From IMG/VR virus record IMGVR_UViG_3300005563_000033, positions 1 to 64,000 of that record: a stretch of DNA of 64,000 bases; one strand, given 5' to 3'. Origin of the DNA: a virus. A program made the position numbers and the translations under genes. Below the pieces are notes generated by a model. It was not told where the DNA came from and did no database searches. It saw nothing but the letters and a program-made list of their open reading frames with translations. Shown here one piece after another: positions 1 to 64,000 of this stretch. Numbering within the stretch: position 1 is the stretch's first letter; each line of letters begins with the position of its first letter.

Positions 1-25
1 ATAACATGCTGAAAATCAATGCTTT

Positions 26-43
26 ATGCTAAAACTTTAGCAT
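26..43. repeat. perfect inverted repeat ATGCTAAA-AC-TTTAGCAT
   Basis: Two 8-bp arms separated by 2 bp lie just beyond the stop codon of the RusA-like gene. The centre is too short for a good RNA loop and no T-run follows on either strand, so an operator or protein-binding site is more likely than a terminator. Related ATGCT words occur nearby at 6-10, 19-23. What lies to the left is outside the window. Confidence 0.45.
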
Positions 44-80
44 GTCGAACAAAGACATGAGTGGTAATAATACTCACAAA

Positions 81-539
81 TCAGCCTACTTGGGTGGGCA
101 TAGTGGGAAAAACAGGATCACAGATGGCTATTTCTATCCAGCCGGTGGGAAAATCTACCCAGAATTTGACCGCCTCGAAGTGGGCGATCCCTTTATCTTC
201 TGACAGCATACTGTCGAAAACGGCCTTCATTAGGTTGTCTATATCTGGCTTTTGTTGGTGCAGCTTAAAATGCATGATAGCCCTCTTCTTTTTACTCCAT
301 GTTTTGGGCATAGGGATGTAGAATCGAAAGGAGCATCCTTGGGGTAAAATAGTAAAGCCCTTCTCTTTGGCTAAGGCGAGAAGGGCCAGTTTATATTCAT
401 TATATCGTTCCAATCGTTTGAGTCTCTTCAGGCCGCCAGGGAGTAACTTTTCTCTTGGGATTCTGAAAAAAACACGATCTCCTTGTGTCGCTCGGACATT
501 AGTTTGTGGCGTAATATTTAGAATTACTCTCCTTTGCAA
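81..539 (-). CDS. RusA-family Holliday junction resolvase
   Basis: A 152-aa protein with the RusA signature near the C-terminus: KPDIDNLMKAVFDSML at residues 98-111, followed by D115-K116. The acidic residues D99, D101 and D109 match the metal-binding set of the family, which cuts Holliday junctions as a dimer during phage recombination or before packaging. Length is slightly above the usual ~120 aa because of a basic N-terminal extension. It is the last gene of the minus-strand recombination operon, directly after a ribbon-helix-helix gene (1-bp junction), an exonuclease and an annealing-protein candidate. Family assignment is confident; the substrate is inferred from the family. Confidence 0.85.
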   Translation of the reverse strand: MQRRVILNITPQTNVRATQGDRVFFRIPREKLLPGGLKRLKRLERYNEYKLALLALAKEKGFTILPQGCSFRFYIPMPKTWSKKKRAIMHFKLHQQKPDIDNLMKAVFDSMLSEDKGIAHFEAVKFWVDFPTGWIEIAICDPVFPTMPTQVG

Positions 540-689
540 TTATCTTTTGCGGGTTTTTTCTTTCACCGCTTGCTGCAAAAGTAGGCAAACCATTTCAGAT
601 AATGTTCGCTTATTCTTATCGGCCAGTGCTTTTATCTGGTCAAATAATTCTTGAGACACCGTAGAACTAACTTGGGGATTTCTTGGCAT
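540..689 (-). CDS. ribbon-helix-helix (CopG/Arc-like) small protein
   Basis: A 49-aa protein starting MPRNPQVSSTVSQELFDQI. A short beta strand (residues 6-11) followed by two amphipathic helices (ELFDQIKALADKNKR and LSEMVCLLLQQAVKEK) is the classic RHH layout of dimeric DNA-binding repressors. It ends one base before the RusA-like gene begins and starts 24 bp after the YqaJ-like gene, so it is co-transcribed with recombination genes. An operon autoregulator is a reasonable guess but not shown. Confidence 0.75.
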   Translation of the reverse strand: MPRNPQVSSTVSQELFDQIKALADKNKRTLSEMVCLLLQQAVKEKTRKR

Positions 690-713
690 TATTTTACGTA
701 ATTAAAGTACTTA

Positions 714-1478
714 CTATTCTATTATCATTTCATTTTCCTCCCACCCTGCCAACAGTTCGGATAGGATGATTAGGGCTTGTTCGAGTCTCATTTTGAACTC
801 ATCCACCCATTCCTGATCTCTTGGAATCTTTACTATCTTCATTCTGAGCTTTGGATTGATGCGCCTGGGGTCATAGGAGGCGAAATAGCAGTAGTTCTTC
901 CCGGTGACTTCCATGTTCATTTGACATTGACAATACTCCGGGAAATGGCTCTCCTTGAACTCCTGGATGGTTTTTAGGAATAGCCGCTGGGTATGAATAT
1001 CGGTATTAAAGGGGCATTTGATCTCTAAAATGGCATCCTCATTCAAAACCTCTCCATCAGGGGACCCGCCAGCAAATTCCCCATATTCAATAAACTTTGG
1101 GCATACATTACCATGATATAGTAATTGCTTGCCAGTAACCCTAACAAATTCATCGGCTGCTAAAAATTCATGGTCTCTGCCCCATTTTAACTGTTTTGCT
1201 TCCCCAAATCCAAGAAAATCAGGGTCTTCAGACACGGTTGTTATCTCTGTTAATTTGGTTCTGATGTAGGTTATGGCTCCATCTCCAAAAAGGGTTTCTA
1301 TTGTCGTCCTTCTATCCAATAAACCACCACGCGGCCCCTTTGGACGTGCCTCAAGCTCGTCTTCGGTCATATCCCGCTTGCCTTTTATGAATATTTTATG
1401 GATTTCCGAGGCGGTGAACCGGCCACGGCGACATTTTAACCATAATTCCTCCTCTTGTGTGAAATAATTACTGCTCAT
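714..1478 (-). CDS. YqaJ-family viral recombinase / alkaline exonuclease
   Basis: A 254-aa nuclease of the lambda-exonuclease/YqaJ type (PD-(D/E)xK fold). Visible motifs: W13 and the RRGRFTASE segment (18-25), WGRDHE (99-104), SPDGEV with D141, the catalytic ExK pair E152/K154 in AILEIKCP, and Q186 in YCQCQMNME. Such enzymes resect dsDNA ends to give 3' tails for a partner annealing protein. That partner is probably the gene just upstream, whose 3' end overlaps this start by 11 bp, implying translational coupling. Usual size for the family is 200-320 aa. Confidence 0.87.
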   Translation of the reverse strand: MSSNYFTQEEELWLKCRRGRFTASEIHKIFIKGKRDMTEDELEARPKGPRGGLLDRRTTIETLFGDGAITYIRTKLTEITTVSEDPDFLGFGEAKQLKWGRDHEFLAADEFVRVTGKQLLYHGNVCPKFIEYGEFAGGSPDGEVLNEDAILEIKCPFNTDIHTQRLFLKTIQEFKESHFPEYCQCQMNMEVTGKNYCYFASYDPRRINPKLRMKIVKIPRDQEWVDEFKMRLEQALIILSELLAGWEENEMIIE

Positions 1479-2103
1479 TGGTGATCTCCTTTTTCTTTTT
1501 AGCTAAAAATTGCTTGCTAATGGCAGAAGCGTGGTCCAGAAACTGCCTATCTTGGTGAAATTTCTTGTTTTTACCATATATTTCAGTCAATTCTTTCTGA
1601 TTTTTGGCTGTAAGAAGCTCATCCAAAGCTAAGTCCCGCTCTTTCTCAAAGGCCATATCGATAGTGGGTACATGCTCCCCTTTATCTAGCCGTCCATTAA
1701 GGTGCCGCCCGAATTGTTTGCCCAACTTCTTAGATGCGTTGGCGATACAAAGAGATAAAACCGTTCCTGCGAAGTCCATATTCTCATCTTTGCTACTAAT
1801 TGGGAATGTGACGGCTCCGCTAACCTTCTTTTTAAAGGTCAAGGATTCGCCTTGGACGCCCTCATGAAAAGCCACATACAGAGATAGGGAGCCTGAAGCA
1901 AACCATACATTACCGGTACGATCCAGGCTAAAAACAAAATCATCGGTGCCCCATTCATTAAATGTATCCAGCTTCTCTTCAATTATCCCGATGGGGATAT
2001 AGGCCCCTTCTTTCTTTTCTTCGTCCAAATACCGTATTTCGGACTCATTACATGGCTTAGCCAGCCACGCCCTAAGCTCATCAATTGTTTGAATTTCAAC
2101 CAT
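1468..2103 (-). CDS. putative single-strand annealing protein (Rad52/ERF/Sak-like)
   Basis: A 211-aa protein immediately upstream of the YqaJ-like exonuclease. The body (about residues 40-135) has alternating strands, a Ser/Gly-rich segment and a helix KKLGKQFGRHLNGR that resembles the conserved helix of Rad52/ERF-type annealing proteins. The basic C-terminal tail (KKKKE) also fits. The ATG at 2103 is preferred over an in-frame TTG at 2121, because the six intervening codons are the T-rich end of a structured leader. Assignment depends heavily on gene context (exonuclease-SSAP pairing); a different ssDNA-binding fold is possible. Confidence 0.55.
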   Translation of the reverse strand: MVEIQTIDELRAWLAKPCNESEIRYLDEEKKEGAYIPIGIIEEKLDTFNEWGTDDFVFSLDRTGNVWFASGSLSLYVAFHEGVQGESLTFKKKVSGAVTFPISSKDENMDFAGTVLSLCIANASKKLGKQFGRHLNGRLDKGEHVPTIDMAFEKERDLALDELLTAKNQKELTEIYGKNKKFHQDRQFLDHASAISKQFLAKKKKEITNEQ

Positions 2104-2208
2104 AAAAATAAAAAAGCCCAAGAAGTCCGGGTAGTAGTGGCCTGCATTTCTGCCAGCCGACCGGACCGCTTGAGCGGTAATTTTTTTAATCCACTACCGA
2201 CTACTACC
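2104..2208 (-). promoter_or_regulatory. structured mRNA leader with competing inverted repeats before the annealing-protein gene
   Basis: Read on the minus strand, two similar 5' arms (2208-2201, GGTAGTAG; 2198-2191, GGTAGTGG) can each pair with one 3' arm at 2140-2130 (CCACTACTACC). Between them is a perfect small hairpin (2165-2178, ACCGCT/AGCGGT). The leader ends in a run of T with one A directly before the ATG at 2103. Mutually exclusive pairings plus a T-run look like an attenuator; the final stem beside the T-run is only 3 bp, so a classical terminator is not proven. Confidence 0.45.
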
Positions 2209-2237
2209 TCGATAATGTGTAAGTACTAAGATACGAA

Positions 2238-2534
2238 TTATTTTTCAGTATGTGGAATATCTTCGACTAGGGCGGCAGCTTTAGGGGCAACCAGTTCTTT
2301 AGGTAGGGATTGCATCAATCTTTCACCCAGCCTGGAAGCGGATTCTGTTACGGAGTCCCGGATCAGAGCTAAAAATTCATGAGCCTTGTCTTGGTTGATA
2401 TTGAAGGAGAAGGCTTCGTTTTGCTTATTGGCAAACTCTATCTTTCCCAGATACTTGCCTTTATATTCTCCCCACTCTTCGTACCTGATATTGATGGATT
2501 TAAGCCTCCATTCGGCATCATTTAAAATTTCCAT
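2238..2534 (-). CDS. conserved phage protein of unknown function (98 aa)
   Basis: A small soluble protein with an N-terminal beta-rich part containing RLKSINIRYEEWGEYKGKY and a helical C-terminal half (HEFLALIRDSVTESASRLGERL). No catalytic motif or cysteine cluster is visible. It lies upstream of the annealing-protein/exonuclease genes, separated by the structured leader. I have the impression that proteins of this type occur beside recombination genes in Bacteroidetes phages, but I cannot name a family. Confidence 0.6.
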   Translation of the reverse strand: MEILNDAEWRLKSINIRYEEWGEYKGKYLGKIEFANKQNEAFSFNINQDKAHEFLALIRDSVTESASRLGERLMQSLPKELVAPKAAALVEDIPHTEK

Positions 2535-2537
2535 TTT

Positions 2538-2657
2538 TTATTTATTTAGTCTTTTTAGCTGTATTTCTGTGATGATGGCTGATCCTGAAGCATTTGCAAG
2601 GATTTTGGATATGCTGGAACATCTGCATTTCCAGTTTTGCCAGGGGATTGTGTTCAT
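2538..2657 (-). CDS. possible 39-aa protein, translationally coupled
   Basis: A short reading frame starting MNTIPWQNWKCRCSSISKIL and ending RLNK. Its ATG overlaps the TGA of the upstream 114-aa gene (ATGA) and its stop lies a few bases before the next gene, so it fills the otherwise empty gap exactly. This spacing is the main support; no family is recognised. Confidence 0.4.
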   Translation of the reverse strand: MNTIPWQNWKCRCSSISKILANASGSAIITEIQLKRLNK

Positions 2658-2998
2658 TTTTCGGTTGTGGGTTCAGGTGATTCTTTCATTTCTTCCATGT
2701 ATTTTTCCCATCCTAACCTACGTGCAGCTAATATATGGTTGCAACAAAACTGCATCATTGCGCCGGTTGCTTCGTTGTCAACGGCTTCGTTCATGTGTTT
2801 TTGCATCGACTTGCAGTCGTCGCTTTCGTTGAATTGAATGCCTGTGATATTGGGAGACTCTTTCCACCTTACATCCGCATCAGGATGTAAGTCCCACCAT
2901 TCCATTCCAGCGATAACCATTTTACGGCAGGCGTCCTCATAGCCGCCGCCAAAGCCGGATATTTCCCGGCTGTTTTCGTTGTAAGTGTATTTATTCAT
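2654..2998 (-). CDS. hypothetical protein (114 aa)
   Basis: Soluble 114-aa protein. The first third contains GFGGGYEDACRKMVIAGMEWWDLHPDAD, followed by an acidic middle and a helical segment (ATGAMMQFCCNHILAARRLGWEKYMEEM). It has no recognisable motif, signal or membrane segment. It sits in the early minus-strand operon with 4 bp to the upstream gene. Confidence 0.6.
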   Translation of the reverse strand: MNKYTYNENSREISGFGGGYEDACRKMVIAGMEWWDLHPDADVRWKESPNITGIQFNESDDCKSMQKHMNEAVDNEATGAMMQFCCNHILAARRLGWEKYMEEMKESPEPTTEK

Positions 2999-3002
2999 AA
3001 CG

Positions 3003-3239
3003 TTATTGTTTTTTAATTAGTTGTGAGTGTTTTTCTGTGCAAGTGGGGCAGATTATTTCAAGACGGGCCGGGGATGTCCAGCCTTCATCTATAAGCATTT
3101 GCGCGACCTGTTCCTTGGTTCCGAATCGCTTTCCAACACAACCACACTTTTTACAATAGGTGCTATACACGGCTGCCAGGGAATCTAATACTGAATAGTA
3201 TTCGGCTTCTGCATCCCATGTATCTTCTTTTAGTGTCAT
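3003..3239 (-). CDS. small zinc-ribbon protein (78 aa)
   Basis: Two CxxC pairs frame the protein: CKKCGC (about 29-34) and CPTC (about 65-68), the usual arrangement for a structural zinc ribbon. Between them is the helix RFGTKEQVAQMLIDEGW. Such small zinc-binding early phage proteins often bind nucleic acid or host factors, but the role here is unknown. Confidence 0.6.
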   Translation of the reverse strand: MTLKEDTWDAEAEYYSVLDSLAAVYSTYCKKCGCVGKRFGTKEQVAQMLIDEGWTSPARLEIICPTCTEKHSQLIKKQ

Positions 3240-3243
3240 AGCT

Positions 3244-3468
3244 TTACAATTGATTAAACTCTTCTTCGAGTTTGTTTAAAGAGTGTTCTGTGGCGTGCAT
3301 GAATTCATGAATGAGGCGTTCGGATAGGCCATACTTTCGCCCGGCATAACTGATTTCTACTGACTTATCCTTTGCGTTCGTGGCGTCATGCAGCATATTA
3401 AAAATGCCGGTATGGTTATTTATTGCCTTCTGTAGCTTCTCTGCTTCTTTATATTGATCTGGTGTCAT
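3244..3468 (-). CDS. hypothetical helical protein (74 aa)
   Basis: Mostly charged and helical, with an HEFMHATEHSLNKLEEEF helix at the C-terminus. No family recognised. It is 3 bp from the next gene of the operon, and its start (MTPDQYKEAEKL) is one of several in this block beginning MTP or MTx. Confidence 0.55.
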   Translation of the reverse strand: MTPDQYKEAEKLQKAINNHTGIFNMLHDATNAKDKSVEISYAGRKYGLSERLIHEFMHATEHSLNKLEEEFNQL

Positions 3469-3471
3469 AGT

Positions 3472-3687
3472 TTATAATGAGTTAAGTAGTTCTTGTTTGG
3501 TGGGGCAAATTCTATCTTCATCGACATATTTACCGCCAGACACCTTGTATTCTATCTTGGTATAAGACTCTGCGGCCCCGCAATCAGTCACCCTTCCAAT
3601 TACTTCAATGATTGTACTTTCTTGAACCGCATTGCTTTCAATGAAAAAATGCCGATCGCCTATTTCATATTTTGTCTCTATTGTCAC
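3472..3687 (-). CDS. hypothetical protein (71 aa)
   Basis: Beta-rich small protein: KYEIGDRHFFIESNAVQES then IIEVIGRVTDCGAAESYTKIEYKV. The short alternating strands suggest a small barrel. No known motif is recognised. Confidence 0.55.
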   Translation of the reverse strand: MTIETKYEIGDRHFFIESNAVQESTIIEVIGRVTDCGAAESYTKIEYKVSGGKYVDEDRICPTKQELLNSL

Positions 3688-3699
3688 TGTTATTTAGTT

Positions 3700-4020
3700 T
3701 TAGATGTGATGGGTTTGATTTTTAAAGAGTTGTAAGAGTTCGGTGGTGGTGTATTCTTTGTTTTCTGCGTCTGGATGTAACATGAGATAATTGCCGGTAA
3801 GCCTCCAAATAACAGGGTTTACTAGATAAGGAGAATTAGACCAAGCAGCTAATTTTATCCACTCTCCAAATAATATTGCCTCTTGTTCCGCCCATTCATC
3901 CATTGCAGTTTCAGGGTCTTGGGAATGTTGTGGGCATGAAACATTGTATACCTTTCCTCCGTCTTTTGCTGGCCAGCATCTACAAGTAATATATTTATCT
4001 AGTATCTCCTGCTTTGTCAT
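3700..4020 (-). CDS. hypothetical protein with N-terminal Cys/His cluster (106 aa)
   Basis: N-terminal CRCWPA and VSCPQHSQD (residues about 13-35) could hold a metal ion. The rest is rich in Trp and acidic residues. It overlaps the upstream 67-aa gene by 26 bp, which is typical of the coupled small genes of this operon. Function unknown. Confidence 0.55.
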   Translation of the reverse strand: MTKQEILDKYITCRCWPAKDGGKVYNVSCPQHSQDPETAMDEWAEQEAILFGEWIKLAAWSNSPYLVNPVIWRLTGNYLMLHPDAENKEYTTTELLQLFKNQTHHI

Positions 4021-4198
4021 CGCTTACTGGTTGGGTTAGTGAAAGGAATTTTTCTTTAGCCAGGGCAAATACCGACCTGTGTTCACTTATGATTTTAAAA
4101 TCTTTTGAACGAATAGGAAATTTGGCAAGATTAACGTCGCAGTGAACTATGTTTTCATCTAACCATTTGAGGTATTGTTCTGTAGCTTCTGGTGTCAT
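3995..4198 (-). CDS. hypothetical protein (67 aa)
   Basis: Small helical protein starting MTPEATEQYLKWLDENIVHC. Its 3' end overlaps the next gene by 26 bp. No motif recognised. Confidence 0.5.
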   Translation of the reverse strand: MTPEATEQYLKWLDENIVHCDVNLAKFPIRSKDFKIISEHRSVFALAKEKFLSLTQPVSDDKAGDTR

Positions 4199-4209
4199 AG
4201 TTGTATGCC

Positions 4210-4374
4210 TTAGCTGTTTTTTTGAAAGTAAGATTTAGGTACAATATCTTTTGGTTGTAGTTCGTAGTAAGGATTTTCATTCATCCACTTAGCCATCTTT
4301 GGATTCTCACAGATATAATATAATCCTGATAAGGTATGTAGTACTATATCTCCTTTATTGATCTTGTTTTCCAT
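4210..4374 (-). CDS. hypothetical protein (54 aa)
   Basis: A 54-codon frame starting MENKINKGDIVLHTLSGLYY. The first 20 residues look like the first strands of a small SH3-like barrel. It overlaps the 3' end of the upstream 149-aa gene by 20 bp and fills the gap before the next gene exactly. Support is position and protein-like composition; no homologue is known to me. Confidence 0.5.
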   Translation of the reverse strand: MENKINKGDIVLHTLSGLYYICENPKMAKWMNENPYYELQPKDIVPKSYFQKNS

Positions 4375-4804
4375 CCATTAGCTTTTTTCGCTTCTCGTTA
4401 ATTGTGCCCAGTAGTCTGGCGGGAAAGGTTGGGTTGTCTGTTTTCCATTGTTCTAGTTCTTCCAAGGATTGGCAGTTATCTATGTCCGCTTCCATTTGTT
4501 CAATCTTTTTATAGTCAATGGCTGCTGGAACGGACTGAGCTTGCCAATTGGGTTTATCAATTGTTCCCCCCATTGCTAATGGAACAAATTGTTTTTCTTC
4601 TTGGTACAAATGCGGATGAGATTTTTTATGCCATTCGTCCGCTATTTTTTCCAATTCTGACAATGCTCCTTCGGGAGTAAAGATAGTATAGCTTCCATCT
4701 TGTTCTCTTCTTGGTTCATCAAGAGACGCTTCAAAACCCACCCTATCCGTTAAATACGGCCCTATACTGTAGGTCTTTTGGTATGTTACTTTTTCTATTT
4801 TCAT
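4355..4804 (-). CDS. hypothetical phage protein (149 aa)
   Basis: N-terminal half begins MKIEKVTYQKTYSIGPYLTDRVGFEASL, a beta-rich start I associate with small phage proteins of unknown role. A helix follows (LSELEKIADEWHKKSHPHLY). The C-terminal part (about residues 90-149) is helical and charged. It overlaps the upstream gene by 4 bp. No enzymatic motif. Confidence 0.55.
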   Translation of the reverse strand: MKIEKVTYQKTYSIGPYLTDRVGFEASLDEPRREQDGSYTIFTPEGALSELEKIADEWHKKSHPHLYQEEKQFVPLAMGGTIDKPNWQAQSVPAAIDYKKIEQMEADIDNCQSLEELEQWKTDNPTFPARLLGTINEKRKKLMDGKQDQ

Positions 4805-5154
4805 GGATTATTTCTTTTGGCAGCAGCTATTTTATTTCCAGCCCACATTGCGAACCCAGTCCAATCTTCTTGTATTTTTATGGAAACCTTTCGTATGAAT
4901 TTTTTGCCTTTAATATCCCAACCGCAATGGTTTACATATTCCTGAAGGATAGCTACTACATCTTCTGTCTTTTTGATGCCCTTCTTTGCAAGGAATGAGA
5001 TAACGCCACCAGCCGGATTCCCATTATTGCCACGTCCGCCTTCCCAAGGCAGTGATCTATTCCGCGTTCTGGGTATCCCATATCCACGACCAATATACTC
5101 CCCGGTATAAAAGTCAAAGTCTCCGTTGATTAGACCGTCTGCGATCTCTCCCAT
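4801..5154 (-). CDS. hypothetical phage protein (117 aa)
   Basis: Begins MGEIADGLINGDFDFYTGEY, then a Gly/Asn-rich loop (about 30-50), then a helical middle containing GIKKTEDVVAILQEYVNHCG that resembles a short DNA-binding or interaction helix pair. Starts of the MGEIADxxxxG kind are common in phage and prophage proteins of unknown function. ATGA overlap with the next gene. Confidence 0.55.
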   Translation of the reverse strand: MGEIADGLINGDFDFYTGEYIGRGYGIPRTRNRSLPWEGGRGNNGNPAGGVISFLAKKGIKKTEDVVAILQEYVNHCGWDIKGKKFIRKVSIKIQEDWTGFAMWAGNKIAAAKRNNP

Positions 5155-5212
5155 ATAATTAATTTTTTATTGATAAGTATTGTCTTTCCTGTATCAGTCA
5201 TGGGGTTTTGTT

Positions 5213-5452
5213 TTATTCGTCAATGTGGTCTTTTCGCCACTGTTTATACGCTTCTCTTGACATACCCATGCCGGTTATGATAACTTTAGCTTCAATCGTA
5301 TCATCATCGAGGTGTATGTCAACATACTTTAAAATGTCTAGAACTTCATCCAAGGACTCGCAAATAGTCTCATCCCATTCCAAAGGCATATTTACTATTT
5401 CTACTTTGTAATAAGTATAGAGCGTTGCTTCATGACCTATAGGGTGGTTCAT
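5213..5452 (-). CDS. hypothetical protein (79 aa)
   Basis: Small acidic protein with ESLDEVLDILKYVDIHLDDD in the middle and a C-terminal VIITGMGMSREAYKQWRKD. It begins 3 bp upstream of the stop codon region of no other gene and directly follows the 50-aa gene. A 58-bp spacer separates it from the next gene downstream. Function unknown. Confidence 0.5.
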   Translation of the reverse strand: MNHPIGHEATLYTYYKVEIVNMPLEWDETICESLDEVLDILKYVDIHLDDDTIEAKVIITGMGMSREAYKQWRKDHIDE

Positions 5453-5605
5453 TTATACTTCTGATTGATCTACCGGTAATTTAAAAATACTTTTTTCGGC
5501 TTTTATGATTAACCCATCACACCACGCTTTCAAGATGGCAATATCTTCCACATCTTTCACTAGCAAGGAAAGTAAATTATTGTCGTACTTTATATGCACC
5601 TCCAT
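5453..5605 (-). CDS. hypothetical protein (50 aa)
   Basis: A 50-codon frame starting MEVHIKYDNNLLSLLVKDVE and ending DQSEV. Its stop codon abuts the start codon of the 79-aa gene, and it fills the gap between two genes of the same operon. A helix LKAWCDGLIIKAEKS is visible. No family. Confidence 0.5.
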   Translation of the reverse strand: MEVHIKYDNNLLSLLVKDVEDIAILKAWCDGLIIKAEKSIFKLPVDQSEV

Positions 5606-5614
5606 ATTGAATAC

Positions 5615-5893
5615 TTATTTAGTGTTAGGATATTTTTTACCGCAGAACGGGCAGTAAGTCATAAAGACCTTCTGAGTATATTGAGAGCGCCTTGTAGCGC
5701 GTGAACCGTCTTTTTTCTTTCCGTAATACTCTATCGTAAATGGCAGGCCAATTGCATTTTTAATTGGTGGGCCCCATAACATCGCCTCATTATCAAATCC
5801 TATATGTTCGAAAGAATACACTTTGTTGTGATTCATCTCACCCTTCATCTTGTCAGTCATTTTCTGGGTGACATCCTTTAAACAATTACACAT
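5615..5893 (-). CDS. zinc-finger-like hypothetical protein (92 aa)
   Basis: C-terminal CPFCGKKYP (about 82-90), together with the N-terminal CNC, suggests zinc binding. The middle is beta-rich and basic. C-terminal CPFCGxxY tails are common in small phage proteins. Role unknown. Confidence 0.6.
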   Translation of the reverse strand: MCNCLKDVTQKMTDKMKGEMNHNKVYSFEHIGFDNEAMLWGPPIKNAIGLPFTIEYYGKKKDGSRATRRSQYTQKVFMTYCPFCGKKYPNTK

Positions 5894-5921
5894 AGCTATT
5901 TATAGTTATTAAGTGAGGGGG

Positions 5922-6248
5922 TTAGTATTTATCTATCATTTCGGTTGGAAATGGCGGCTGTCTGTATTTTGGATTATTCTCTCGTTCATAAATAGCCCAA
6001 TCCATTCCAAGACCAATGGGATTATTTACGTCAAATACTGTGGTAAAACTTCCGTTCGACTTCCATTTAATCCCTTTTGAGTTTAAGTACTCTCTAAACT
6101 TATCTGAATTAAGCGGTGCTTCGTAGCTTGGGTATAGGGCGTCTACGGCGGCAATTTCAAAGAACCCACTAATTGTCTGGCCCGTTTTCTTGACTTTTTT
6201 CCGCACCTTACCCAAAAGATCGCTGTCTACTTTGATGTTTTCTTTCAT
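5922..6248 (-). CDS. possible ribbon-helix-helix protein with C-terminal extension (108 aa)
   Basis: The N-terminus (KVDSDLLGKVRKKVKKTGQT then ISGFFEIAAVDAL) has the strand-helix-turn-helix pattern of RHH repressors, followed by a 60-aa extension with aromatic and proline-rich segments. It is the first gene downstream of a -7-like promoter box (6282-6289) and may be an early regulator. The RHH call is by pattern only. Confidence 0.5.
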   Translation of the reverse strand: MKENIKVDSDLLGKVRKKVKKTGQTISGFFEIAAVDALYPSYEAPLNSDKFREYLNSKGIKWKSNGSFTTVFDVNNPIGLGMDWAIYERENNPKYRQPPFPTEMIDKY

Positions 6249-6281
6249 GCCACTAAAGTAGTAAAAAGTATTCTATACTTC

Positions 6282-6289
6282 CAAATATA
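6282..6289 (-). promoter_or_regulatory. putative Bacteroidetes-type -7 promoter box (TATATTTG on the minus strand)
   Basis: The box matches TAnnTTTG exactly and lies 33 bp upstream of the start at 6248, in the only sizeable spacer of this operon. A clear -33 TTG is not visible at ideal spacing. It would drive the minus-strand early genes down to the recombination set. Confidence 0.5.
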
Positions 6290-6330
6290 TTTTCAGTCAG
6301 CTATAAAATTCACCAGAAACCATGATAAAT

Positions 6331-6365
6331 AAAAAAGAGCCCCGGTAAGATTCCCAGACAGGCTC
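6331..6365 (-). terminator. intrinsic terminator after the 209-aa gene
   Basis: On the minus strand, GAGCC (6365-6361) pairs with GGCTC (6341-6337) and is followed by TTTTTT (6336-6331). It lies 31 bp beyond the stop codon of the 209-aa gene and separates it from the operon whose promoter is just downstream. Confidence 0.65.
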
Positions 6366-6395
6366 CTTTATCGACAGAAATTTATCAGAAAACTG

Positions 6396-7025
6396 TCAAC
6401 TATTTTCTACTGGGACAACTTTACTGGATTCCAGGTAGGCTATTTTGTCGTTATACTCCCCTATGCGTTTCTTGCACTTAGCATATCCTTCGGTCTCTTC
6501 CTTGAATTGCAGCATTTCGCTTTCACTTGAATCTCGCCACTTTCTGTATTTGGCTATCTCCTTGTCAATTACTGCATTTACCTCATAGGAAATATCGTAC
6601 AGTATTTCACTCCACTCCATTTCTTTTTGCAGTTCGGCTATTTTCTTAGCCGTCCGCTCCTTGTGTTTGGCAAGATGATGCGCGTCAAGGGCAGCCAAAT
6701 TTTGTAAATAAAGTTTTGCGAAAAGGATTGCTTCCGACTCGTAGTCGGTAGAGCTTATAACCCGACCGGCATACTTATAACACTTTTCGAAGATGCTCGG
6801 AAGATTATTAAATGCATCCTGAAAGTCGTCGATTTCATTAGGTTCGCCGGAATAATATAGCCGGGCCTTAAGCTCTCCTTCTTTGATAATCTGATTGTTT
6901 TCGAAAAGGCCCATAGAGAAAGACAGGGATTTTTCATTCCCCAATAAATTGAATTGCCCCACTTGGCATTGAATTACGCGAAGTTCCATGATTGATAAAT
7001 TTTTTGATGAGCTTACAAGATACAC
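6396..7025 (-). CDS. hypothetical protein with coiled coil (up to 209 aa)
   Basis: N-terminal half looks beta-rich (VIQCQVGQFNLLGNEKSLSF). The C-terminal half is a long charged helix region from about residue 110 onward, containing KERTAKKIAELQKEMEW, consistent with a coiled coil. The internal ATG at 6989 (MELRVIQ...), after an A/T-rich leader, may be the true start, giving 197 aa. It is a one-gene unit followed by a terminator and preceded by an operator-like repeat array. Function unknown. Confidence 0.6.
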   Translation of the reverse strand: MYLVSSSKNLSIMELRVIQCQVGQFNLLGNEKSLSFSMGLFENNQIIKEGELKARLYYSGEPNEIDDFQDAFNNLPSIFEKCYKYAGRVISSTDYESEAILFAKLYLQNLAALDAHHLAKHKERTAKKIAELQKEMEWSEILYDISYEVNAVIDKEIAKYRKWRDSSESEMLQFKEETEGYAKCKKRIGEYNDKIAYLESSKVVPVENS

Positions 7026-7094
7026 TACACATAGTCATGTATCCAAGAAAAATTCCCACGAAATAACAATTTTACCCACTTAGGTGATGAAACC

Positions 7095-7116
7095 ATGTCT
7101 CCGACATCCATGTCGG
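7095..7116. promoter_or_regulatory. overlapping inverted repeats, operator-like
   Basis: Three alternating arms ATGTC (7095-7099), GACAT (7103-7107) and ATGTC (7110-7114) create two overlapping dyads. The second is a perfect CCGACAT-cc-ATGTCGG. Two-base and three-base centres favour protein binding over RNA hairpins. The array lies 70 bp upstream of the 209-aa gene. Confidence 0.4.
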
Positions 7117-7188
7117 TAACATACCCTAACTCATTGAAAACACCGGGAATTACACACCCAATAAAAGAGGATTATTGCTATTTAGGGC

Positions 7189-7518
7189 TTAGTCATCAAA
7201 ATTCCTTTCCCTAAATATCTCCATCATTTTTTCTTCCTCTTCTTCGTCGCCTTCGATGTAGGGAATGTAAGGAGATTGCCGGACAACCCCGAATTTAGAA
7301 ATAACAATTTCAGAGACAGGATCAGCCATAGCCTTTGCTTCGGATTTAACCTTTGCGCGATTGTATTTTAATGGACGACAGCACCAGCAAGAACACGGAG
7401 TAGAATGAGATCGGTAGGCATAATAAGCGCTTTCTTGGGCCAAGGCCAATGGTCGTATCTTTCGTATGCGCCTCCTATAATGGAGCATCTTTAACTCCTG
7501 TCGTCGCCCCTTGTTCAT
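7189..7518 (-). CDS. conserved Bacteroidetes-type Cys-rich basic protein (109 aa)
   Basis: Begins MNKGRRQELKMLHYRRRIRK and contains CSCWCC at about 43-48 followed by a basic stretch. I associate this pattern (short basic N-terminus, then a CxCxxC cluster and KYNRAKVK) with small conserved proteins of Bacteroidetes genomes. The remainder has an acidic run of five Glu near residue 92. It may bind nucleic acid through the basic N-terminus. The function is not known to me. Confidence 0.55.
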   Translation of the reverse strand: MNKGRRQELKMLHYRRRIRKIRPLALAQESAYYAYRSHSTPCSCWCCRPLKYNRAKVKSEAKAMADPVSEIVISKFGVVRQSPYIPYIEGDEEEEEKMMEIFRERNFDD

Positions 7519-8110
7519 ACCCCTAAGTTAATAAAATAACCCACAGAGACATGTATTTACATCCAACCCAAACAAACGGCGGGACTTTCGGCCAGGGAGA
7601 AATGCGAATGAGCGAAGCCAGCCGGGTCAGCTTTTCAAAATCCAGATTCAAATTCAATAGGCTATAATAAAAATGCGCCCAATCTTGGGAAAGTTATTTG
7701 TGATACCCTGCTAAAATCGCATTAGACGTACGCGCGGTGCCCAAATTTGGCAGATCGACCAATGACTGAACCAAACCACGCAACCCCCTTAATTAAGAAA
7801 AGAATAGCGTGCGGTCATTGCTTCAGCGTACCCCCGCCCAATAGAGCCGGTCGGCCGTCTGGGTCAATTCGTTTATCTGAACCGGGTGGATGTCGTTTTC
7901 GCCGCTGGAATTGCCTGGAATTAATTTCTTTGGGCCCTATTATATGTTATTGGGTTTGAAGGAACTAATTGCTGATACCGGATTGATTGGATTGCCTTTG
8001 GGCCCGAATTGGTGTTTTGGAAGTTATTGGCTTATGGGGATGGAGATTCAATAGGGCCGGGAATAAAGTGTTCTTGTAATTGGGGGAAGGGATTGTTGGG
8101 GGGGGGGGGA
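7519..8110. other. 592-bp gene-poor stretch of deviating composition
   Basis: No convincing gene here. The left part contains a short dyad (7551-7562, ATGTA-TT-TACAT). From about 7730 the sequence becomes GC-rich, then from about 7890 the plus strand is G/T-rich with few C and several GGGCCC sites, ending in a G12 run. A 70-codon plus-strand frame (7747-7959) and a minus-strand frame through 7840-7900 are open, but neither has family features. Candidates are a replication or packaging site, an inserted host-derived repeat, or an assembly junction. Confidence 0.5.
8098..8109. repeat. homopolymer of 12 G
   Basis: Uninterrupted G run directly before the stop codon of the minus-strand gene remnant. 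Long G runs are slippage-prone; the length may vary between copies or reflect sequencing uncertainty. Confidence 0.8.
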
Positions 8111-8323
8111 TCATCTAAGCACCGGCAGACCCTTGTCCTTGATTTTCTTCTTGTTAACTATTATTTTGGCTTGAATTGTGGCATCGAACAGGGTAATATT
8201 GCAGGCTGCTATTCTCTCAATAAGCGCGTAATATTCATCCCTTTGGGCCTCAACTTCCAATATCTTGCTAGCATATGCCTTGATTATATCATCTACTGAT
8301 TGCTTTCCATGAGCTTTTTTAGT
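8111..8323 (-). pseudogene. remnant of a helical protein gene, interrupted by an in-frame TAA
   Basis: A 70-codon open stretch without any ATG reads as a convincing helical protein (QSVDDIIKAYASKILEVEAQ ... TLFDATIQAKIIVNKKKI). In the same frame just upstream, separated by one TAA (8324-8326), is ATG plus 11 codons (8362-8327, MKQINHLPLLLK). A single stop therefore breaks an 83-codon gene. It could be a decayed gene, a sequencing error, or a gene starting at a non-ATG codon. Confidence 0.45.
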
Positions 8324-8387
8324 TTATTTAAGAAGTAAAGGTAGATGATTTATTTGTTTCATGAAATATTTATTGTAGCTTAGCGGT

Positions 8388-8726
8388 ATGGATATTATTG
8401 AATGGCTTACTGCCCACGATTTAATAAAAATTAGGCGGCTTTGCGAACTAGCTAAACTAGACCCTGGTAATTTTCATCGGTGGATGAATGTTACCAAAAA
8501 ACTGCCGGTTCATGCTATAGAAAAAATAGTCCCTATTTTAAGGGAATACGGGTATGAACCTGCTTTACAAGAGCAACCAATGAAGATTCCTGAAGACAAA
8601 ATGCTTATAAATAAATCAGTATTCAAGGATGCCCCCGGGAACTATATGGGACATCCTATCCCCAAAGGGCTAACGGGCATAGATTTAAGTATCTGGAAAT
8701 CGGAAATTAAAGAGAAGTTCAAATAA
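8388..8726 (+). CDS. helix-turn-helix regulator (112 aa)
   Basis: N-terminal HTH: IRRLCELAKLDPGNFHRWMN (residues about 15-34), with the LAKLDPGNFHRW core resembling XRE-like or phage repressor recognition helices, then a helical linker ending in GYEP. The C-terminal part is short. It is the first gene of the plus-strand regulatory cluster and sits across a divergent spacer from the minus block, the usual position of a switch regulator. TTTG (8353-8356) and TAGCTTAG (8376-8383), 19 bp apart, form a one-mismatch Bacteroidetes promoter ending 4 bp before the ATG, so the message could be nearly leaderless. Confidence 0.65.
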   Translation: MDIIEWLTAHDLIKIRRLCELAKLDPGNFHRWMNVTKKLPVHAIEKIVPILREYGYEPALQEQPMKIPEDKMLINKSVFKDAPGNYMGHPIPKGLTGIDLSIWKSEIKEKFK

Positions 8727-8794
8727 CTCTTCCCTTCAGACTGGGATAAAATGGGTAAAATAGATCGGCTAAAATGGTTGAAAAATAACAAAAT

Positions 8795-9346
8795 ATGACA
8801 GTAGAAGAATTTAAAAAGAAAAAGCCTGAATTAGCTCATTTGGAAGGTGATATGTTGCTTAATGCAATGGAAGATTATGTTTTGCGACAACAGGAGGGGT
8901 ATGCTATTACCAAGATTGTTTTGCCATTTTGGAAGCGATATACTTTTCGCTGGCTGTTTTACAGGAAAACCAAGAATTGGAGTATGCAAAAGGGCGACTA
9001 TACCTCTCCTAAAAGATGTGCCGTATGTAAAAGACCAACCGGGATGCTATGGGGTATTGGCGGCAAACTCTATTGTCACGGTCATGAATATAAGGAAGAA
9101 TTGAATACAAGCGTTAAGCATCGGGTATGGGTTATTTATTGCAAAATTTCTACTATCTTTTGGCTGTCACTGGATTGGCTCCATATAGTGCGATCAACCT
9201 ACGATAGTCGATATGGCATGTTTGGAGATGAGAACCAATATGTGGATCACTGGACAATGAACATGGAAACTGGTGAAATGAAATTCATTCTCAAAAAAAG
9301 AAAATGGTGGCAATATATCTTTGTAGAAAGAAAGTTTAAAATATAA
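8795..9346 (+). CDS. hypothetical protein with treble-clef-like Cys/His site (183 aa)
   Basis: Aromatic-rich, basic protein. CAVCKR (about 72-77) and CHGH (about 91-94) form a potential zinc site. Hydrophobic stretches such as VIYCKISTIFWLSLDWL (about 111-127) could associate with membrane but are interrupted by charges. The C-terminus is rich in Lys and Trp. No family recognised. Its ATG overlaps the TGA of a short open stretch that continues in frame from the HTH gene. Confidence 0.55.
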   Translation: MTVEEFKKKKPELAHLEGDMLLNAMEDYVLRQQEGYAITKIVLPFWKRYTFRWLFYRKTKNWSMQKGDYTSPKRCAVCKRPTGMLWGIGGKLYCHGHEYKEELNTSVKHRVWVIYCKISTIFWLSLDWLHIVRSTYDSRYGMFGDENQYVDHWTMNMETGEMKFILKKRKWWQYIFVERKFKI

Positions 9347-9358
9347 ATCAAATTAGTT

Positions 9359-9631
9359 ATGGAGCAGACAATTGATCCAATGAGAGATGCGGCGGCTTAT
9401 AGCGTGTCGATAATTGCCAAAATAGTCCCAATTGTGGATGAGTATATTCTTTGCCGAATGAAGATAGACCAACTCAGAACTGAAGGAATGAAAAGGAATC
9501 ACTTAAATGACAGTCATCGACAAATGATCGACACGTTATTTAAACAAGCAGATAACATAAAACTAGATTTGCTTTACGCCCTAGATTCTCCTTTTATGGA
9601 CAACACTAACACATCATTAAGTAAAGCATAA
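9359..9631 (+). CDS. hypothetical protein (90 aa)
   Basis: Small helical protein, MEQTIDPMRDAAAYSVSIIA..., with alternating hydrophobic and charged residues consistent with a helical bundle. 12-bp spacing from the upstream gene suggests co-transcription. No motif. Confidence 0.5.
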   Translation: MEQTIDPMRDAAAYSVSIIAKIVPIVDEYILCRMKIDQLRTEGMKRNHLNDSHRQMIDTLFKQADNIKLDLLYALDSPFMDNTNTSLSKA

Positions 9632-9638
9632 AAATGTT

Positions 9639-10016
9639 ATGGAATTCAAAGATTTAATTGGTTGTACTTTAATATCAATAACCGGGGCTACGGTTGGTAG
9701 TGATGTGATAGCGTTTGAAAATTCTGATCATGAAAAATTTGTCTTACATCATCTTCAAGATTGTTGCGAATCAGTTTTGGTAGAAGATATTGAAGGGGAT
9801 ATTCAGTCCTTGATAGGGCATCCATTGACACTGGCAGAAGAAATAACCAGCACCGAGAATCCACCCGGAGTAGTTAAAGAATGGCAATATAGTTACACTT
9901 GGACATTTTATAAACTAGCTACTATTAAAGGATATGTAACTATCCGGTGGTATGGCGAGTCCAATGGGTATTATTCAGAATCTGTTGATTTTGTTCAATT
10001 ATCACCACAACCATGA
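9639..10016 (+). CDS. hypothetical protein, DUF-like beta-rich (125 aa)
   Basis: Begins MEFKDLIGCTLISITGATVG followed by DVIAFENSDHEKFVLHHLQDCCESV. This pattern (first strand, then HHxQDCCExV) I associate with a widespread family of small phage and bacterial proteins of unknown function. The C-terminal half is beta-rich, with TWTFYKLATIKGYVTIRWYG. No catalytic role is known to me. Confidence 0.6.
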   Translation: MEFKDLIGCTLISITGATVGSDVIAFENSDHEKFVLHHLQDCCESVLVEDIEGDIQSLIGHPLTLAEEITSTENPPGVVKEWQYSYTWTFYKLATIKGYVTIRWYGESNGYYSESVDFVQLSPQP

Positions 10017-10384
10017 AACTCAAAGACCATGAAGAATGGATACGCTACAATGCCCCTCATATGACAGTCTTTGATATGATGGATGAATTGGACGTTAAGG
10101 ATATAAAAGGCTTCCGGGAGTTCTGCAAACGGAATCAGATAGTACCCTTAACTGAGGGAGATAAAAAGCGAAAATACGTACTGGAATTATACCAAACCAA
10201 ATCAAAACAGTTCATTGCCGATAAGTTGAATATAAAAATAGACCGCGTCTCTCAAATATACAATGAACTAGGTATACAGGAGCCTGATTTTACTGCGCCC
10301 AAACCTAAAACCATTGAAAGAAACGGCTTATCTGTACGGCAAATATTCCAACGTTGTCACATTCCTAATGCACGAATAAGATAA
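10013..10384 (+). CDS. HTH-containing hypothetical protein (123 aa)
   Basis: ATGA overlap with the previous gene. A helix-turn-helix-like stretch KSKQFIADKLNIKIDRVSQI lies at about residues 60-79, resembling a homeodomain-like recognition unit. An N-terminal helical part contains DEWIRYNAPHMTVFDMMDE-like acidic helices. It is the last gene of the regulatory cluster and is followed at once by a terminator. Probable DNA-binding protein, target unknown. Confidence 0.5.
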   Translation: MKLKDHEEWIRYNAPHMTVFDMMDELDVKDIKGFREFCKRNQIVPLTEGDKKRKYVLELYQTKSKQFIADKLNIKIDRVSQIYNELGIQEPDFTAPKPKTIERNGLSVRQIFQRCHIPNARIR

Positions 10385-10411
10385 GGCCCCGCTAGACAAC
10401 GGAGCCTTTTA
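10383..10411. terminator. intrinsic terminator, usable in both directions
   Basis: Stem AAGGC-CCCG (10383-10391) pairs with CGG-AGCCTT (10400-10408) around an 8-nt loop and is followed by TTTTA. It ends the plus-strand cluster. With the A-rich left side it could also stop the converging minus-strand transcript at 10436. Confidence 0.65.
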
Positions 10412-10435
10412 TATTATACAAAATAAAAAAAGCAA

Positions 10436-10807
10436 TTAAAAACTTACTTGCAGTTTCAGTTGGGTAGAAACCTTGTTAATCATAGTGATGCTTACTGCAA
10501 GGCCGGGGAATACAGTTCCGTCTGGAATGGCCTGAGCGGAACTTCCGGGAGCCGGTGTAGCATTACCCTGGCTGGTGAAATCCATCTTTAAATTAGCCGT
10601 AGTGCCCCCCTGTGGATTTTTCTCCTGCACGTCAATGGTATTGGGAGTAGTAGGATCAATAACAACTGAATCCTGTGTAGGGTCAGCTACGTCAATTACT
10701 GGATTAGAAAGAGTGCCGCTATACACATTGCCAAGATCGTCTACAACTTGAACTAATCCTGTATGCGGTTGCACATCCGTGAGTGTAATACTGTTAATTG
10801 AGGCCAT
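10436..10807 (-). CDS. possible Ig-like/decoration-type small protein (123 aa)
   Basis: Begins MASINSITLTDVQPHTGLVQ, is Thr/Val/Pro-rich and entirely beta-strand-like, with no cysteine. Such proteins resemble small beta-sandwich adhesion or decoration domains. The ATG at 10807 is chosen because an A/T-rich leader precedes it. The frame stays open upstream to an ATG at 10963, whose product would add a transmembrane helix (about residues 5-25) and a Lys/His-rich segment, so either a membrane-anchored longer form or a separate small membrane peptide is possible. It faces the plus-strand terminator. Confidence 0.55.
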   Translation of the reverse strand: MASINSITLTDVQPHTGLVQVVDDLGNVYSGTLSNPVIDVADPTQDSVVIDPTTPNTIDVQEKNPQGGTTANLKMDFTSQGNATPAPGSSAQAIPDGTVFPGLAVSITMINKVSTQLKLQVSF

Positions 10808-10974
10808 GAGATGATGTTTTATTTTTGATTGAAAAATTACACGAAGTTTGAGCTTATGGTGATGCTTTCGCTTTTTTTTGTCGTCTATAATAATGATTAC
10901 CTTCACCATATACTTCAAAAGTACTAAAATTCCAAGGATAATTATCAAAGTATCTTTAAGCATAAGTTATTAAT

Positions 10975-11661
10975 TTATTGCATTTCTGGTACTCCGAAAG
11001 TGATAACCAATCTAACCTTAGATGGTCTTGGCTTACCATTTCTACCAAATTTCATGGGGGAGAAGATTTTATCAACCGGATTACCTCTTTTTATTCTATT
11101 TATTAAAGTTGTGTGGGATATCTTTAAGTGTTTGGCCCAATCTGTAAGCAATTTGGTTTCCCCTTTGTATGTTAACCATTTATTATCCCGCCTATTTCTG
11201 GCTTGTTCTTTTGTAGTGGCCCATTTACAATTATCGGGAGTATAATCCCCGTTAACTTCTTTTCTGTCTACGGAATGCTTCTTTGATGGCCTAGGCCCCA
11301 TATCTTCCAAAAAGTTATCAAAAGATTCAAGCCATCTGTCACAGACTTTTATCCCTCTGCCGCCATAATATTTATAGTCTTGATTTTTAGGGTTTAAGCA
11401 CCTCATTTTAATGTGAATCCAAGTATTGTATTCCGCCCTAAATTGAGAAATAATTGGCTTGCTTTGCCTCTTATTCCTTATTATGCCACATCCACATGAT
11501 GTAGTATGACCCGCCACTACTCTGTTTATATGACCAATAAACTCATTCCCGCATTGGCATAAAAACTTTGCATGCCTATCCCTTTTTGTAGTCTCAACCT
11601 CTTCAATAAATATACACTCTCCAATTTTTTGCCCAGGCATGTAATTAATTCTTGCTCCCAT
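10975..11661 (-). CDS. homing-endonuclease-like protein with zinc finger (228 aa)
   Basis: N-terminal zinc-binding part: CQCGN (about 50-54) and HTTSCGCG (about 67-74). The central part contains YYGGRGIKVCDRWLESFDNF and DRKEVNGDYTPDNCKWAT (about residues 99-148), with conserved aromatic, D-R and N-C-K/R-W positions. This combination is well known in phage and prophage proteins annotated as HNH-type or homing-like endonucleases. A C-terminal DNA-binding helix pair (TDWAKHLKISHTTLINRIKR) follows. It stands alone among accessory genes and likely spreads by homing. Confidence 0.7.
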   Translation of the reverse strand: MGARINYMPGQKIGECIFIEEVETTKRDRHAKFLCQCGNEFIGHINRVVAGHTTSCGCGIIRNKRQSKPIISQFRAEYNTWIHIKMRCLNPKNQDYKYYGGRGIKVCDRWLESFDNFLEDMGPRPSKKHSVDRKEVNGDYTPDNCKWATTKEQARNRRDNKWLTYKGETKLLTDWAKHLKISHTTLINRIKRGNPVDKIFSPMKFGRNGKPRPSKVRLVITFGVPEMQ

Positions 11662-11712
11662 ATTTTATTTTTTTAACATATTAAAAGTGCCCTGCACCAC
11701 CTTTTACACCTT

Positions 11713-11745
11713 CCCCGGTCTCTTTATGGCCGGGGGTTTTTATTT
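11713..11745 (+). terminator. terminator-shaped hairpin oriented on the plus strand
   Basis: CCCCGG (11713-11718) pairs with CCGGGG (11730-11735), followed by TTTTTATTT. The flanking genes are all on the minus strand, and on that strand no T-run follows the stem. It may stop antisense transcription entering from the left. Confidence 0.5.
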
Positions 11746-12202
11746 ACCATTCCACCCTCCAACTCTGCAGGACATGGGATAGGGTGTCTTTCTTGTTGTA
11801 GGTCAATCGATTAATCATCTCGACGGGAACCAATTCATTATAATCGTAGCCCTTTATTCTCACCCAGCGGTATTCCTTCCTCCACACTTCCCAGGCTTTA
11901 AACTTCCGTACATGCACCTCCGTACTGTCGTCAAATCCAAATGCCCAAATTGAATCTTCCACCACTCTGCTATATTTGAAGGAACTATCCCATTCCAGAT
12001 GAGCGCCATACGCTATTTTATAATTGAACTTGTACACCTCTGCTATGATCTTGAGGGTGTCGTATTGGGTGGCGGGAAGATCGGAGGAGCCCGTCAAGGC
12101 CCTTCTGGCGCTGTCCGATAAATCTTTCAGGTTGAGGGTTCCCATTTGGGTATGGCCAGCTATGGTGGCCAGCAATAACAGGGTGGTGAGAAGTTTTTTC
12201 AT
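11744..12202 (-). CDS. secreted/periplasmic hypothetical protein (152 aa)
   Basis: Clear signal peptide: MKKLLTTLLLLATIAGHTQ, with likely cleavage after residues 16-18. The mature part is about 130 aa, rich in Trp/Tyr (WEVWRKEYRWVRIKGYDYNE), with no cysteine. It is next to a lipoprotein gene (5 bp). Phage-coded exported proteins of this size may act in superinfection exclusion or alter the host envelope. The function is not established. Confidence 0.6.
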   Translation of the reverse strand: MKKLLTTLLLLATIAGHTQMGTLNLKDLSDSARRALTGSSDLPATQYDTLKIIAEVYKFNYKIAYGAHLEWDSSFKYSRVVEDSIWAFGFDDSTEVHVRKFKAWEVWRKEYRWVRIKGYDYNELVPVEMINRLTYNKKDTLSHVLQSWRVEW

Positions 12203-12207
12203 TTCTT

Positions 12208-12651
12208 TCAGTTATAAGTATGATTACATTTCCAGATGGAGTCGGCTATTTGCTTTTTTCTTTGAAGCGTGTCTGGATTACGAGTCCATCGAGCATATGC
12301 TAATAACGCACTGTCCTTGGCGGCAAATTGAAACTCGCTTCCTGCTAAAGAAACATCAAGGGTATCGGGCAACTCTTTTTCATCCATCCAAACCCAATCG
12401 CCTGCTACGGGTCCTCCTATAGGAGGACCCGCATGAACACTAAAAAATGGCCCTCCAAAATATATATTATTGAACGTGAATGTATCTTTAACTGGCCCAT
12501 ATTTATCTATACCTGTTTGGATGGCCCACTTATGGTTACATTCGTTGTAGACTGCTTTTACTTGTCGAGTAACATTGTGAGATGGTTTAACCGGCGCACT
12601 GTCTTTGCAAGACGCCACCAACAAAACAAATGCTAATAATAAATACTTCAT
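12208..12651 (-). CDS. small lipoprotein (147 aa)
   Basis: MKYLLLAFVLLVASCKDS gives a lipobox (VASC, Cys15), so the protein should be lipidated and membrane-anchored. The mature part has no recognised domain. A 24-bp perfect palindrome in the gene (12408-12431) encodes the GPPIGGP segment. Adjacent to a signal-peptide gene, it is probably co-expressed with it. Confidence 0.65.
   Translation of the reverse strand: MKYLLLAFVLLVASCKDSAPVKPSHNVTRQVKAVYNECNHKWAIQTGIDKYGPVKDTFTFNNIYFGGPFFSVHAGPPIGGPVAGDWVWMDEKELPDTLDVSLAGSEFQFAAKDSALLAYARWTRNPDTLQRKKQIADSIWKCNHTYN
12408..12431. repeat. 24-bp perfect palindrome inside the lipoprotein gene
   Basis: Two 10-bp arms, CGGGTCCTCC and its complement, around TATA. 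It could form a strong cruciform or mRNA hairpin. It may be a coding coincidence, because GPP-I-GGP is naturally near-palindromic at DNA level. Confidence 0.7.
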
Positions 12652-12674
12652 GTTTTTTATTTAAAGCCTCTCGG

Positions 12675-13421
12675 CTAGGTTAAGAGTTGGGGGTATTTCG
12701 AGAGAAGTTCTTTTGTTTCCTGGGCAAATCCGCTGAGGCTATGTATTTGAGGATCGAACTTTCGCCAGTCGTCCAAGGCCTTTCGGTATTGCTTTATTTC
12801 CTCCTGCATCTTGTGGTACATGGCTATGGCTCCTTTCGCCCATCCGCGTTGTTCGCCCACTTCGCTGGCATAATCTTCCGGATCAAGACCTACATCCACC
12901 TTTGGTTTATTTTCCTTTATCCAGTCTTTTATCTCCTCCGGTATCTCTCCCTGCTTTGTTTGCCTATCAAAATCCTCCTGGCTCATTCCGGCTTCTGATG
13001 CCATTTGTCGGGTTTCGATGCGGGCGCATTCGGGGCATTCATCGTTATAAGGAAGATCATGAGCTTCGCAATAATCATCGAAGCCGTTCTGCTTGGCTCG
13101 TTCTCGCATCTCCCAGACCGTCGGCTGGACTACGGGGGAGGATGTTTCCTTCCATTGAGCCGCATATGCTTCCATTGCCTCCAACACCTGTGCCGTCTTG
13201 AAGTATGCCTTTCCTTTTTCTATGAAGCCATGCTTTTTAAGCATCTCCCTATAAATATCCTCAGCAGATTTTTTAGGCTCCTGTATGTTGGGGGTGGGTT
13301 GGGGCTGTCTCATTTTCCCTGTTCCAATGATGTGACGCTTACCACTCATGTCTACCCCACAGGGATCGCAGTCTTTGTACTCGTTACCTTCTTCATCGTA
13401 ATAAAAAATGTTATTGGGCAT
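12675..13421 (-). CDS. hypothetical protein with two Cys clusters (248 aa)
   Basis: Acidic and helical, with no signal peptide. Visible features: CDPCGVDMSGKR near residues 18-29, CEAHDLPYNDECPECAR about 118-134 (possible zinc knuckle) and a helical C-terminus. A middle segment YREMLKKHGFIEKGKAYFKT resembles the helical part of small phage proteins. It begins 55 bp downstream of a G10 run. Function unknown. Confidence 0.55.
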   Translation of the reverse strand: MPNNIFYYDEEGNEYKDCDPCGVDMSGKRHIIGTGKMRQPQPTPNIQEPKKSAEDIYREMLKKHGFIEKGKAYFKTAQVLEAMEAYAAQWKETSSPVVQPTVWEMRERAKQNGFDDYCEAHDLPYNDECPECARIETRQMASEAGMSQEDFDRQTKQGEIPEEIKDWIKENKPKVDVGLDPEDYASEVGEQRGWAKGAIAMYHKMQEEIKQYRKALDDWRKFDPQIHSLSGFAQETKELLSKYPQLLT

Positions 13422-13476
13422 ACTTTGTTTTTTTAGGTTATCTCATTCCATCCCTGCTAGGGGTAGATGTCTATTA

Positions 13477-13486
13477 GGGGGGGGGG
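13477..13486. repeat. homopolymer of 10 G in a gene spacer
   Basis: It lies in the 67-bp spacer between the stop of the 71-aa gene and the start of the 248-aa gene. Such a run upstream of a start can change promoter or leader spacing by slippage. Confidence 0.8.
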
Positions 13487-13488
13487 TG

Positions 13489-13704
13489 CTAAGGCTCCCA
13501 TTCGTTATCTGGGAAGTCCTCGGGTTTAATATTAATCTTGTGAATTTTCTTTATCTGACCGACCGGGATGCAAAACTCCTTCAGGAACTTCCGATAGCCC
13601 ATTTCGTCCCATGTCTCTCGATTAAAGAATAAATCCATCCAGTCGTGAAACTCTATGATCACTACAGGGATAGTGCCGGGGCCTTTAACATTTTTATAGC
13701 TCAT
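13489..13704 (-). CDS. hypothetical protein (71 aa)
   Basis: Small mixed protein starting MSYKNVKGPGTIPVVIIEFH, with an aromatic helical middle (WMDLFFNRETWDEMGYRKF) and an acidic C-terminus. No motif. Part of the minus-strand accessory operon. Confidence 0.5.
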   Translation of the reverse strand: MSYKNVKGPGTIPVVIIEFHDWMDLFFNRETWDEMGYRKFLKEFCIPVGQIKKIHKINIKPEDFPDNEWEP

Positions 13705-13716
13705 ATTGCTGTTTAT

Positions 13717-13965
13717 TTACTTGGTGGATGGGTTGTTACGCTCCCTTTTGAATATTTCATATATCTCTGCCGTGGTTCGCTTCGTGTGGCGGCCAACTTT
13801 CCAAATACCGTTTCCTGCATAATGCCCCCAGTTTTTGCCATCCATCCACTCCGCAAAAGCAATCGCATTCTTCTCATTCTCCTCTTTTAGCAGCCTATAA
13901 GATTCCCTTAAGACCTTTATCTCTTCATCTTTATCGGCGGGGGTGGATAGATTGTCTGTATTCAT
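13717..13965 (-). CDS. hypothetical coiled-coil protein (82 aa)
   Basis: Helical segment EIKVLRESYRLLKEENEKNA (about 15-34), then an aromatic segment containing WMDGKNWGHYAGNGIWKV. Its N-terminus MNTDNLSTPADKD matches the neighbouring ASCH gene's MNTPNLSTPEER, so the two starts share a duplicated leader or N-terminal tag. ATGA overlap with that gene. Confidence 0.5.
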   Translation of the reverse strand: MNTDNLSTPADKDEEIKVLRESYRLLKEENEKNAIAFAEWMDGKNWGHYAGNGIWKVGRHTKRTTAEIYEIFKRERNNPSTK

Positions 13966-14387
13966 GCGTTTTGTTTTATTTGCACATTATCGGGGATTCT
14001 TATTTCAAATATTCCTTGATATGGACCAGACACATAGTAATGCCTGAATTCAAAATCTCTACTGAAATAGCGCCAGTCCTTAAGAAGAAGAGACTTTCTA
14101 TCAGGGTGCCATTCGATGCAAGCCGCCTGTTCATCTTCTTTGAGCATGGGACGGCCGTCATAGATATTCACAATGCAAAGAGCTTTCCCCGCATTTTTGC
14201 TGACCGAATTTGTCTTCCCGCAGCAGATAACAATATCTCCACGGTATTTAAACAACCTTCCCATGCGCGTCTCTATCGTCTTTTTCTGAATCTTTACCCA
14301 TTCTGCATAATGTGCCCCGGGATAGTCATTCAATATAATTGCCTTATAGATTCTTTCTTCCGGGGTGGATAGATTGGGGGTGTTCAT
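13962..14387 (-). CDS. ASCH-domain (PUA-like) protein (141 aa)
   Basis: The ASCH pattern is visible: KKTIETRMGRLFKYRGDIVI at about residues 34-53 (a basic-aromatic first motif and the first strand), then KALCIVNIYDGRPM and later strands ending in YQGIFEIRIP. ASCH proteins have a PUA-like RNA-binding barrel and occur often in phages, where they are proposed to bind RNA or act in translation or RNA processing. Full-length for the family. Molecular target unknown. Confidence 0.65.
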   Translation of the reverse strand: MNTPNLSTPEERIYKAIILNDYPGAHYAEWVKIQKKTIETRMGRLFKYRGDIVICCGKTNSVSKNAGKALCIVNIYDGRPMLKEDEQAACIEWHPDRKSLLLKDWRYFSRDFEFRHYYVSGPYQGIFEIRIPDNVQIKQNA

Positions 14388-14399
14388 GATGGTTGGGTT

Positions 14400-14675
14400 T
14401 TATTGTTTATTCCATTTTATTTTAAATGCATAATCCATAGCGCCTATAAAATAGGTCATACTATCTCTCGATACCTTGTATTTTGAAATGGACGCCGAAT
14501 CTCCCATTATATTTCCGCGCATGTATTTAAGACTGGAATCATAATTTCTACTATATCCAGAAATAGCTTCAGTGAAATAGTCCTTATGCTGGGCAACAGG
14601 CCGATCACAGGAAAGAGTATTCATGCAAATGAGAATAAATAAAACAGATCGGGATAGTTCGTTGGGGATTGTCAT
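14400..14675 (-). CDS. small lipoprotein (91 aa)
   Basis: Hydrophobic N-terminus SVLFILICMNTLSC with a lipobox (TLSC, Cys23), although the basic N-region (MTIPNELSRS) is longer than usual. The mature ~70 aa contain no recognised domain. Overlaps the upstream zinc-ribbon gene by 4 bp. Confidence 0.55.
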   Translation of the reverse strand: MTIPNELSRSVLFILICMNTLSCDRPVAQHKDYFTEAISGYSRNYDSSLKYMRGNIMGDSASISKYKVSRDSMTYFIGAMDYAFKIKWNKQ

Positions 14676-14947
14676 TGTTGTGTTTTTTCTTGCAATGATT
14701 GTATTTCGTCATTCCATATATCTAGGGCACAGCAAATGGTTTCTTTATCCAAAGAACCCCATACATCCTCTAATCTATGGCCTATTTTGTATTTCGTGGG
14801 GTCATAACCACATTTACAGACTACCCATACGTCGCAGGTATCTATTGCGCATTGTTCCGAATGGGCCGTAAATTCGGTATTATTCCCGCATTTAGGGCAC
14901 TTCTCAATCTGCGTGTTTTCTTTTAGATTAAACTTTTTTGTTCCCAT
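14672..14947 (-). CDS. zinc-ribbon hypothetical protein (91 aa)
   Basis: CPKCGN (about 18-23) and two further Cys in CDVWVVCKCGYDP (about 39-51) make a CxxC...CxC zinc-binding pattern. The C-terminal helix LEDVWGSLDKETICCALDIW follows. Resembles restriction-alleviation-like Lar/zinc-ribbon phage proteins in overall pattern (N-terminal CPxCG, mid VxCxxCG, later W-rich helix), which would be an attractive but unproven role. Confidence 0.55.
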   Translation of the reverse strand: MGTKKFNLKENTQIEKCPKCGNNTEFTAHSEQCAIDTCDVWVVCKCGYDPTKYKIGHRLEDVWGSLDKETICCALDIWNDEIQSLQEKTQQ

Positions 14948-15158
14948 CTTTAATAGAGTTTTGAATAATACTTCCCCCTTGTTGTATATAGTTATCTACG
15001 GCTTTTCGGAAATCTTCTATGGTCTGGTATGGAGTACCTTTCCAAACTATTCGGCCGTCTTTATCTTTTTCTCCACGGAATCCGCGATAATCCACGAAAA
15101 ATGCATGTAAAAGCCGTTGAAAACTATTGCCTAGATCAGTCTTTCTCATTTTATACAT
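14928..15158 (-). CDS. hypothetical protein (76 aa)
   Basis: Basic, with an acidic and aromatic middle (FQRLLHAFFVDYRGFRG). Overlaps neighbours on both sides (20 bp and 8 bp). No motif recognised. Confidence 0.45.
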   Translation of the reverse strand: MYKMRKTDLGNSFQRLLHAFFVDYRGFRGEKDKDGRIVWKGTPYQTIEDFRKAVDNYIQQGGSIIQNSIKDGNKKV

Positions 15159-15666
15159 TTTTTAATACGCTCTTCCAAGCCCTTTTGCCTTTAATGTCCC
15201 ATATTCTATTAAAACTTATATTATAGAGCTTAGATAGCTCTTTATATGATTTTTTTGAATTATATATCTCAATAACTTCCCTTTCTGACAGCCTAGACAT
15301 ATTGTTTTTCGAACCGTTTTGATCTCTATTTCGGCCCCTAACTTTTCTGTCTATATTATTCTGTCTTGGGGTTCCCAAAACTAGGTGTAATGGGTTAATA
15401 CACTTTCTGTTATCGCATGTGTGCCTAATAACTTTACCTTTGGGTATTTTCCCTTTGGCAAAAGTGTATGCAAATCGAGAGGCACGCCATCTAATGCCGT
15501 TAACGCTTACGTATGGATATCCATCACCATTACAAGCGTGTGAGACGCAAATATGACAACCCTCGCTGGATATAATATATAAAATTGGCGTGCGTTTAGG
15601 GCCTTTTTTATTTTCTTCCGAATGCCATTTACTATAATCCAGTGTAAGTTTTTTTATTTGTGTCAT
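15151..15666 (-). CDS. HNH homing endonuclease with C-terminal HTH (171 aa)
   Basis: HNH core GKVIRHTCDNRKCINPLHLV (about residues 77-96) shows the RHxCDNxxCxNPxHL signature of HNH_3-type phage homing enzymes, followed by GTPRQNN. The C-terminal part has a HTH (LSEREVIEIYNSKKSYKELSKLYNIS), used by such enzymes to bind the target. It overlaps both neighbouring small genes slightly, so it may have been inserted into an operon. Free-standing homing endonuclease is the best call. Confidence 0.8.
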   Translation of the reverse strand: MTQIKKLTLDYSKWHSEENKKGPKRTPILYIISSEGCHICVSHACNGDGYPYVSVNGIRWRASRFAYTFAKGKIPKGKVIRHTCDNRKCINPLHLVLGTPRQNNIDRKVRGRNRDQNGSKNNMSRLSEREVIEIYNSKKSYKELSKLYNISFNRIWDIKGKRAWKSVLKNV

Positions 15667-15878
15667 ATTTTTATTATTTCAAGTTTAGAATTATCACTTT
15701 CTTTCATTTCTGATAGGGCCATACCCAGATGGTCTTCTGCTAGTGACTTGTCGCCAAATGAAGTTCCATTTTCGCGCAACCCTTCGTAAGATATCGCCCA
15801 TCCATGCATCTTTGTACGTTGAAACCTAGCAAAATATCTGTATCTATTATATACTAGTTTAGAAATTAGGTAACTCAT
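15663..15878 (-). CDS. hypothetical protein (71 aa)
   Basis: Starts MSYLISKLVYNRYRYFARFQ, aromatic and basic, then GWAISYEGLRENGTSFGDKS. No membrane segment and no family recognised. ATGA overlaps on both sides. Confidence 0.45.
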   Translation of the reverse strand: MSYLISKLVYNRYRYFARFQRTKMHGWAISYEGLRENGTSFGDKSLAEDHLGMALSEMKESDNSKLEIIKI

Positions 15879-16039
15879 TTAGTGGCTTTTTGTTTGTGGA
15901 TTGGATTTCGACATTTTTTGCCCACAGCATAAAACCAGCCACAATTACATTTTTTCCAGCATTTGCATTCTTTCATCCCTTTGCCGCATTTAACACATTT
16001 TACAGTGCTATCTATCATTTTTTCTAAAGGACTTGGCAT
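15875..16039 (-). CDS. Cys-rich zinc-binding small protein (54 aa)
   Basis: Eight cysteines in 54 residues: CVKCGK, CKCWKKCNCG and KKCRNP. The pattern suggests one or two zinc ions. It begins one base before the end of the NinG-like gene region and overlaps the next gene start (ATGA). Not assignable to a family. Confidence 0.6.
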   Translation of the reverse strand: MPSPLEKMIDSTVKCVKCGKGMKECKCWKKCNCGWFYAVGKKCRNPIHKQKATK

Positions 16040-16570
16040 TTATTTAAGGTTTTTAAGTTTATTCTCGTATTCCAGAATCATTTGCCTAAGCTCTTCTCGG
16101 CTCCAACGGTGAATTATTTTAGACTCTTCTAGCAATATTTCCGTTATCCCGGGGTGGTCTTCCTCAAGTCTTTTACCATACTCAGCTTGTAGGCCGTATT
16201 TAAATCTGTTATCCGTTCTGGATTGGGGACGAATATTGCGAAGATCAAACCTCAAATACATGCAATTCCTTGATATATAGTGCCCTGCATCAAGTTCTGA
16301 AGGTTTAAATCGCTTACGAGAAGTATAACATTCAACCAGTCCATCGAGCCCTACTGCACTATATCTAACCCATTTGCTTACTAATGAATCCAGCCTTGTA
16401 ATAAGCTCCGAAAGCCCTTCGTCTTTCGCCAACTCTCGTTCTTCCCTGGCATAAAAATCTTCTACCTTTGCGCACTGCTGACAGCGTTTTTTCGAAAACC
16501 ATTGACAAGGACGCCCACAGTTGACACAGATTTTCTCCCTGATTCTTATTGTTGAATTATGCCTTAGCAT
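16040..16570 (-). CDS. NinG/Rap-like recombination endonuclease
   Basis: A 176-aa protein of the lambda NinG (Rap) type. N-terminal zinc-binding part: CVNCGRPCQWFSKKRCQQC (residues 16-34). The catalytic-type part contains LDAGHYISR (about 98-106) and RFDLRNIRPQ, close to the DAGHY...RF...N.rpQ signature of the family. NinG/Rap proteins act on branched recombination intermediates. The length matches the family. It is the second gene after the divergent spacer, with 14-bp overlap from the preceding 52-aa gene. Two junction-processing proteins (RusA-like and NinG-like) thus occur in one phage. Confidence 0.82.
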   Translation of the reverse strand: MLRHNSTIRIREKICVNCGRPCQWFSKKRCQQCAKVEDFYAREERELAKDEGLSELITRLDSLVSKWVRYSAVGLDGLVECYTSRKRFKPSELDAGHYISRNCMYLRFDLRNIRPQSRTDNRFKYGLQAEYGKRLEEDHPGITEILLEESKIIHRWSREELRQMILEYENKLKNLK

Positions 16571-16715
16571 TATGCCTATTTAATAATTGAAGGGCGCGGG
16601 TTGTGTAGTCGTAAAGGTTAATTTCTTTCTCTACACATATTTTCCTAGACTCTTTTACAACATCCTTTTCGGCCTTGATGGATGCTAATTCCGGCTTCTT
16701 TTTCTTTTTAATCAT
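16557..16715 (-). CDS. small basic protein (52 aa)
   Basis: MIKKKKKPELASIKAEKDVV, then a helical segment with a single Cys. It is the first minus-strand gene from the divergent spacer, and overlaps the NinG-like start by 14 bp. Basic charge suggests nucleic-acid contact. No family recognised. Confidence 0.5.
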   Translation of the reverse strand: MIKKKKKPELASIKAEKDVVKESRKICVEKEINLYDYTTRALQLLNRHNAKA

Positions 16716-16806
16716 AAGCGAATATACAAACTTTGTAGAAAAGTAGAAAAATATTTGTTTTTTATTTTTTCAGCCATTACCTTCACAAAACAAATTCCTT
16801 ATCACA
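16716..16806. promoter_or_regulatory. divergent promoter spacer with a perfect dyad
   Basis: The 91-bp A/T-rich spacer separates the minus accessory block from the plus block headed by the sigma-factor gene. A perfect dyad TACAAA-c-TTTGTA lies at 16725-16737, and AATATTTG follows at 16750-16757, one base off the Bacteroidetes -7 box. The dyad overlaps where a minus-strand promoter would be expected, so it may be an operator controlling both directions. Confidence 0.45.
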
Positions 16807-17277
16807 GTGGACAGAGAGCGTTTCAAAGAGGTCTATGAAGAGCATTATATAAAGATGCTCAGATATGCCAGAACAATGGTGCATGATCTGGATACGGCCC
16901 ATGACTTAGTGCTTGACGTTTTTCTGTTGTATCATAAGAATGCAGACATTGTTAAGTACGACGAAGTTTGGTTAATACGGGCCACCAGAAATTTATGCAT
17001 AGACCATCTTAGAAGGGTAAAGTTGCATAGAATAATGGAGGATACAATAGAATTAGAAGAGTGGGAGCCTTTCAAATGTAAAATTATCGAAGCGGAAGTA
17101 GGATACAATCTATCAAAAGAAATAAGTAAATTTCCTCCCAGATGCAGCCGTATTGTAACTTTATTTTTGAAGGGGCTTAATAGCAAACAGATAGGGGAAA
17201 GGTTGGGGATATCTTCACAAACAGCTAACAATCAGTACTCAATAGCTGTTAAAAAACTAAGATCACAATTACATTAA
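16807..17277 (+). CDS. ECF-type RNA polymerase sigma factor
   Basis: A 156-aa protein with both ECF core domains. Sigma region 2 spans about residues 12-70, including the helix ARTMVHDLDTAHDLVLDVFL and the -10-recognition segment ending NLCIDHLRR. Region 4 covers about 105-153, with the HTH LNSKQIGERLGISSQTANNQ and AVKKLRSQL. The start is GTG at 16807, since no ATG fits. Being first in the long plus-strand block, it probably redirects host RNA polymerase to phage promoters. No anti-sigma gene is adjacent. Sigma-family membership is confident, the regulon is inferred. Confidence 0.85.
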   Translation: MDRERFKEVYEEHYIKMLRYARTMVHDLDTAHDLVLDVFLLYHKNADIVKYDEVWLIRATRNLCIDHLRRVKLHRIMEDTIELEEWEPFKCKIIEAEVGYNLSKEISKFPPRCSRIVTLFLKGLNSKQIGERLGISSQTANNQYSIAVKKLRSQLH

Positions 17278-17278
17278 T

Positions 17279-17668
17279 ATGGCCAAAAGAAAAGTAGCGG
17301 CCACATCCAGAGCCGCATACGACAGTCTTACAGCAGACAAGCTAAGAGAAGATTACAAAAAGATCATGTCTGCGCTTTCGGTGCTTGGTGAGGCAACTTC
17401 AGAACAGATAGCCGGTAAGCTGAAATGTAAGCCAGATAAGGTATGGAAGCGTTTATCTGAACTAAAAAAGGCAGATGTTTTATACAAACCTGGCAACCGC
17501 CGCCCTCTTAAATCCGGCTGCATGGGATTTACTTGGGCGCTAACTGAGAAGGGGAAGCAGATAGTAGAGTCTTCTCAAGAATTACTCCCTGGACAGACAG
17601 TTCAAGACTTTTCAAGAGCATTCAACCAGCCATCACAATCTAATAATACAATTAATAGGTTATTTTGA
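17279..17668 (+). CDS. winged-helix DNA-binding protein (129 aa)
   Basis: A basic N-terminus, then MSALSVLGEATSEQIAGKLK and KPDKVWKRLSELKKADVLYK (residues about 30-72), a classic winged helix with recognition helix at VWKRLSELKKA and a wing rich in Gly/Arg. It follows the sigma gene after 1 bp. It may regulate the sigma or the following module. Target unknown. Confidence 0.7.
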   Translation: MAKRKVAATSRAAYDSLTADKLREDYKKIMSALSVLGEATSEQIAGKLKCKPDKVWKRLSELKKADVLYKPGNRRPLKSGCMGFTWALTEKGKQIVESSQELLPGQTVQDFSRAFNQPSQSNNTINRLF

Positions 17669-18258
17669 AAAGAGTTTTTCACCCTTATGATCTGTGGGAG
17701 GATTTTAAGTTTGGGATGTGGCGCAAAGTATCATTTAAAGAGGAACGACATTTTTTAGAAGCCGCCATAGTATTTACAGGAGATGCTGAATTGTATGGTA
17801 GATATATGATTAGAGCGATAAACGAATGGCCCTACGGATGTGAACATAATCTTAGTTGTGTCGGAATGAATAGACAAGCATGGATAGGACACGCGGCCAC
17901 TTGTATAGCTATCCACTGCCCTGAATATATTACCCGTCTTGCATGGCATCAATTGACTCAAAAACAGCAAGACGACGCAAACGAAAAAGCTGACATAGCA
18001 ATAAAAACTTGGGAAGAAAATTATGCCAAAGACAAAGATTGGAATAGATGTATTGACAGCCGCCCGTCATCGGATTTCATGGACGTTCGACACCTTCGAG
18101 AAAGTTTACCTTTCTTTCAGTGCCGGGAAGGACAGTACGGTGATGTTGCACTTAGTAGCGGAGGAAGCAAGAAAAAGAAAAAGGACGTTTGGTCTGTTGT
18201 TGATAGACATGGAAAGTCAATACAAACTAACGATGGATCACGCGACCGCCTGTTTTAG
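17665..18258 (+). CDS. conserved phage protein, C-terminal third overlapping the PAPS-reductase gene (197 aa)
   Basis: TTG start overlapping the preceding TGA. The first ~120 residues look like a genuine conserved domain (PYDLWEDFKFGMWRKV, then CEHNLSCVGMNRQAWIGHAA, CPEYITRLAWHQL), a small helical fold I associate with phage genes sitting beside PAPS-reductase/ParB pairs. The last ~78 residues are encoded in another frame of the next gene's N-terminus, where Ser/Lys-rich low-complexity sequence suggests the frame is only incidentally open. A natural stop may have been lost. No enzymatic motif. Confidence 0.6.
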   Translation: MKRVFHPYDLWEDFKFGMWRKVSFKEERHFLEAAIVFTGDAELYGRYMIRAINEWPYGCEHNLSCVGMNRQAWIGHAATCIAIHCPEYITRLAWHQLTQKQQDDANEKADIAIKTWEENYAKDKDWNRCIDSRPSSDFMDVRHLRESLPFFQCREGQYGDVALSSGGSKKKKKDVWSVVDRHGKSIQTNDGSRDRLF

Positions 18259-19234
18259 CGAATACTCTGATTGTACAGAGCCTTTTTGGTGCTGCCTTGA
18301 AATACATCTACGCAATGCCGTAAGTGTTTACGAGCCTCATTGGATAGCGTGGGACGAAACTAAAAAAGCCAGTTGGGTAAGAGAAAAGCCAGCAATTGCA
18401 TATCCTACTAATTTCTTTCCTTTTTATCACCGGGGGATGGAATTTGAAGAGTTTGTACCCGAATTTGGCTCATGGTATGCTGAAGGGAAACCATGCGCCT
18501 GTTTTGTTGGTATAAGATCGGACGAAAGCCTTAACCGTTATAGAACAATTGCCAGTGATAAAAAAATGATGTACGAAGGTCGTAAATGGACATCCTTAGT
18601 TCAGGATCAAGTATACAATATCTATCCCATTTACGATTGGAAGACAGAGGATATTTGGACATACCACGGCAAGAGACCAGACAAGCAATATAACAAGCTG
18701 TACGACTTAATGTACAAAGCAGGACTAACTATTAGCCAGATGCGTATATGTCAACCATATGGAGATGATCAAAGACGTGGCTTGTGGTTATTTCACCTTA
18801 TAGAGCCAGAAACATGGGCACGTGTAGTAGCCAGGGTGAACGGCGCAAACGGTGGCGCATTGTATATAAACGAATCTGGGAATGTAACAGGGTATAGGCG
18901 AATAAGCAAGCCGGAAGGCCATACGTGGCAATCGTTCGCTAAGATGCTTCTATCCTCAATGCCAGCTAAATCTCAAATACACTACGACGCTAAGATCAGC
19001 GTCTTTATAAAGTGGTGGATGGATAGAGGATACCCAGATGGTATACCAGACGAAGCACCCTACGAGATGGAAGCGAATAAACTAGCCCCCTCATGGCGTA
19101 GAATATGTAAGTCGTTGTTACGCAATGACTATTGGGGTAAGAGTATGGGCTTCAGCCAGACAAAATCGGAAGCGTACGAAAAATATTTAGCTCTTATAAA
19201 AAGAAAAAAAGAAAAATGGAAATTATCAATTTAA
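18023..19234 (+). CDS. PAPS-reductase-family protein, IbrA-like (DUF3440 type)
   Basis: A 403-aa member of the adenosine nucleotide alpha-hydrolase (PP-loop) group. The pyrophosphate-binding motif SFSAGKDSTVMLH occupies residues 31-43, and further conserved pieces are CFVGIRSDESLNRYR (about 160-174) and the C-terminal DUF3440-like region with WWMDRGYPDGIPDEA (about 332-346). IbrA proteins pair with ParB-like IbrB, as here (the next gene overlaps by 19 bp). PAPS reductases move sulfur or activate substrates with ATP. The real substrate of IbrA proteins is not established; nucleic-acid thiolation is one possibility by analogy with DndC. Confidence 0.85.
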   Translation: MPKTKIGIDVLTAARHRISWTFDTFEKVYLSFSAGKDSTVMLHLVAEEARKRKRTFGLLLIDMESQYKLTMDHATACFSEYSDCTEPFWCCLEIHLRNAVSVYEPHWIAWDETKKASWVREKPAIAYPTNFFPFYHRGMEFEEFVPEFGSWYAEGKPCACFVGIRSDESLNRYRTIASDKKMMYEGRKWTSLVQDQVYNIYPIYDWKTEDIWTYHGKRPDKQYNKLYDLMYKAGLTISQMRICQPYGDDQRRGLWLFHLIEPETWARVVARVNGANGGALYINESGNVTGYRRISKPEGHTWQSFAKMLLSSMPAKSQIHYDAKISVFIKWWMDRGYPDGIPDEAPYEMEANKLAPSWRRICKSLLRNDYWGKSMGFSQTKSEAYEKYLALIKRKKEKWKLSI

Positions 19235-19872
19235 TGGAAATAGAAGCGTTGCCGCTTCATGAAAAAATTGAAGCAATTAATCAGGCAAAACTAGCCTTAC
19301 ACGCTATTTCGCCTTTTAATAAAGAGCCGGTGGACTGTGTGTTGTGGGTAAGATCAGATACGGTTACAGCTAATGACTATAACCCTAATGCCGTAGCACC
19401 CCCAGAAATGAAATTACTGGCTATTTCTATAGGTGAAGATGGATATACACAACCTATCGTAACTTGGGTAGAAGAAGATAGGCGAGAAGTAATTGACGGC
19501 TACCATAGGCACCGTGTAGGTAAAGAGGACAAGGAAATAAATGTACGCATATTCAACTATCTCCCAGTGGTTACAGCCAACGAAAACAGAACAGACAAAG
19601 GAGATCGTATTGCCGCCACTATAAGACACAACCGAGCTAGGGGTAAGCACAAGATAGACGCAATGAGCGAAATTGTGTTAGAGCTTAAACGTCGAAACTG
19701 GTCAGATAAAAAGATAGGTCAGCAATTGGGTATGGATCAGGATGAAGTTTTAAGATTAGCGCAAATAACAGGGTTGGCTGAAATGTTTGCCGATAGAGAA
19801 TTTTCAGAAGCCTGGGAAGTTGATAAAATAGACGAAAACGACACACTTAGCATTCAAGAAGAAAATCAATAG
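19216..19872 (+). CDS. ParB-N-domain protein, IbrB-like
   Basis: A 218-aa protein with a ParB/sulfiredoxin-like nuclease domain: NPNAVAPPEMKLLAISIGED (about 57-75), TQPIVTWV and the signature IDGYHRHRVG (93-102), followed by helices with a HTH (NWSDKKIGQQLGMDQDEVLR, about 156-175). It overlaps the IbrA-like gene by 19 bp; an ATG at 19234 (TAATG junction) is the alternative start. IbrA/IbrB pairs occur in bacteria and mobile elements; IbrB has been linked to regulation, but the biochemical function remains open. Confidence 0.82.
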   Translation: MEIINLMEIEALPLHEKIEAINQAKLALHAISPFNKEPVDCVLWVRSDTVTANDYNPNAVAPPEMKLLAISIGEDGYTQPIVTWVEEDRREVIDGYHRHRVGKEDKEINVRIFNYLPVVTANENRTDKGDRIAATIRHNRARGKHKIDAMSEIVLELKRRNWSDKKIGQQLGMDQDEVLRLAQITGLAEMFADREFSEAWEVDKIDENDTLSIQEENQ

Positions 19873-19874
19873 TA

Positions 19875-20879
19875 ATGAATATTCCAATTAAAGAATTAAA
19901 AAGATTTCAGGCAATGGCCGGCCATGTACAAGGGTCAAACATTCTCCCGGCGCATAAGTATCTAAAAATAGGTGAAGGCAAGATTGTAAAAAACGTCAGC
20001 AGCAGTTTTATAGTCTATGAATGTAAGGCAGCAGATGAAGGGCCTTTGCTGGTTCATGAAGATGACCTTTTTGGGCTTGTATCCGAAACACCATCCGCTG
20101 TAGTATCCATAAACAAGGTGAAAGGTAAGATTGAATTAAATGACGGCATAGATGTAATTAAATTGCAGGAAATGCCACCAAAGACGTTTAATGAACCACC
20201 CGTGGCAGATAGCGAAAAAGTTATTTTATCGGATGAGTTTTGGGAGGCCGTTGCCAAAGCGACGCATTTTTCACAGTTTATAAAAGACATGCCAACCTAT
20301 TACGGCTATGTGCATATAGCTGAAAACTGCGTATGTGCAGGGGATGGAATAATAGCCTATCACTATCCGATAGAAGAGGATGTAAAGATTATCATAGAAG
20401 GTAAACTAGCGAAGTCAATAGCGGAAGCAAAACCGTCATGGTTCTCACAGAACGAAAAAAACGTATTCTTTGAAGGTGCGGGCGTAGTGTTCGGGTTTGT
20501 AAAGCCAGAAATAGGCTGGCTGGACATAAAGAGGCTGTTTGCACATGAAAAGAAATATGCATTCTCGCTGCCTGCCAGCGATATAACATCCTTTGGAAAC
20601 TTGTCCATTAAGTTAACATCTGATCCAATGGTTACTATTACTACAGGACTATTGGAGATGAACGACATGCTACTGGATAAGAACCACAAGCGGGCCGTAC
20701 CTTCCATAAAGATGCCGGGAGAGTTTACCTACAACCCAAAAAGAATGAACACAGTATTGAAAGGCTTAGATGTTGAAGATATAGATTTCAGCGAAAACGG
20801 ATCAGCATACTACCTTTCATCGAAAGACACAAAAGCAACCGCACTTATAGCAAAAATTCAAAAACCCCAACAAAAATGA
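19875..20879 (+). CDS. putative DNA sliding-clamp-like protein (334 aa)
   Basis: Length and strand-rich three-part layout resemble bacterial beta clamps (DnaN, ~370 aa). The middle segment SDEFWEAVAKATHFSQFIKD...YGYVHIAENCVCAGDGIIAYHYPI resembles the second clamp domain, where a helix is followed by a strand and an ATDGxRxA-like loop. The C-terminal segment (PKRMNTVLKGLDVEDIDFSENG) resembles the last domain. Signature residues are not conserved enough to be sure. It sits before the replication genes, which supports but does not prove the call. An alternative is a general replication accessory protein. Confidence 0.5.
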   Translation: MNIPIKELKRFQAMAGHVQGSNILPAHKYLKIGEGKIVKNVSSSFIVYECKAADEGPLLVHEDDLFGLVSETPSAVVSINKVKGKIELNDGIDVIKLQEMPPKTFNEPPVADSEKVILSDEFWEAVAKATHFSQFIKDMPTYYGYVHIAENCVCAGDGIIAYHYPIEEDVKIIIEGKLAKSIAEAKPSWFSQNEKNVFFEGAGVVFGFVKPEIGWLDIKRLFAHEKKYAFSLPASDITSFGNLSIKLTSDPMVTITTGLLEMNDMLLDKNHKRAVPSIKMPGEFTYNPKRMNTVLKGLDVEDIDFSENGSAYYLSSKDTKATALIAKIQKPQQK

Positions 20880-21181
20880 ACAAGAAGACTAACATAGAAT
20901 ACCTGCGAGATTGCATTAAAGGTAATGAGGAAGCTAATGAGTTTCTTGATGCAGTCATAAAAGAAATTAAGGCTAAGGATAAAAGAGTTAAAGCCTTAGA
21001 AGATGATTGCGACTGTGACGAATATGAAGATAGAAGTTATGAAAATACCATTGACACGGGCATGGAGCCGCTGGAATGGTCATGCCCTAACTTAGGCATC
21101 ATTTCTTTGATGGAAACATTTGAAGAAAAGTTGGAAAAATTAGGCCACATACGTTTAGAAGCAGCTATTAAATCTCTTTAA
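20876..21181 (+). CDS. acidic hypothetical protein (101 aa)
   Basis: ATGA overlap with the clamp-like gene. N-terminal charged helices, then a short acidic run DDCDCDEYED (about 44-53) with two Cys, and a C-terminal helix TFEEKLEKLGHIRLEAAIKS. No family. Probably translationally coupled to the clamp-like gene. Confidence 0.5.
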   Translation: MNKKTNIEYLRDCIKGNEEANEFLDAVIKEIKAKDKRVKALEDDCDCDEYEDRSYENTIDTGMEPLEWSCPNLGIISLMETFEEKLEKLGHIRLEAAIKSL

Positions 21182-21205
21182 CACTCAGCACTACAATTTT
21201 AAGTT

Positions 21206-21598
21206 ATGGCTAAGGGTATGAGGAAGTTTAAAGATGATTGGCCTTTAATGGAGATTCATAGACAATATGAAAAGGACGAAGCCATGAAGGCGCTATTTGA
21301 TGAAATATCTCGGCTAAAGTTCAAGATTGGAGAGCAAGATTCAGGGATTTCCGAATTAAAATACGAGATAGTTCATACCAAGCCAAAGGAAATAGAGAAG
21401 ATTGTTGTTAAAGAGGTGGCTGCCACTGCCGGTAAAAAATCAGTAAAGGCATGGAAAAAAGACGAATACTTTGCAGAAATAATGAGCCGGTTAGAAAGAG
21501 CTAATGAGACTAAAAAAAGATATGAGAAAGACGTTATTTTATGGCGTAACAAGTACTTTGACCTTCTAGCCAGAACGAACAAAGACGGCCATGAATAG
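21206..21598 (+). CDS. hypothetical coiled-coil protein (130 aa)
   Basis: Charged and helical throughout. Segments around DEISRLKFKIGEQDSGISEL and MSRLERANETKKRYEKDVIL fit a coiled coil or scaffold-like rod. It is the last gene before the 243-bp spacer that holds a strong promoter-like box and a hairpin. Function unknown. Confidence 0.5.
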   Translation: MAKGMRKFKDDWPLMEIHRQYEKDEAMKALFDEISRLKFKIGEQDSGISELKYEIVHTKPKEIEKIVVKEVAATAGKKSVKAWKKDEYFAEIMSRLERANETKKRYEKDVILWRNKYFDLLARTNKDGHE

Positions 21599-21632
21599 TC
21601 ATACTTCTATATATTGTTTCTATTGTGAAAAA

Positions 21633-21640
21633 TAAATTTG
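21633..21640 (+). promoter_or_regulatory. Bacteroidetes-type promoter, TAAATTTG -7 box
   Basis: Exact TAnnTTTG match in an A/T-rich spacer, with a TTG at 21614-21616 about 16 bp upstream as a -33 candidate. Transcription would start near 21646 and run into the hairpins at 21780-21841. Confidence 0.6.
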
Positions 21641-21645
21641 TAGAA

Positions 21646-21841
21646 AAATTTGCTCATCTGCAAAAAGATTGCCACCTTAGTCTTCCAATGAACTTTTTAA
21701 AGCCCTCTACATGCTAAATCATTTTACATAATTGTATCTAGGTATTGACCGGGAAGCAGTACTGAGAGACTAAAAATAATTCGTGGTGACACGAAGATAA
21801 AGTAGTCCCCCATTCTTCCCGGATGGGGGCTATTTATTTTT
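21646..21841 (+). ncRNA. possible small RNA or regulatory leader (about 195 nt)
   Basis: The untranslated segment between the promoter and the next start codon ends with two hairpins: a 6-bp stem TTCGTG/CACGAA with a GTGA (GNRA-type) loop at 21780-21795, and a strong terminator-type stem directly before the start of the HNH gene. No open frame of note. It could be a stand-alone RNA of the size of many small regulators, or a leader with transcription attenuation. Extent and function are inferred. Confidence 0.4.
21804..21840 (+). terminator. strong intrinsic terminator or attenuator hairpin abutting a start codon
   Basis: AGTCCCCCAT (21804-21813) pairs with ATGGGGGCT (21823-21831, one bulged or mismatched base) and is followed by ATTTATTTTT, ending one base before the ATG at 21842. 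It would stop readthrough from 16807-21598 or from the promoter at 21633. Confidence 0.75.
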
Positions 21842-22213
21842 ATGGAATACGAAGAACTACTAAAGGATGAGAGGTGGCAAGCAAAAAGAAAAGCGATTTT
21901 ACATAGAGACAATCACCAATGTAAGATAAAAGGCTGTAGGTCAAAGAAAGGGCTTGACGTTCATCATTATTTCTACATGAGTAAAGACCTTGCACCGTGG
22001 GAATATTCGGACGACTGCTTATTAACCTTATGCCGGTATCATCATAGTCAGTACCATGATCTTGTTGCGAAAATGGAAGCCAGATTGTGCCTTACTTTAA
22101 AAACCAAAGGCTTCATGCTTGGCGATTTATTGGCCTTATCCACTCTTTTTGACACGGATGCGGAATTTACCCAATCCCTATTAAGCACCTTAAGAGACAT
22201 GCAGAATGGCTAA
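21842..22213 (+). CDS. HNH-type nuclease or zinc-binding protein (123 aa)
   Basis: N-terminal RDNHQCKIKGC (about 22-32), DVHHY (39-43) and LCRYHHSQYHD (about 64-74) fit the HNH/treble-clef pattern. The arrangement CxxxxC...HH...CxxHH resembles small HNH endonucleases coded near packaging or replication genes. The C-terminal helical part (LCLTLKTKGFMLGDLLALST) is not assigned. Overlaps the next gene by 8 bp. Confidence 0.65.
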   Translation: MEYEELLKDERWQAKRKAILHRDNHQCKIKGCRSKKGLDVHHYFYMSKDLAPWEYSDDCLLTLCRYHHSQYHDLVAKMEARLCLTLKTKGFMLGDLLALSTLFDTDAEFTQSLLSTLRDMQNG

Positions 22214-22958
22214 AGACCCGGCTTTTTTGTTTTATTCATCTGATTTTATTACCGGGGTGCAGGTAATGGGGATGGAGGATCGTGGGAAGTACATCACAAT
22301 TCTTTGCCTAATGCATCAGCAAGGTAGGCTGTCCGAAGAAACCATTAGGTTTCTTGTAGGTTCGGTTTCGGATATCCTAAAATCTAAGTTTTCCGTCGAT
22401 GAAGCCGGATTATGGTACAACAAGCGCCTGGAAGCCGAATCTGAGAAAAGAAGAAAATTCTCTAAAAGCCGCTACGACAACGGAGTTAAAGGCGGCAGAC
22501 CCAAGAATCCGGAAAAACCTAGTGGTTTATCTATGGTTAACCTACCTGAAGATGAAAATATAAATAGAATTATAGAGCAGTTGGAGAATATTTCCGGCAA
22601 ACTGGACGCGACTAAAACAAAAGAGTTTATGTACTTGGTAGTAGAAATGGCAAGACTATTCATGGCTCATAACCCGGATTATTTTTTTGACAAAGAGTCC
22701 GACTATTCCGCCTGCTTGGAAATAGCGTACAAGATCGCAGCTATGAAAAAGTGGAAAAAGGCAGATGTTGTTGACGGGAAAATGAATGCTTGCCTAACTA
22801 GCTGGGCAGCGATAGTAGAATTCATAAAAGAGGATGAATGGCTGCAAAATAGATCATTGTCGGATTTAGCAAAGGTAAATGAATGGCAACGGCTTGTTCA
22901 AAAAATGAATAATTCCAAGCCACACCAAAGTGGTTCGGAAAAAAGAATGGTTTTATGA
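22206..22958 (+). CDS. replication initiator-like protein (DUF1376-type N-terminus)
   Basis: A 250-aa protein. The start AKDPAFLFYSSDFITG...MGMEDRGKYITILCLMHQQGRL is typical of phage replisome-organiser or DUF1376 N-terminal domains (a winged-helix-like origin-binding unit). A basic linker (KSRYDNGVKGGRPKN) and a helical C-terminal half follow. Position just before the primase-helicase supports a role in loading it at a phage origin. Overlap of 4 bp with that gene. Confidence 0.7.
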   Translation: MAKDPAFLFYSSDFITGVQVMGMEDRGKYITILCLMHQQGRLSEETIRFLVGSVSDILKSKFSVDEAGLWYNKRLEAESEKRRKFSKSRYDNGVKGGRPKNPEKPSGLSMVNLPEDENINRIIEQLENISGKLDATKTKEFMYLVVEMARLFMAHNPDYFFDKESDYSACLEIAYKIAAMKKWKKADVVDGKMNACLTSWAAIVEFIKEDEWLQNRSLSDLAKVNEWQRLVQKMNNSKPHQSGSEKRMVL

Positions 22959-24715
22959 TTTCAGAATATTGTATACAGCGCATTAAGGATTCAGCCATTA
23001 TAAATGAAGTAATAGGTTCATTTATAACACTTAAGAGAGAAGGGAAAGACTATAAAAGTTGCTGCCCTTTCCATGCGGAAAAAAGCCCGTCTTTTAGCGT
23101 TTCTCCGGTAAAGGGCATATACAAATGCTTTGGATGTGGTAAGTCTGGGGATAGTATAACCTTTTTGATTGAACACGAAAAAATGTCTTACGTCGATGCA
23201 TTGAAATGGGTGGCAAGCAAATATAATATTGAAATTGAAGAAGTTAGAACTAAAAATTATGTAAAGCCTGCCCCCAGACTACAAAAAATGAGCGACAAAG
23301 CCGTTGAATGGTTTGAAAAGGAGCGACATATAAGCAATAATACTCTTTTGCGTTTTGGTGTTACAGAGGCAATAGAATGGATGCCACAATTCAAGCAAGA
23401 GGTTAACACAATATGTTTCAACTACATTAAGGATGGCGAGTTGATAAATATTAAATTCCGTGGGCCAAAAAAGTCATTCAAGATGGCTAAGGATGCGGAA
23501 TTAATTTTCTACAACTTAGACGAAATTGAAAAAGAGCAAGAATGCATAATCGTAGAAGGGGAAATAGACTGTCTCTCTCTTTATGAAGCTGGTATGTACA
23601 ATGTCGTATCGGTTCCAAATGGAGCCGCGCCGGGCAACCAACGGTTAGAATATTTAGATAATTGCTGGTCGTACTTTGAAAATAAAACGAAGATCATTCT
23701 CATGGTGGACAATGATCCGCCAGGAGAGCGATTACGAGAAGAATTAGGGCGTAGGCTTGGCTATGACAAATGCTGGCAAGTTGCATACCCGCCCGGCTGC
23801 AAAGATGCCAACGATGTGCTTATTAACCACGGGAAATCTGCCCTCAAAGTTATTGTTGAGGAAGCTAAAATGTGGCCATTAGAGGGCTTGGTTACTATGG
23901 ATGATATGTTTGAAACGGTAGTATCATTCTACGAGGATGGATATCCTAAAGGCTGTAACGCCAATATTGGCCCTTTTGATGATTACCTTACGTTTTATCC
24001 CGGGCAGTTGACGGTGATAACAGGCATCCCAGGCTCCGGTAAATCCGAATTTATCGACTGGCTTATGGCGTCCTTAGCAAAGTATCATGATTGGACTTGG
24101 GGAATATGTAGTTTTGAGACCCCCCCCGAGTTTCATGTAACAAAATTAGCTGAGAAATTCACGAATAAATCGTTCTCTTTTAGAAAAGACCCCAATCATA
24201 GAATGAATAGGTCTGAGTTCGAATATGCTATTGGGATGATTGATAAGTACTTCCACTTCATAAATCTTTCTCTTATTGATATTACAATGGACGGACTAAT
24301 TAAAAAGGGGGAAGAGTTGGTAAAAAGGAAGGGGATAAAAGGAATATTATTTGATCCGTGGAATTGCATAGAGCATAAGCATGGCGGCGAAAATGAAACT
24401 ACATATGTTCTAGCCTGCTTAAATAAATTTATTGCTTTTTTGGATAAATATAAGGTGCATGGGTTTTTGGTGGCACACCCTACAAAGTTGAAAAAGGATG
24501 TGAAGACGGGGAAATACGAAATTCCAACTTTATATAGTATTTCAGGATCAGCCCATTTTTTTAATAGGACGCACAACGGACTAAGTGTATGGAGGGATTT
24601 TGAAACAAATGTGGTTGATGTGTATGTGCAGAAAGTTAAATGGAGTTGGCTTGGTAAAATAGGGTTCTGTAGCTATCAATTTAATTCATTCACAAGAGAA
24701 TACGAACAATTATGA
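22955..24715 (+). CDS. DNA primase-helicase fusion (T7 gp4-like)
   Basis: A 586-aa protein in the usual order. CHC2 zinc finger: C37, H40, C58, C61 (CCPFHAEKSPSFSV...YKCFGCGKSGD). Toprim primase core: IIVEGEIDCLSLYEAG near residue 198, then VDNDPPGERL. RecA-like helicase: Walker A GIPGSGKSE near 357, Walker B near 460 (GILFDPWNC), then GSAHFFNRTHNG, a DnaB-type conserved loop. It should make primers and unwind the fork. An 8-C run lies in the helicase-part codons (24120-24127) without breaking the frame. ATGA overlap with the next small gene. Confidence 0.92.
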   Translation: MISEYCIQRIKDSAIINEVIGSFITLKREGKDYKSCCPFHAEKSPSFSVSPVKGIYKCFGCGKSGDSITFLIEHEKMSYVDALKWVASKYNIEIEEVRTKNYVKPAPRLQKMSDKAVEWFEKERHISNNTLLRFGVTEAIEWMPQFKQEVNTICFNYIKDGELINIKFRGPKKSFKMAKDAELIFYNLDEIEKEQECIIVEGEIDCLSLYEAGMYNVVSVPNGAAPGNQRLEYLDNCWSYFENKTKIILMVDNDPPGERLREELGRRLGYDKCWQVAYPPGCKDANDVLINHGKSALKVIVEEAKMWPLEGLVTMDDMFETVVSFYEDGYPKGCNANIGPFDDYLTFYPGQLTVITGIPGSGKSEFIDWLMASLAKYHDWTWGICSFETPPEFHVTKLAEKFTNKSFSFRKDPNHRMNRSEFEYAIGMIDKYFHFINLSLIDITMDGLIKKGEELVKRKGIKGILFDPWNCIEHKHGGENETTYVLACLNKFIAFLDKYKVHGFLVAHPTKLKKDVKTGKYEIPTLYSISGSAHFFNRTHNGLSVWRDFETNVVDVYVQKVKWSWLGKIGFCSYQFNSFTREYEQL

Positions 24716-24846
24716 AGCCAAAGAAAGATAGAAATAAACCAATGGACGGCATTATTTATTTAAAAGACATATTTCCTGAAATGTTTGAAAGGTTCAAAAA
24801 GATAAAAAAGGGACAATATGTTAGAAATTCCAAAATGACACCATAA
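24712..24846 (+). CDS. basic small protein (44 aa)
   Basis: MKPKKDRNKPMDGIIYLKDI, then a helix EMFERFKKIKKGQY. ATG overlaps the TGA of the primase-helicase gene, and 12 bp separate it from the DnaA-like gene. Lys/Arg-rich, so possibly nucleic-acid-binding or a replication accessory. No family. Confidence 0.5.
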   Translation: MKPKKDRNKPMDGIIYLKDIFPEMFERFKKIKKGQYVRNSKMTP

Positions 24847-24858
24847 ATACTTTTTACA

Positions 24859-25203
24859 ATGAATTACTGGGTAGTACCATCTGCTTTGTCTAAGTATGAT
24901 CCTGAAATAATAAGAACAGCTAGAGCATTAAGTATAGACGATATTGTAAAAGCCGTGTGCAATTACTATATGGTACATGAAAAATTGTTATACAATAAAA
25001 ACAGAAAAAGAGAAGTAGTGGATGCTAGGAATATAGTATTTTACATAGCTCGAAAGTATACTAGACTTTCTTTGAAAAATGTTGGAAAGCCATTTGGGAA
25101 AGATCATACTACCGTAATACATGGCATCCAATCATTCAAAGATAGATTTGATACAGAGGATAAGCTTAAAATGGAGATTGGAATAATTTGTCAATCTTTA
25201 TAA
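24859..25203 (+). CDS. stand-alone DnaA domain IV (DnaA-box-binding) protein
   Basis: A 114-aa protein whose residues ~25-114 match the C-terminal DNA-binding domain of DnaA: SIDDIVKAVCNYYMV, the basic RKREVVDARNIVFYIARKYT (about 50-68) and the signature GKDHTTVIHGI (80-90) that reads DnaA boxes. The AAA+ ATPase domains are absent, so it cannot open DNA on its own. It lies next to primase-helicase and initiator genes. It might bind DnaA boxes in a phage origin or compete with host DnaA. Family call confident, role inferred. Confidence 0.83.
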   Translation: MNYWVVPSALSKYDPEIIRTARALSIDDIVKAVCNYYMVHEKLLYNKNRKREVVDARNIVFYIARKYTRLSLKNVGKPFGKDHTTVIHGIQSFKDRFDTEDKLKMEIGIICQSL

Positions 25204-25225
25204 AACATTTAAAGGAGTATTGTAT

Positions 25226-25531
25226 ATGAAAAGTAGTTTAATAAAGTTGTTTCCTTGGTGTCTTTCGCTTTGTTTTTTGTGCTGGGCAGTTTGGAGTAAT
25301 TTGGAATTGAACAAGACTGGCCTTATATTATTTTATGTAGAACAGTATAATGATCGTATTCAGCATAAATATGACTCTGTAGTTAAGGTGAATGAACGAA
25401 TAATTAGCCTTAACCCCTTGCATTTAGAAATAGGTTCAGCAGGGCCAAATAGAGTAATATCAGGGGACAATGATATACTAGTGCTGCAAGGAGGTAACGA
25501 AAATTCATCAGTCATTAAAATTAAAAAATAA
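25226..25531 (+). CDS. membrane-anchored small protein (101 aa)
   Basis: The N-terminal segment LFPWCLSLCFLCWAVWSNLEL is a transmembrane or uncleaved signal helix, followed by a ~75-aa exported part with AGPNRVISGDNDILVLQGG. The ATG at 25226 is preferred over a TTG 6 bp upstream because a clear Shine-Dalgarno-like AAAGGAG lies 8 bp before it, unusual in this genome. Function unknown. Confidence 0.55.
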   Translation: MKSSLIKLFPWCLSLCFLCWAVWSNLELNKTGLILFYVEQYNDRIQHKYDSVVKVNERIISLNPLHLEIGSAGPNRVISGDNDILVLQGGNENSSVIKIKK

Positions 25532-25534
25532 ATC

Positions 25535-25951
25535 ATGATTTCAACAACAACAAAACGTTCAGGATGTATTCCCTCAATGGTCTTTATTATGGGTATTGTA
25601 ATTTGTATTTACGCTTGCAATGGCAGTAAAGCACCAGAAGTTAAAGCGCAAACTAATCTTTGCAATATAGCTACTACTCCACGTGGTAATGACTCAGGAT
25701 GGACTCTACTCAAGGCAGAGTATACGGTAGGTAAGAAATGGGCTTATGGAGACTCGATTAAAAGCGAGGGCCAGTTTAAAATGGATACCATATCTTGGAG
25801 AGTATTTATTTTAGACACCGCTAGAGATGCAAAAGGTAAACCCATCTATGATTCTACTCTTAAAAGATGGAAACCGGGTGGATACTGGGTAGAACTAACC
25901 GAAGCCCAAAAACAAGCAAATCTTATTCATATACTACCTAAATCTAAATAA
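25535..25951 (+). CDS. lipoprotein (138 aa)
   Basis: Hydrophobic stretch MVFIMGIVICIYAC with a lipobox-like IYAC (Cys29), though the N-region is long. The mature part ends with a Lys/Pro-rich tail and contains WTLLKAEYTVGKKWAYGDSI. Second of three envelope-directed small genes in a row (25226-27472). Function unknown; superinfection exclusion is one possibility. Confidence 0.55.
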   Translation: MISTTTKRSGCIPSMVFIMGIVICIYACNGSKAPEVKAQTNLCNIATTPRGNDSGWTLLKAEYTVGKKWAYGDSIKSEGQFKMDTISWRVFILDTARDAKGKPIYDSTLKRWKPGGYWVELTEAQKQANLIHILPKSK

Positions 25952-25952
25952 A

Positions 25953-26198
25953 GTGACTATAATAGTAGAGACAAATACAGAGACCTTTAAAAGGATTGGC
26001 AACGGAGAATTAACTATGATTGTCCATAAATTCAATAAGCCAATTGCCGTGACCGATAATATTATCTTTCAGGAAGTAGTAGGCGAAGTAAAGCACACCG
26101 GGGAAGAGTTAACCTATGTAGTTTCCCAGATTGAAACGGATGGGTGCAAAGCTGGATATTCGGCCGTAGCTTTCAAAGAAAAAGAACCAAACTATTAA
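25953..26198 (+). CDS. hypothetical protein (81 aa)
   Basis: GTG start one base after the preceding stop. Beta-rich and cytoplasmic, MTIIVETNTETFKRIGNGEL, with a single Cys. Resembles a small phage protein family by its first strand pattern (IxxNTETFKRIxNGE). No known role. Confidence 0.5.
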   Translation: MTIIVETNTETFKRIGNGELTMIVHKFNKPIAVTDNIIFQEVVGEVKHTGEELTYVVSQIETDGCKAGYSAVAFKEKEPNY

Positions 26199-26201
26199 GC
26201 C

Positions 26202-26834
26202 ATGAAATACTTTATTGACCAAGAATTTATAGAGGGCTTTTATAAGCCAACTTTCGGCAAAAGGCGTCATTTCATAGACTTAATCAGCATAGGCATAGTA
26301 AGTGAGGATAACAGGGGGCTATATTTCCTAAGCAGCGAATACAACTATAAAGATGCCGACAAATGGGTTAAAGACAACGTTATTCTTAAAGCCTATACCC
26401 ATGCAGTACACGGGGACAACAGAAACAGATATTCGGCAAATACTTTCCATAAATCGTTTGGCGTCCCTGTGAAAGAAATACGAAAGGAGATATTGAAGTT
26501 TATAGGAGACGATAAGGATATTTCATTCTACGGGTATTATGCAGACTATGACTGGGTGCTATTTTGTTCCATATTTGGCCGCATGATAGACTTGCCTAAA
26601 GGATGGCCTATGTATTGTATCGACTTAAAACAAGAACTAGATAGAAGGGTGGCCGCTTTGACAAATAGCGACTTCCTGACTCATTTCCATGTGCCAGAAC
26701 CTTTAAAATTTGAAGATAAATTACGACTAGTTAAAGAGAAAAATGTAAGGTATCCCAAACAATCCAACGAACATTTGGCCATAAACGATGCCGCCTGGAA
26801 CAAAGAACTTTACAAATTCCTACAAACTTTGTAA
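26202..26834 (+). CDS. DEDD-type 3'-5' exonuclease-like protein (210 aa)
   Basis: Exonuclease I-type motifs: FIDQEFIEG (residues 4-12, D6 and E8), a middle segment FYGYYADYDWVLFCSIFGRM (about 108-127) with D115/D117 and a C-terminal EHLAINDAAWN (about 190-200, H191 and D196) as exo III-like. This is the DEDDh layout seen in Rv2179c-type RNases and small phage exonucleases. Substrate (RNA or DNA) not decidable from sequence. Confidence 0.7.
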   Translation: MKYFIDQEFIEGFYKPTFGKRRHFIDLISIGIVSEDNRGLYFLSSEYNYKDADKWVKDNVILKAYTHAVHGDNRNRYSANTFHKSFGVPVKEIRKEILKFIGDDKDISFYGYYADYDWVLFCSIFGRMIDLPKGWPMYCIDLKQELDRRVAALTNSDFLTHFHVPEPLKFEDKLRLVKEKNVRYPKQSNEHLAINDAAWNKELYKFLQTL

Positions 26835-26837
26835 CCC

Positions 26838-27251
26838 ATGAATACATACATACTACTAATATTCCTTTTTATTGGGAATGTTTGTTTCGGGCAAAATGAT
26901 CTGATAGAAAAGATCAGAAGTGGCGGCAATTACAATGATTCTGCCATAAGATATGTACTTTATAAATCTGATTCTTTTAAGATATTCTACAGATTTGATA
27001 ATACATTCTGGTCAGAACCAATGGTAGGGATTATTATTAGAGATAGTGCAGGAAACTATGACGAAAATGCGGTTAATGAATATTATAGGCAAAACAGGCA
27101 TTACTTTGCCGAAGTAACCGTAAGTTTAATTAAGAAGGGAAAGTCAATTAAATCATGGCCGCCTATTTCAACAAAATATGTCCCTGCTGGCTGCTTCGAA
27201 GATGTTCCAGAAGGTTATGTCAAACAAGTTCTAAATGAGAAGAAACCATGA
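26838..27251 (+). CDS. secreted hypothetical protein (137 aa)
   Basis: Signal peptide MNTYILLIFLFIGNVCFGQ, with cleavage expected after residues 17-19. The mature part is ~118 aa with alternating beta and helical elements, and no cysteine except one near the C-terminus. Overlaps the next lipoprotein gene by 4 bp. Confidence 0.55.
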   Translation: MNTYILLIFLFIGNVCFGQNDLIEKIRSGGNYNDSAIRYVLYKSDSFKIFYRFDNTFWSEPMVGIIIRDSAGNYDENAVNEYYRQNRHYFAEVTVSLIKKGKSIKSWPPISTKYVPAGCFEDVPEGYVKQVLNEKKP

Positions 27252-27472
27252 TAAAATTATCTTCCATACTACTAATGCTTTTTATTATTTTCACTGGATG
27301 TTATTCTCCGCGTGATTCTAATGGTCGATATTGGCCAGCAAAGTGTGTATGGAAGAGAGTGCTATCAAAAAAGGAACATAAGTCATTACCCCCATTTATA
27401 AAAATGCCCCGACAAAAAAGCCGGGGCCTAACCAAAGTAAATTCAGATGAAATTAAGCAGCACCCGTATTAA
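27248..27472 (+). CDS. small basic lipoprotein (74 aa)
   Basis: MIKLSSILLMLFIIFTGC provides a lipobox (FTGC, Cys18). The mature 56 residues are Lys/Pro/Arg-rich. Its last codons cross a minus-strand terminator hairpin (27406-27427), and its stop overlaps the end of the converging minus-strand gene by 20 bp. Confidence 0.55.
   Translation: MIKLSSILLMLFIIFTGCYSPRDSNGRYWPAKCVWKRVLSKKEHKSLPPFIKMPRQKSRGLTKVNSDEIKQHPY
27401..27427 (-). terminator. intrinsic terminator of the 27453-27737 gene
   Basis: On the minus strand, GCCCCG (27427-27422) pairs with CGGGGC (27411-27406), then ATTTTTA follows. It is placed 26 bp beyond the stop of the minus-strand gene and sits inside the 3' end of the opposite lipoprotein gene. 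Confidence 0.7.
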
Positions 27473-27737
27473 GAGTAGCAGCAGTGGAATCGGTAAGATA
27501 CTTTTTACCGTGGGTATTAAGCCCGGTGGGAAGTACTTCTACGATAGCGTTACAGGTAGCCGAACCTACGGTAATAGCAGGACTAATTGCCGTAAAGACC
27601 GTACCGGCAGAAGCAACGCTTTTGGCAATACCCATAGGAGAGTTGGCGTACGGGTAAATGTTGCTTGTGCTTGAATTGATTTTGGAGTCATTGCCTGTAT
27701 ACTCTCCATACCCTTGAAAGATTACATGACCAGCCAT
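27453..27737 (-). CDS. inverted single-gene unit: beta-rich hypothetical protein (94 aa)
   Basis: Ser/Thr/Gly/Ala-rich (MAGHVIFQGYGEYTGNDSKI ... SAGTVFTAISPAIT), without signal peptide or charged helices. It is the only minus-strand gene right of 16715 and has its own terminator, like the gene at 10436-10807. Such isolated inverted genes in phages are typical of separately expressed moron-type cargo. No family recognised. Confidence 0.55.
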   Translation of the reverse strand: MAGHVIFQGYGEYTGNDSKINSSTSNIYPYANSPMGIAKSVASAGTVFTAISPAITVGSATCNAIVEVLPTGLNTHGKKYLTDSTAATLNTGAA

Positions 27738-27784
27738 TTTGTTTAGTTTTAATGTTAGGTAAATAATATATATTAGTAAAAATA

Positions 27785-29212
27785 ATGAAAAATTTAGATA
27801 GGGTAACTTTAATTATTGTTGATACTTATAGATATGGACGGGCATTGCATAGCCTTAAAATGTCTCTAATCCAAATAAAACCAGCCAGAACCATATTTTT
27901 TACTGACATAGATTTGGATTGTGGACCAGATATAGAGGTAGTAAAAATAGACCCAATTCAGTCAAAACAAGATTATAGCCGGTGGGTAATGCGAGAGCTT
28001 TATAAGCACATTACTACTGAGTTTGTGCTAGTAACCCAGTGGGATGGATGGACGTTAGACGGGGAACTATGGAATGATGAATTTTATGAGTATGACTATT
28101 TGGGTGCCCCCTGGATTTTCGAGCATAATCGCAACATCGCAAATGGTGGATTTTCTTTAAGATCGAAACAACTTTGCGAAATATTAGGGACTGACCCGCT
28201 GATACAAATTACTCATCCAGAAGATCAATCGATAGGTATTCTATATAGAGGTTACTTGGAAGAAACTTATGGAATAAAATTTCCATCCGAAGAACTAGCC
28301 GACACGTTTGCCTTTGAATTAAAATGCCCAGCAACCCCCACCTTTGGATTTCATGGCTGGTTCCATAAACCTTATCAAAAGACCGTCGTTATAAAAAGGA
28401 CTGCTGCAATGGGAGATGTAGTGCAAACGGAAGCTGTCCTTTACTATTTTTTCAAAAAAGGGTATAGGGTGGTTCTGGACACGTTGCCGCAATTCCACAA
28501 TCTTTTTATTCAGCATCAATTCAAAGTACACCGGCCAGAAGAAGTAGACGGGAGAGTATTAGCTACGGCCAAAAAGTATGATCTAGATTTTTCCTACGAA
28601 AGCAAACCAGCACAACTTCATCTTAAAACTTATTTTGAGTTTTGTGAAGTGCCAGAAAGCGAAATGTTACTTCAAAATCCAGTACTACATCTTAATATCC
28701 CGAAAGACCAATCTACTAAATTATTCAAGAAGTATGCGGTCATTCACTACCCTGACCGTAAGCAAAATTCGCGCAATATTCAAGGAAAAATTGATTGGGT
28801 GTCTGTAGTTAAATATCTTAAAACAAAAGGATACGACTCCATCCAGCTAAGTGGCGGTAAAGACATTGAGGGGGCTTTACGAATGCAGACGCCAGGAGAA
28901 CCATTTTTAATGTGGGTATTGCGAGAGGCTGATCTAATGATAGCAATTGACAGTGGCCCGGCGAATATCGCGGTGGCATTTGATGTACCCGCTATCATAT
29001 TTTTTGGGTCTGTTGACGCCTCTCATATATACGCTGACTTAAGTAAGGTTGAGGTAATAGAAACGGAGCCTAATTGTGGCAATAGAAAATGTTGGAGCCG
29101 TGTAGTTGGTTGCGAAGGTATGGAATGTGTGGTAGACGAATCCCGCCCGCCATGCGTACAGTACACCACCGAACAAGTCATAACCGCTATAAATAATATC
29201 ACATGCAAATAA
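27785..29212 (+). CDS. DUF5672 + GT9 glycosyltransferase fusion (475 aa)
   Basis: N-terminal part (~1-195) matches the DUF5672 glycosyltransferase-like domain (RVTLIIVDTYRYGRALHSLK, WDGWTLDG, YLGAPW, NGGFSLRSKQ). C-terminal part (~200-475) matches the GT9/heptosyltransferase fold: VVIKRTAAMGDVVQTEAVLY, SGGKDIEGALRMQTPG, DLMIAIDSGPANIAVAFDVP and a CxxRKCWS cysteine-rich tail. Two catalytic domains in one polypeptide are unusual. First gene of a four-gene sugar cassette after the divergent promoter region at 27738-27784. Substrates and acceptor unknown. Confidence 0.8.
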   Translation: MKNLDRVTLIIVDTYRYGRALHSLKMSLIQIKPARTIFFTDIDLDCGPDIEVVKIDPIQSKQDYSRWVMRELYKHITTEFVLVTQWDGWTLDGELWNDEFYEYDYLGAPWIFEHNRNIANGGFSLRSKQLCEILGTDPLIQITHPEDQSIGILYRGYLEETYGIKFPSEELADTFAFELKCPATPTFGFHGWFHKPYQKTVVIKRTAAMGDVVQTEAVLYYFFKKGYRVVLDTLPQFHNLFIQHQFKVHRPEEVDGRVLATAKKYDLDFSYESKPAQLHLKTYFEFCEVPESEMLLQNPVLHLNIPKDQSTKLFKKYAVIHYPDRKQNSRNIQGKIDWVSVVKYLKTKGYDSIQLSGGKDIEGALRMQTPGEPFLMWVLREADLMIAIDSGPANIAVAFDVPAIIFFGSVDASHIYADLSKVEVIETEPNCGNRKCWSRVVGCEGMECVVDESRPPCVQYTTEQVITAINNITCK

Positions 29213-29784
29213 CCTTAGAAGGATTACATGGTAGTGGAGAACTTTGGCTAGACATAATGAGAATTATTTGTGGAAATACGTATGGCAAATCGTTCCTAGA
29301 CGCTGGTTGCCATAAAGCCCCTTATACGCCTTCACTTGGGTTTACAGAAAGGACATACGTTGATATTCAAGGACGGAAATTAGACCATTCGGAGGAGCAA
29401 AGATATTTTATACAAGACGATGTGGTAGAATATTTATATTTCAGTAAAAAGCATTTTGATGTTATTATCGCAAGTGATTTTCTGGAACATTTGACAATTG
29501 AAAAAGGGTACGAGTTTATAGCATTGATATGTATGAACTCCAATAAGCAAATTATTTTTACACCATTAGGAGAATATAACATCACCGATGATAATCATCC
29601 AGATAGCCATCATAGTGGGTGGACGCCGGAAATGTTTGTAGATAAGAGTCCGTTTAACTGGCTTTTTATTGTGCTGCCAAACTTTCATCCAACCTTAGAA
29701 GTCGGTGCATTTTTCGCAATCAGGTGTGAACAAGATGATCAATTAAGAATCTATAACGAAATAAAAAATAAATATGTTAAGTAA
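29203..29784 (+). CDS. class I SAM-dependent methyltransferase-like protein (193 aa)
   Basis: Motif I-like SFLDAGCHKAPYT (about 31-43) and post-I acidic position D56, motif IV-like FDVIIASDFLEHLT (about 85-98) and later strands VGAFFAIRC. Overlaps the upstream gene by 10 bp and the downstream one by 11 bp. Most likely an O- or N-methyltransferase acting on a glycan or nucleotide sugar. Confidence 0.68.
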   Translation: MQITLEGLHGSGELWLDIMRIICGNTYGKSFLDAGCHKAPYTPSLGFTERTYVDIQGRKLDHSEEQRYFIQDDVVEYLYFSKKHFDVIIASDFLEHLTIEKGYEFIALICMNSNKQIIFTPLGEYNITDDNHPDSHHSGWTPEMFVDKSPFNWLFIVLPNFHPTLEVGAFFAIRCEQDDQLRIYNEIKNKYVK

Positions 29785-30460
29785 GATTGAGCAAATACAA
29801 GAAGCTATTTTTTATGCGGAACAAAGACAGTCTAAAATTACGCCACTGGCCTTGGCCGTTCCGGCATTAAGCTCTTTAAACATTCGCCATTTAATGAATA
29901 ATTTAGGGGCCATATCCACGCATTATCTTGAACATGGCGTCCATAAAGGAGGTTTATTCTGCGCAACCGTCTTTAAGAACAACAACCTTATGTCAGCTAC
30001 AGCGGTGGATAACTTTGAATCAGACGAACATAACGCTGATAAGGCTATGCCGCAGTTTCTGGAAAATGTAGAAATATGTTTGCCAAAAGAACTGAAAATG
30101 GGGTTCGTTCATAGAGAGGAAGAAAATACTTTGACAGAGTGCTTTACGCTCATTAAGCGAAATAGTTTCGATGTTTCTCCGGAAGAAATACCGCACAAGA
30201 TAGACTTATATCTTTTTGATGCAGATCACAGTGAGGATTCGCAATGCCGGGCCTTAACTCACTTCCTCCCTGCAATGGCAGATGAATTTATTTTTTGCGT
30301 AGATGATTGGGATTTTCCAGAAGTGAGTGCCGGAACCCTAAGAGGGATAAAGGAAACAGGAGTTGAAATATTGTTTTGTCAAATATTCGAAGGGAATGAC
30401 CACGATAATGACGGCTGGTGGAATGGCTATGCGGTGTTCCTGCTAAAAAAGAAGGTATGA
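29774..30460 (+). CDS. methyltransferase-like protein, Methyltransf_24 type (228 aa)
   Basis: Contains YLEHGVHKGGLFCATVFKNN (motif I region, residues ~52-71), DLYLFDADHSEDSQCRALTHF (motif IV, about 146-166) and FCVDDWDF. These match the class I methyltransferase family often found in glycan clusters, though the first Gly-rich motif is not canonical. Coupled to both neighbours by overlaps. Confidence 0.6.
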   Translation: MLSKIEQIQEAIFYAEQRQSKITPLALAVPALSSLNIRHLMNNLGAISTHYLEHGVHKGGLFCATVFKNNNLMSATAVDNFESDEHNADKAMPQFLENVEICLPKELKMGFVHREEENTLTECFTLIKRNSFDVSPEEIPHKIDLYLFDADHSEDSQCRALTHFLPAMADEFIFCVDDWDFPEVSAGTLRGIKETGVEILFCQIFEGNDHDNDGWWNGYAVFLLKKKV

Positions 30461-31209
30461 GCAAACGATTAGGGGGAACGATGTTTGTTATTGATGGCCT
30501 AAAATGGGACTACCCTTTCGAAGAGTCTATTTTGTCCATGAAAGAGCATTGTGATGAAATTATCATTTTAGATGCTGGTTCATTGGATGGAACGGCTCAG
30601 GTGTTGAAAAAGTTAGAGGATAAAAAGACCAAAGTAATTTACCTAGATCGTACCGAATGGGAAGAACAAAAAGGGTGGCAAAAATTAAATTACTTTTCCA
30701 ATAAGGCCATTGCGGAACTTACAACCGAATGGAATTGGTATCAGCAATCCGACGAAATTCTACATGAGCATTGTTATAACGTACTAAGAGGAGCCATAAA
30801 TTCAGGCAAAGCAGATAGCTATATGTGTGCTAGGTTCAATCTATGGGCATCCCCTTACAAGATGATTAATGTTGTCGGGAATAGGAACCCGTGCAGCACT
30901 AAAGTTCTAAGACTGGCCAAATCTCAGTATATGACATACGGAGACGCCGAAAGCATTGCTTGCGACAACGTGAACGAAGACTATGTTAATCGTATTCGAT
31001 TATATCATATGGGATTTGTAAGGTCAAAAGAAGTACACGCGGCCAAAATAAGACACATGCAAGCAGACGTGTTCCAGGTTACGCCGGACGCAAAACTAGA
31101 AGGAATGACTACATTTGACCCGTATAAATGGTTTTCCGAGGACGATCTTATCCCAATTCCAGAACCATTACCCAGAGTCATACAAGAATGGGCAAGAGCT
31201 AGGGAATAA
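30457..31209 (+). CDS. family 2 glycosyltransferase-like protein (250 aa)
   Basis: Start ATG at 30457 (ATGA overlap with the previous stop) rather than an in-frame ATG 39 bp upstream. GT-A-type segments: FVIDGLKWDYPFEESILSMK, DEIIILDAGSLDGTAQVLKK (a nucleotide-binding DxGSxDGT pattern) and YQQSDEILHE (QxDE). Resembles proteins that transfer sugars to phage or host surface glycans. Last gene of the cassette. Acceptor unknown. Confidence 0.72.
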   Translation: MSKRLGGTMFVIDGLKWDYPFEESILSMKEHCDEIIILDAGSLDGTAQVLKKLEDKKTKVIYLDRTEWEEQKGWQKLNYFSNKAIAELTTEWNWYQQSDEILHEHCYNVLRGAINSGKADSYMCARFNLWASPYKMINVVGNRNPCSTKVLRLAKSQYMTYGDAESIACDNVNEDYVNRIRLYHMGFVRSKEVHAAKIRHMQADVFQVTPDAKLEGMTTFDPYKWFSEDDLIPIPEPLPRVIQEWARARE

Positions 31210-31245
31210 ACAAAAAATCCTTAACTTAGTAAAAATTTAAATATT

Positions 31246-31470
31246 ATGCCAACTACATCTGCCAGCACTAAGGTAAACCATGCTGACCTTCCCAATCTTT
31301 CAGGGCAATCCGTTGTCGTTCGCTTCACTTCCGATGAATCTGAAAAAAGAGGAACCGTTAGCACTTATGACAGCGGTAACCAGAAGGTAAGGATTAACCA
31401 AGGGAAACGCCATTTCTGGGTTCCATCCGTAAATACTACATCCCACATTATCCGGGTAGAAAACTTCTAA
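31246..31470 (+). CDS. hypothetical small beta-barrel protein (74 aa)
   Basis: Ser/Thr-rich N-terminus, then strands SGQSVVVRFTSDESEKRGTV and KVRINQGKRHFWVPSVN, consistent with an SH3/OB-like barrel. It precedes packaging genes. No family assignment. Confidence 0.45.
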   Translation: MPTTSASTKVNHADLPNLSGQSVVVRFTSDESEKRGTVSTYDSGNQKVRINQGKRHFWVPSVNTTSHIIRVENF

Positions 31471-31473
31471 GCC

Positions 31474-31692
31474 GTGACCAAGGTAAAAGTTTCAAAAGGG
31501 AAGGGACAAATAACCTATCCGCCAGATCATAAACCGGGGATGAGAGTGCCAAAGGGCGGTAGTTCGTGTTTATCATGCGAGTACCTTTCGGATGGGAAAT
31601 GTACCAACCGCTACTTTATAAAGTGGAATGGAAGTGGTGTATTGCCAGCACCCCCCGACGAATACTGTTCGGACTGGTATGAGCAAAAATAA
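31474..31692 (+). CDS. Cys-cluster protein, HiPIP-like pattern (72 aa)
   Basis: GTG start 3 bp after the preceding stop. Cysteines in SCLSCEYLSDGKCTNRYF and YCSDWYE (C33, C36, C43, C65) follow a CxxC...C...C pattern seen in small iron-sulfur or zinc-binding phage proteins. Function unknown. Confidence 0.5.
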   Translation: MTKVKVSKGKGQITYPPDHKPGMRVPKGGSSCLSCEYLSDGKCTNRYFIKWNGSGVLPAPPDEYCSDWYEQK

Positions 31693-31697
31693 TATTT

Positions 31698-32390
31698 ATG
31701 AGTGAATTAAAAGCTGCTGCTGGCCGTGTAATAGTCAAAGTAAAAATGGATGAAAAGGATTCATACCAGTTTGAATCCGGGCTAAAAATAGCTATCCAAC
31801 GCAACACCGAAAACTTTGACCGCAAATACACCTCTATATCCCAAGGAGAGGTAATGGACTCTGAATACATACCCAAAGGAGCAACCGTTTATTTCCACCA
31901 TAACGGAACCCACGAAAACAACCACATTTATAATTATAAAGCTCTTAATACCGAAGACATAGCCAATGAAATAAGATACTTCTCTATTCCAGAACAAGAA
32001 TGTTTCTTATATCGCATTGGAGACGGTGAATTATTGCCATTAAAGGGATTTGCCACCGCGCTTAGGGTATTCAAGCCTTACAATGGAATACTACAAGGCA
32101 TAGAACCAACTCTATTAAAGAATGTCCTGTATCTTACTTCCGGTGAAATGAAAGGACAAGTTTGTCATACCCTTAAAGCCTGCGATTATCAGCTAACAGT
32201 ATTGGTAGACGGAAGAGATAGAAACATCATTCGCGTACGAGATGTAGGATTCCATGAAGAACATCGAGAGGAACTTGTGGCCATTAACCACGCTTACGCC
32301 AAGCAAGTAAAAGAAGGAAAGCTATACCTAGGACTTACTACAACCGACTGCAAACCTTTAAATGAGTTTCAAAATGCCGTTCACGGATAA
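31698..32390 (+). CDS. protein with GroES-like N-terminal segment (230 aa)
   Basis: The first ~75 residues (AAGRVIVKVKMDEKDSYQFE...QGEVMDSEYIPKGATVYFHH) follow the strand and loop pattern of co-chaperonin GroES (GRVIVK..., later GEV and GxxVxFxxxxG). The rest (80-230) is beta/helical and unassigned. The genome also carries a full-length GroES-like protein at 43415. It may help fold virion proteins with host GroEL. Confidence in the domain is modest. Confidence 0.5.
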   Translation: MSELKAAAGRVIVKVKMDEKDSYQFESGLKIAIQRNTENFDRKYTSISQGEVMDSEYIPKGATVYFHHNGTHENNHIYNYKALNTEDIANEIRYFSIPEQECFLYRIGDGELLPLKGFATALRVFKPYNGILQGIEPTLLKNVLYLTSGEMKGQVCHTLKACDYQLTVLVDGRDRNIIRVRDVGFHEEHREELVAINHAYAKQVKEGKLYLGLTTTDCKPLNEFQNAVHG

Positions 32391-32679
32391 GTTCATAAAA
32401 GTACCTATAATTAAGTATGATACTTCGGAAGAAAACATACTAGGGAAAGACCCGCATGATTGTGAACGGTATATGACATTTAAATGCATTGATCCCCTCG
32501 AAATAGCCTCTTATGATCCTGCCATTCCTAAAGGCCTGCCATTGACAAAAGAAAATGAAGTCTGGACTTCTGTGTATATGAAATACGGGGATTCTTTTTA
32601 TACGCCTATCCCTATAACCGAATTTGAACAAATACTAAACTCATTCAAACATATAGAACTATGGGCGACGAATCAATAG
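32362..32679 (+). CDS. hypothetical protein (101-105 aa)
   Basis: Overlaps the preceding gene by 29 bp if the ATG at 32362 is used, or 17 bp with the ATG at 32374 (MPFTDKFIKVP). Beta-rich with YDPAIPKGLPLTKENEVWTS. It precedes packaging genes and may be a structural or packaging accessory. No family. Confidence 0.5.
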   Translation: MSFKMPFTDKFIKVPIIKYDTSEENILGKDPHDCERYMTFKCIDPLEIASYDPAIPKGLPLTKENEVWTSVYMKYGDSFYTPIPITEFEQILNSFKHIELWATNQ

Positions 32680-33017
32680 AGGAACTAAAGAAGCAGTTAG
32701 AGGCTGAAAAAAAAAGGAATAAGGCGTTGATTGAAAAGATAGCCGGGTATGAAGGCCCAAGCAAGGCAAAGCTTTACTATGCCATTAACCGACAGGTGTC
32801 AGATATGGCTGACATGATAAACTCTAAAAGCCTTAAAAATATAGATATATCGGATGGCTCAGATAAGAGTATTGAAAAAATGAAAATAATATGGGGTGCC
32901 GTTAAATCCCTATGTGAAATTCTCCCATTACTTGCTCAGTCTGCCGGTATAACCGGAAATGAAGAAGAGGACCTTAAAACCCCATTTATTGAAACCGTAG
33001 CCGAAACAAGAAAATAA
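32661..33017 (+). CDS. possible small terminase or coiled-coil packaging protein (118 aa)
   Basis: N-terminal coiled-coil (IEELKKQLEAEKKRNKALIE), then helical region (RQVSDMADMINSKSLK...). Ends one base before the TerL gene. Small terminases commonly sit here and begin with a helical DNA-binding or oligomerisation region, but no clear HTH is visible. Assignment by position only. Confidence 0.45.
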   Translation: MGDESIEELKKQLEAEKKRNKALIEKIAGYEGPSKAKLYYAINRQVSDMADMINSKSLKNIDISDGSDKSIEKMKIIWGAVKSLCEILPLLAQSAGITGNEEEDLKTPFIETVAETRK

Positions 33018-35087
33018 ATGCTGTCAGTAGACATATATGGCTCACTTTGTTACTATCCGGATGCTCCTCCGGATTCTTTAATTGAGGGGTGGGACCTGCC
33101 AAGGGAGGAACAATATTGGAGAAGAAAAGAACTGCCAGACTATTTCGACATTATTAACTATGATGAAGATAAAAATGCGATACTTACCCCACAACAGAAA
33201 GCATATGCATCAATAGAGGTACAACGTTGCAAAAAAGGGTATTGGTTCTTTAATAATGGCATTCCTACTTACATAACCGGGAAAAACTATTTCTATCTTC
33301 AGTGGTGGAAATTAGAGGACGATATACACCCAGACTATAGAGATGCAGATAGGAGGTATTTTTTATTCCTTGATAAGTGGGAAAACATTCTATGGTGTAT
33401 TGGCATAGGGAGAGGTAAAAAAAGACGCGAAGGCGCAAGCTCTCAGGCTACATCCAATTTAATTTATGAATGCATATTTTACACTAATAGTAATTGCGGT
33501 CTTGTAAGTAAAACAAATATAGACAGCAGAGACACCTTTACTGACATGGTATCTTTCGGCTACAATCAGTTGCCTGTATTCTTAAAGCCAAGGCAGTTAA
33601 ATAGGGCCGACAGTGTTACTGAACTTGTGTTTGCTGCAAGAGTAGGAAAGGGAGATGTGGCCGCAAAGGGTATGCGGTCTAAGGTAAATTATCGAGCCCC
33701 TGTAGAAAATGCATACGATAGAGGCCGCGTTTCGAGAGGGCTGTGGGATGAGGGCGGAAAATGGCCATTGGATGTGAAGTTCTCTAAATTCATTTCTAAG
33801 GTTACAAAGACAATGGTGAAAGGAGCCAAGCGCGTTGGGTTCGCTGAATGTCCATCAACTGTGAACGAAATGACAAAAGGGGGCGGCGCGGAGTATAAGG
33901 TATTTTGGGATGGAGCCAATCAATTTAAAAGTGGTGGCAAGAAAACAAAAAATAGATTTGTTACTTACTTCACTCCGGCATATGATAATTACGAAGGGTT
34001 TATTGATAAATACGGAATGTCCGTCATTGACGAACCTACAGAGGAGCAATATCAATACCTTGTTGAAAAATGGGTAGTTAAAGACCCTAATACCGGAGAA
34101 ACGGTTTCCGAAATATCGGAAGAAGATATTAGGCTAGGCGCAAGGAAGTATATTTATAGTAGGCGCGAAGGGTTAACGGGAGAGTTATTAGAAGAGGAGA
34201 TAAGGCAAAACCCATGCACTGTACAGGAGATGTTTGAGGCTGCCAATACAGATTGCGCCTTTAATTCCTATAATATCAATAAACGCAGAAAAGAACTTGA
34301 AGAAAAGCCTATATACAAAAGGAAGGTTCTGTTTTATAGAACGCTTGATCAAAAAGTAACCTTCCGGGATGTAGATGAAAAGAAAGACCCATTTTATTGG
34401 AGGATAACAGCCTTCCCGCCCCCGGGCCAAGAAAATATCTATAAAACAAATGCGGGAGTAAGAGAGCCAGGACGTACGCATGATGGAGTTATTGCCGTGG
34501 ATAGCTATTCTAATAGTCAGGGAGGGCGTAAATATGGCTCCAAAGCGTCTGCTTGGATAGGCAGAAGATTTGATATATTAGACCCAGAAAACACAGGGAA
34601 GCCAATAGGCCATCTTTACGGACGACCAGCAGACAAGGCTATACTTCACGACCAGTGTCTCTTAGCGGCAGAATACTTTGGTTTTAAAGTTTTTTATGAA
34701 CACACGGCAGATGATTACCTGTCCCACTATCGGGATAGGGGCAAATCCGGGTATTTAGGGACATACCCCATGAGTTTAATTGATCCGAATAAGCGGCATA
34801 ATGCAGATCGTTTCAAGGGTGTACCTATAACACCATTCAGCCTTACTAAGCAACTAGACAATGGGATTGCCTATTTCAACGACCATTGTGATTTGATAGA
34901 TTTTGAGGAACTACTTGAAAATGCGCTCATTTTTGATCCTTACGATAGGACGGCCTATGACTGCGTGGTAGCATTTCTGATTCTTGTATCTTGCCTGATG
35001 GAGCCTATAAATAAGCCAAGGAAACAAACCGAACCCTTGGTAACAGTCTACGAAAATCCCCTTTATGGTAGAAATTCAATGAATTAA
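33018..35087 (+). CDS. terminase large subunit (689 aa)
   Basis: ATPase part: LTPQQKAYASIEVQR, ITGKNYFYLQWW, a P-loop-like GIGRGKKRREGASSQAT (129-145) without the canonical GxxxxGK[ST], and a middle domain. C-terminal RNase H-like nuclease: DGVIAVDSYSNSQGG (D494 region), DDYLSHYRDRG and DPYDRTAYDCVVAFLI near 641. This order and the 689-aa length fit large terminases of crAss-like and related Bacteroidetes phages. It starts exactly after the upstream gene's stop and is followed by a promoter-like box. Confidence 0.82.
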   Translation: MLSVDIYGSLCYYPDAPPDSLIEGWDLPREEQYWRRKELPDYFDIINYDEDKNAILTPQQKAYASIEVQRCKKGYWFFNNGIPTYITGKNYFYLQWWKLEDDIHPDYRDADRRYFLFLDKWENILWCIGIGRGKKRREGASSQATSNLIYECIFYTNSNCGLVSKTNIDSRDTFTDMVSFGYNQLPVFLKPRQLNRADSVTELVFAARVGKGDVAAKGMRSKVNYRAPVENAYDRGRVSRGLWDEGGKWPLDVKFSKFISKVTKTMVKGAKRVGFAECPSTVNEMTKGGGAEYKVFWDGANQFKSGGKKTKNRFVTYFTPAYDNYEGFIDKYGMSVIDEPTEEQYQYLVEKWVVKDPNTGETVSEISEEDIRLGARKYIYSRREGLTGELLEEEIRQNPCTVQEMFEAANTDCAFNSYNINKRRKELEEKPIYKRKVLFYRTLDQKVTFRDVDEKKDPFYWRITAFPPPGQENIYKTNAGVREPGRTHDGVIAVDSYSNSQGGRKYGSKASAWIGRRFDILDPENTGKPIGHLYGRPADKAILHDQCLLAAEYFGFKVFYEHTADDYLSHYRDRGKSGYLGTYPMSLIDPNKRHNADRFKGVPITPFSLTKQLDNGIAYFNDHCDLIDFEELLENALIFDPYDRTAYDCVVAFLILVSCLMEPINKPRKQTEPLVTVYENPLYGRNSMN

Positions 35088-35108
35088 TTAGGATTTTCAA
35101 AAAAATGT

Positions 35109-35116
35109 TATATTTG
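35109..35116 (+). promoter_or_regulatory. Bacteroidetes-type -7 box TATATTTG ahead of the portal gene
   Basis: Exact TAnnTTTG match in the 49-bp spacer after TerL. The TTG start of the portal gene is 20 bp downstream. A -33 TTG is not evident. It is likely to give the structural genes their own promoter. Confidence 0.55.
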
Positions 35117-35136
35117 AACTAACTAACTCTTTTTCA

Positions 35137-37566
35137 TTGTATCCCGAAAATAGATCAGGGGACCCCGGCCCGCAGTCCGGTAATGTACTCAAAAACTTCC
35201 AGTTAACAACGGATAGTAAGAGTAAACTAGATTTCTCCTACGGGAAAAGTATAGCGGAATACATAGTCTCTACAATGGCTGGAACCAATAGCTATTACTG
35301 GTTACGGAACAATCGATATAAGCTCAATAGGAACGCAGCAGCCGGGAAAATAGATATGTCAAAATTCCAAGATCGCTTGGAAATGAACGGGAAGGACAAC
35401 TTTGCAAATTTAAATTGGCAAAGTATCAAGGTGGTCAATACGATCATAGCTCGTTTAGTAGCTCGTGGGATGAATAGCACTGAAAAGATTGTTGTAACCG
35501 CCGTAGATTCCCTTTCCCAAAAAGATAAGCAAGAAGAATATCAAGCCGCCGAATTTTACATGCGTCATCAACAGATGATCCGACAATTAGAACAAGCATC
35601 CGGCCAACAAATCATTCCTACTGGCCAATACATTCCAGAAGATCAAAATGAGCTAGACCTTTGGGCGGCTGAATATTTGGAACTTCCAGAAGAAATATTG
35701 TACGAAAAAACGGTCAATGATATATTAGCGGCGAATGGCTTTTTTGATGTGATAAAGGAAATGCAATTGCATGACAGTGATGAGGTTGGATTTGTTGGTA
35801 CATACACTTGGATGGATGAGTCTGGGGTTATTCACGTAGACCGAGTGAAGCCAGAAAATGCCATCTATTCGTATTCAGAATTTAATGATTTCAGGGATAC
35901 AGCTTGGCGTGGTCGAGCTTTCGATATGAAAATCAGTGAGTTTAGACGTAGATATGGTAAAGAATTTGGTGGCAAATTGACGGAGGAAGAGATTTGGCAA
36001 TACGCTATGACTTCCAAAGAATACCAGCTTGATGATAAAATACGCTGGCTCTTACAATGGAATACAATGATGTTACGACCTTATGACGAATGGAATATAG
36101 GTATGATCCATTTTGAATTAAGGAGCTTGGACAAAGACGATTACACTATCACCGAAACCCTTCAAAATAAAAGAACCTTTGTTGATCGGGGCGTCCCTAC
36201 TAATCTGAAACCCAATCAGGAATATGTAGCAGATGAATATTGGAATATCTATGAAGGGATGTTTGCCCGCGATAAGTGCGAAATGCTGGAATGGGGATTG
36301 AAGAAAAACATGATTCGCCCCCAAGACCCGAAAGAAATAGGTAACGCTGAATTCTCTTATAGCTTCTATATGCATCAAAATTACCAGATGCGTAATGTAG
36401 CTATCCCGGAAAAGATAGAGGAGCCGGTGGATCAAATGATATTGGCTCTTCTGAGGATTCAACAGTGTATTGCCACTATGCGGCCGCCCGGATCAGCCAT
36501 AAACGTAAGGGCATTAAGAGAGGTGGATTTGGGATTAGCAGACGGCACAAAACCTTTTGATGTAAAAAAAGTTTTTGACCAAAAAGGAGACTTGTATTAT
36601 ACGGACATGGATGCGGAAGGGAATATGATTCCCGGCTCTCCCGTAACGGCTGCCCCAGACGACGGCTTTATGAACAAACTACAAGCCCTGATTGCCGATT
36701 ATCAATTCCATCAGGCTGTTTTGCGAGATGAACTAGGAGAAGACCCCAATCTTATTTCCCAAGCAGCCAAACCCCGCGTTACCACAGAGAACATAAATAC
36801 TGCCCAAAATCAAAGCCTCTTAGCTACCGATTACTTTTATGACTCTTGGTTAAATTGCATGAAAGATACAGCCAAGAAAGTATGCTGTTTGATTCATGAC
36901 TCTGTTTATTACGGAGCATCAGTCTATAGGCATCTTTTAGGGGAGCAAGATGTAGAAGGGCGTGTGTTTACTTCTGACATACAAATGTTACCTACGGAGC
37001 AAGAGCAAGCTAACTTACAGGCCATGATGAATGAGATTATCCAAAGTAACCCTGAATTTTTGGTATACTGCGACACATTTAAGGTCATGCGGATGGCTAA
37101 GGAGGATTACAAACTTGCAGAGAAGTATTTGCGTCAATGTCAGAAAAAAATGATTCAAGGCCAAAAAGAACAAGCCGCGCAGAATACACAGTTGGCCGCA
37201 CAACAACAACAGGCAAGCAACCAACAGGCCGCTGAAAATGAAATGCAGATGGAGAAAATGAAGGCGGATTTAGAATCTCGAAAGAATGAGGAGTTAAGTA
37301 GGGCCAAAAAAGAAGAGCTATTTATTAACGGAATATTCTCTGTTTGGACAAAAGGGGGAACGCTACCACCCGAATTACAGGGGGTGGCTCAGGAGCTAAT
37401 CCAAAATGTAGGATTACCTTTATTTGCTCAAAATACAAAAAATAATGTAGCTTTAGCACAAGGAATGCAGGCCATGCAACAATCGGACCAGGGACAACAG
37501 GCCCCATCTGAAGATCAGCAAGAACCTGCCGAAACCGATCAATCACCACAAACTATGCAACAATGA
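35137..37566 (+). CDS. portal protein (809 aa)
   Basis: Directly follows TerL and precedes scaffold and capsid, the standard portal position. The N-terminal ~110 residues (SYGKSIAEYIVSTMAGTNSYYWLRNNRYKL) are typical of large portals of Bacteroidetes podoviruses, and the C-terminal ~140 residues are a Gln-rich tail (QQQQASNQQAAENEMQMEKM). The start is TTG at 35137; no in-frame ATG is available upstream and the nearest downstream one would remove the first conserved region. The protein forms the ring at the DNA entry vertex. Confidence 0.78.
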   Translation: MYPENRSGDPGPQSGNVLKNFQLTTDSKSKLDFSYGKSIAEYIVSTMAGTNSYYWLRNNRYKLNRNAAAGKIDMSKFQDRLEMNGKDNFANLNWQSIKVVNTIIARLVARGMNSTEKIVVTAVDSLSQKDKQEEYQAAEFYMRHQQMIRQLEQASGQQIIPTGQYIPEDQNELDLWAAEYLELPEEILYEKTVNDILAANGFFDVIKEMQLHDSDEVGFVGTYTWMDESGVIHVDRVKPENAIYSYSEFNDFRDTAWRGRAFDMKISEFRRRYGKEFGGKLTEEEIWQYAMTSKEYQLDDKIRWLLQWNTMMLRPYDEWNIGMIHFELRSLDKDDYTITETLQNKRTFVDRGVPTNLKPNQEYVADEYWNIYEGMFARDKCEMLEWGLKKNMIRPQDPKEIGNAEFSYSFYMHQNYQMRNVAIPEKIEEPVDQMILALLRIQQCIATMRPPGSAINVRALREVDLGLADGTKPFDVKKVFDQKGDLYYTDMDAEGNMIPGSPVTAAPDDGFMNKLQALIADYQFHQAVLRDELGEDPNLISQAAKPRVTTENINTAQNQSLLATDYFYDSWLNCMKDTAKKVCCLIHDSVYYGASVYRHLLGEQDVEGRVFTSDIQMLPTEQEQANLQAMMNEIIQSNPEFLVYCDTFKVMRMAKEDYKLAEKYLRQCQKKMIQGQKEQAAQNTQLAAQQQQASNQQAAENEMQMEKMKADLESRKNEELSRAKKEELFINGIFSVWTKGGTLPPELQGVAQELIQNVGLPLFAQNTKNNVALAQGMQAMQQSDQGQQAPSEDQQEPAETDQSPQTMQQ

Positions 37567-37838
37567 GTGTAGTAGTAACCAACCAAGTTTCATCTCCTGC
37601 GAATGCCGGTCAATGCGCATTGGTAACACTTAATTCAGCAGATGCTTTGGCACAACTGCCTACATTGACAAATGGGACAAAGGCCACTTGTGGCTCAAGC
37701 TCAAAAGTTGGGTATGTAACTAATGTGGACGCATTGGGTAATACCTTTGAGGTAAGACCGGTTACACAACAGGCTAGATTTGATAGTTCAAGCACTCCGT
37801 ACATACTAAATGCTACAGAGTCAATAACTTTAGGGTAA
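37563..37838 (+). CDS. possible head-decoration or structural protein (91 aa)
   Basis: Ser/Thr/Ala-rich beta-type protein (MSVVVTNQVSSPANAGQCAL). Overlaps the portal stop by 4 bp. A similar style of small beta protein appears at 27453 and 10436. No family assignment. Confidence 0.45.
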   Translation: MSVVVTNQVSSPANAGQCALVTLNSADALAQLPTLTNGTKATCGSSSKVGYVTNVDALGNTFEVRPVTQQARFDSSSTPYILNATESITLG

Positions 37839-37854
37839 CGAATAAAATATTTTT

Positions 37855-38208
37855 ATGGCTACATCCTCAGTACTTGATATATCGGCTGAATTTAATTCAG
37901 TAGGGCATAAGAATATAGATATGTCCGGGTGGGATTCGGTTACTATTCAATTAGTGACACCCACGGGAACTATCACATTTAATGGAACAAATGACGATGG
38001 AAGCGTAACGGGGAGCGTTCAGGGAAATGCAAATTCTGCTATTAACTGGACAGCTATTCAGGCAACCAACTTAAATACCGGTGCGGCGGCCACTACCGGC
38101 GCAGCGTCTGGGCTATGGAGGGTATCTGCGTTTCCCAGGTTCTTGCAATTAACCGGCAGTTCAGTTACGGCTGCTAAAATATTATTGTTCTTTAGTAAGA
38201 TTTGTTAA
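37855..38208 (+). CDS. possible structural protein (117 aa)
   Basis: Ser/Thr/Asn-rich beta protein, MATSSVLDISAEFNSVGHKN, with repeated TGxxT patterns and a C-terminal strand. Located between portal and scaffold. Probably a virion decoration or fibre component. No named family. Confidence 0.45.
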   Translation: MATSSVLDISAEFNSVGHKNIDMSGWDSVTIQLVTPTGTITFNGTNDDGSVTGSVQGNANSAINWTAIQATNLNTGAAATTGAASGLWRVSAFPRFLQLTGSSVTAAKILLFFSKIC

Positions 38209-38213
38209 AATAT

Positions 38214-38268
38214 TTCCACGTGGAACGTTCTGTGGAACAGAAAGGCCCGCTGTAGAAACAGAAGGCCT
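38214..38268. repeat. palindrome plus tandem structured repeat before the scaffold gene
   Basis: A 12-bp palindrome TTCCACGTGGAA (38214-38225) is followed by two imperfect copies of a ~19-bp unit: CTGTGGAACAGAAAGGCCC (38230-38248) and CTGTAGAAACAGAAGGCCT (38250-38268). Each copy can form its own CTGT/ACAG-type hairpin, and AGGCC (38243-38247) can pair with GGCCT (38264-38268). No T-run follows on the plus strand. Protein-binding site or processing signal are candidates. Confidence 0.6.
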
Positions 38269-38325
38269 ATAAAAAATTGGTTAGTATCAGGACACAAGGT
38301 AGTGATTTTTAATCAACTATAATAT

Positions 38326-39486
38326 ATGCCTGATACGTTAGTTTCTCCGGGAGCCGCTCCCATTGATTTAGGGTTTGTAAATCCCTTTGATACTACGCTT
38401 GTAAAAGAGCCTGTAGTAACCCCTCCCGCACCTGCTGCCACCACGGAACCCGTGGTAACGCCGCCAACTCCTGAAGTAAAAGAACCGCCCGCGCCAGCCA
38501 CTCCCCCCAAAGAGGAAGATGATATTTTTGACGAAGTGCAATATGTAAAAAATACCTTCGGGTGGGATAACGTAGAAGCCGGGAAAGCCGAATTGGAACG
38601 CCTTCGCGCCTTGGAAAAGCAGCCTTTTAAGTTCCCCAATGCTGATAGCGAAGCGGCCTTTAATTATCTGAAAGAAGATAAGCTACCGGAATTGCACAGT
38701 CTATTAGACAAAAAGATAAAACTCAGTAAGGCCGATACGCTGGATGCAAAAAACGCTATTGCCCTTCACTTGCAAGTAACAAATCCGCACTTTACCCAAC
38801 AGGACATAGACGACGTATTGGAAGAAAGATACCCGGCTCCCGCACAGCCCAAAAAGGGAGCCGACGAAGAAGATGCCGAATTTGAGGCCCGGCAAAACGA
38901 ATACAAGGCCGCTATGGAAAAGATTAACCGGCGCATTAACCGGGACTCCTTGGCAGCTAAAGAAGACCTCAAAAAACTACATAGCGAACTCGTTCTCCCA
39001 GATATAAACAGAGTAGACCCAAAACTGGCTCAGGAAGCTGCCCAAAAGGAATTGGAAGCCACTCAGGCCAGGGAAAGGTTTCTGCAAACATTAGATCGCG
39101 ATTTCAAAAACGTTGAAGGGTTTAAGGCAACGTACAAAGACAAGGAAGTCGAAATACCGTTGTCCTACGACATTACCGACGAAGAAAAAGCGGCCTATAA
39201 AGAAAAGATCAAAACGCTCGATCTACGGGAGTATTTCGGACCGCGATGGTTCAATGAAGACGGCACTCCAAAAGTTAATAGGATCATTCGTGACCTATAC
39301 CGATTGGAGAATGAAGAAAAGGTTGATCAAAAACTTGTTAACGATGCCGGTTCCAAAAGAATGGAACAGTATTTAAAACAACGTAAGCAAATCAGTCTTG
39401 ACGGTAAAAAGCCGGAAGGAACCTTTGCGCCGGATATTACCAAAGAACAAGAGCAGCGTTTAGGAGAATGGGCATTTGCGAAATAA
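38326..39486 (+). CDS. putative scaffolding protein (386 aa)
   Basis: Pro/Thr/Glu-rich N-terminal region (~25-65), an acidic centre and long charged helices (residues ~230-280) typify scaffolding proteins. Ends 30 bp before the capsid gene, the canonical scaffold position. It should assemble inside the prohead and leave or be cleaved before DNA packaging. No protease motif seen. Confidence 0.7.
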   Translation: MPDTLVSPGAAPIDLGFVNPFDTTLVKEPVVTPPAPAATTEPVVTPPTPEVKEPPAPATPPKEEDDIFDEVQYVKNTFGWDNVEAGKAELERLRALEKQPFKFPNADSEAAFNYLKEDKLPELHSLLDKKIKLSKADTLDAKNAIALHLQVTNPHFTQQDIDDVLEERYPAPAQPKKGADEEDAEFEARQNEYKAAMEKINRRINRDSLAAKEDLKKLHSELVLPDINRVDPKLAQEAAQKELEATQARERFLQTLDRDFKNVEGFKATYKDKEVEIPLSYDITDEEKAAYKEKIKTLDLREYFGPRWFNEDGTPKVNRIIRDLYRLENEEKVDQKLVNDAGSKRMEQYLKQRKQISLDGKKPEGTFAPDITKEQEQRLGEWAFAK

Positions 39487-39516
39487 CAATTTTACTAACA
39501 TCTAATTCTAAATAAG

Positions 39517-40929
39517 ATGCCAGCAGGAATTCCTACGTCAAATATATTACAGCCGGGTGCGATTAGTCAGCAGACCCAGCTACGCCAGCTTATGGTGGAC
39601 CTTCAAATTCTCAAGCCTCAGTGGTATAAAAACTACGTAGAAAAGTACGGCAACGAAGATTTTACGTGGTGGTTAGCTACCTATGCCGGAATGGAAGAGG
39701 TTAAAAACCAGCAGTATTTTTGGTTTGAAAACCGTGGTAAGCTCATGGTAGCTATCACGAACCTGAATGCAGTAAATGCTCCCGCAGCAGGGGCTACCGT
39801 TACGGTAACCTTGCCGGTAGGTGACCACTTCGATGCCGGTACATTAAGCCCGTTGCGTGTTGGTGAAACTGTTCGTATTGCATCTAACCACGTAGAAGGT
39901 AAGATACTTACGATCAACGAAACTACGCCTAATGCGCACTTCTGTACCATTCGTCCGCTTCAGTCTACCCAGGCATTTGCCAGCCCGTCCGGTAACCTGG
40001 ATGCGAACGAAATTCTCATCTTTGGTGGCGATACGGAAGCCGGTGAACAATCGACCCAGATTAACCCGCTCATTCACTTGGACAAGCAGTATTTAAACAC
40101 TATCACTGAAATACGTGATGGATGGAGCAATACAGACCTTGCTCAGATGGCAGAAACCTACTACGAGTTTCCGGTTAGCGGGGATTTGGCACAGAATGGT
40201 GTAACCGCCTTCACCTATAAGGGCATGTTTAAGACGCTCACGCGCTTCAAGAACAACGTAGAAGCAAAGCTCATGTTTGGTGATGTACAGACCAATACGG
40301 GCCTTAATACGTCCGTAGGCGCTCAGGGCTTACTTCCTAAGCTGTTTGCCGATGCCGAAACATTGACCTACACGCCTCCTACGATTGACTTTGCCAAGAT
40401 GCATGAACTTACCCGTATCATGGACGTAAACGGATGCGATAAGCAGTGTGCTTGGTTGATGGATATTTTCCAGTCTCAGCAATTCAGTGATGGCATTTTC
40501 AACGAACTGCCAGCCGGTGCATTTGTATGGGGCCAAGGGGAAAAATCCGAAGAGGCAAGCATGGCTTACGGGTTCAAGCAGCTCTACATCGACGGATATA
40601 TGTTCATGAAAAAGAAGTACGTCAACTTCAATACAGAGGTCATGACCGGTAAGACCCCCAACACGGACCTTACTCGCAACTTCGGCATTATCTATCCGAT
40701 GGGAGAAACAAAAGACGCCCGTTCTGCCGCGCCGATGAAGAACTTGACCGTGATGTATCAACAGCCTCCTGTAGGCGGTACAATCGGTAACGCGATTCGT
40801 CTATGGCAGTACGGTGGTGGTTCTCCGAACCCCACGGACGGAACAATGACTAATCAATTGGCTATGATCACCTACCGTTCGCTCCGGTGTGTATCTGCTA
40901 ACAAGTTCGTCGTTGTAGAATCCAACTAG
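39517..40929 (+). CDS. major capsid protein (470 aa)
   Basis: Located directly after the scaffold and followed by a strong terminator. N-terminal helical region (RQLMVDLQILKPQWYKNYVE...), a central beta-rich domain with GGDTEAGEQSTQINPLIHLD, then a region with QQFSDGIFNELPAGAFVWGQ and FKQLYIDGYMFMKKKYVNFN. Codon use shifts to C/G-ending codons compared with neighbours, as expected for a highly expressed virion gene. The HK97-type fold is inferred. Size and order match crAss-like capsid proteins. Confidence 0.8.
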   Translation: MPAGIPTSNILQPGAISQQTQLRQLMVDLQILKPQWYKNYVEKYGNEDFTWWLATYAGMEEVKNQQYFWFENRGKLMVAITNLNAVNAPAAGATVTVTLPVGDHFDAGTLSPLRVGETVRIASNHVEGKILTINETTPNAHFCTIRPLQSTQAFASPSGNLDANEILIFGGDTEAGEQSTQINPLIHLDKQYLNTITEIRDGWSNTDLAQMAETYYEFPVSGDLAQNGVTAFTYKGMFKTLTRFKNNVEAKLMFGDVQTNTGLNTSVGAQGLLPKLFADAETLTYTPPTIDFAKMHELTRIMDVNGCDKQCAWLMDIFQSQQFSDGIFNELPAGAFVWGQGEKSEEASMAYGFKQLYIDGYMFMKKKYVNFNTEVMTGKTPNTDLTRNFGIIYPMGETKDARSAAPMKNLTVMYQQPPVGGTIGNAIRLWQYGGGSPNPTDGTMTNQLAMITYRSLRCVSANKFVVVESN

Positions 40930-40939
40930 TATTTATCAG

Positions 40940-40977
40940 GTGTGGCGGGGTAATGCCTGCCACACTTTCATTTTTTT
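40940..40977 (+). terminator. strong intrinsic terminator after the capsid gene
   Basis: GTGTGGC (40940-40946) pairs with GCCACAC (40959-40965), followed by TTTCATTTTTTT. It is 11 bp after the capsid stop and 13 bp before the next start at 40991, so partial termination would make more capsid mRNA than downstream mRNA. Confidence 0.85.
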
Positions 40978-40990
40978 AAACAATTTTAAT

Positions 40991-41893
40991 ATGGCAACAA
41001 CGCTCAGAAATACGCAATCTGCATTGGCAGATCGTACTCCGGAAGGCCCGGCTATTGAATCAGAGCAACTTGCCTCTACAATGGCAGTCGCACAGGCGGC
41101 AGCACAAGCGGGGGTAGCTCAGACGCACAAAGTTTTTAAACTAGTCAATACCAAAAGAAATGGCCGTGTCCATATCTCAGGTATTGATGATGTGCCGGAC
41201 CCCGTAACCAAGAAATTAACCCGTATCCGACTTTTGCAAGGGTTTGACAGTATTTGGGTAAAAGATCAAAAAGACTTACCAGAAGATTTCGTAAAAATGA
41301 ATCAACGAAGTCTAACTTTCGAAAGCAAGATTTTACGTATTCCTATATGGGATACGCAGGCATTGGAATTTATTTCCTTGTGTCGCTCCAATGTAAAAAG
41401 CCCCAATAAGACCAAGGCGGCCAAACACCAGTTTTTCGAATGGGAACCGGAAGAAATGCAGAAAGAGCAGCTTAAAAAACGCAAAGCTAAATTGGATGCT
41501 ATCAAAATGGCGCTCAATGAAACCGACATGGATAAGGTACGTAAGCATTGCAGTTTCTTAGGCATCCCCATGATTGACCAATTAGGATTTCCGCTTACAG
41601 ATAGCGGATTGTCGGACGCCTATGCATTATATGCTGAACAGAACCCGGATAGGTTTACAGAAACCATTACATCTCCCCTTATCAATGTCTCCTGGCTCGT
41701 TAAAAAAGCCATTATAGACGCTAAAATTGATTTAGGAAAGCAACCCAATACTGCTTGTTGGTCTAATGGAGGCGGTTTTATCTGTAAAATCCCCGATCCT
41801 GCAAAGGCAACCGAATACCTTATAGAACTAGCCATGTTACATACGGATGAGGGGAAACAATTTTTAATGCAACTACAAGAAAACGTACGATAA
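40991..41893 (+). CDS. structural protein of unknown role (300 aa)
   Basis: The ATG at 40991 (MATTLRNTQSALADRT) is used; an upstream in-frame extension to 40940 only translates the terminator. Ala/Gln-rich N-terminus, a middle with VHISGIDDVPDPVTKKLTRI, then basic helices. It ends right before the ring-type protein gene and likely belongs to head or portal-adjacent structure. Confidence 0.55.
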   Translation: MATTLRNTQSALADRTPEGPAIESEQLASTMAVAQAAAQAGVAQTHKVFKLVNTKRNGRVHISGIDDVPDPVTKKLTRIRLLQGFDSIWVKDQKDLPEDFVKMNQRSLTFESKILRIPIWDTQALEFISLCRSNVKSPNKTKAAKHQFFEWEPEEMQKEQLKKRKAKLDAIKMALNETDMDKVRKHCSFLGIPMIDQLGFPLTDSGLSDAYALYAEQNPDRFTETITSPLINVSWLVKKAIIDAKIDLGKQPNTACWSNGGGFICKIPDPAKATEYLIELAMLHTDEGKQFLMQLQENVR

Positions 41894-42580
41894 ATGGACG
41901 CTGATACGCCGTATAGAATTCTGCAAATAATTTGCAACAAGTTTCAGGCGGGAAATATTACGGCCCAGCAGTACATGGACGCTATTAATCAGGCCCAGCG
42001 AGACTTTCTTGCTTTCTTGCTGGGCCAATTCGTATCCTATCAATATGGCAAACCTCTATCTAGGGTGCAATTTGGTATGAATGAAATAGTGCGCCAAAGG
42101 GTTACTCCTTTTATAAGCAAGCCAGCACCATTAGTAATCGACACCAACGGTAATGCACCTTATCCAGTTGGCATGCAGCAAGTAGATGCCATGTACACAA
42201 CATCTATGGATAGGATTAGATACGTACCGCAGCATAAACTATTTTCATATTTAAAGAGCAAGATAGACCCAATTGCAACTAATCCAATATTCTTAATAGA
42301 AGACACTCAGTTTCAATTTTATCCGAATACAACTTTTAATGGAGTTGCATTGAGTTCTGCTAAGATTAGCTATGTAAATACGCCTCCTGATGTAGTTTGG
42401 GCTTCAATACCTGATGGGCAAGGAAGACCCGTTTACAATCCGGGAGCAAGCCAAGGACCATTGTTTTATGATGTAGATGTAATGGAATTGATTTCAAGGG
42501 CATTAGCTATGTTTGGAGTAAATCTTCAAGCGAATGAGGTAAGTCAATATGCACAGATGGCTAAAACACAAGGAGCGTAA
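41894..42580 (+). CDS. head-tail connector/ring-type structural protein (228 aa)
   Basis: Begins MDADTPYRILQIICNKFQAG, then AQQYMDAINQAQRDFLAFLL, a helical start typical of adaptor/ring proteins in crAss-like podoviruses. The central beta-rich domain has PIFLIEDTQFQFYPNTTFN. It starts directly after the upstream gene stop. Assignment rests on position and pattern. Confidence 0.55.
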   Translation: MDADTPYRILQIICNKFQAGNITAQQYMDAINQAQRDFLAFLLGQFVSYQYGKPLSRVQFGMNEIVRQRVTPFISKPAPLVIDTNGNAPYPVGMQQVDAMYTTSMDRIRYVPQHKLFSYLKSKIDPIATNPIFLIEDTQFQFYPNTTFNGVALSSAKISYVNTPPDVVWASIPDGQGRPVYNPGASQGPLFYDVDVMELISRALAMFGVNLQANEVSQYAQMAKTQGA

Positions 42581-43207
42581 ATGGATAGATACACTTTTTG
42601 CGAAAGGGCATTACGTCAAATATACGGAGAACAGCCTACGGATGATTCAAATATCACCGTAAATCTAGTCAATTCGTGGATTGGTGATGCCACCGCCTTC
42701 GCCGCAAAAAAGAACTGGACGGATAATATACAAATTGATCAGTTGGCGTATGTGAATAACGGGTTCTACACCACCTTCAAAAATATACCTGTTGTAGATG
42801 AAGGTGAACTTTTTTTATACAAAATAACCTTGCCTGAAATACCAGTAGGAATTGGGAGAAATGAAGGCGTTTCTACTTTACAATTCGTAGATTCTAGTGG
42901 GAATGTGTCAGACCCAGCTATCCCGTTGAGCCAAAATCAAGTTGGATATTATAGGGGGCAGCGCCAAATACCTAATAAAATATCCTATTACCCGGAAGGA
43001 ACATTTTTATACGCCATTTCTCCCTTGATTTTAAGTGACTATACAGCCAAGGTAAAAATGGTTAGCGCAGGCGATAGTACGGATTTGAATAGTACTTTAA
43101 ATGTTCCACAGGATTATTTTCAGCCAATGGTTGAGTATATAAAAATGCAGTTATCCTTTGAAAGGGCTCAAGTTAAAGATTTGCAGAACGATGGCCAAGA
43201 TTCATAA
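42581..43207 (+). CDS. tail-connector-type structural protein (208 aa)
   Basis: DRYTFCERALRQIYGEQPTD followed by helical SWIGDATAFAAKKNWTDNI and a beta-rich body. One base overlaps the next gene. Such paired ~200-230-aa proteins after the capsid form the connector and tail ring in crAss-like virions; correspondence is inferred. Confidence 0.5.
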   Translation: MDRYTFCERALRQIYGEQPTDDSNITVNLVNSWIGDATAFAAKKNWTDNIQIDQLAYVNNGFYTTFKNIPVVDEGELFLYKITLPEIPVGIGRNEGVSTLQFVDSSGNVSDPAIPLSQNQVGYYRGQRQIPNKISYYPEGTFLYAISPLILSDYTAKVKMVSAGDSTDLNSTLNVPQDYFQPMVEYIKMQLSFERAQVKDLQNDGQDS

Positions 43208-43422
43208 TGCCGATCTATTCAAACATATCAGGAGCATCGAATATATCAGCTTACAATATAGGCCCAGATTTTATAGATGTCATGTTTAATAGTGGTCAGG
43301 TTTACAGATATTCCTATGATAGTGCCGGGGAGGATAATGTGGAAGAAATGAAAAGATTGGCTGAAAGCGGCAGCGGATTAAACAGCTATATTTTAGCATA
43401 CGTAAAAGAAGATTATGAGTAA
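43207..43422 (+). CDS. KTSC-domain protein (71 aa)
   Basis: The KTSC pattern is visible across the protein: NISGASNISAYNIGPDFIDV (strand pair), MFNSGQVYRYSYD (FxxGxxYxY core) and a final helix followed by SGLNSYILAYVKEDYE. KTSC domains are ~60 aa and function unknown; they are common in phages. Overlaps the GroES-like gene by 8 bp. Confidence 0.7.
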   Translation: MPIYSNISGASNISAYNIGPDFIDVMFNSGQVYRYSYDSAGEDNVEEMKRLAESGSGLNSYILAYVKEDYE

Positions 43423-43690
43423 TATACGACCGATAAAAACACAAGTTTTGGTAAAACCATGTGCATCAGATACTATTTCTGAGGGAGGCATAATTGTTCC
43501 AAATAGCTTTTTGGAAGAGAGTAACAAGGTGGAAGTTATTGCTACCGGGAATGGGACAAAGAAAAAACCTATGCGATACTCAAAAGGACAAATAGCTTTT
43601 CGGGTAAAAGGGCACGGCGAACCGATTGAGGAAAATGGAGAAAGATATTACTTAATGGATCAAGACGCGCTTTTGGCAACTTTAAATTAA
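43415..43690 (+). CDS. GroES-like co-chaperonin (91 aa)
   Basis: Matches the Cpn10 fold: IRPIKTQVLVKPCASDTIS (N-terminal strand), GGIIVPNSF (the mobile-loop region, corresponding to SAGGIVL), NKVEVIATGNGTKKKPM, RYSKGQIAFRVKGHGEPI and YYLMDQDALLATL as the last strand. 91 aa is a normal co-chaperonin length. Phage GroES variants such as T4 gp31 help host GroEL fold the capsid protein; located among structural genes here, the same role is likely. Confidence 0.8.
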   Translation: MSNIRPIKTQVLVKPCASDTISEGGIIVPNSFLEESNKVEVIATGNGTKKKPMRYSKGQIAFRVKGHGEPIEENGERYYLMDQDALLATLN

Positions 43691-43695
43691 AAAAA

Positions 43696-44466
43696 GTGGC
43701 ACAGCAGAAACAAGGAATGATAACAGTGGATGAGGTAGTTAACAACTACTTAGATCGATCTGAGCAAGGTATCCATAAGTATTGGAAAATCTGGCATATA
43801 GCCTTTGATGGATTGTATGAAATGGGCCTTGATTTCTTTTTTAGGGTTAAATCTGTCAAACTTCCTGTAAATGCCAACTTGACCGTAAATATGCCGGATG
43901 ATTGCTTGATTTATTCCAAGGTGGGCGTTTTGAATTCTCGTGGTGAAGTTATTCCGCTTTCATATAATAACAAACTTACTGCTTTTGCTGATTTGAGTTC
44001 TGATCGATTAGCCAAGACGCAGGATAATACCATTGTAGACCTATTGCTATTTAATACTCCAATTTGGTATAACTATTGGAATGGCGACTGTTATACAGCT
44101 CTATATGGACTACCAAGCGGTGCGCCATTTGTGGGGTCATTCAAAATAGACTTAGCAAACGGAATTATTCTACTGGGGGAACATTTTGGTTATGACTACA
44201 TTTTACTTGAATATGTAGCGAGTCCAGAAGAGGGAGGCACATATTACTTGCCCGTTCAGTTTAAAACAGCCCTCATGTGGTATCTTGCTTGGCAGGATAT
44301 TGCCATGATGCCAAATACTAGACGCGGAACCTTGGGAGACAAAGCGGACAGAAAAAGGAATTATTTTAATGAACTCAGAAAAGCAAATGCAAGGTTCAAG
44401 CCGATTTATCTTAGCGACGCATATGAATGGAGTATGGAAAATCAAAGACTTGTAGTTAAAATGTAA
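43696..44466 (+). CDS. tail-connector/ring-type protein (256 aa)
   Basis: GTG start 5 bp after the GroES-like gene. N-terminal helical part, central beta-rich body with ANGIILLGEHFGYDYILLEY and C-terminal helical region with SMENQRLVVKM. Sits before the 1325-aa protein, a position used for ring or hub proteins in crAss-like phages. Confidence 0.45.
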   Translation: MAQQKQGMITVDEVVNNYLDRSEQGIHKYWKIWHIAFDGLYEMGLDFFFRVKSVKLPVNANLTVNMPDDCLIYSKVGVLNSRGEVIPLSYNNKLTAFADLSSDRLAKTQDNTIVDLLLFNTPIWYNYWNGDCYTALYGLPSGAPFVGSFKIDLANGIILLGEHFGYDYILLEYVASPEEGGTYYLPVQFKTALMWYLAWQDIAMMPNTRRGTLGDKADRKRNYFNELRKANARFKPIYLSDAYEWSMENQRLVVKM

Positions 44467-44469
44467 TAA

Positions 44470-47400
44470 ATGGCTATTGCTCTACATAGATTTGCGGGTG
44501 CCATGGATTTGGATAGTCCGGATACAGTCAAACAAAAAGGACTGCATGGCCCAGCCCGTAATGGCATCTTTCGCGGAGTGCCTGGAAATTATCGGTGGGA
44601 GTCTAATGTAGGAAATACTTTACGGGCTAATCCCCTTTTGCCAAATACCGGAACGAATAAAAATATAGGCAGGCATTATGACCCGGTTAATCACCGGCTT
44701 TTTTCCTTTAACTGGAATAGTACAGGATTTCACGGGATTTACATATATGATACGCTCCTATCCACATGGTCTAGGCTGATTCAAACAGGCATTAATACCA
44801 TTGGAGACCCATTGGCCTTTACAGCTACGGTAAGAGTTCATAGTATTGACATTTTATACGGAGATGGGACAGCCGGAGACTTATTATTTTTTGTAGACAG
44901 CCAGAAAAGGCCGCGTAAGCTGAATATTCAACGGCTTTTAAATGGTGGGTATGTAAATGTAAGGGATAGTTTTCTAAAAGTTATCAAAGCTCCGCCAATA
45001 CCGCCTCCTAATTGCGTATACGAAAATGACACTACTGTAACAGCTAATAACGTTATAAACTCATTATTTAATTTCTGCTGTACGCATTTGTATGATGATG
45101 CGGAAGAGTCCGTTTTAGGAAGTGCGTGTATTCAGCCATTGCCACCCGATCCATTTGACCCTACGAATAATACACCCGCTTCAAGATGCGCCCGCATAGC
45201 TATTTACCTGCCAACGGGAGACGCCAATGTAAAAAAGATACGAGTATACGGCAAGCAAACAAAAGACGGAAACACAACCGATTGGTTTATTATTGATACG
45301 CTTATAAAGGCTGATTTGGGAATAGCTGATAATACAGTCTACAGGTATCTATTTTTTAATAACGGTAATTATATTCCAGCGGACATTGGTTTTGCTGTTT
45401 TGGATCAGGATTATGTTCCCCAAGCAGCCAATACACAATCTCTTATAAACGGCAGTGTCATTTCCTACGGAGGTATCACAGAGGGGTATAATTTTTTCAA
45501 TCCGTCCTTTGGGATTACTACTTCTAATGTCAATAGTCCCCAATTCATTGCCAATGGAACACTATTCTTTGCGGCTTTTAATGGGCAATTTACGGGCAAT
45601 CAACCGCAATTAACCGTATATTTAACAGGCGTCGGGACTAATGATGGGTTTGGCAATCCCCAAACATTGGAGAAATCCCCGCTTAACCTTATTGTATCGG
45701 CAACTTCCCGATTGGTTTCTATCGTAACAATTATCGACTTTAATTACGTAAATTCTACGAACTCCAACAATATACCATTCTTGTTAACCGCACTACAGGC
45801 ATCGGCGGTAACAGCAGGATGGGTAGTGGTATCTTCAACAGCTAATAGTTTTACTGTATATTACCCAACGGGTGTAATTTCTTTAAAATCTTCCCATACA
45901 GTAGGGTTTACCAACACATCTCCTTATTCATCTGCGGTTAGCTGTCATTTACCCGAATGCGCATACTCTTATGGTGTATTATATAGGGATGCAGATGGTC
46001 GTACGAACGGGGTTATTAGCAATGTAACCGGGAATATAAAAACACAAACCAGAGGGCCAGCCGGCCAGATACCGCAAATACAAATTGGATTAGCCGGTTT
46101 TACACCCCCGCTTTGGGCAGCTTATTACGAGATTGTACGAACGGATAATTTGACGTACAATAAAAGATTAGAGTGGATAAGCGACTCTGCATATAGCGAT
46201 ATAGCCCAAGTAAGTAATATCAAATATGCATACTTTGGCATCAGTAATATACAGTACTACAATGACAGTATAAAAGCTACTGAAGGGGTCGTAAGTTATG
46301 GATTTACGCCGGGAGATCGGATTAAGATTACGGGAAGGTATGATGTAAACGGTAACTTTTTTTCATTGGCATTTGATTATGCTATTTTGGGCGTTACCGT
46401 TGATCCGGTGATTAATGGTCAAGTACAACTGGGAACTTTCATTCAAATATCCTACCCAACGAATGACATAAGCCCTTCTTTTAAATTTGACGGTACGCAA
46501 GACTTTTTACAATATCAAGTGCTTATCTACTCGTACAAAGCCTTTGCCGCCACCAATCAAAACGTATATTTTCAAGTAGGCCATCAGTATGGTATAGGCA
46601 ATCCAGGTACCCTAACTGCCTTCCATTATGGCAATACGGCAGATAATCAAGTAACGCTGACAGACGGGGATGTTTTTTACCGAACGCGGACCGTACCTAT
46701 TATAAACACCTTCTACATGCCAATGGGTTCCTATGAACAAGGGGACCAATACATGACCATTTGGACCTATGCGGGCGGCATTAATCCTTTATCTGATAAC
46801 GCTATTTGGAATGTAGGGGGTGACATACAAAGACCAGCTAGTTTAGACGCGGCTGCGTTCCCGACTTCTGCCAGTGCCGGATGGGTAGTCCAAAACAAGT
46901 CAGCCAACCAGTTTAGCGTACGATTAAGAGGGTCGATTACGGCCATTGAAAAAACGGACCCTAACGGAGCATTTGCGCTGTATGTGAAAGTTGTTCTGCC
47001 AGGACAGGCATTTATCTACAATGTAGTTCCTCAAAAACCAGGATTGAAAGTAGGCGACACGAATTTGTACGAATACGACATAACCATTCCCGTGCCCGCC
47101 GGGGGAAAATTGTGGATTGTAGATTATGTGTTGCTGGATATGCTCATAGGCGGAAGTCCCTTAAGGATAGATATTATCCGGTACATTACACAGAACGTAT
47201 TTGACTACTCCTTTAGTGATATTTATAAGCTGGTAACCAACTCAGATAATAAACCCAACATCATAGATGCAACGGCGTTAAGTACGTATTACAGTACCTT
47301 GTTTCGGTTCAGCCAACCAGATCAATTAGGAACTAATATAAATAATTCCAATCGTTTTTACTTTAATAACTTTGATGAATTTGATAAATCTTTTGGAGAT

Positions 47401-48447
47401 ATTATTAGGATGCGTGTCCGACAAAGGGAGCTTAGGGTTTTTCAATATAGGAGGTGTGGCCAAGTAGGAATTTATCAAAAATTCATCAAGGGTAACACGG
47501 GATCAAACCAGTTGATAACAACCGATACAATTATTACGCCCAATAACATTCATTATTTTGAGGGAGAGTTTGGTATAGGCAACCAGCCGGATAGCTTGTG
47601 TAGTTCTGGTTATCAGGACTATTTTGCTGATCCAGTAAAAGGATATTGGTGCAGACTTTCTTTAAACGGCATAGAACCTATCAGCGAATTGTATAAGGTA
47701 CAAACATTAGCAGGTAATAGGCTTCCTATCTATCTCAATAATTATAACAATGTAAGGGGCGGCTACGCTGTTATTTTGGGAGCCTTTAATTTTTGCAAAG
47801 ACAGGGATGGAGAAGTGATATTTTCTATGCAATCAGGCACAACAAGTGCCGTATCTTTTGCCGGACCTAGCAGTACAACCATAACACAAGGCGCTATTTT
47901 TGGTATATCTCCAAGTACAATACCAGGAGAATCTATTCAATTTAACGAGTCTAAAAATGGATGGACTTCTTTTATGGACGTGGACCCGGATAGTATAGTG
48001 TGCTGTGAAAACCTGCTTATGAGTTCAGTAAATGGAGAATGGTATACCCATGATAATACGTCTGCATATGCCAATTATTTTGGTACTCAGTTCCCATGTA
48101 GTATAACTATTCAGATTAACGATAATTTGGTAGAAAAGAAAACTTTTCTTAGCCTCACAGAAGTGGCGAATCAAATATGGGAATGCCCGTCTATTACAAC
48201 TAATCTGATGAGCTACGGAACTACTCCGCAGCAAAGTAATTTGGTGGCGGAAGATTTTGCGGCCTTGGAAAGTACGTTTAATTCTAGTTTTTGGAGAGAT
48301 GCCAACTCGATTGGTGGCCAATTTAACGGTAATGCTTTGAAGGGGAACTTAATTGTTATACAATTCCAAGTGACCAATCCGGCCAATTTCGTAAATTTAA
48401 CTGACATTTCGGTGCATTACATTGAGTCACGAAGAAACAATAGATAA
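44470..48447 (+). CDS. large tail-end structural protein (1325 aa)
   Basis: Very long, beta-rich, Asn/Tyr/Thr-rich protein with a YDTLLSTWSRLIQTGINTIG-like start (residues ~95-115) and no enzymatic motif. Size, amino-acid bias and placement after ring proteins resemble the large tail-muzzle/hub proteins of crAss-like phages. No frameshift or repeat that I can see. Likely part of the tail through which DNA exits. Confidence 0.6.
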   Translation: MAIALHRFAGAMDLDSPDTVKQKGLHGPARNGIFRGVPGNYRWESNVGNTLRANPLLPNTGTNKNIGRHYDPVNHRLFSFNWNSTGFHGIYIYDTLLSTWSRLIQTGINTIGDPLAFTATVRVHSIDILYGDGTAGDLLFFVDSQKRPRKLNIQRLLNGGYVNVRDSFLKVIKAPPIPPPNCVYENDTTVTANNVINSLFNFCCTHLYDDAEESVLGSACIQPLPPDPFDPTNNTPASRCARIAIYLPTGDANVKKIRVYGKQTKDGNTTDWFIIDTLIKADLGIADNTVYRYLFFNNGNYIPADIGFAVLDQDYVPQAANTQSLINGSVISYGGITEGYNFFNPSFGITTSNVNSPQFIANGTLFFAAFNGQFTGNQPQLTVYLTGVGTNDGFGNPQTLEKSPLNLIVSATSRLVSIVTIIDFNYVNSTNSNNIPFLLTALQASAVTAGWVVVSSTANSFTVYYPTGVISLKSSHTVGFTNTSPYSSAVSCHLPECAYSYGVLYRDADGRTNGVISNVTGNIKTQTRGPAGQIPQIQIGLAGFTPPLWAAYYEIVRTDNLTYNKRLEWISDSAYSDIAQVSNIKYAYFGISNIQYYNDSIKATEGVVSYGFTPGDRIKITGRYDVNGNFFSLAFDYAILGVTVDPVINGQVQLGTFIQISYPTNDISPSFKFDGTQDFLQYQVLIYSYKAFAATNQNVYFQVGHQYGIGNPGTLTAFHYGNTADNQVTLTDGDVFYRTRTVPIINTFYMPMGSYEQGDQYMTIWTYAGGINPLSDNAIWNVGGDIQRPASLDAAAFPTSASAGWVVQNKSANQFSVRLRGSITAIEKTDPNGAFALYVKVVLPGQAFIYNVVPQKPGLKVGDTNLYEYDITIPVPAGGKLWIVDYVLLDMLIGGSPLRIDIIRYITQNVFDYSFSDIYKLVTNSDNKPNIIDATALSTYYSTLFRFSQPDQLGTNINNSNRFYFNNFDEFDKSFGDIIRMRVRQRELRVFQYRRCGQVGIYQKFIKGNTGSNQLITTDTIITPNNIHYFEGEFGIGNQPDSLCSSGYQDYFADPVKGYWCRLSLNGIEPISELYKVQTLAGNRLPIYLNNYNNVRGGYAVILGAFNFCKDRDGEVIFSMQSGTTSAVSFAGPSSTTITQGAIFGISPSTIPGESIQFNESKNGWTSFMDVDPDSIVCCENLLMSSVNGEWYTHDNTSAYANYFGTQFPCSITIQINDNLVEKKTFLSLTEVANQIWECPSITTNLMSYGTTPQQSNLVAEDFAALESTFNSSFWRDANSIGGQFNGNALKGNLIVIQFQVTNPANFVNLTDISVHYIESRRNNR

Positions 48448-48671
48448 TGGGAGAATTGACGCGAAAAATAGAAAACTGGGAGCATTATTGGAATGTTTGC
48501 AAGACCAGACCGGATTTGAAGGAATTTAAAGACTTGCTGCACGTGAATGCCAATATGCCCCATATGAAAATTGGAGAAAACTTAATCAGTACCAAGGACG
48601 GAAACAAAACATTTAATCAACTGGTAAAAGAATTAGCGCCTAAAAATGATAGCGAAGCCAATAACATATAA
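48447..48671 (+). CDS. small hypothetical protein (74 aa)
   Basis: MGELTRKIENWEHYWNVCKT, helical, with DGNKTFNQLVKELAPKNDSE at the C-terminus. One base overlaps the 1325-aa gene and its end overlaps the GNAT-like gene by 26 bp. Unknown. Confidence 0.5.
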   Translation: MGELTRKIENWEHYWNVCKTRPDLKEFKDLLHVNANMPHMKIGENLISTKDGNKTFNQLVKELAPKNDSEANNI

Positions 48672-49074
48672 GGAATTCGAAATGGCCATTAAAACGGTCT
48701 TTGAGGGCGATAAAGATGCCGTTGCCTTATATGACCCAAAGGCAACTATTGAAAGCGTTGACGACATTATAAGAGATGTAGTATTAAAGGTCCGTACATA
48801 TGAAAATGCCATTTACAAGGGGATTTTTGAAAAAGGTAAATTGATCGGCTATTATGTCTATGAAGACAATTCCCTTGTGAGTTTCGGCCTTAATCCACAA
48901 TACAGGATAAGGAATTATTTAAGAGAATTTTTCGGCATCATTAAAAAGGAATTATCTAAGCCATTTTTTTGTGTGTTACACAGCAGGAATTTGAGGGGAG
49001 TTAAATGGCTAAGAAAAATGGGCATGGAAATAAATGACTCAAACCCTTTACAAACACAATTAATATATAAATAA
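48646..49074 (+). CDS. GNAT-like acyltransferase fold protein (142 aa)
   Basis: The C-terminal half, SFGLNPQYRIRNYLREFFGI then FCVLHSRNLRGVKWLRKMGM, has the GNAT pattern (beta4-alpha3 with an atypical pyrophosphate loop, then N..a...y.k.GF-like ending). T7-like phages carry a similar small GNAT-fold protein among internal virion proteins. Possibly a structural use of the fold. ATG at 48646 overlaps the preceding gene; the ATG at 48682 is an alternative. Confidence 0.6.
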   Translation: MIAKPITYKEFEMAIKTVFEGDKDAVALYDPKATIESVDDIIRDVVLKVRTYENAIYKGIFEKGKLIGYYVYEDNSLVSFGLNPQYRIRNYLREFFGIIKKELSKPFFCVLHSRNLRGVKWLRKMGMEINDSNPLQTQLIYK

Positions 49075-49075
49075 A

Positions 49076-49744
49076 ATGCCCGTATCGGCCATCAGCAGTA
49101 TGTTTTCCAAAACCCTTCAGACGGGAGCCGGGGTATTGCAAACCGGCTTCGGGTTGTTTGGAATGCACAAGAACCAAAAGGCGTTGGATGCGCTGTCCAA
49201 TCCCATGTACACCCCGAGTAGGGCCATTGCAGACTATTACAGTGCGGCAAAAAGTAGGTATGATGCAGGGCCGTATAATTCTAACTATTACCAGCAAGCT
49301 GAAAAAAATACTGGACGCGGCTTAGCTACGGGGATTAATGCGCTAGTCGATAGACGCTCCTCTGGTAATGTGGCCGGATTGGTACAAGGAGCCGAAGATC
49401 AATTACAAAAAGCAGGTGTACAGGCAGAGGCCATGCAAAGCAGAAATTTAGCCCAATTAGGACAAGCAGCAGGCGCTAAGGCGGGCGATGAACGGTACGC
49501 ATTTGGTGTCAACCAAGAGGCTCCTTTTGAACGTAAATATGGGGAGTTAAGCCAGCGGTTACAAAATTCAAGAGCCTTGTTTAATTCCGGAGTTAGTAAT
49601 TTGTTTGGCGGGTTAACGGGCGGCGGCGGTCAGGGTCTTGGGGGTATAATGAATCTACCGGGTGCTTTAAGAGGAACCAGCGGGCTATCGGGGGCAACGA
49701 ATCCATACACACCTTCTTATTCAAATAGTCAATTCAACGATTAA
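49076..49744 (+). CDS. internal virion protein-like (222 aa)
   Basis: Gly/Ala/Gln-rich with helices and a Gly-rich tail (GGLTGGGGQGLGGIMNLP). N-terminal SMFSKTLQTGAGVLQTGFGL resembles ejection proteins that insert into membranes. Directly followed (1-bp overlap) by the 467-aa gene and the 2135-aa gene, like T7 gp14-gp15-gp16 ordering. Homology not shown. Confidence 0.5.
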   Translation: MPVSAISSMFSKTLQTGAGVLQTGFGLFGMHKNQKALDALSNPMYTPSRAIADYYSAAKSRYDAGPYNSNYYQQAEKNTGRGLATGINALVDRRSSGNVAGLVQGAEDQLQKAGVQAEAMQSRNLAQLGQAAGAKAGDERYAFGVNQEAPFERKYGELSQRLQNSRALFNSGVSNLFGGLTGGGGQGLGGIMNLPGALRGTSGLSGATNPYTPSYSNSQFND

Positions 49745-51147
49745 TGGCCAAACGTTTTCATATACCTACTGTTGGTAATGTGGCTGCCGGAGCCGTGGTG
49801 TTTAATCCGCACTATGACAACATGGCCCGTCAAATGCAGATGCACCAACTGGCCAAAGATCAGGCATTGGGTCAATACTACAGCAAGCTGGAAAATAGCA
49901 TCAATCCGGCAGGCGTTAGGCAACAGGATATGGACGGATGGCAGAAAAAACTACAGGATTGGCAAGCGTTTGCTATCGAAAATAGACAAGCTCTTATTAA
50001 TCCCAACCTAGACAGAGGGCAGGCCATGCGTAGGTTCGGAGCCATGCACCAAGACCTTTTGGGAGATATTCAAAAATCAAAGGCGGCCGCTGCTACAGAA
50101 AGGGCCGTTCAGCCGCTTTTTCTTGACCCGAAAAGAAGGGCTTTAACTACCAATAAAGACCTAGAATACGGACACCGGCTAAGTGCTTCTATTTATGATC
50201 CACAGCATTACAAAGACGATGGAGTCACACCCATAGCACCGGAAGATTTTTCTTTTAACGCGGCCCCTTATGATGTAAACAAACAGAGAACTACCAATAT
50301 TGAATTAACGAGGGGATTGAAGCAAGAAAAAACATATGGTAAGGGGAAGGTAAATGAAGCAGAACTAAAAGATTATGTGCCTTTTACGTTAAAGCATTCG
50401 CCCCAAAACCTACGGGTTATTGGTGATCGGATGGCATCTTTGTATGGGAGTGGGGATCATGGAGACAAGTCCATCCAACAGTATTATGACAACTTCCCTG
50501 TAGACGCCGCCGCTCATGAGCAATTGGATAAAGCCTATCGTTCGGTCTATCCAGAAGATAAAGACGGCATTGGAACGGACCCCAAAAAATTGGCTATGGC
50601 CCATGCTATCCAATTAAACTCCCAAGAAACACAAGGGACAGAGATAAAAGGCTGGTCTCGACCACCACAAGGCCGTCAATTGAGTCAAACCAAGCAAGCA
50701 CAACAGGATATGGCTAACTGGATAAATGGATTCTCAACAGCCATAAAGAACGGGGATGAGGGAGAAATGAACCGGTACGGGGACCTTTTATATGGCGGGA
50801 AAGGGCAGAGCAAGTATCAAGGATTAGAGAAAGGGCCGGTTGAAACTGGTAATCCACCCGGGCTACACCTAATAGAAAATATTAAGCCAGGGGTTAGTAT
50901 TATCCATCAGGATCAGGTTTTCAACCCCACTAAGGGTATTTATGAACCGCAGACCTTACGAGAACAATTAGACCCGAACGACCCGGCACTGGCAGATAAA
51001 CTAGGGAGAATTTATCAAATGCATATGGGAAGTTCTTCCCCGATGAAGAATGTTCTTTTGAAAAGCGCCGTCAATCAACCGCCGCCCCCTAGCACGAAAC
51101 CCGCTCCCGTAACACCCGAAAAAGACCCATTAGGACTATTTAAATAA
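49744..51147 (+). CDS. possible internal/ejection protein (467 aa)
   Basis: Charged Gln/Lys/Asp-rich protein without signal or membrane segment; contains DNMARQMQMHQLAKDQALGQ near the N-terminus and a Pro-rich C-terminus. Overlaps both neighbours by 1 bp, indicating coupled expression with the small upstream and giant downstream proteins. Confidence 0.5.
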   Translation: MAKRFHIPTVGNVAAGAVVFNPHYDNMARQMQMHQLAKDQALGQYYSKLENSINPAGVRQQDMDGWQKKLQDWQAFAIENRQALINPNLDRGQAMRRFGAMHQDLLGDIQKSKAAAATERAVQPLFLDPKRRALTTNKDLEYGHRLSASIYDPQHYKDDGVTPIAPEDFSFNAAPYDVNKQRTTNIELTRGLKQEKTYGKGKVNEAELKDYVPFTLKHSPQNLRVIGDRMASLYGSGDHGDKSIQQYYDNFPVDAAAHEQLDKAYRSVYPEDKDGIGTDPKKLAMAHAIQLNSQETQGTEIKGWSRPPQGRQLSQTKQAQQDMANWINGFSTAIKNGDEGEMNRYGDLLYGGKGQSKYQGLEKGPVETGNPPGLHLIENIKPGVSIIHQDQVFNPTKGIYEPQTLREQLDPNDPALADKLGRIYQMHMGSSSPMKNVLLKSAVNQPPPPSTKPAPVTPEKDPLGLFK

Positions 51148-54100
51148 TGCCTGTAAATAAATACGATATACCAACCTTTGCTTCTCGAATAAAAGAGAAA
51201 TACCCCCAATATAAGGATGTTAATGATACAACGTTAACTAAGGCTATCGTAGACAAGCATCCAGAATATAGAGAGGCGGTTGACTTGTCTGGACTCGACA
51301 AACAGACTTCGCCCGTCGATCAAGGTATTGACAAAACCACGAACAAGGTTAACCAATCTATCCAATTCAATGGGACTTTCCAGCCGGATTTAGAGGGTGA
51401 AAAGAACGGCGTTTATACCAATGACCCCGATTACCAGAAGCAAAAGGCCGACTTCGTAAGCAAGATCATGACGGATCAACAAGGGCGACTACTTTATCCC
51501 GAACAGGATACCAAGGGGAACTGGGTAAACTATTATACCAAAGAGCCTATTGTAAACTTTGATCCACACGAAATGAGGGGGAAAATACTGCAAGTTCCCC
51601 ATGAATATCTCCCGGCAACAGGTGGTAAAAAGTTCATCACCCCCGTTTATAATCAAAAGACAGGAAGTTACGACTTCCCGGATGTGCAAACACCAGATGT
51701 GCCGCATCAAGAAACGCTACCAGAAGCAACCGTTTATGGAGGTAAAAAAGGAAATGGAGAATCTCCTGAATTACAAGGGCTCTCACCTGAAGTAAATTCT
51801 ATACTTGATGAATCCGGCAAACAGGGGGGGCAATTTTCGCAGATTCTAAAAAAGAACCCATCATTAGCGCAAGATATAGACAAAACGCTGAAAAAATACG
51901 GCGAACCTTATGTCCAATCCCTTAAAACAGGTAGTGAAGCGATGAGCAATGTCCTTCAAAAAACTGTAGAGGATAAGTTTGATCTGAATAAACCATTGCC
52001 ACAAGACGTTGACCCGGCTATCTTAAATGGGCATTTGAATGTCTTAAATAACTTTGAGAAAAACAGGAAACAATTTGAGGATACGCAGAAAGAACTACAA
52101 AGACAGGCAGATTTAATAGCCGACAAAGCAAAAAGGACCGGGCAGCCGATTGCTCAACAGGATGTAGATATATTGAATCAAAAATCTGCTAAAAATACAG
52201 CCAATTGGAATGAATATACCAAGGCAGTTAAATATGCGCAGAACTTTGTAGAACAACCGGCTGTAAAAAACTATTTGGATGAATTTAAAAAACGGCAATC
52301 CGGCCTTCAATTATTGGATGAAGTTCGGCAAAGAACCTTCCCAAGTGATATAAACAAGGAAATAAAACAAGATGAATACGACCGAAAAGCCATTGAGGGG
52401 AATCTAAATGCCTGGGATTACGCGAAAACATTCATGGGTAAGGCCGGTGCTGGTATTTCTAATATAGGGGAATCTGTTTTAAAAGCCGCTCCTAGCGTAG
52501 TTACAGGCGGCGCACTAAGATGGTCTCCGGAAGGGGAAGCCAAGATAGAAAGTCTTAATAATGGGGCACAACAATTTTTATCAGCCAATCTCCCGTCTAT
52601 TTCCCAAGAAGCATTACAAGAAATGGACAAGCGGGGAATGGGGCATTTGATTGATGATATAAGCTCTACCTTGGGAGGATTTGCGCCTTATATTATTCCG
52701 GGCGCAGCAGGAGAAGGGTTAGGGGCTAAAGCAGCTACGTTTGCGACTGCCTTAGCAGAAAGTGTTCCTACGGTTCGAAAAGAGGCCGAAAAAGCTGGCT
52801 TAACCGGAGCAGCTTACAATACCTTCATTACGGCCAAGCCTTTGATTAATGCGGCCTTTATGACCTTACTGCCCAATGTGAAATTTGCCAAAGGATTCGA
52901 TAATGATCTAGCTAAATCTATTGTAAATGGGGAATTTAATAGCCCGAAACGATTCTTGTTGAATATGGCATCCAAAGCATTGAAAGACCCTAGCGACATT
53001 GCCCACTTGCAGGCTATGTTATCCGGAACCGAAATAGGAAACAATTTGGTCAATCAAATTACCAATGCCATCCAAAAGGGTCAGGATATTGACAGAGGCA
53101 TTAGCAGAAAAGAAGGACTACCCGTTGACTATTCGAATATAATCAATCCCAGACAGACGGCAGTTATGGCATTGGCTGGTAAAGTGCTGGAAACAATCCC
53201 GACCCTTAAAAATGCTATAGGAGATCGGATAGCCGGAAAAGATATTGCCGAAACGTACAACCATATTCAAAGTAATATAGTCGAACTAGCTGCCCATAAC
53301 TTAGATGGCGTAAGCAAGCAAGTGGACGCCTTAGTGAAGAAAGACCCCGGTAATATATATGCGCAACACCTCAAAAATACGTTACAAGATTTTGCTTATG
53401 CCAAAGCGCATATGCCGGAAGGATTAAATGAGGATCAGCAAGCGGCTATCTTTTCACTTCAGCAAGAAACTTCCAAGGCACAACGGCAACTATCAACTGC
53501 TGACCCCATGTATCAACCTCACCTGCAAAAAATGGTAGAGGAATACAATAAACAAATTGGAGATATCATAAAGAATCCTAATAAAGCTATCGACTATTTA
53601 AAAGATTCTCATAAAGATTTGCAGGAACAAATTTTATCACCTCAAACAGAACAAAATGGCAAAGAAACCGAAGCCAATGCCCAAGCCGAAGGGGTATTAA
53701 GCCAACCAGAAGGCGAAGCTAAGGAAGTAGCTGCAAAATCGCCTTCTTATCTTCTTTCCAGACATGCGGATACAAAAAAAGACGAAGAGGGGAAAGTGAG
53801 CGGACCGAACCAGCATCCATTGTCCGAGATGGGTAAAAAAGATGCCGACGACTTGGCGACTGAAGTGCAAATGCAAGCAGATAAAACCGGCATTCCTATT
53901 ACTAAAATCGTTCACTCCGGGTTAGAGAGATCAGCGGAAACAGCCAATAGAGTGGCAAACAGGGTAAAGGCTCGCACTGTGAGTGATCCTGATTTAAACA
54001 CATGGGCTAATGGAGATTTCGACAATATTTCAGACCAAGAGTGGAAGGATGTACAAGCATGGTATGGAGAGCATCCTGACGAAGTAGTTTACGATGGGCC

Positions 54101-57100
54101 TATTGAAAAATTCAAAGGGTGGAAATTGGATGAATCCTTAAATCAATATGCCAACAGAACAATTGGAGCGCATGCTAAATACGAAGGCGAACCGGCCAGT
54201 ACCCTATTAATCGACCATAGCAATAACATGATGGTCATGGATGCTTATCGTAAAAATGGTGGCAAATGGGATAAAAAGGCTATCCAATATTATCTGAATG
54301 CCGAAAAGCCGGAACCGGCATCCTTAGTGAAAGGAGAAAAGCCAAAGATCACCATATCGACACCAAATATTGTTAACGTAAAATTGAAAGAAAATCCAAT
54401 TATTGACTTAAATAATGAAAACCATGTATCTAGTGTTATAAAAACACAATGGGATGCCGTAAATGAAGGTAAGCTATTGGATAATGAGGGAAGTTCTATA
54501 CAAGGGCCAAATAACGGCATCGCATCTAATGGGCTTGAAAATTTGACAGATAAAACATGGGGACACGGATCGGATAGGTTGACTGTAAAAGACAGTCTAA
54601 AAGCATTACAGAGTTTGATGTCAGGTGGTAAATTCACAGGGTGGTTTGGGAAAATAAAAGAACCGGAAGGCGGGATGAATGTTCGTGATTATGGGGCTAA
54701 ATTTGTAGTGGCTACGGATGATGTAGAAGCCATACATGGAGAGAAAGGAACAGGTAAGTTAAATCCTAAAGAAGTTGAGATAATATTGAATGATCAATTA
54801 TCTCCTTTTGGCCAATCGCTAAAAAATGAGTACCCTGAATTTACTATTAAAGATTATAATGGGAAAGAATTTAAACAAATAAAACCAAAAGAAAATGTAT
54901 CAGTCGGACAAACAGCGCCGCTGGGCACACACGAAAACGGGGACGGAGGCACTGGGAGGACCAGCGAAAGTAGCGGAGTGGGACCAAGCCAGCAAGGGGA
55001 AGGACCTGCCGGAAACGGCCCCAAAAAAGAAGAAGATACGGGTCAAAAAGAAAAGCCAGTAAGCGACGAACTGCCTTTCATTGAAGAAGAAGGAGACAAT
55101 GAGTTTACCAGCACCAAAAATGAAGTAACCAAGCAGAAAGTAGAAGACTCTGGACTCAGGCCAGCAATGGAAGAAGCCGCTAGGGATTTTGGTAGTGTGT
55201 GGAAAGATGCCCAAAAGAAACTAAGTAAGGGTTTTGACATTGAAGGACTACTGAAGGGATTAGCCAAAAAGCCAAGGGCTGTGACTGACCTTGAAAACGC
55301 TATGATCCTTTTTCATCAAAACGTAAAAGAGGCGCAATTGGATGCCGCTAATAAGGAATTGGATCAGGCCAGAAAAGATGGCGACCGGGATAAATGGAAT
55401 GAAGCCTATGGAACGAGAGCAAGATTGTTAGACGACTTGCAAGATATTTATGACGTAGATAAGTCTATCGGTCGTGAAACGGCTAGAGGTTTGAATGCGC
55501 GGAAAATGATGGCAGACCGTAGGTTTTCGTTGGTGAATATGCAAATGGAGAAGCGGGCGGCAGGCGGCGGTGAACCATTAACCGAAAAACAAACGGAAGA
55601 GGTTCAAAAACAATATGAGGCTATAAAACAGGCTAAAGAGGCTCTTGATGCAAGAGTATCTGAATTGGAAAAAGAGAATGTCAGATTGAAGGCAGAAAAA
55701 TCCGTTCAGGGCCAACGGGGAACAGGCGGTCGTACGAAGAAAACAAAAGAGCAATACGCTCAGGACAGGAAAGATATTGTCCAAAAAATGAGGGATGATC
55801 TACTTAAAGCGGCCAAAGGCGGAGAAGGTTTAACCTCATCCATTCCCTTGGCGGCCCAATTGAAGGCCATTGCTCCGCACGTAAAAAAATTAGTCGAAAG
55901 TTTCATAGAGCAGGGTATTGATAAACTGGAAGATATTACCAAGGGGATTCATGATCTTTTAAGTCCTTCCATTCCTGAGTTAGAAGAAAGGCATATTCAT
56001 GACCTGATTGCCGGTGAATTCAATGAGCCCAAACCTAAATCCGGCACACCTTCAAAGGCACAACAGATAAAAGAAGAGGCTAAGGTACAAAAGTATAGAG
56101 CAACCGATCCAGTATTAATGAAAGCTCAGGCCGAATATGAAAAAGCAAAAGAAACATTCTTACAAAATATAAAGAAGGATCAACTTAAGGCCAGAACCGG
56201 ACTTCAAAAGATACAGGATGCTTTCCTTAAATATGAACGCTTTGCAAAGCTATCCAACCCTATTACCCTTGGCAAACTGTCAATGGCGGCGCTCACTAGA
56301 CTATCCACCACTCCCCTAGAAGAAGGCGTAGGCGCTGTTTATTCTAAATTGCTGCCAGGATTAGCCGCCAAAGCTCCGGGCGAAGCTGGCGCTAATGTAA
56401 AGGCATTGGCTAAAGGGTATAAAGCAGCTTTCATGAGAGGGTTGGATGATGCGGCAACCGTTGTAAAAGGTGGTAAAACAGATATAGAAGCCGTCTACGG
56501 AAAGAAGGGATATTTACCCCCCGAAGCCATAGATTTCTTCGGACAACTTCACAGTGCTATTAAAGCCCCGGTGAAAAGGTTTGCCTTTGAGCGGTCTTTC
56601 GAAAAGAGAATGGCCAATAATATTAAGAATGGGACGCCTATTGACGGAATGGTCGAGGCGCGTATTGCAGTGGAAGCCTATAAAGACGCCCAACGATCTA
56701 TATTCATGCAAGATAATGCCGTATCTCGCGGGTGGTCGATGTTGATAAATGGGCTGGAAAGAACGGATACGCCGGGCGGCAAAGAATTGGCAACGGCTAT
56801 GCAGTGGCTAATCCCGTTTGTGAAAGTGCCTACCAATATCGTAGGAGAGACGGTATCGCATGTAGCCGGACCTGAAATAGCATTGGCTAAAGTGCTTCAT
56901 GCCGGATTGACGAAAGGGCTTAAAAATTTGTCACAAGATGAAGCAGAAATGATCTTACGTAACCTTAAAAAAGGAACCATAGGACACGGAGCATTGATGT
57001 TGGGTTATTTGAATCCACAAGCATTTGGAGGGTATTACCAAAAGTATGAAAAACGAGACCCGGAAGATGTAAAATTCGGAGCGGCAAAACTTTTTGGAGT

Positions 57101-57554
57101 GAAAATACCTGCTTGGATGCTAGAAGCTCCTATACTCCAGACTATGCAATTGGGGGCAACCGTTAGACGTGTTAAAGACACAATGGTAAAGGGCCAGCCC
57201 AAAGGAATAGGAGAAGGGATGTGGGCTGGTGGGCTTGGGTTATTGGAACATGAACCCTTAATAGATGAGCCAGTAAGATTAGGCGAAATGTTGGGTAAGA
57301 GCAATGAAAGGCAGTACTTCATGGGTGAATTAGCCAAAAGCACGTTGGTTCCCGCTGCGGCTGATTATGCGGCAAAGGTGAGTGATCCGCTGGATACAAG
57401 ACCAGTGGGAGAAAGATTAATGGACCCTGAAAACAAAAGAAAGCCGACTACTATACCAGAACATATTGAAAGTGCCATACCGGGATTGCGTGAAAATGTA
57501 GAAGAAAAAAAACCAGTACCGCACAAACAAAGACAACATAAACCAGCTAGTTGA
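51147..57554 (+). CDS. giant virion-associated multidomain protein with histidine-phosphatase domain (2135 aa)
   Basis: N-terminus has FASRIKEKYPQYKDVNDTTL (about 11-30), often seen in large phage polyvalent proteins. Residues ~865-1050 form a histidine phosphatase: SYLLSRHADTKKDEEGKV (catalytic RH near 870), SEMGKKDADDLATEV, HSGLERSAETANRVA and TLLIDHSNNMMVMDA with the second His. Another domain near 1110-1250 (NVRDYGAKFVVATDD, NPKEVEIILNDQ) is unassigned. A coiled coil lies near 1480-1520, and a C-terminal membrane-active-type segment (WLIPFVKVPTNIVGETVSHV near 1885). Probably packaged and injected with DNA. Confidence 0.68.
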   Translation: MPVNKYDIPTFASRIKEKYPQYKDVNDTTLTKAIVDKHPEYREAVDLSGLDKQTSPVDQGIDKTTNKVNQSIQFNGTFQPDLEGEKNGVYTNDPDYQKQKADFVSKIMTDQQGRLLYPEQDTKGNWVNYYTKEPIVNFDPHEMRGKILQVPHEYLPATGGKKFITPVYNQKTGSYDFPDVQTPDVPHQETLPEATVYGGKKGNGESPELQGLSPEVNSILDESGKQGGQFSQILKKNPSLAQDIDKTLKKYGEPYVQSLKTGSEAMSNVLQKTVEDKFDLNKPLPQDVDPAILNGHLNVLNNFEKNRKQFEDTQKELQRQADLIADKAKRTGQPIAQQDVDILNQKSAKNTANWNEYTKAVKYAQNFVEQPAVKNYLDEFKKRQSGLQLLDEVRQRTFPSDINKEIKQDEYDRKAIEGNLNAWDYAKTFMGKAGAGISNIGESVLKAAPSVVTGGALRWSPEGEAKIESLNNGAQQFLSANLPSISQEALQEMDKRGMGHLIDDISSTLGGFAPYIIPGAAGEGLGAKAATFATALAESVPTVRKEAEKAGLTGAAYNTFITAKPLINAAFMTLLPNVKFAKGFDNDLAKSIVNGEFNSPKRFLLNMASKALKDPSDIAHLQAMLSGTEIGNNLVNQITNAIQKGQDIDRGISRKEGLPVDYSNIINPRQTAVMALAGKVLETIPTLKNAIGDRIAGKDIAETYNHIQSNIVELAAHNLDGVSKQVDALVKKDPGNIYAQHLKNTLQDFAYAKAHMPEGLNEDQQAAIFSLQQETSKAQRQLSTADPMYQPHLQKMVEEYNKQIGDIIKNPNKAIDYLKDSHKDLQEQILSPQTEQNGKETEANAQAEGVLSQPEGEAKEVAAKSPSYLLSRHADTKKDEEGKVSGPNQHPLSEMGKKDADDLATEVQMQADKTGIPITKIVHSGLERSAETANRVANRVKARTVSDPDLNTWANGDFDNISDQEWKDVQAWYGEHPDEVVYDGPIEKFKGWKLDESLNQYANRTIGAHAKYEGEPASTLLIDHSNNMMVMDAYRKNGGKWDKKAIQYYLNAEKPEPASLVKGEKPKITISTPNIVNVKLKENPIIDLNNENHVSSVIKTQWDAVNEGKLLDNEGSSIQGPNNGIASNGLENLTDKTWGHGSDRLTVKDSLKALQSLMSGGKFTGWFGKIKEPEGGMNVRDYGAKFVVATDDVEAIHGEKGTGKLNPKEVEIILNDQLSPFGQSLKNEYPEFTIKDYNGKEFKQIKPKENVSVGQTAPLGTHENGDGGTGRTSESSGVGPSQQGEGPAGNGPKKEEDTGQKEKPVSDELPFIEEEGDNEFTSTKNEVTKQKVEDSGLRPAMEEAARDFGSVWKDAQKKLSKGFDIEGLLKGLAKKPRAVTDLENAMILFHQNVKEAQLDAANKELDQARKDGDRDKWNEAYGTRARLLDDLQDIYDVDKSIGRETARGLNARKMMADRRFSLVNMQMEKRAAGGGEPLTEKQTEEVQKQYEAIKQAKEALDARVSELEKENVRLKAEKSVQGQRGTGGRTKKTKEQYAQDRKDIVQKMRDDLLKAAKGGEGLTSSIPLAAQLKAIAPHVKKLVESFIEQGIDKLEDITKGIHDLLSPSIPELEERHIHDLIAGEFNEPKPKSGTPSKAQQIKEEAKVQKYRATDPVLMKAQAEYEKAKETFLQNIKKDQLKARTGLQKIQDAFLKYERFAKLSNPITLGKLSMAALTRLSTTPLEEGVGAVYSKLLPGLAAKAPGEAGANVKALAKGYKAAFMRGLDDAATVVKGGKTDIEAVYGKKGYLPPEAIDFFGQLHSAIKAPVKRFAFERSFEKRMANNIKNGTPIDGMVEARIAVEAYKDAQRSIFMQDNAVSRGWSMLINGLERTDTPGGKELATAMQWLIPFVKVPTNIVGETVSHVAGPEIALAKVLHAGLTKGLKNLSQDEAEMILRNLKKGTIGHGALMLGYLNPQAFGGYYQKYEKRDPEDVKFGAAKLFGVKIPAWMLEAPILQTMQLGATVRRVKDTMVKGQPKGIGEGMWAGGLGLLEHEPLIDEPVRLGEMLGKSNERQYFMGELAKSTLVPAAADYAAKVSDPLDTRPVGERLMDPENKRKPTTIPEHIESAIPGLRENVEEKKPVPHKQRQHKPAS

Positions 57555-58522
57555 GAAAGTATTATGCCATATTACCAAGTGAAGGAGGGGAAGTAGAAGA
57601 ACTACCAAAGACAGCGGCAACCCCATCCTTAGCGTCCTTGCCTACAATGGCTAATCCTATTGTCGCACCCGTTCCCGCTGCTGCACCTTCTTTGCCTATT
57701 AAAGCAGCTTCTATTCCGCCTGATAGAATACCGTTGCCCAATTTCAATGATGCAGCTTCAAGAGGAAATTACCTCAAACAATGGCAGGGGAAATACGGGA
57801 GCTTAGAGGGAAGAGGAGACACCGTTTTGAAAGTAAATGAAACTCCGAGAACAGGCTCGGCAACAGCTAAAGAAATTTCGGCTAAAGCAGCAGGTAAATA
57901 CGGCCTTGATCCGGCTTTATTGTATTCATCTGCTATGGAAGAGGGTATGAGTGGGCTTTTTAAAGACAAATCAGGAATTGATACCAAACATAGAAAACCC
58001 TCTGATTTTGGTTATCAGGATTATTACGGAGATAAAGAATATCCTATCGAAGGAAAGGAGAATTTTGGATTAAACACTTTTGCAGATAGGTTCCCGGATT
58101 TAGTGAAAAAAGGATATTTGAGTGCTGATTTTGCAAAGAACTTCAGAGGAGCAAAAAACGAAACCGGTGGTTTTTTGAGAAATGATTTCAAAAGCGTGGA
58201 TGCTGCTATGCAAGCTAAGGCAGCTATCATGAAATATCATTATGACGATATAGATTCATATGCGGCACATCGGGGGATAAAACTTTCTCCTAAAGCCAGA
58301 GATTTTTTTGCGCTTGCAGAATACAACGGAGGCGAAGGTACGGGGCATCAAATGCTAAATGATTATTACAATAACGGCCATTTAGAAGGAGACAAATTTT
58401 TGCAAGGACGACCGACAACCGGGAAGGGTCTAAAGGCTGACTCCTACAAGGCTGTGTATGACAATGTAGCCCGAAGACTGAGAATGCAAGAAGGACTTAA
58501 AAAAGAAGGATTATTTGACTAA
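57551..58522 (+). CDS. lysozyme-like/transglycosylase-type virion protein (323 aa)
   Basis: Residues ~110-310 look like a lysozyme-superfamily (SLT-like) fold: AKAAGKYGLDPALLYSSAME with a catalytic-type Glu, NFGLNTFADRFPDLVKKGYL and ALAEYNGGEGTGHQMLNDYY (the AxYNGG motif of transglycosylases). TTG start at 57551 overlaps the giant gene's TGA. The first ~60 residues are Pro/Ala-rich. It probably cuts peptidoglycan for DNA delivery; no signal peptide. Confidence 0.68.
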   Translation: MRKYYAILPSEGGEVEELPKTAATPSLASLPTMANPIVAPVPAAAPSLPIKAASIPPDRIPLPNFNDAASRGNYLKQWQGKYGSLEGRGDTVLKVNETPRTGSATAKEISAKAAGKYGLDPALLYSSAMEEGMSGLFKDKSGIDTKHRKPSDFGYQDYYGDKEYPIEGKENFGLNTFADRFPDLVKKGYLSADFAKNFRGAKNETGGFLRNDFKSVDAAMQAKAAIMKYHYDDIDSYAAHRGIKLSPKARDFFALAEYNGGEGTGHQMLNDYYNNGHLEGDKFLQGRPTTGKGLKADSYKAVYDNVARRLRMQEGLKKEGLFD

Positions 58523-58558
58523 TATAACCATTTTCATTAATTTTAACAAACCAATAAA

Positions 58559-59071
58559 ATGCCGATAGTCCCCAACGTATCTTTAGGATCGGTTAACACC
58601 GGAGCGACAATCGATCCTAGTGCGATTATCGCTCAAGATATTTCTACGGGTTCCGATGTGGCTATAGCGTCGCGGCAAATTCTCCTATATACAGTACAGA
58701 ATGCACAATTTGTCGCGGCTATTCCTTGGCCCTTGGCGACAAATCCAATTACAATAAATCCCCTTACGCAAGACATCGCACTTAACTGCGTAATTAATTG
58801 GTTAGATGGAAGCGGGAATGTCCTTTATACATTTTCTGCAATACAATCATTTACGGGGTATGGGGAGAATTTTGCCTATAATTTAATTCAGACCGAAGAG
58901 TCTTCACCCGGCATTTTACAGGATACAAACTATCAGAATTACGTAAATACGCTTAATAATTATTTAGTTTCTGCTGTAAGAGCTATTTCCGTAGGGCAGA
59001 GTTTAAAAAATGCTCAATTGATGATACTGAAAGAGCAATATTTGGTAACTAATTCAAATAGGTATTATTAA
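58559..59071 (+). CDS. possible virion structural protein (170 aa)
   Basis: Beta-rich, MPIVPNVSLGSVNTGATIDP, with a C-terminal helical part (YLVSAVRAISVGQSLKNAQL). No cysteine clusters. Overlaps the next gene by 1 bp. Located between lysozyme and tail-fibre genes; probably tail or baseplate component. Confidence 0.5.
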   Translation: MPIVPNVSLGSVNTGATIDPSAIIAQDISTGSDVAIASRQILLYTVQNAQFVAAIPWPLATNPITINPLTQDIALNCVINWLDGSGNVLYTFSAIQSFTGYGENFAYNLIQTEESSPGILQDTNYQNYVNTLNNYLVSAVRAISVGQSLKNAQLMILKEQYLVTNSNRYY

Positions 59072-59940
59072 TGCCAAGCGAATACTCTATACAAACCATT
59101 TTGTCTATCGCTGATATTAGTCAATATTTGGCCAATGCCGATAATGACAAACAAACCTTTTTCAAAGGCGGAACGCTTGATCCACTATTGGGCAGAACTA
59201 TTTATAGGATAAGAAGGTCTTTGGGATTAAGATTTCAGGCCGCTCCGAACGATACAACTTTAAGAGGAACAGCAGAGTATCTTTTATCATTATGTGGGCC
59301 TTATGCCTTACAAGCAAAGCAAATATTGAACAATCTGGGCCAATCTCCCCCAGTGATAACAGGACCAAATAACCAAAGCGTTCTCGTAGGGCAGACCGGA
59401 ACGTTTAGCGTATCGGTTACAGGAACAGCACCATTCGCTTATCAGTGGTATCTCAACTCTGTTCTTATACCGGGAGCCACAAGTAGTTCTTATTCTAAAA
59501 CAAATGCGCAGCTTACTGATAGTGGTGGGGTATATTTCGTAAAAGTAAGCAATCCTGCCGCACCTTCAGGAGTATTTAGTAATACAGCTACTTTGACGGT
59601 TACGGCTGTATTACAGGGCTTTTTCGCTTATATGGACACTGATCCAGGCCCAGACTTGCAAGCCAATTTAGACCCATTCACTTATCAATCGACTTTTGCC
59701 ATAACGCACAATGCCCCCTTTGTAATAACCTTACCGGGAGCCAGTACGCCGAATAAATACCTTATTGTAAAAGTTCCTATTGGAGAATCTGTAAAATCAA
59801 CGTGGTTCAATACTCCGCTGAATAATGGCACTATACCGGATAGCGTATGGCAGTCATTGATACAATTTGGCGGATTTTCATATTATTACACGCGGGTAGC
59901 TGCCAGCATGGACACTTCACAAACTTTAACTCTTTCATAA
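59071..59940 (+). CDS. Ig-like-domain structural protein (289 aa)
   Basis: Residues ~90-178 form an Ig-like domain: VITGPNNQSVLVGQTGTFSV, FAYQWYLNSVLIPGATSSSY (W in YQWY), SDSGGVYFVKVSN with the DSGxY signature. The N-terminal ~90 residues (SIQTILSIADISQYLANADN) are helical and may attach it to the virion. Ig domains on phages bind glycans or host surfaces weakly. The next gene begins at its stop (TAATG). Confidence 0.72.
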   Translation: MPSEYSIQTILSIADISQYLANADNDKQTFFKGGTLDPLLGRTIYRIRRSLGLRFQAAPNDTTLRGTAEYLLSLCGPYALQAKQILNNLGQSPPVITGPNNQSVLVGQTGTFSVSVTGTAPFAYQWYLNSVLIPGATSSSYSKTNAQLTDSGGVYFVKVSNPAAPSGVFSNTATLTVTAVLQGFFAYMDTDPGPDLQANLDPFTYQSTFAITHNAPFVITLPGASTPNKYLIVKVPIGESVKSTWFNTPLNNGTIPDSVWQSLIQFGGFSYYYTRVAASMDTSQTLTLS

Positions 59941-60518
59941 TGAATGAATTTGTAGACATAAAAGGATTCGAAGGTTTTTTTAAAATCAACTCTATTGGTG
60001 AGGTATTTAGTTATGACAGGGTTGTAAATACTGGCAACGGATTTTACATTATGAAAGCAAAAAAATTAGCCATTGTTATAAGACAAAAATACCCGTCAGT
60101 ATCATTATGCATGAATGGCGGAAGAGTCAAGAAATTTCTCCACGTGTTATTGGCAGAGCATTTTATTCCCAATCCGAATAACTTTAAATTTGTTAGGCAT
60201 TTGAATGATGATAAATTAGATTTTCGGTTGGAAAACCTGGCGTGGGGTACGCATGCCGATAACGCCGCAGACGCCATAAGAAATGGTAAATTTGTCTTTT
60301 TGAAGCCGGAAAATAATCCTCAAACTGGCAAGAAAGGAAAATTAAGTATGTTTTATAGGGAGAAGAGCGGTCGCGCAAGACTAGTCTTAGATTTAAATAC
60401 TGGCATTTTTTATGAAACTGCGAAAGATGCTGCCGAAGCAAAAAATGTTAAATACAAGGGACTGGCTAGAAAATTATTAGGGCGCAGAAAAAATAATACA
60501 GGAATGGTTTATGTATAA
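59940..60518 (+). CDS. HNH homing endonuclease with NUMOD4-type N-terminus (192 aa)
   Basis: Start at 59940 (overlaps the TAA of the Ig gene). N-terminal NUMOD4-like MNEFVDIKGFEGFFKINSIGE, then HNH core HVLLAEHFIPNPNNFKFVRH, LNDDKLDFRLENLAWGTHAD and NAADAIRNGK, typical of HNH_3 homing enzymes. The C-terminal LDLNTGIFYETAKDAAEAKN resembles NUMOD-type DNA-binding repeats. It is inserted between virion genes and probably self-mobile. Confidence 0.85.
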   Translation: MNEFVDIKGFEGFFKINSIGEVFSYDRVVNTGNGFYIMKAKKLAIVIRQKYPSVSLCMNGGRVKKFLHVLLAEHFIPNPNNFKFVRHLNDDKLDFRLENLAWGTHADNAADAIRNGKFVFLKPENNPQTGKKGKLSMFYREKSGRARLVLDLNTGIFYETAKDAAEAKNVKYKGLARKLLGRRKNNTGMVYV

Positions 60519-60536
60519 ATAATAAAATTGAACGAT

Positions 60537-63500
60537 ATGGCTCCAAAAGAAAGAAGGAGGTTAGGGAATAAATATCCCTCCCTCTTTCTGACGATAATCA
60601 TACTATTATTATGCGTTAAAGTAAATTCTCAGACGTATAATCCTAGCTTACATACGGTTACAAATAAGGCTCTGGGGATAGCGCAAGCAACACCTACGGA
60701 TGCTCGTAGTATGTTCTATGATCAGACAAATTTTATTTACAGACCCTATCAATCTATTGTTGAGGTTAAAACATATTTGAATCTAGCAAAATATCGAACT
60801 GGTAATTTCTTAATTGTAGTCGATTCCGGAGGTTTATTGCAACCGAACGGCGTGTATGTCGGGGGGCATAATAATTTTTGGATGTTTAAAGATTCTACGG
60901 CAGATGCAAATCTCATAGAATTAAATCTTCAAGGAAGTTCCGGAAGTTGTGCTGGATGTCTTTTGGCTGTTAATAATCTAAGTGATTTAGCTAATGCTAC
61001 AACCGCTCGATCTAACCTTGGCTTAGGTTCCATATCTACATTGTCATCTACCGCATCAGGAGGTGACGCGTCGGGGAACTGGCCTGCCATCACCGTAAAC
61101 TCAATTCAAGGGAAGAATTTAGCCTACATAACCAACTATCTCAATTTAAGTAACACTCCGGCAATTCCAAGTCAATTAAACCCAACAGGACTAGGTTTAG
61201 TAACCATAACGGGGGTATACCCCAATCTTACGTGGACTGGAAGAACACCGGGAATCGAGGAAACTATTTTCGCGAATAATGCTACGTCTCGAACTGACTC
61301 TCTTAATATAGGAGCTTTCTTGTTTAGGATGTATGGTACATCTGCTTTTGGACTTCCCAAGGGTACAACAGCACAAAGACCGTCCTCTGCTGCTGCCGGT
61401 GACACCAGATGGAATACGGATAGTTTAAAGAAAGAAACATTTGACGGTGCTTCATGGGTAACAGATGGAAGCGGGGGAGGGGGTGGAGGCGGTATTACAG
61501 CCCTTACAGGAGACGGTACGGCATCAGGAACAGGATCAGTACCTTTCACCTTAGCAACAGTTAATAGTAATGTCTTTGGCTCCAATACCTTTTTGAAATT
61601 TGGGGTGAATGGCAAAGGTTTGGTAACAAGTGCGACCGCCGTAGGATCAGGAGATATTACGGGAGCTTTGGGCTTCACTCCTTATAATGCTACCAATCCG
61701 GCAGGATACATTTCTAACATAACAGGACTCGTAACTCAGGGTACGGAAATAAGTATAACGGGTTCTGGAACGTCTGGGACACCTTACGTAGTCAATTCTA
61801 AGGCCAATATCCGGACGGTTAAAACAATAGCCAATTTGTATGCGCTACCTACGGCAGGGTTAACGGACAGTGCGGTGGTTGTGGTTACGGATACAGTTGC
61901 AGGTGGACCTATGATGTGGATTTCCACTACAACTACTGTAGAAGATTCGGGAACAATATTCAAACCAACTGCCATTAGTTCGGGAAGCCCTGGCCGGTGG
62001 ATACGTCAATACAACGGGTTAAAAAGTTTGCATTTTTGGGGTGTGAACGGCGACAATAGCACCAACGTTACAAGACGTACACAGCTTGCTATGAATAGTT
62101 GTGTGGGTGGTACTTTATATGTTCCATCGGGGATATACCTGATCGACTCTCTTATTTATCCAGCGCAATTATCCATGAGAGGGGAAAGCCGTAGGAATAC
62201 ACGCTTCCAGGCAACCGCCAGCGGTGCCCAATCTTTCATACGTCTTGGCCCCGGTCAGTCTAATGAAATTTATTGGACAGATATATCCATTGTAGCCAAT
62301 GCCAGTAACGTAGGTCAAAAAGGATTTGACTTTACGGCGGTTCCGGGGTCAACTACGGGTGGTTTGTGGAACTTCGAAATGGACAGAGTGGATGTAACGA
62401 ATTTCAGAGGTACGGGTATTAACCTATACTGTCATGATGGAGCCTTTGATATGGCGCATCAATTCCTAACTTTCCGTCAAGTAAGAGTCTATTGTACCAC
62501 CGATACAGCCTCTCATGCCGTGGTATGGGATGGGCAAGTCAACCAGACAACTTTTGATGATTGCGAATTCGATTGCCCTAGTTGGGCAGCCGGAACGAGA
62601 GGCGTTGTTTTGATTAGTGGAGGCGCAAGCAATGACCAGATCGTAGGAGGCAATACTTTTCATAACATATCGGTTCAAGGGTTTGATCAGGCTGTATATA
62701 CTTATAATGCACAAGGGGTAAGTTTCACGCAGGATTATTTTGAGTCAGACAGCGTTGGCATCTATGCCACCAATAGTTCCCGCATTACCGTGTACGACAT
62801 TCACCTGTCCAATGTAGGTAACACCAGATACGTGTTTGGGAATGACAATAGCGTAATGGACATTCTAGGATACCGGCTAACTCCCAACCCCATCACCGGA
62901 AAATTCTATACCTCTCCGGGCGGAACTTCGGGCGGCGGCGTTATTCAACGTGGTGTTGGGCAAACAACCAATACCGTAACAACTGTTTTTACCGGGCAGA
63001 ACATAAACGTCTCTGCTAACACCTTAAACACGGGTTATTTTACCGACATTATAACCAACGTAAGCAGTTCTGTATCCAGCTATGTAACGACCATTAACAG
63101 CAATCTTAGCCCAACGGAGCATCTTTTTATAAGAGCTTATGACGCATCTCATACCAGCAATAATGCTTTGTTATTTAAATCGGGCGGTAATATATCTCTT
63201 CCCGGTAGTTTAGATAGCGGAATGCTGGTATTGCATGACGGACAATCGGCAGAGTTTGCACGTACTGACATTGGCACTAGTGTATGGGCTTTGGTGCCTT
63301 CGTCTATTACGCCCTTATACATGAGTGCCTTTCCAACTACTGGCTTGTGGATTACTGGCAACGTTGTTTATAACAGCAATCCAACTTTCGGAACGGCTGG
63401 GATATGGGTATGTAAGAAAGGGGGCATTGGAGCAGCAGCTTTATGGGATAGTCTTGTAGTGGGAGCAGGGGGCGGAAGCGGAGGGACTAATTCAAATGTG

Positions 63501-64000
63501 GGTTCCGGGTATCGCTTGGCAATACCGACCACCAACAATATAAAAACTATTTTTGGTAGCACTTTTATTTCGTGGGATTCTACTTCAAATACCAATGCGC
63601 TGACCTCTAAAATAGCCAATGGAACCGCTAATAATATACTGGGTTGGGATGGGTCTGGGAATCCAGCTTCGTTAGCCCCCGATACTTTGTTTGTAAAAAA
63701 TAGAGTGTCAGGAACAGGGGTTCAAGTAGGGAATATATCAAACGACACGCTGTATTTGAATAATCTAAACGGCAGCACCTTCATATCGCAGGCGAAAAAT
63801 TCCGACAGTTCCATAACAACCGCAATAGCCAATTCTACGGCCAATACTCTTTTAGGGTGGAATGGGTCCGGAGTACCGACGAATATAACAGCAGGATCAG
63901 GAATCACAATATCTGGTGGCGTTATAAGTTCAAGTGGTGGCTCTAGCGCCTTAACCAATACGCATATTTTCGTAGGAAACGCCTCTAACATAGCCACAGA
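60537..64000 (+). CDS. tail fibre/beta-helix spike protein, incomplete at the right edge
   Basis: Open from the ATG at 60537 to the window end (at least 1154 codons). N-terminal hydrophobic segment SLFLTIIILLLCVKVNSQ (about 15-32) looks like a signal peptide. Then a conserved attachment-type region TYNPSLHTVTNKALGIAQAT, a Gly-rich linker with DITGALGFTPYNATNPAGY near 380-400, a pectate-lyase-like right-handed beta helix from about 490 (WGVNGDNSTNVTRRTQLAMN, TLYVPSGIYLIDS), and 72-codon tandem repeats near 1007-1150 (GSTFIS...GWDGSG, GWNGSG). Probable receptor-binding or polysaccharide-degrading spike. Confidence 0.85.
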   Translation, partial: MAPKERRRLGNKYPSLFLTIIILLLCVKVNSQTYNPSLHTVTNKALGIAQATPTDARSMFYDQTNFIYRPYQSIVEVKTYLNLAKYRTGNFLIVVDSGGLLQPNGVYVGGHNNFWMFKDSTADANLIELNLQGSSGSCAGCLLAVNNLSDLANATTARSNLGLGSISTLSSTASGGDASGNWPAITVNSIQGKNLAYITNYLNLSNTPAIPSQLNPTGLGLVTITGVYPNLTWTGRTPGIEETIFANNATSRTDSLNIGAFLFRMYGTSAFGLPKGTTAQRPSSAAAGDTRWNTDSLKKETFDGASWVTDGSGGGGGGGITALTGDGTASGTGSVPFTLATVNSNVFGSNTFLKFGVNGKGLVTSATAVGSGDITGALGFTPYNATNPAGYISNITGLVTQGTEISITGSGTSGTPYVVNSKANIRTVKTIANLYALPTAGLTDSAVVVVTDTVAGGPMMWISTTTTVEDSGTIFKPTAISSGSPGRWIRQYNGLKSLHFWGVNGDNSTNVTRRTQLAMNSCVGGTLYVPSGIYLIDSLIYPAQLSMRGESRRNTRFQATASGAQSFIRLGPGQSNEIYWTDISIVANASNVGQKGFDFTAVPGSTTGGLWNFEMDRVDVTNFRGTGINLYCHDGAFDMAHQFLTFRQVRVYCTTDTASHAVVWDGQVNQTTFDDCEFDCPSWAAGTRGVVLISGGASNDQIVGGNTFHNISVQGFDQAVYTYNAQGVSFTQDYFESDSVGIYATNSSRITVYDIHLSNVGNTRYVFGNDNSVMDILGYRLTPNPITGKFYTSPGGTSGGGVIQRGVGQTTNTVTTVFTGQNINVSANTLNTGYFTDIITNVSSSVSSYVTTINSNLSPTEHLFIRAYDASHTSNNALLFKSGGNISLPGSLDSGMLVLHDGQSAEFARTDIGTSVWALVPSSITPLYMSAFPTTGLWITGNVVYNSNPTFGTAGIWVCKKGGIGAAALWDSLVVGAGGGSGGTNSNVGSGYRLAIPTTNNIKTIFGSTFISWDSTSNTNALTSKIANGTANNILGWDGSGNPASLAPDTLFVKNRVSGTGVQVGNISNDTLYLNNLNGSTFISQAKNSDSSITTAIANSTANTLLGWNGSGVPTNITAGSGITISGGVISSSGGSSALTNTHIFVGNASNIAT

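What the first reader, a model, noticed from the sequence alone, without database searches (positions are those of the whole stretch)
17665..19872. Phage-borne PAPS-reductase/ParB (IbrA/IbrB-like) module with a conserved third gene
The PP-loop enzyme (SFSAGKDSTVMLH) and ParB-N protein (IDGYHRHRVG) overlap by 19 bp, and a 197-aa partner precedes them. The family is known from E. coli regulators and mobile elements, but its substrate and mechanism are not established. By analogy to DndC/DndB, sulfur chemistry on nucleic acids or a defence/counter-defence role is possible. Being the first enzymatic set after a phage sigma factor suggests early importance.
Basis: partly seen in the sequence, partly recalled or inferred. 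Interest (0 to 1): 0.7.

Follow-up and report, generated by a model that had tools for sequence, protein, structure and literature searches.

The report
Viral partner of phage IbrA/IbrB genes
Many bacterial viruses carry a linked set of three genes (an ATP-using enzyme, a DNA-binding-type protein and a small, almost virus-only helper of unknown fold) that is usually labelled as sulfate metabolism but looks instead like a DNA-related machine of unknown chemistry.

Summary
Window 18023-19234 encodes a DUF3440/IbrA PP-loop enzyme and 19216-19872 a ParB-like IbrB; they overlap by 19 bp. The preceding ORF is real, but only its first ~122 aa are the conserved protein. The other ~74 aa are an out-of-frame read-through into ibrA and are not conserved. 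This third protein matches no Pfam family (38 members scanned) and no PHROG with confidence. It is found in at least 551 viral stretches but in only 3 loci of 84,980 prokaryote genomes. Every third-gene locus examined also has IbrA, and 79 of 80 viral ones have IbrB (the exception is cut by a contig end). In 17 loci it is fused to the IbrB C-terminus. Its predicted fold is confident (pLDDT 97) and without a clear PDB match. In other phages a SNF2 helicase takes its slot, never both. A sub-branch adds an ectoine-synthase-like cupin, usually fused to IbrB. IbrA has no invariant cysteine, and none of 50 viral records holds a cysteine desulfurase or sulfite reductase, so CysH or Dnd chemistry is unsupported. 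Neighbours are replication and recombination genes. Best reading: a DNA-directed adenylation/modification module with IbrB as hub; substrate unknown.

The parts
17665..18039 (+). Third gene, conserved part (about 122-125 aa; TTG start overlapping the upstream stop): virus-enriched all-helical protein, conserved residues W11, E12, W55, C59 (94%), N69, W73, G75, P86, A109
18040..18258 (+). Non-conserved out-of-frame tail of the third ORF, overlapping ibrA; stop codon present beside the ibrA start in relatives is absent here
18023..19234 (+). ibrA-like gene: PP-loop (PAPS reductase / FAD synthase / CysD fold) domain, residues ~5-261, plus C-terminal DUF3440 region
18113..18151 (+). PP-loop motif SFSAGKDSTVMLH of IbrA
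19216..19872 (+). ibrB-like gene: ParB/Srx-type N-terminal domain plus conserved C-terminal region; overlaps ibrA by 19 bp
19495..19512 (+). DGYHRH motif of IbrB, equivalent of the ParB GERR box; the residue at the sulfiredoxin cysteine position is Y/F
19621..19644 (+). IRHNRARG motif of IbrB, nearly invariant in the family
17279..17668 (+). Small winged-helix-like protein (PHROG 1123) directly upstream, overlapping the third gene's start by 4 bp; probably same transcript (inferred from spacing)
16807..17277 (+). ECF-type sigma factor gene heading the rightward gene set

Best explanation
This is a phage-carried, DNA-directed adenylation (probably nucleic-acid modification) module. IbrA is a PP-loop enzyme that uses ATP to adenylate an acceptor; with no conserved cysteine it should work by AMP transfer, like CysD or FAD synthase, rather than by sulfur transfer or thiol reduction. 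IbrB is the hub: a ParB/Srx-fold protein with a DNA-binding-type C-terminal region that probably brings IbrA to phage DNA and may gate it by nucleotide binding. The third protein is a small helical adaptor that docks on the IbrB C-terminus (fused to it in some phages). In other phages a SNF2-type translocase takes its slot, so the slot probably couples the complex to the DNA substrate. Shown: gene content, linkage, fusions, partner exchange, fold class of IbrA (predicted), absence of invariant cysteine, replication/recombination neighbourhood. Inferred: DNA as substrate, AMP transfer, the adaptor role and any nucleotide gating. The acceptor is unknown.
For: Linkage: all 80 viral third-gene loci have IbrA and 79 have IbrB; the exception is cut by the contig end. 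72 of 80 loci nearest to the window's IbrA have the third gene. Gene order varies (47 B-3-A, 31 3-A-B, 48 A-cupin=B-3-a), so linkage outlives rearrangement. IbrB=third single-ORF fusions in 17 loci; cupin=IbrB fusions in 49. Partner exchange: in loci found with a Streptococcus IbrA, 48 of 80 have the third gene, 24 a SNF2 helicase and none both; the SNF2 gene mostly ends -34 to +9 bp from ibrA. IbrA model (pLDDT 87.5) matches FAD synthase (8rom Z 15.8), APS reductase (4bwv Z 15.2) and CysD (1zun_A Z 14.9). SxSxGKDS conserved and no cysteine invariant in 166 IbrA. IbrB profile hits ParB 4umk at 1.8e-05. Neighbours are recombinases, exonucleases, primases, helicases and SSB in 111 of 170 loci.
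Against: No substrate or activity is shown by any tool. Neighbourhood in replication regions is weak evidence, since many early phage genes lie there. The SNF2 partner occurs only in other phages; the window record has no Helicase_C match at all. The third protein's distances correlate only modestly with IbrA's (Spearman 0.30, against 0.74 for IbrA-IbrB), so it is less tightly bound to the pair. E. coli-type IbrAB mostly lacks it (2 of 25 loci have it).
Confidence: 0.42

Rival explanations
1. Transcription co-activator: IbrA and IbrB switch on phage genes, as the E. coli IbrAB island activates prophage eib genes; the third protein or SNF2 helps at promoters or on DNA.
For: The only genetic data on the family, known here from its title in the reference list of PMC10434257; IbrB has a ParB-type DNA-binding architecture; the module follows a sigma gene and a winged-helix gene.
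Against: A pure regulator does not need a conserved PP-loop active site, and activation could be indirect, through DNA modification. The original paper is not in the library.
Confidence: 0.2
2. Host take-over or counter-defence: the module makes or destroys a nucleotide signal, or marks phage DNA or a host target so that host defences fail.
For: Almost virus-only third gene (at least 551 viral stretches against 3 prokaryote loci); DndB and DpdB, ParB-superfamily proteins, are components of DNA-modification systems (PMC12839542).
Against: No match to defence models beyond weak PP-loop hits; no defence or anti-defence genes among the recurrent neighbours, though this was not searched for specifically.
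Confidence: 0.17
3. Phosphorothioate-type sulfur modification of DNA (Dnd/Ssp-like), with sulfur drawn from a host desulfurase.
For: IbrA shares the PP-loop fold with DndC and hits its models weakly; third protein has a largely conserved cysteine, C59 (151 of 160).
Against: No invariant cysteine in IbrA; DndC equivalog cut-off missed widely (21.9 against 290.4 bits); no desulfurase in 50 viral records; C59 is S, A, M or T in 9 of 160.
Confidence: 0.08
4. Auxiliary metabolism: a phage CysH that boosts host sulfate assimilation.
For: Annotation as PAPS reductase in phage records and PHROGs; fold similarity to CysH.
Against: TIGR02057 scores 34 against a cut-off of 254; no invariant cysteine, whereas CysH needs one; no sulfite reductase in 50 records; constant linkage to ParB-like and DNA genes.
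Confidence: 0.04

Closest known systems
IbrA/IbrB of E. coli ECOR-9 and YbdN/YbdM of E. coli K-12 (DUF3440 + ParB-like pairs)
   Same: Same two protein families in tandem; phage PhiR5_2 'IbrA' is 47% identical to the window protein; ybdNM is an operon in K-12 (PMC9068703).
   Different: These usually lack the third gene: 2 of 25 loci nearest the E. coli type have it.
CysH (PAPS/APS reductase), CysD and FAD synthase PP-loop enzymes
   Same: Fold and ATP loop; Z 14-16 over 164-190 residues.
   Different: No CysH equivalog score and no invariant cysteine; additional DUF3440 C-terminal region, partners with a ParB-like protein.
Dnd/Ssp phosphorothioation (DndC, DndB) and Dpd (DpdB)
   Same: PP-loop enzyme or base-modifying enzyme working with a ParB-superfamily protein (PMC12839542).
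   Different: No DndC-level match, no desulfurase in 50 viral records; DndD and DndE were not searched.
Ectoine synthase (EctC) cupins
   Same: In the cupin sub-branch the extra domain is EctC-like (PF06339 1.3e-32, 5bxx 3.4e-20) and keeps the E, Y and H that bind metal in EctC (residue roles from own knowledge).
   Different: Usually fused to IbrB in phages; no such gene in the window's module.

Membership tests
IbrA (DUF3440) | DUF3440 domain above Pfam cut-off | tested here: met
   123.6 bits against 25
IbrA (DUF3440) | Intact PP-loop SxSxGKDS | tested here: met
   S31, S33, G35, K36, D37, S38 conserved in at least 97% of 166 sequences
IbrAB module | Adjacent ParB-like IbrB gene | tested here: met
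   19-bp overlap in the window; present in 80 of 80 nearest loci
IbrAB module | Activation of prophage genes | not testable with these tools
   needs genetics
CysH (PAPS reductase) | Equivalog-level match | tested here: not met
   TIGR02057 34.2 bits against 254.2
CysH (PAPS reductase) | Catalytic cysteine (ECG-L/I-H motif, own knowledge) | tested here: not met
   no ECGLH motif in the window protein; no cysteine column invariant in 166 IbrA
DndC / phosphorothioation | Equivalog-level match to DndC | tested here: not met
   TIGR03183 21.9 bits against 290.4
DndC / phosphorothioation | Cysteine desulfurase partner | tested here: inconclusive
   absent from 50 viral records, but a host enzyme could serve
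ParB | ParB_N domain above Pfam cut-off | tested here: not met
   17.9 against 26.3 bits; the family profile does hit ParB 4umk at 1.8e-05, so distant kinship stands
ParB | Partition role with ParA and parS | not tested
   no search made
Sulfiredoxin | Active-site cysteine in GCHR (own knowledge) | tested here: not met
   position is Y or F in IbrB
Third-gene family (defined here) | Match to any described sequence family | tested here: not met
   38 members against Pfam none; PHROG best 0.019; PDB sequence search E 0.46 or worse
Third-gene family (defined here) | Known fold | tested here: inconclusive
   Foldseek E 4 or worse, best VIA Z 3.4

The most novel reading that the evidence does not exclude
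A previously undescribed class of phage DNA modification in which a cysteine-free PP-loop adenylyltransferase, steered by a ParB-like hub and either a small viral adaptor or a SNF2 translocase, attaches or installs a new group on phage DNA, in some phages finished by an ectoine-synthase-like cupin that closes a ring.
Probability: 0.25. Interest if true: 0.88.

Novelty: new variant of a known kind. Interest (0 to 1): 0.6.

Why it matters
Phage genes of this type are routinely labelled as PAPS reductase, and viral cysH is counted as a sulfate-assimilation auxiliary gene; a 2025 review lists it as not validated (PMC12713726). The evidence here says the DUF3440 type is something else: a multi-gene, DNA-neighbourhood module with a virus-enriched partner that apparently has no family name. 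The fusions and the exchange of the third protein for a SNF2 helicase give concrete, testable statements about which proteins touch and what the slot does. They also turn a puzzle left by the E. coli IbrAB work (how do these proteins activate prophage genes?) into direct experiments.

Tried and rejected
Third protein against Pfam, PHROGs, NCBIfam, PADLOC and PDB sequences: nothing usable. Its fold against PDB: no match; the small-Z hits to 14-3-3 and gyrase look like helical noise; in BFVD only its own homologue. The third gene in plasmids: none. The 74-aa tail as a conserved domain: rejected, tails differ between relatives. C59 as a strictly required catalytic cysteine: weakened, 9 of 160 lack it. 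A hidden third gene in Streptococcus, Lactobacillus, Fusobacterium and Flavobacterium IbrAB loci: not found even with filters off; a SNF2 helicase is adjacent or nearby instead. Literature: no paper found that joins IbrA/IbrB, ParB and a third phage gene; the original IbrAB paper is not held. Two family scans and one genome search failed for wrong coordinates or too many handles and were repeated.

Full report
What is in the window. The window is part of a 77,352-base virus record. Its terminase (PHROG 6681, 1.5e-72) is distantly related to those of Flavobacterium, Cellulophaga and Maribacter phages, so a Bacteroidota host is likely; the sigma gene also fits a Bacteroidetes ECF model best. Rightward genes begin with this ECF-type sigma factor (16807-17277) and a small winged-helix-like protein (17279-17668), then the three genes of the finding, then replication genes including a primase-helicase.

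Checking the observation. IbrA (18023-19234) and IbrB (19216-19872) are real and overlap by 19 bp. The first ORF (17665-18258) is real, but its relatives are 122-130 aa long. In the relative L002 the stop lies right at the ibrA start; in the window the reading frame passes on through the first 236 bp of ibrA. Across 103 loci this is the longest overlap; most loci lie between a 28-bp gap and a 29-bp overlap. The extra residues are not shared with the nearest relatives, so the tail is probably harmless read-through, although it may well be translated.

The third gene is a family of its own. Six diverse members align with invariant H, E, W, N and G positions; 38 members give 49% mean column identity. 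None of the 38 matches Pfam, and none of those tested matches a PHROG better than 0.019. It is absent from plasmids at that sensitivity. AlphaFold2 gives a compact all-helical fold at pLDDT 97 without a clear counterpart in the PDB; this does not prove a new fold.

It belongs with IbrA and IbrB. All 80 viral loci fetched by the third gene carry IbrA and 79 carry IbrB, the exception being cut by its contig end. Loci were fetched by similarity and some are near-duplicates, so these are not independent counts, but the tree below uses rows under 85% identity. In the reverse direction, 72 of 80 loci nearest to the window's IbrA have the third gene, all within the same short gene set. Gene orders are B-3-A (47), 3-A-B (31, as in the window), A-cupin=B-3-a (48) and others. 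In 17 loci IbrB and the third protein are one open reading frame joined by an 18-32-residue linker. This is the strongest evidence for a physical or functional pair.

It can be replaced. In Streptococcus, Lactobacillus, Flavobacterium and Fusobacterium phages the pair has a SNF2-type helicase next to it or one gene away and no third gene. In 80 loci fetched with a Streptococcus IbrA, 48 have the third gene, 24 have the SNF2 gene and none has both; the SNF2 gene mostly ends within -34 to +9 bp of the ibrA start, the same slot. On an IbrA tree of 101 rows the third gene occurs in both deep halves, with SNF2 rows interleaved (quick search, so details are unsure). E. coli-type pairs mostly have neither (2 of 25 with the third gene). 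IbrA and IbrB distances correlate at 0.74, third with IbrA only at 0.30 (permuted maximum 0.15), as expected for an exchangeable partner, though a short fast-evolving protein would also lower the value.

A fuller version. A well-supported sub-branch adds an ectoine-synthase-like cupin, fused to the IbrB N-terminus in 49 loci, and a free-standing copy of the IbrA C-terminal region (75-100 aa) just after the third gene. The cupin keeps the E, Y and H positions that bind metal in EctC (for the alignment; roles from own knowledge). An M. abscessus prophage paper noted a cysteine-dioxygenase-like gene and a PAPS-reductase-like gene in the same prophage (PMC8092301), possibly the same set.

What IbrA does. 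Its N-terminal domain has the fold shared by PAPS/APS reductases, CysD and FAD synthase, tied within about one Z unit. The ATP loop is conserved, but no cysteine is invariant in 166 sequences. CysH needs a C-terminal cysteine (own knowledge) and DndC has a specific cysteine dyad (PMC12839542); neither model is met at equivalog level. None of 50 viral records, the window's included, has a cysteine desulfurase or sulfite reductase, with positive controls ringing. So AMP transfer to some acceptor is the simplest reading and sulfur chemistry is not favoured; this is inference, as PP-loop enzymes can take sulfur from a partner.

What IbrB does. The family profile reaches ParB of the entry 4umk (1.8e-05) over the first two ParB boxes; GERR is replaced by GF/YHR and a nearly invariant IRHNRARG follows. 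The sulfiredoxin cysteine is missing. With the cupin fused at one end and the third protein at the other, IbrB is the hub of the module.

Neighbourhood. Recurrent neighbours are SF2 helicases, YqaJ and PD-(D/E)XK exonucleases, ERF and RecT recombinases, primases, SSB and a sliding clamp; 111 of 170 loci have at least one nearby (some cluster labels were read by eye). Together with SNF2 and ParB partners this points to DNA, not to sulfate metabolism. It remains circumstantial.

Conclusion. The pair is a known family; the third gene, its fusions, its exchange with SNF2 and the cupin version appear not to be described in the papers searched, but subscription journals and preprints were not searchable, so novelty is limited to that library. 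Best reading: a DNA-directed adenylation or modification module, about 0.42. The main weakness is that no substrate is known.

Noticed in passing
window 16807-17277: Phage-encoded ECF-type sigma factor, best NCBIfam match to a Bacteroidetes sigma family (5.5e-26, below its cut-off); only three weak relatives in the phage collection.
   Followed up: partly
L030 6347-6583, L050 5298-5528 and most other cupin-type loci: Free-standing 75-100-aa copy of the IbrA C-terminal (DUF3440) region encoded just after the third gene in cupin-type and some other loci, beside a full-length IbrA.
   Followed up: partly
L005 4742-5641, L029 2042-2962 and others: Ectoine-synthase-like cupin fused to the ParB-like IbrB in 49 loci; an unexpected enzyme for phages.
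   Followed up: partly
L077 6619-7692 and 34 other loci: ResIII-type SF2 helicase directly downstream of the module (median gap 54 bp) in 35 loci, distinct from the SNF2 type.
   Followed up: partly
window 31698-32390: Protein with a weak match to a phage co-chaperonin GroES family (5.6e-05).
   Followed up: no
L021 and L136: L021 ends inside ibrA; L136 shows two IbrB hits before the third gene, a possible duplication or frameshift.
   Followed up: no
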